NCBI GenBank assembly: GCA_021789565.1 | Contig: JAJYJL010000189.1 | Location: forward strand, 1 to 9,741 | Reading direction: 5' to 3' | Source of the DNA: Acidobacteriota bacterium | GTDB lineage: Bacteria > Acidobacteriota > Terriglobia > UBA7540 | DNA length: 9,741 nucleotides | Part shown: piece after piece, positions 1 to 9,741 of the stretch | Layout: every line of letters starts with the position of its first letter | Numbering within the stretch: the stretch's first letter is position 1 | Notes under the pieces: model-generated | The model's input: only the letters and a program-made list of their open reading frames with translations | Told to the model about the DNA's origin: nothing | Databases searched by the model: none | Program-made: the position numbers and the translations under genes

Positions 1-457
1 GAGAAACCAGTCTCCCTCGCAAGCCAGCAGGAGAAACTTCGGAGATATAGAGGGGGGACAGATTCGATGCCAAGCCAATCGCCATGCCTCCGGTGATACG
101 CCACCCAACAAAGGCATTAAACGTCTGGGCGAAGGCGGTCCCTAAAGAGGAAATAGCGAACAGACAAGCTGCGAGAATCAAGAGGCGCTTGCGACCAAAG
201 CGGTCACTGAGATTGCCGGAAATCGCAGCGCCTAGCAGACAGCCGACCAGAGCACAGCTCATGGCCCAGCCCTGGAGAGACGCATCATTCAGGTGGAAGA
301 ACGCCTCGTAGAACGGCTTCGCTCCACCGATCACAACCCAGTCATATCCGAAGAGGAGCCCACCCAGCCCTGCCGTCAGCGAAATGATCCAGACGTACGA
401 AGTCCTGTATTCAGGCAATACACCTCCAGCTTTAACTTCGACCGAAGTGATATTCAT
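1..457 (-). CDS. Sugar-porter MFS transporter (XylE/GLUT-like), N-terminal part
   Basis: Only the first 152 residues are inside the window; the gene continues beyond position 1. The product is an inner-membrane major facilitator superfamily permease, most likely importing a monosaccharide by proton symport. After a short hydrophilic N-terminus, TM1 (about residues 22-45) carries GYDWVVIGGA, the equivalent of the GYDxxVI(S)GA motif of XylE/GalP/GLUT proteins. The loop between TM2 and TM3 has the MFS signature GNLSDRFGRKR (about 81-91). Residues 120-150 hold R-I-T-G-G-M-A-I-G followed by PLYISEVSPAGLRGRL, the sugar-porter PxYxxExxPxxxRG block. The ATG (455-457) overlaps the stop of the upstream DUF5107/TPR gene as ATGA, so translation is probably coupled, and GAGAAG lies just upstream as a possible ribosome-binding site. 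The substrate cannot be read from this fragment. Family assignment is firm. Confidence 0.93.
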   Translation of the reverse strand, partial: MNITSVEVKAGGVLPEYRTSYVWIISLTAGLGGLLFGYDWVVIGGAKPFYEAFFHLNDASLQGWAMSCALVGCLLGAAISGNLSDRFGRKRLLILAACLFAISSLGTAFAQTFNAFVGWRITGGMAIGLASNLSPLYISEVSPAGLRGRLVS

Positions 458-3400
458 TTGAAGTTCTTCTCGGATGGCAACAACCTTCCCAACTCCAATT
501 GAGCCCAGAGGTGGTTGATATCAAGTTCTAGGACTTGCCGGAACTTCGCTTCCGCCTGCTCTGTCTGGTTCAAGCCAGATTGGGCCAGACCAGCGAGAAA
601 CAGGCAATCGATCTGATTCCGTTTCTGTAAATCATCTTCAAACAGCAGGAAATTAGGTAATGATGTTGCAAAGTAGTCGATCTTAACTTCCGCCGCCAAC
701 TGCTGCGTCGCGCCAGCAAGAAGTTCGCGTAGTGCTCTAAAAGCTTCCTCTTCTTCTCCCAGCTTTCGCAAGGCTAGCGCTCGATAATAAACCATCGGCG
801 AGCGCTTGAGGTCGACTGTGGCAGCTTTTTGAAAGCACACTCTCGCTTTTGCTGGTTCGCTGATGGTCTCGTGGGCAAGCCCAGCAAAGTATTGAAGGTG
901 ATTTTCAGGTGTCAGCAGGTGCTTGCCTTCACCCAAGTTCTCCGGGTAATGCTGCGCTGTTTCAAAATATTCTAACGCTTCCTGCGCCTCCCCAGACTCA
1001 AGGCATTTCAGCCCCAGCATCAAATTAGCCCAGACATACTGTCCCGAAACTAGGCCTTCCCCACCTTCCCAAGGGTGAAAACGGCGCGCAAGGAGAATCT
1101 GCAACGCCTTTTCGGGCTTGCCGGTCTGATTGTAAAGAGTGGCCCGCTCGAGGGTCAGGTCATCACGCTGTTCAACTAGATATTGGTGTTTCTCAAGTTT
1201 CTCCAATCGGGCGTCGGGTGAAGCACCCGTGCGCTTGGACAACTGATCCATTTCATAGAGCAGTCGCGGGTCTGCAGAATTAGTTTCGAATGCTCGACGA
1301 TAGGCGTCAACGGCTTTGGTAGCTTCGTGCCGCACGTTGTAGTACGCAATACCTAAGTTTCTCCATGCGATTGCAAAGGAAGGATTTAATTCGCAGGACT
1401 TCTGCCAGTTCCCGATGGCCTCTTCGTAGCGCTTTTTGTCATAAAGCAGATTGCCGAGATAGTAGCAGGCCTTAGAATCTTCGGGGTCGGCGCGCCGAGC
1501 GCTTTCAAGAATCAGCAGTTCCTCCAAGCGCACTGGAAAACAGTAGTCAGGCGAGGCAGTCGAAGCACTTCGGCGAAAATCACAGGCGCTCTCCGCATTA
1601 CCCATCTGCTCATGACAATAAGCCAGCGCGTACAAAACTATTGGATAGACTGATCCCGTTCCACCATTCGAAGGCAACAGCCTTCCAAGAAGTTCCAACA
1701 CCTCATCCCACAAACCAGCGTTCGAATAATCGAAGGCAATATCCAGATAAGTCTGGACATCACCTCGCATGAGTTGGCGCAATTCCTTGGTTAAGCTCTC
1801 TTTGCGCTTTTCATCGTGCATGGCCATGCACACCAAGACGAGCTCAGTCCGGGACCAGAAGTCAAGCGAGTCCATGATCACCGTTTCCTGCACCAGCTTT
1901 TCTGCCCGATCGCTCTGCCCGGTTCGACGCAGGATTGCAGACATAAGATTACGAGCCTTCAGGTTTGACGCATTGACAGCCAGTGCCCGTTCAAGATGGT
2001 CGATCGCGCTTTCATAATGGCGGTGCCAGCAATCGATTTCAGCCAGCGCGTAATAACTGGCGCCCTGCCATGCGTAGCTCCAGGTTGCTTTGTAAAAGGC
2101 CGGGTAGGATTCTTCAAGGCGATGCTGAAACTTCAGAGCCAGCCCCAGGTTGTAGTAGGGCTCGCCATCAGACGGGTTCGGATTCCAGCGGGTCAGCCTT
2201 TGAATCGCACGACGAAAGCGTTTTTCGGCCTCCTGGAATTGTCCTCGGCGCAGATACTGGAGCCCCATCGCATTGTTAGCGCGAATATCGCCAGAGTCAC
2301 GGTTGAGCAACTCACGCCAGTACGACTCCGGATACCGTGTTGCATGTCTGTATTGCTTGAGATGTAAGCCGGTTAAGTAGAGTTCTTCATTCGTTTCGGT
2401 TTGTTCTGGGGGCGGTGGCTCCGTGGCGGGAGGCCCTACCGATTTGCCTTTGAAATTCTCCGGTTGATATCGAATCAATTCATGGCCGGCGAGATCGACA
2501 ACTTTCAACAATAACTGCGTTGAGTCAACTGTCGATGGAAGATCAAGTTGCTCGATCAGCGGTTTTGCAGGATCCAGATTGACGGCTTGTTCAAAAAGAA
2601 CTCTTTTACCGGAAGTAAGAATCACTTTTGCTCCCGGAAGACTTTCCGCAGCACAGGCACCAAGTTTCAACTTCCCGTGGTTGGTTTCCAAACTCACGGC
2701 AAGCTTCCGATTGGCATTCACAGGGGGGCCAATCTCGCGGATAGGGTACCAGTACTGCGTGAAGGTCTTGGTCTCGTAAGGTTGAAGCCAGGAGAAATCC
2801 GGCTGGTTGTCGGTATAGACACCAGCCATCAGTTCAACGTAGGGACCGTCCGAATCGGTTAGCTCACGATCCCAAGCGTAACCAAACTCGGCATTACCCC
2901 AAGTCCAAAGCTTCTTGCCCGGAGAAATGTGATGGTCGGCAACGTGAACGAATCCTGCATTCCTTGCATGATCATAACCTCCGAAAAAGTCGTAGCGCGA
3001 CTCGGGCACCATGTATGAGGTGGGCACGGGAATGTTCTTGTACCAGCGCAGGTCAACGCCGCATGTGTAATCAACCCCGTAATAAAACCCACGTGCGGTG
3101 GGGAACTCTGACGTGGCGCGCTTTGCATGGTCGGCAACGTACCTCACGTCAGGAGGGAAAACCGCCTCATATTGGTCATGCGTATGAACCCCGACATTTG
3201 CCCACCAGAGAAAAGTTTGTACGAAAGGCGTTCGGTTGTAGAGCCGGACTCGGGCCTCCACCAGACTTTTACCAGGGTGCAGGCAGATGCCCACCATGCC
3301 CTTCATGCGGTTCATTGGCTCGTGCTCGCTCAGCCACACGATCCTGCTACCGTCCCGACATTCCTCAATCGAATAGTCGACCGGCATGAAGGTGGAAGGG

Positions 3401-3780
3401 CGATGGTGCTGTGGCCAGTTAAACTCAACACCGCCGGAAATCCATGGTCCCAGCAATCCTACCAATGCGGGTTTGATCACGTGCTGCTGGTAAAAGAAGT
3501 CGAATTGGTTCGTTTTGTCTTGACCAACATGGATGCGACCGCCAATTTCCGGCAGGATCATCAATTTGACGTATTCGTTTTCCAGAAGAACAGCACGGTA
3601 TGCATGGGCCCTTTTCTCATCAGAGACACGGTCCGTAAAAGGGCTAGGGTATACCTTGCCGCTGCTCCCCTGATAGACTCGCTTTTCCAGAAACATCGGG
3701 TTCAAATCAGCCGCAGGAACAGAATACGTCGGAATCGTTACCGTTTCCTCCCGCACATGGACAAGTTCATCTCGTTTCAT
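454..3780 (-). CDS. DUF5107 domain protein with C-terminal TPR repeats
   Basis: A 1108-residue protein of two parts. Residues about 40-345 match the DUF5107 family, whose members are thought to adopt the galactose-mutarotase-like beta-sandwich of carbohydrate enzymes; recognisable blocks are ILPEIGGRI (75-83), LGPWISGGVEFNWPQHHRP (110-128) and the aromatic WWANVGVHTHD stretch (192-202). A proline-rich linker (about 449-459) leads to a long TPR region (about 500-1105) with repeats such as NNAMGLQYLRRGQFQEAEKR (502-521), others containing YYNLGLALKF and YYLGNLLYDKKRYEEAI, and a last one near 1065-1100. No signal peptide or membrane segment is evident, so it should be cytoplasmic. The length is typical of DUF5107-TPR proteins. 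The ATG at 3780 is the natural start, but no strong Shine-Dalgarno precedes it; two tiny ORFs lie just upstream. Overlap with the MFS gene suggests joint work on a transported sugar or glycoside. The enzymatic reaction is not known to me; binding or hydrolysis of a glycan is inference. Confidence 0.9.
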   Translation of the reverse strand: MKRDELVHVREETVTIPTYSVPAADLNPMFLEKRVYQGSSGKVYPSPFTDRVSDEKRAHAYRAVLLENEYVKLMILPEIGGRIHVGQDKTNQFDFFYQQHVIKPALVGLLGPWISGGVEFNWPQHHRPSTFMPVDYSIEECRDGSRIVWLSEHEPMNRMKGMVGICLHPGKSLVEARVRLYNRTPFVQTFLWWANVGVHTHDQYEAVFPPDVRYVADHAKRATSEFPTARGFYYGVDYTCGVDLRWYKNIPVPTSYMVPESRYDFFGGYDHARNAGFVHVADHHISPGKKLWTWGNAEFGYAWDRELTDSDGPYVELMAGVYTDNQPDFSWLQPYETKTFTQYWYPIREIGPPVNANRKLAVSLETNHGKLKLGACAAESLPGAKVILTSGKRVLFEQAVNLDPAKPLIEQLDLPSTVDSTQLLLKVVDLAGHELIRYQPENFKGKSVGPPATEPPPPEQTETNEELYLTGLHLKQYRHATRYPESYWRELLNRDSGDIRANNAMGLQYLRRGQFQEAEKRFRRAIQRLTRWNPNPSDGEPYYNLGLALKFQHRLEESYPAFYKATWSYAWQGASYYALAEIDCWHRHYESAIDHLERALAVNASNLKARNLMSAILRRTGQSDRAEKLVQETVIMDSLDFWSRTELVLVCMAMHDEKRKESLTKELRQLMRGDVQTYLDIAFDYSNAGLWDEVLELLGRLLPSNGGTGSVYPIVLYALAYCHEQMGNAESACDFRRSASTASPDYCFPVRLEELLILESARRADPEDSKACYYLGNLLYDKKRYEEAIGNWQKSCELNPSFAIAWRNLGIAYYNVRHEATKAVDAYRRAFETNSADPRLLYEMDQLSKRTGASPDARLEKLEKHQYLVEQRDDLTLERATLYNQTGKPEKALQILLARRFHPWEGGEGLVSGQYVWANLMLGLKCLESGEAQEALEYFETAQHYPENLGEGKHLLTPENHLQYFAGLAHETISEPAKARVCFQKAATVDLKRSPMVYYRALALRKLGEEEEAFRALRELLAGATQQLAAEVKIDYFATSLPNFLLFEDDLQKRNQIDCLFLAGLAQSGLNQTEQAEAKFRQVLELDINHLWAQLELGRLLPSEKNFK

Positions 3781-3799
3781 CGTAAGGATGCTCGCGTTC

Positions 3800-3856
3800 T
3801 CATATAATCGCGTCGTTTTTCCTGCAGGTACCGCAAACGATGCTATGACACATCAT
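3800..3856 (-). CDS. Possible leader ORF 2 (18 aa) before the DUF5107 gene
   Basis: A tiny ORF, MMCHSIVCGTCRKNDAII, whose first ATG overlaps the TGA of leader ORF 1 (ATGA arrangement) and whose own TGA lies 19 nt before the DUF5107 ATG. It has no strong ribosome-binding site of its own beyond GAGG/AGAGG sequences inside leader ORF 1, so it would depend on coupling. It contains CxxC spacing but is too short for a fold. It may be chance; it is listed because of the ordered chain ORF1-ORF2-DUF5107 in a leader that otherwise gives the big gene no good Shine-Dalgarno. Confidence 0.2.
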   Translation of the reverse strand: MMCHSIVCGTCRKNDAII

Positions 3857-3894
3857 CCTCTGAAACCCTCAAAAGCCAGAAAGACGCGGTGCAT
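3853..3894 (-). CDS. Possible leader ORF 1 (13 aa) with strong Shine-Dalgarno
   Basis: Minus-strand ORF MHRVFLAFEGFRG followed by TGA. It is preceded by GGAGG (plus-strand 3903-3907) at an 8-nt spacing, the best ribosome-binding site in this leader and better than that of the DUF5107 gene itself. It is in the same reading frame as DUF5107 but separated from it by its TGA. It could be a leader peptide that couples or attenuates expression of the operon. Nothing else supports it. Confidence 0.25.
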   Translation of the reverse strand: MHRVFLAFEGFRG

Positions 3895-4303
3895 CGTGGC
3901 TTCCTCCCACATGAGAGAAGGCTGATATCGACACGCCAGTCTCACGTCATAATCTGCATCACCGGATGCATAATGGTGATAGAACTGCACTGAAGCCAAG
4001 CGTTATTAACACTCTCGAAATATGCTTAACAAACTCCGTGTGCGTTAACGGAACGTCTACTGTACACGGTACCGCCTGTGAATGCAAGATATCGCGTTAG
4101 CCCACGCCAAAACCTGAGAACATTCAGTGTCAGCGACCCAGCTAAAACAATCGCCCCAGTATAGTTAAGTCTGTTACACGTTAGCGTGATGTTCAATAAG
4201 CCACAGATTTTTAGACAGGTAAATTGCTGGAATCCGGGTTCGTGGATTCAGTCATTTACGAGGGCGCCTGCAGCAGGGTTTTGCGACCCCCCCATTTTGA
4301 GGC
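3895..4303. other. Intergenic region, no gene seen
   Basis: About 410 bp between the DUF5107 leader and the 3' end of the recombinase gene. No credible coding frame, tRNA or rRNA was found. It holds the upstream region of the minus-strand sugar operon, including the inverted repeat at 3955-3970 and several AT-rich stretches (for example around 4005-4030) that could contain its promoter. A GAATCC/GGATTC inverted repeat near 4232-4252 and a run of seven C (about 4286-4292) lie close to the recombinase end and may mark the edge of an inserted segment. Confidence 0.5.
3955..3970. promoter_or_regulatory. Inverted repeat upstream of the DUF5107 leader
   Basis: TGCATC-ACCG-GATGCA is a perfect 6-bp inverted repeat with a 4-nt centre, about 60 bp upstream of leader ORF 1 on the minus strand. 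It could be an operator half-site pair or an RNA hairpin in the operon leader. The binding protein is unknown. No confident -35/-10 pair was found next to it. Confidence 0.25.
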
Positions 4304-4882
4304 CTACTTGAGCGCTTTGCAGATGCTGGCTTTGCTCACCTGATACTTTTTCGCCAGTTCGTTCAGGCTCATGCCGTGGGCCCGGTCTTTAAGCACGGCA
4401 TCAAGATCCAACTGCAGCCTCGGCCTTCCGATCCGCCGGCCTTCCAGCTTCGCCCGCCTCAATCCCGCCTTCACTCTCTCCCTGATCAACGACCGCTCCA
4501 ACTCCGCAACGACACCGACAATCACCAGCACGGCCCTCCCCAGCGGCCCGCTTGTATCAATCTGCTCCCGGAAGCTGATGAACTCGATGTTCATGTGAGC
4601 CATCTCGTCCAGCACCTGGAGAGAATGCCTGACTGATCTCGCCACCCGATCCGAAGCCCAGACCAGCAATACATTGAATTTCCCCTGCCGGGCGTCAGCC
4701 ATCATCCGATCCAGTCCCGGCCGTGAATCTCTGGCGCCGGTGACTTTGTCTTCGTAGATGCTGGTGATTTCCAGTCCCCTCTGCCTGGGCAGTTGCCTCA
4801 GATCATGCAGTTGAGTCTCGGGATGCTGCTCCAGCTTTGAAACACGCAGGTAGAGAACAGCCTTCCGGGTATCGGTATTCAT
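4304..4882 (-). CDS. Serine recombinase, resolvase/invertase family
   Basis: A complete 192-residue small serine recombinase (Tn3 resolvase/Hin type), which cuts and rejoins DNA at a res- or inversion-type site through a 5'-phosphoserine link. The N-terminal YLRVSK block places the catalytic Ser at residue 15 with Arg13 beside it. WASDRVARS (75-83) supplies the D-R-x-x-R catalytic arginines (79 and 82). AELERSLIRERVKAGLRRAK (126-145) is the E-helix typical of the family, followed by EGRRIGRPR and a C-terminal helix-turn-helix (about 171-190, MSLNELAKKYQVSKASICKA). The ATG at 4882 is preceded by GAGGGAG at good spacing. The stop is TAG, giving the normal family length, so TAG acts as stop here. 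It may serve a transposon, a prophage or an inversion switch; no transposase accompanies it in the window, and no res site was identified in the 300 bp upstream. Confidence 0.93.
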   Translation of the reverse strand: MNTDTRKAVLYLRVSKLEQHPETQLHDLRQLPRQRGLEITSIYEDKVTGARDSRPGLDRMMADARQGKFNVLLVWASDRVARSVRHSLQVLDEMAHMNIEFISFREQIDTSGPLGRAVLVIVGVVAELERSLIRERVKAGLRRAKLEGRRIGRPRLQLDLDAVLKDRAHGMSLNELAKKYQVSKASICKALK

Positions 4883-5280
4883 GGATGCATCTCCCTCGTG
4901 ACGGTCTTTGCCTGGAAGCCCCCAGCAAGCTGGTCATAAATCCCTCCACAACATTTCGTAACCGCTGCAGGAGATAGAGGTTCAATCCCGCCTGGGAGCC
5001 CCTTAAAAAGGCTTTTGGCAATAAACCGGATTCGGGGCCCCTAAGGCCCGTCGAGATGCTCGTACGGGCGCCGGACATGGAGATGCGGGCGCAGGAGGGA
5101 GCAGTGCCGGTCAAGAGGATGGCCATCAAGAAAGGCGCAAAAGCGGCCGGGCATAAGATAACTCCTTGTTAAACTGGTCTTATATGCCTGTTATCTTATC
5201 ATAAAACGACTCCCAAAGAACCGGGCAGTTAAAAATCCGGCCCCCACAGAGAAAGACAAAAGAAGAAATCCAAACTCCTG
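4883..5280. other. Region between recombinase and phage-like ORF
   Basis: About 400 bp upstream of the recombinase. It should contain the recombinase promoter and, if there is one, its target site, but I could not identify a clear res-like array of inverted 12-mers. A plus-strand frame from 4978 to 5165 is open for 62 codons but has no credible start and no recognisable product. The stretch around 5000-5045 has short self-complementary pieces (GGGGCCCC). No tRNA gene was seen. Confidence 0.45.
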
Positions 5281-5691
5281 GTGGAATGCTCCACCCTGAC
5301 TGTCTCCATCCACCGGGAAAAGGCCCCCGTCCGGGCCTGTGGTTACATCAACCCCAAAGGATTTGCCCGCGGCCGGAGGACCATTGCCGGCACCCTGATC
5401 CTCACCCAATTTAGTGTAGACGTCCTCTTCCGCTTCCTGCAGGCCGTCCTGCCTCACGATTTCTCGAGCGACTCGACCTATGTCAAAGTCGATCAGTTGC
5501 CGCCCTTCAACGCCACCATCCTCTTCGCGGATGAATACGGCAACGCCAGCTGCCGGCGCCTGCTGGGGCTCGAGTTTGTCACCGACGGCACGGTTTATTC
5601 CATCCAGGACCTGCTCAGTGAGCAGACCATCAGCTACATGGCTAGCGACTTTACACGGTCGTGGCAGAGGAAATTGGGAAGTTTTTTGTAG
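5281..5691 (+). CDS. Phage virion (tail-type) structural protein, N-terminally truncated
   Basis: This 136-residue frame resembles the C-terminal two thirds of a family of phage virion structural proteins that share a (S/T)REKAPV...NP+xFxRGxRxIAGxL core, then LPPFD(I/V)T...A-NEYG and a closing S-x-x-D-x-x-(S/T)E...(M/T)YxA-RD strand. Here one reads SIHREKAPV (residues 9-17), NPKGFARGRRTIAGTLIL (24-41), QLPPFNATILFADEYGNA (72-89) and SIQDLLSEQTISYMASDF (107-124). The assignment rests on remembered family pattern, not a search. The frame is open from 5233, after TAA at 5230, but contains no ATG near the expected N-terminus; the GTG at 5281 has no ribosome-binding site, and the usual first 30-50 residues are missing. 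It ends in TAG. It stands alone, without capsid, terminase or lysis genes, so it is likely a prophage or tailocin remnant beside a recombinase. Confidence 0.5.
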   Translation: MECSTLTVSIHREKAPVRACGYINPKGFARGRRTIAGTLILTQFSVDVLFRFLQAVLPHDFSSDSTYVKVDQLPPFNATILFADEYGNASCRRLLGLEFVTDGTVYSIQDLLSEQTISYMASDFTRSWQRKLGSFL

Positions 5692-5762
5692 CGGGTTACA
5701 CTTTTTTCCTATATTAGTTTGGAAGGCTCCAGAAAGCTCCTGTCGTGCACCATAAGTTCCGA

Positions 5763-5795
5763 GGATATCGTCGAGACTACGTGGTCACGATATCC
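5763..5795. repeat. Inverted repeat, 9-bp arms
   Basis: GGATATCGT (5763-5771) and ACGATATCC (5787-5795) form a perfect 9-bp inverted repeat with a 15-nt spacer, about 70 bp after the phage-like ORF and across the stop of the minus-strand orphan ORF (5777-6253). No T-tract follows on either strand, so it is not a standard intrinsic terminator. It could be a protein-binding site or the first of the hairpins that fill the next 900 bp. Confidence 0.6.
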
Positions 5796-6253
5796 ACATT
5801 TCCCCCCTTTTCTTCGCCTGTCAAAATGTTTTTTGGGGCCTCTCCTAGCCCCAAAGGGAGAAATGTGACGCCCCCCCTAGCCTTTGCTTCCGGCCCCTCG
5901 TCAGCCTGTTTTCCCGCCTCGATCTCTTCCGCCCGCCACGCCTGAAACCGGTCGATAAGTTCCTTCTCACGCCACCGCCGGTGCGCCAACGTGGCATACG
6001 GGAATCCCGGTCCGGGGACGTACAGGCCTGCAGAGAAGCCGGGCCGCTGGGGATTCAAAACCTCTGGCCGGATGGGAGAATCCCCGTGCGTGTCGGGGAT
6101 TGCGGGCAGGAGAAGCTGATAGGGAGGGGTTGGCGTGTAAAGGGTAAGAATTAAGAGAGAGCTTTTTGATTCCGGGGGCCGCCTTTTTCCCCGGGCCGGC
6201 CAAAGCCAGAATCGGAAATCAGACGCTATCCGGATAGAGATGGTTCTCGGCAC
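5777..6253 (-). CDS. Orphan hypothetical ORF, doubtful
   Basis: A 158-residue minus-strand frame. I do not recognise it. The C-terminal half has protein-like composition, for example FPYATLAHRRWREKELIDRF followed by QAWRAEEIEAGKQADEG. The first 60 residues are rich in Pro, Ser and Leu, and another minus-strand frame is also open over part of them, so the true start could be later. There is no signal peptide, no clear domain and no good ribosome-binding site at the ATG. The frame contains two perfect hairpin sequences (5832-5855 and 6079-6101), which is more usual of non-coding or repeat DNA. It is equally possible that this is a non-coding hairpin region that happens to be open. Confidence 0.3.
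   Translation of the reverse strand: MPRTISIRIASDFRFWLWPARGKRRPPESKSSLLILTLYTPTPPYQLLLPAIPDTHGDSPIRPEVLNPQRPGFSAGLYVPGPGFPYATLAHRRWREKELIDRFQAWRAEEIEAGKQADEGPEAKARGGVTFLPLGLGEAPKNILTGEEKGGNVDIVTT
5832..5855. repeat. Hairpin, 8-bp perfect stem
   Basis: TTTGGGGC (5832-5839) and GCCCCAAA (5848-5855) pair perfectly around an 8-nt loop. Upstream on the plus strand is a T-rich stretch. On the minus strand the stem is followed by AAAACATTTTG rather than a clean T-tract, so termination is possible but weak. Confidence 0.5.
6079..6101. repeat. Hairpin, 8-bp perfect stem
   Basis: AATCCCCG (6079-6086) and CGGGGATT (6094-6101) form a perfect stem with a 7-nt loop. It lies inside the doubtful minus-strand ORF. 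There is no T-tract. Confidence 0.5.
6226..6237. repeat. 12-bp perfect palindrome
   Basis: CTATCCGGATAG is a perfect 12-bp palindrome, next to the putative start of the minus-strand orphan ORF. It could be an operator for that ORF or another member of the palindrome cluster. AGGGAT-G-ATCCCT near 6312-6324 is a similar short palindrome. Confidence 0.4.
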
Positions 6254-6394
6254 GAATTTGAACCGGTTTCTGTCGCGCCCCGCCGCTTTCGGAGGAGTTC
6301 AGGAGATTTCAGGGATGATCCCTTGTATTTCAGACAGAGGAATGTTTCAACTCGGCCGCCTTCCACAGACCCGGGGGCTGCACGAACTTGAGAG

Positions 6395-6407
6395 GGGGCT
6401 GTACGGC
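6395..6407 (+). repeat. 13-bp direct repeat, copy 1
   Basis: GGGGCTGTACGGC occurs here and again, identically, at 6533-6545, 138 bp further on. The sequence GGGGCTGCACG at about 6374-6384 is a partial third version. Each full copy is followed within 30 bp by a stem-loop (6412-6446 after copy 1, 6555-6569 after copy 2). Confidence 0.6.
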
Positions 6408-6532
6408 GTTCCGAATGGGACAATCCCACTGTGCCTTCTAGGCACACTGAGACTCCAGTAAGCCTGGAAATACGCCTGCAAACACGCCGGAAGGCACGGC
6501 TTCGGGTTGCGGAATGGAGCCGCTTCGCAAGC

Positions 6533-6545
6533 GGGGCTGTACGGC
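6533..6545 (+). repeat. 13-bp direct repeat, copy 2
   Basis: This is identical to 6395-6407 (GGGGCTGTACGGC). It directly follows the CCGCTT-CGC-AAGCGG hairpin and overlaps its last two bases. Confidence 0.6.
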
Positions 6546-6981
6546 CTTAGCAGGCGATGTTCGACATCGGCGCGCAGAGGTTCGGAGAAGAAAGACCGCA
6601 GAAATTTGGGTCTTCATGGGATATATCAGTGTGCCACCGTGGCACACTCGCTTGCGCCATGCGGCAAGAAGAACCCAATTTCTTGAAGACGAACACAGCC
6701 TTTCAGGGCTATCTATCAAGGCCGATTGGTAAACGCGCCCCGTCCGGAAGTAGGGACCGGCTTGGGCGACCCTAAGGTTGGTCGATGCGATCCCCCGCGC
6801 GTGGAATTCAACTGGCCCGTCAGCGCTTACCTTAACCGGATACAACCGTCAGAGGCAATACGATGGTCCGCATCTATGGTTAGCCGACTATACATCCATC
6901 TGGCAACCGATGGCAGTCAGGAACGCAGACACAGGTGCCATAACTTCCGATGATTCAGGATATTCACAGCGATTAGACGTT

Positions 6982-7008
6982 TTGGCCAGAATTATATTAA
7001 GGTATATT
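6982..7008 (+). promoter_or_regulatory. Possible promoter of the nuclease gene
   Basis: TATATT (7003-7008), 5 of 6 to the -10 consensus, lies in a short AT-rich patch 22 bp before the ATG at 7031. TTGGCC (6982-6987) would be a 4-of-6 -35 element, but the spacing is 15 bp, shorter than usual. The downstream ATG lacks a clear Shine-Dalgarno, so a short or nearly leaderless transcript is conceivable. Confidence 0.25.
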
Positions 7009-7030
7009 CGGCTGAGACACCCCGGCCCTC

Positions 7031-9471
7031 ATGGAAAAAGCAAGTGTAAGAATCCGGCCATTACGATGCGCATTCGCGGTCGATCCAAAAGACATATCCG
7101 CCCTGATGCGCGTCTTTGAGGTGAATTCTGCGCTTTGGGGAGGGCTCTACAATTTCATCCTGCCCCTCCTCAAACGGGTACCCGATCGATATAAAGAGCC
7201 TTATCGAAAGAAAATCAAGACAGCAGCCCTCGTCTAGGGTTTAGTGGACGCGTTTCAACCTGATCTTATAGTTGAATCAGAAGAGGGTCTCGCAGCATTC
7301 CTCAACTTTCCTGAACGGCACACGATCACCCTCGATCAACTCCTCGCTCGCGACGAGCGCGGTGCCTGCAATTACGGTGTGGATTTGCGAACGATTGTCT
7401 CCGATCTTTACGAAACAACTTTCCGTTTCGTTCAGCGTCACCCGCCAGAAGTGGTCATCCCCTCAAGCGCCGATCCTCAATACGACCTGTTGTACGCTGC
7501 ACTTTTTGGATCGCTTTCCGAGAACGGTCCCGCTGGGGATTGCTCCGAGCATTTCCTAAAAGCTCTCGATGGTAAGCGCCAGTCTTTCTCACCGGCAGAT
7601 TTTCCGAAACTATTCGACCGCAAATATCTCTACCCCCTTCGGGTAGCTGTGCACGCCTTTGAAACACGACGGAACAGTTGGAGCATCGATTCAAAGCTAT
7701 ACTATATGGATGAGCGGTCGGCTCTTGACCTCATCGACTTTTGGAATTTGCGGGCTCTTGGGTGGGATATTACCCCGCTCCCTGCGTCTCTAGCGTCCTC
7801 CCTGAGCGGTTTCCACGAAGAATTCATCAAAAAGAGCTATCGTCCCTACCCACCCCCATCGAACGCATATCATCATGCTTCTTTCCTGTGCTCGCCGAGC
7901 AATGAGCGCGCCGAATTGCAGGGGTTCTTATCTACTCTTAAGCGACCTCATGAGAGGGCACGTCACATAGCTGTAAGCATGGATATGCGGGTACCGAGAA
8001 TAGGGGAGTAGTGGGGACGGAGTGCGGATCATGTAGAGCGGCAAACAGTCACCGAAAGCAGTACGAGTGTGGACTTCCGTCTCATCGGCTCCGGCTTGCA
8101 TGTGTCTACCGCAATCCCGAAATTCCTACAAGACGATCGGTATGCTTCCTCGCAGCACGCGTGTGCAAACGGGCTTGAATATGTTCCTGGGGGCGCTGCG
8201 GTTATCCCCTGGGCAATCGGTGAACTAACTGGCATCATCCACGACTTTGCTGACGCGGATGTCTGGTTATCGCAGGAGGGTATTGTAACCACGGCCAGGT
8301 TTTCCAGCCTTAGATTCTTGAGGGCTCCCAGCCCGAAGAACGTCTTTTCGGCTTTCGCCAGGGGCAAGGGATTGAATCTTGCGATCTCTCCCGCAGGGAA
8401 TGCCTGCGAGCAGATCATCAAGGCACTCGGGGGGCTGCTAGGGATCAGTATCGTCGCTCGCCCGAACTGCTCCGTTTCCTCGACCGCCTCGCACATGAAA
8501 ACTTCGAAGTCGAAAACGATACTGAACCATCGAAGAAGGTGCGGAAAGCATATGCGTCTTACCCGAACGCTCTTGAAATTGTGAAGCGCTCAGTACTGGA
8601 ACCAGAGATCTCGGCAATGAACTTCTTCAACGCGCTCATCAACACGGGAGTCCTGACTGTAGGGCTTACGTTGCATTGCAGTGAGTGCAGCCACTCCAGT
8701 TGGCCCCCTCGGAATTTTCTCGGACCAAGTGTCACGTGTCCGAGATGCCTTGGTTCCATCGCCTTCCCCTCTTCCCTTCCGCCTCGCAGGGTGGACTGGG
8801 CTTACAAGGTGGGCGGACCCTTCGCAGCGGAGCACTTTGCCCATGGTGCTTATTGTGTCGCTTCGACGCTTCACTTTCTGGTTAAAAAGGTTTTTGACGA
8901 ATCAACGTGGCTCCCGAGCTTCCGGCTCACGAATGCCGAAGGCAAAGCAGTTGAGGTAGATTTCGGGATGTTTGCGCGCCCCAATCGCTTCAGCTATGCA
9001 ACATCTCCGTTCCTAATCGTTGGTGAATGCAAGTCTTTCAATTATTTCGAAGCGAAGGATTTCGCTAAGGCTCGCTACATGGCAAGCCTCTTTCCAGGGG
9101 CAGTCCTTTGCTTTGCGACTTTCCGCGAAACCCTCACTCAGGGCGAGATCAAAGCCCTGACGAGAATCGTATTACGTGGCAGGAAATCCCTTCGGACCGG
9201 AAAGCATCTCAATCCCGTGCTTATCCTTACTGCCAAGGAGTTATTTTCTCAGTTTCAATGGGATCGACAGTTGCACGAAGCGTATGGCGATAGGTCGAAG
9301 CACGCAGAGGCGGTTTTCCTGCGACGAGACATCGAAGAGCTGTGCAGCTTCCTCCAGCAGGTCCATCTCGGCATGGGTTCGTATCATGAGTGGTTAGAAG
9401 AGAAGCGGCAACAGCGTGTCGCGCGAATGACCAAGCTGAAGACGACAGCTAACGCTCCTCCAGACAATTGA
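7031..9471 (+). pseudogene. Broken zinc-ribbon and PD-(D/E)XK nuclease-like protein
   Basis: One gene of about 813 codons, now in pieces. From ATG 7031 a single frame runs to about 8464, interrupted by TAG at 7235-7237 (codon 69) and TAG at 8009-8011 (codon 327); protein-like sequence continues directly across both. A 1-nt loss, probably in the CCC run at 8461-8463, then moves the reading to the frame that ends with TGA at 9471; with one C restored the text reads IVARPELLRFLDRL. Numbering as restored: an N-terminal region (IRPLR...VDP, then NSALWGGLYNFILP), a middle DLIDFWNLRALGW block (about 235-250), a zinc ribbon with Cys 550, 553, 570 and 573, and a nuclease motif with Asp644 (VEVDFG) and Glu666-x-Lys668 (VGECKSF), the pattern of PD-(D/E)XK/Mrr-like enzymes. 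I recall similar proteins of about 800 residues only as uncharacterised. DNA binding and cleavage is inference. It has no partner gene in the window. Confidence 0.75.
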
Positions 9472-9741
9472 TTTGAATAGAACTGACCCGGCGTTCAAAA
9501 ATCTGAGACTGCACCGACTAAGGTGCGTGCCAGGGCCAAGGTCGCGAAATTTGACCGAGAAAACTGCGCCAGCAGTCCGTTTGTGAGGATAAGTTGACAG
9601 AAGTGGTCAATCTGCCGGGTAACGGGCTAACCTCCCGCTCGCCCAGCTAATCCGACTTATCTTCAGGCCAGCCGTTAGGAGGCGGCTGGCCATGATGAGA
9701 AAATCAAAGGGGATTAGAAAGAAGACCCGTCGACCTTAGGT
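9472..9741. other. Non-coding right end of the window
   Basis: About 270 bp after the broken nuclease gene. Features are a GCACC-GACTAA-GGTGC stem (9511-9526) without a T-tract, a TTGAC...GTCAA inverted repeat (9594-9610), and the strong hairpin at 9666-9691. No terminator, tRNA or recognisable coding sequence longer than 15 codons was found. Confidence 0.5.
9666..9697 (+). promoter_or_regulatory. Hairpin presenting a Shine-Dalgarno in its loop
   Basis: GGCCAGCCG (9666-9674) and CGGCTGGCC (9683-9691) form a perfect 9-bp GC-rich stem. The 8-nt loop TTAGGAGG contains a full AGGAGG (9677-9682). ATG follows at 9692 and again at 9695, at normal distance from AGGAGG. Such a structure could modulate ribosome access. 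The ORF it would start, MMRKSKGIRKKTRRP, meets TAG at 9737-9739, so the target may be a tiny basic peptide or nothing. No T-tract follows, so a terminator is unlikely. Confidence 0.4.

Follow-up and report, generated by a model that had tools for sequence, protein, structure and literature searches.

Broken copy of an unnamed protein family that joins a Can2/Card1-type nuclease module to an undescribed front half, a candidate single-gene defence system

In the Can2/Card1 group of nucleases, which includes Can2, Card1 and VC1899 (DUF1887, PF09002), Cdn1 and Can1, a CARF domain precedes the catalytic part of a comparatively short chain (342-437 residues for Can2, Card1, Cdn1 and VC1899; 614 for Can1). 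VC1899 is the known exception to the association of Can2/Card1 with type III CRISPR. Can2 and Card1 are reported to cut DNA and/or RNA upon binding of cA4 (PMC7969007, PMC11229360). The stretch of DNA analysed here (the window; 9,741 nucleotides from an Acidobacteriota bacterium) contains, at positions 7031..9471 of the + strand, a broken gene for a protein of about 814 residues that belongs to a large family whose nuclease part is closest in fold to these proteins and, like Can2, Card1 and Cdn1, carries the E-x-D...E-x-K catalytic site. The family differs from the Can2/Card1 group in its longer chain, in the addition of a zinc ribbon and in an N-terminus of about 430 residues, composed of two Rossmann-like lobes, that occupies the place of CARF. 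What is new is the joining of a known effector module to an undescribed front half.

Direct reading of the window places the gene in frame 2 from 7031 to about 8445 and then in frame 1 up to the stop codon at 9469. Three lesions interrupt it: TAG codons in frame at 7235..7237 and 8009..8011, both read in the sequence, and a change from frame 2 to frame 1 at about 8440..8470, located by alignment to relatives. The frame 2 part (N piece) and the frame 1 part (C piece) match the same intact, plasmid-borne ORF of 802 residues and align end to end with relatives of 800-815 residues, among them the full-length P0123 of 815 residues (78.9% over residues 1-478 and 78.7% over 478-815). Thus, the two pieces represent one protein, as proposed by an earlier sequence-only reading that put its length at about 813 residues. 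At the DNA level, similarity to the nearest genome relative (locus L002; 77% identity) is confined to window positions 7026-9473, and the dN/dS values of this pair, 0.10 for the N block and 0.12 for the C block, indicate that it has been mostly under purifying selection. The L002 gene is itself broken at other sites, with an out-of-frame stretch containing TGA and TAG, and L007 is likewise split; intact copies are numerous, 77 of the 81 loci being open. The possibility that TAG is recoded or that the frameshift is programmed was rejected given that the lesions of L002 lie elsewhere and that the relatives P0123-P0126 are near full length. The window copy has either been broken recently or carries a sequencing error; the lesions are probably genuine.

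The C-terminal motifs were read codon by codon. The cysteine codons TGC 8677, TGC 8686, TGT 8737 and TGC 8746 form a zinc ribbon, C-x2-C-x16-C-x2-C (8677..8748, + strand). Within the PD-(D/E)XK nuclease domain (8797..9346, + strand), delineated by the predicted fold and by invariant residues, the V-E-V-D motif contains Glu 8953-8955 two residues before Asp 8959-8961, and the G-E-C-K motif contains Glu 9025-9027, 22 residues past that Asp, and Lys 9031-9033. The positions that the sequence-only reading had given for the ribbon (CxxC-x16-CxxC) and for this Asp, the second Glu and the Lys are correct. The four cysteines and residues E644, D646, E668 and K670 (P0123 numbering) are each present in all 77 open ORFs of the family, which come from 76 genome loci and one viral contig (from the 81 loci, L002, L007 and L035, which are split, and L079, which was not called, were dropped, and L001 was left out), and a distant branch, of which 26 members were found, shows no exception at the equivalent positions in its 21 near-full-length proteins. 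This conservation rejects a chance motif. Because WGG, EPD and WAY...GPF form part of the three patterns with which the 80 genome loci were collected, the conservation of these residues is partly selected; the cysteines, E-x-D, E-x-K and D233/W238/N239/R241 are absent from the three patterns, and for the single viral locus the scan patterns include D-I-x-W-N.

The evidence on the fold comes from two predicted structure models, one of which is the N-terminal region folded alone. The confident model has a PD-(D/E)XK core around the D...ExK residues, and a fold search with its C-terminal half retrieves CARF nucleases and restriction enzymes as the best matches, albeit with low TM-scores; in 6 of the first 14 fold-search rows, the alignment to CARF nucleases starts at model residue 433-439. 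Together with the 77/77 conservation, these results bear out the ribbon-plus-nuclease assignment of the sequence-only reading, and the evidence for the PD-(D/E)XK nuclease and its residues is strong. Intact members would be expected to cleave nucleic acids. The zinc ribbon is preceded by a helical, winged-helix-like region visible in the models (about residues 433-540; 8324..8640, + strand), which contains the frameshift, and by a beta-rich connector (about residues 336-432; 8036..8323, + strand) that is apparent in the secondary structure of both models and has lower confidence when the N-terminal region is folded alone (block pLDDT mostly 59-87).

The N-terminus itself consists of lobe 1 (about residues 1-205; 7031..7645, + strand), with W36-G37-G38, recognised from the models and from conservation, and lobe 2 (about residues 206-335; 7646..8035, + strand), with D233...W238-N239-x-R241, recognised from the N-terminal model, from fold-search rows over model residues ~213-336 and from conservation; the boundaries of both lobes are approximate. 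A fold search started with the N-terminal model alone reveals Rossmann-like lobes with no confident match, and CARF does not appear in its match lists, an absence that is compatible with a CARF domain. The statement that this region contains no nameable domain has to be qualified by the two Rossmann-like lobes with their invariant WGG and D. In a viral fold library, two Bacillus phage proteins are matched (E 1.4e-4 and 4.4e-4). That the N-terminus acts as a sensor is an evenly balanced proposal, and a ligand bound there might control the nuclease.

At the sequence level, the relationship with the Can2/Card1 group is remote. Comparison by hhalign with 19 Can2/Card1 proteins is not significant (the nuclease half gives E 0.22-0.34, the N half 0.13 and a start from the distant branch 0.097), with just the E-x-D...E-x-K stretch aligned. 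PF09002 is not among the Pfam matches of homologues in two scans of 10 proteins each, and among 45 host genomes its profile matches at E<=1e-3 in 1. This match (genome G041, contig C125) is a Card1/Can2-like gene with a Cas10 match some 5 kb away, and the family gene is on contig C93; the two genes thus coexist in one genome on separate contigs. No meaningful match to the family protein was detected in Pfam, NCBIfam, PADLOC or PHROGs (for PADLOC-DB 2.0.0, searched with the pieces and 10 homologues, the best E is 0.0057), in line with the suggestion that the protein is undescribed. Searches of PDB sequences, Rfam, tRNA and tandem repeats yielded nothing informative, and a literature search over titles and abstract starts, outside supplementary tables and most subscription journals, returned none that recognisably describes the family.

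The likeness to restriction enzymes permits a different explanation, namely that the protein is a restriction-like enzyme in which the winged helix and the zinc ribbon directly recognise foreign or modified DNA, by the logic of solitary type II or type IV systems, with the N-terminus serving in DNA binding or dimerisation. FokI, the BspD6I small subunit and BstEII (type IIS/IIP) match the family with lower Z than the CARF nucleases, their N-terminus differs, and the family has no fixed methylase partner. Mrr and the type IV restriction enzymes have the order of the PD-(D/E)XK motif in common with the family; nevertheless, the description of the nuclease as Mrr-like, and with it membership in Mrr, was rejected, given that no Mrr profile match was found in Pfam scans of the window pieces or the scanned homologues and that the fold is nearest to Cdn1, Card1, Can2 and VC1899. 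We regard the restriction-like explanation as unlikely.

The protein had been called an orphan; this was rejected, as it has hundreds of relatives. A search started with the 802-residue ORF identifies 543 proteins at E<=1e-3, mostly of about 800-830 residues among the 120 listed. A search with the window read-through (814 letters, with X at the lesions) finds at least 137 relatives, and one with the distant branch at least 26 proteins; both counts are lower bounds given that only the candidates sharing most words were scored (7997 and 7999, respectively). The best relative of the read-through, P0122 (81% over 97% of the query), is without the first 24 residues, and P0123 matches over the whole length (78%). 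Organism names, available for 4 of the 120 listed read-through matches, are Terriglobales (two), Acidobacteriaceae and Acidobacteriota. A Pfam domain is absent in every listed match of the three protein searches. The distant branch is exemplified by a gene of genome G033 (L133:907-3288) that encodes 793 residues with the same architecture, including WGG, the zinc ribbon and E-x-D/E-x-K; an HSP90-like HATPase gene adjoins it on the opposite strand.

In a scan of one genome per species (84,980 species), 160 relatives were detected, the best 80 of which were kept as genome loci. The tree of 78 rows includes 17 phylum names, with 7 rows lacking one, and the window C piece is placed with P0123 among the Acidobacteriota rows; together with the organism names above, this placement points to a probable acidobacterial host. 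Phylum labels change 26 times, between the minimum of 16 and the shuffle mean of 38.9, which indicates a clustered and patchy distribution; for example, Syntrophaceae group with Falkowbacteria and Stahlbacteria with support of 100. Such a spread is compatible with horizontal transfer and falls short of proof given that bins can contain stray contigs. In 30 + 20 whole genomes, chosen as locus holders, the gene as a rule is present in one copy; the exceptions are a second, split copy in G012, the distant relative in G033, and copies that are broken and in pieces in G002 and G031. None of the E. coli genomes searched with the DNA of a Citrobacter relative contain this DNA. Locus L033 was counted in the locus scan, neighbour clusters, whole-genome copies, conservation and strand counts; it does not enter the context sets, the host-genome searches or the tree.

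Analysis of the gene neighbourhoods reveals no fixed partner. No cluster of neighbouring genes is found in more than 7 of the 82 loci. The upstream gene has the orientation of the family gene in 50/77 loci and the downstream gene in 34/72; a same-strand gene is within 60 bp in 15/77 and 13/72, respectively, none of these being widely shared. A fixed partner gene was therefore rejected, which agrees with the proposed single-gene unit. In two alphaproteobacteria, related genes of 324-326 residues lie directly upstream on the same strand (L019:4845-5816, L025:9008-9985), a possible local partner. In four Poribacteria and one Legionellaceae bin (L012, L015, L020, L028, L051), the downstream flank carries, at a distance of 33 bp to 2.6 kb and in opposite orientation, a related gene that encodes about 990-1630 residues; weak N6_Mtase matches lie inside it in L012, L015 and L020.

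The family adjoins defence genes more often than the control. When the five genes closest to the family gene are taken at each of 29 loci (145 genes), they match 144 PADLOC models at E<=1e-10, compared with 2 models for 141 control genes, which come from the same genomes, from the middle of stretches at a distance of half a contig (two of 143 control genes were removed because of their size); these totals refer to models rather than genes. Among 25 of the 144 matches that were listed are mad2 (4 genes), type IIG, type I restriction, PglX, BrxL, PglZ and DrmMI. In addition, 9 of 49 genomes have an N6_Mtase gene (PF02384, E<=1e-10) no more than 15 kb from the family gene, whereas even placement would give 0.88 (Poisson P 4e-7), and in the remaining 40 genomes none is so near; the nine were picked by eye from match lists and their distances recomputed. 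Three of them are Poribacteria that have a related gene (about 1020-1050 residues) close by and so are not independent, and with the five Poribacteria genomes removed the ratio is 6/44 vs 0.59 expected (P 4e-5). This context makes a role in defence likely, and the family is a candidate new single-gene defence. For the defence-type system that had been suggested, the neighbourhood of the relatives speaks in favour, antiphage activity is presumed, and the window copy is broken.

On balance, we consider it fairly probable that the gene was broken recently and that its family consists of stand-alone defence nucleases, spread by horizontal transfer, in which the N-terminus senses and the Can2/Card1-type module cuts. 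Under this scheme, the two-lobed Rossmann-like N-terminus would restrain the nuclease until an infection signal (a small ligand, a nucleotide or a viral component) appears; the signal would release the winged-helix/zinc-ribbon/PD-(D/E)XK module, and the released module would cut DNA and/or RNA at the invariant E-x-D...E-x-K site with a metal ion.

The signal could be a cyclic oligoadenylate or another cyclic nucleotide supplied by type III CRISPR or CBASS, given the nuclease fold and catalytic residues shared with Can2, Card1 and Cdn1, the Rossmann-like N-terminus and the SMODS cyclase that is over the cut-off in 15 of the 49 host genomes searched out of the 80 genome loci. However, the Cas10 palm model, which matches in 23/49 hosts at E<=1e-3 and in 12/49 over the family cut-off, does so at E<1e-9 in just 5/49; in the other 18 hosts the top match scores about 20-30 bits, and an E. 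coli control likewise passes the cut-off, so these are read as GGDEF cross-hits. Thus, a strong Cas10 is missing in 44 of the 49 hosts, no neighbour is common to the loci, and a dedicated cyclic-oligoadenylate pathway is unlikely for most members; we consider control by such nucleotides quite improbable for the family. Under the preferred scheme of a stand-alone defence nuclease, the protein may, more tentatively, be a one-gene, CRISPR-independent immune receptor in which a sensor made of two Rossmann lobes, its WGG / D pocket invariant, takes the CARF position before a Can2-type nuclease and responds to a signal other than cyclic oligoadenylate, combining sensing and cleavage in one protein across at least 17 phyla. 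This large, solitary and unnamed family has the nuclease half of CRISPR ancillary effectors in hosts most of which, among those tested, are without clear type III CRISPR, and it offers a route to the origins of CARF nucleases and to other signals that drive such effectors.

The surroundings are also rich in mobile genes. The Pfam matches of the 145 neighbours include transposases, integrases, resolvases, a T4SS gene and metabolic genes, which suggests that the setting is one of variable islands. In the window, as had been noticed, the gene lies near a serine recombinase (Resolvase, PF00239, E 4.1e-39; 4304..4882, - strand) and a remnant resembling a phage major head protein (phrog_9206, E 7.2e-24; 5281..5691, + strand). 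The intact 802-residue relative, a hypothetical protein, resides on a plasmid, typed non-mobilizable, that also carries an RnlA-family toxin and some conjugation genes. These features would fit a function in a mobile element or in DNA repair/processing, with entry into defence islands as a by-product of mobility. Against this, the neighbours vary and the gene is not fixed in any element seen, the control stretches are without a defence signal, and there are 0 matches among 50,697 phage records and one locus in viral contigs (L082, found with the profile; 0 matches with the C piece), on which grounds a phage-borne gene was rejected. Such a function thus appears very unlikely.

The recombinase stretch has translated matches in the flanks of the family gene in L009, L050, L057, L058 and L063. 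The head-protein remnant is 41% to a major head protein of Moorella phage MTATph1, and the rest of the stretch looks chromosomal. On the far side of the variable stretch are ordinary metabolic genes: a DUF5107 + TPR protein of 1108 residues (454-3780, - strand), followed by the start of what appears by eye to be a sugar transporter (2-457).
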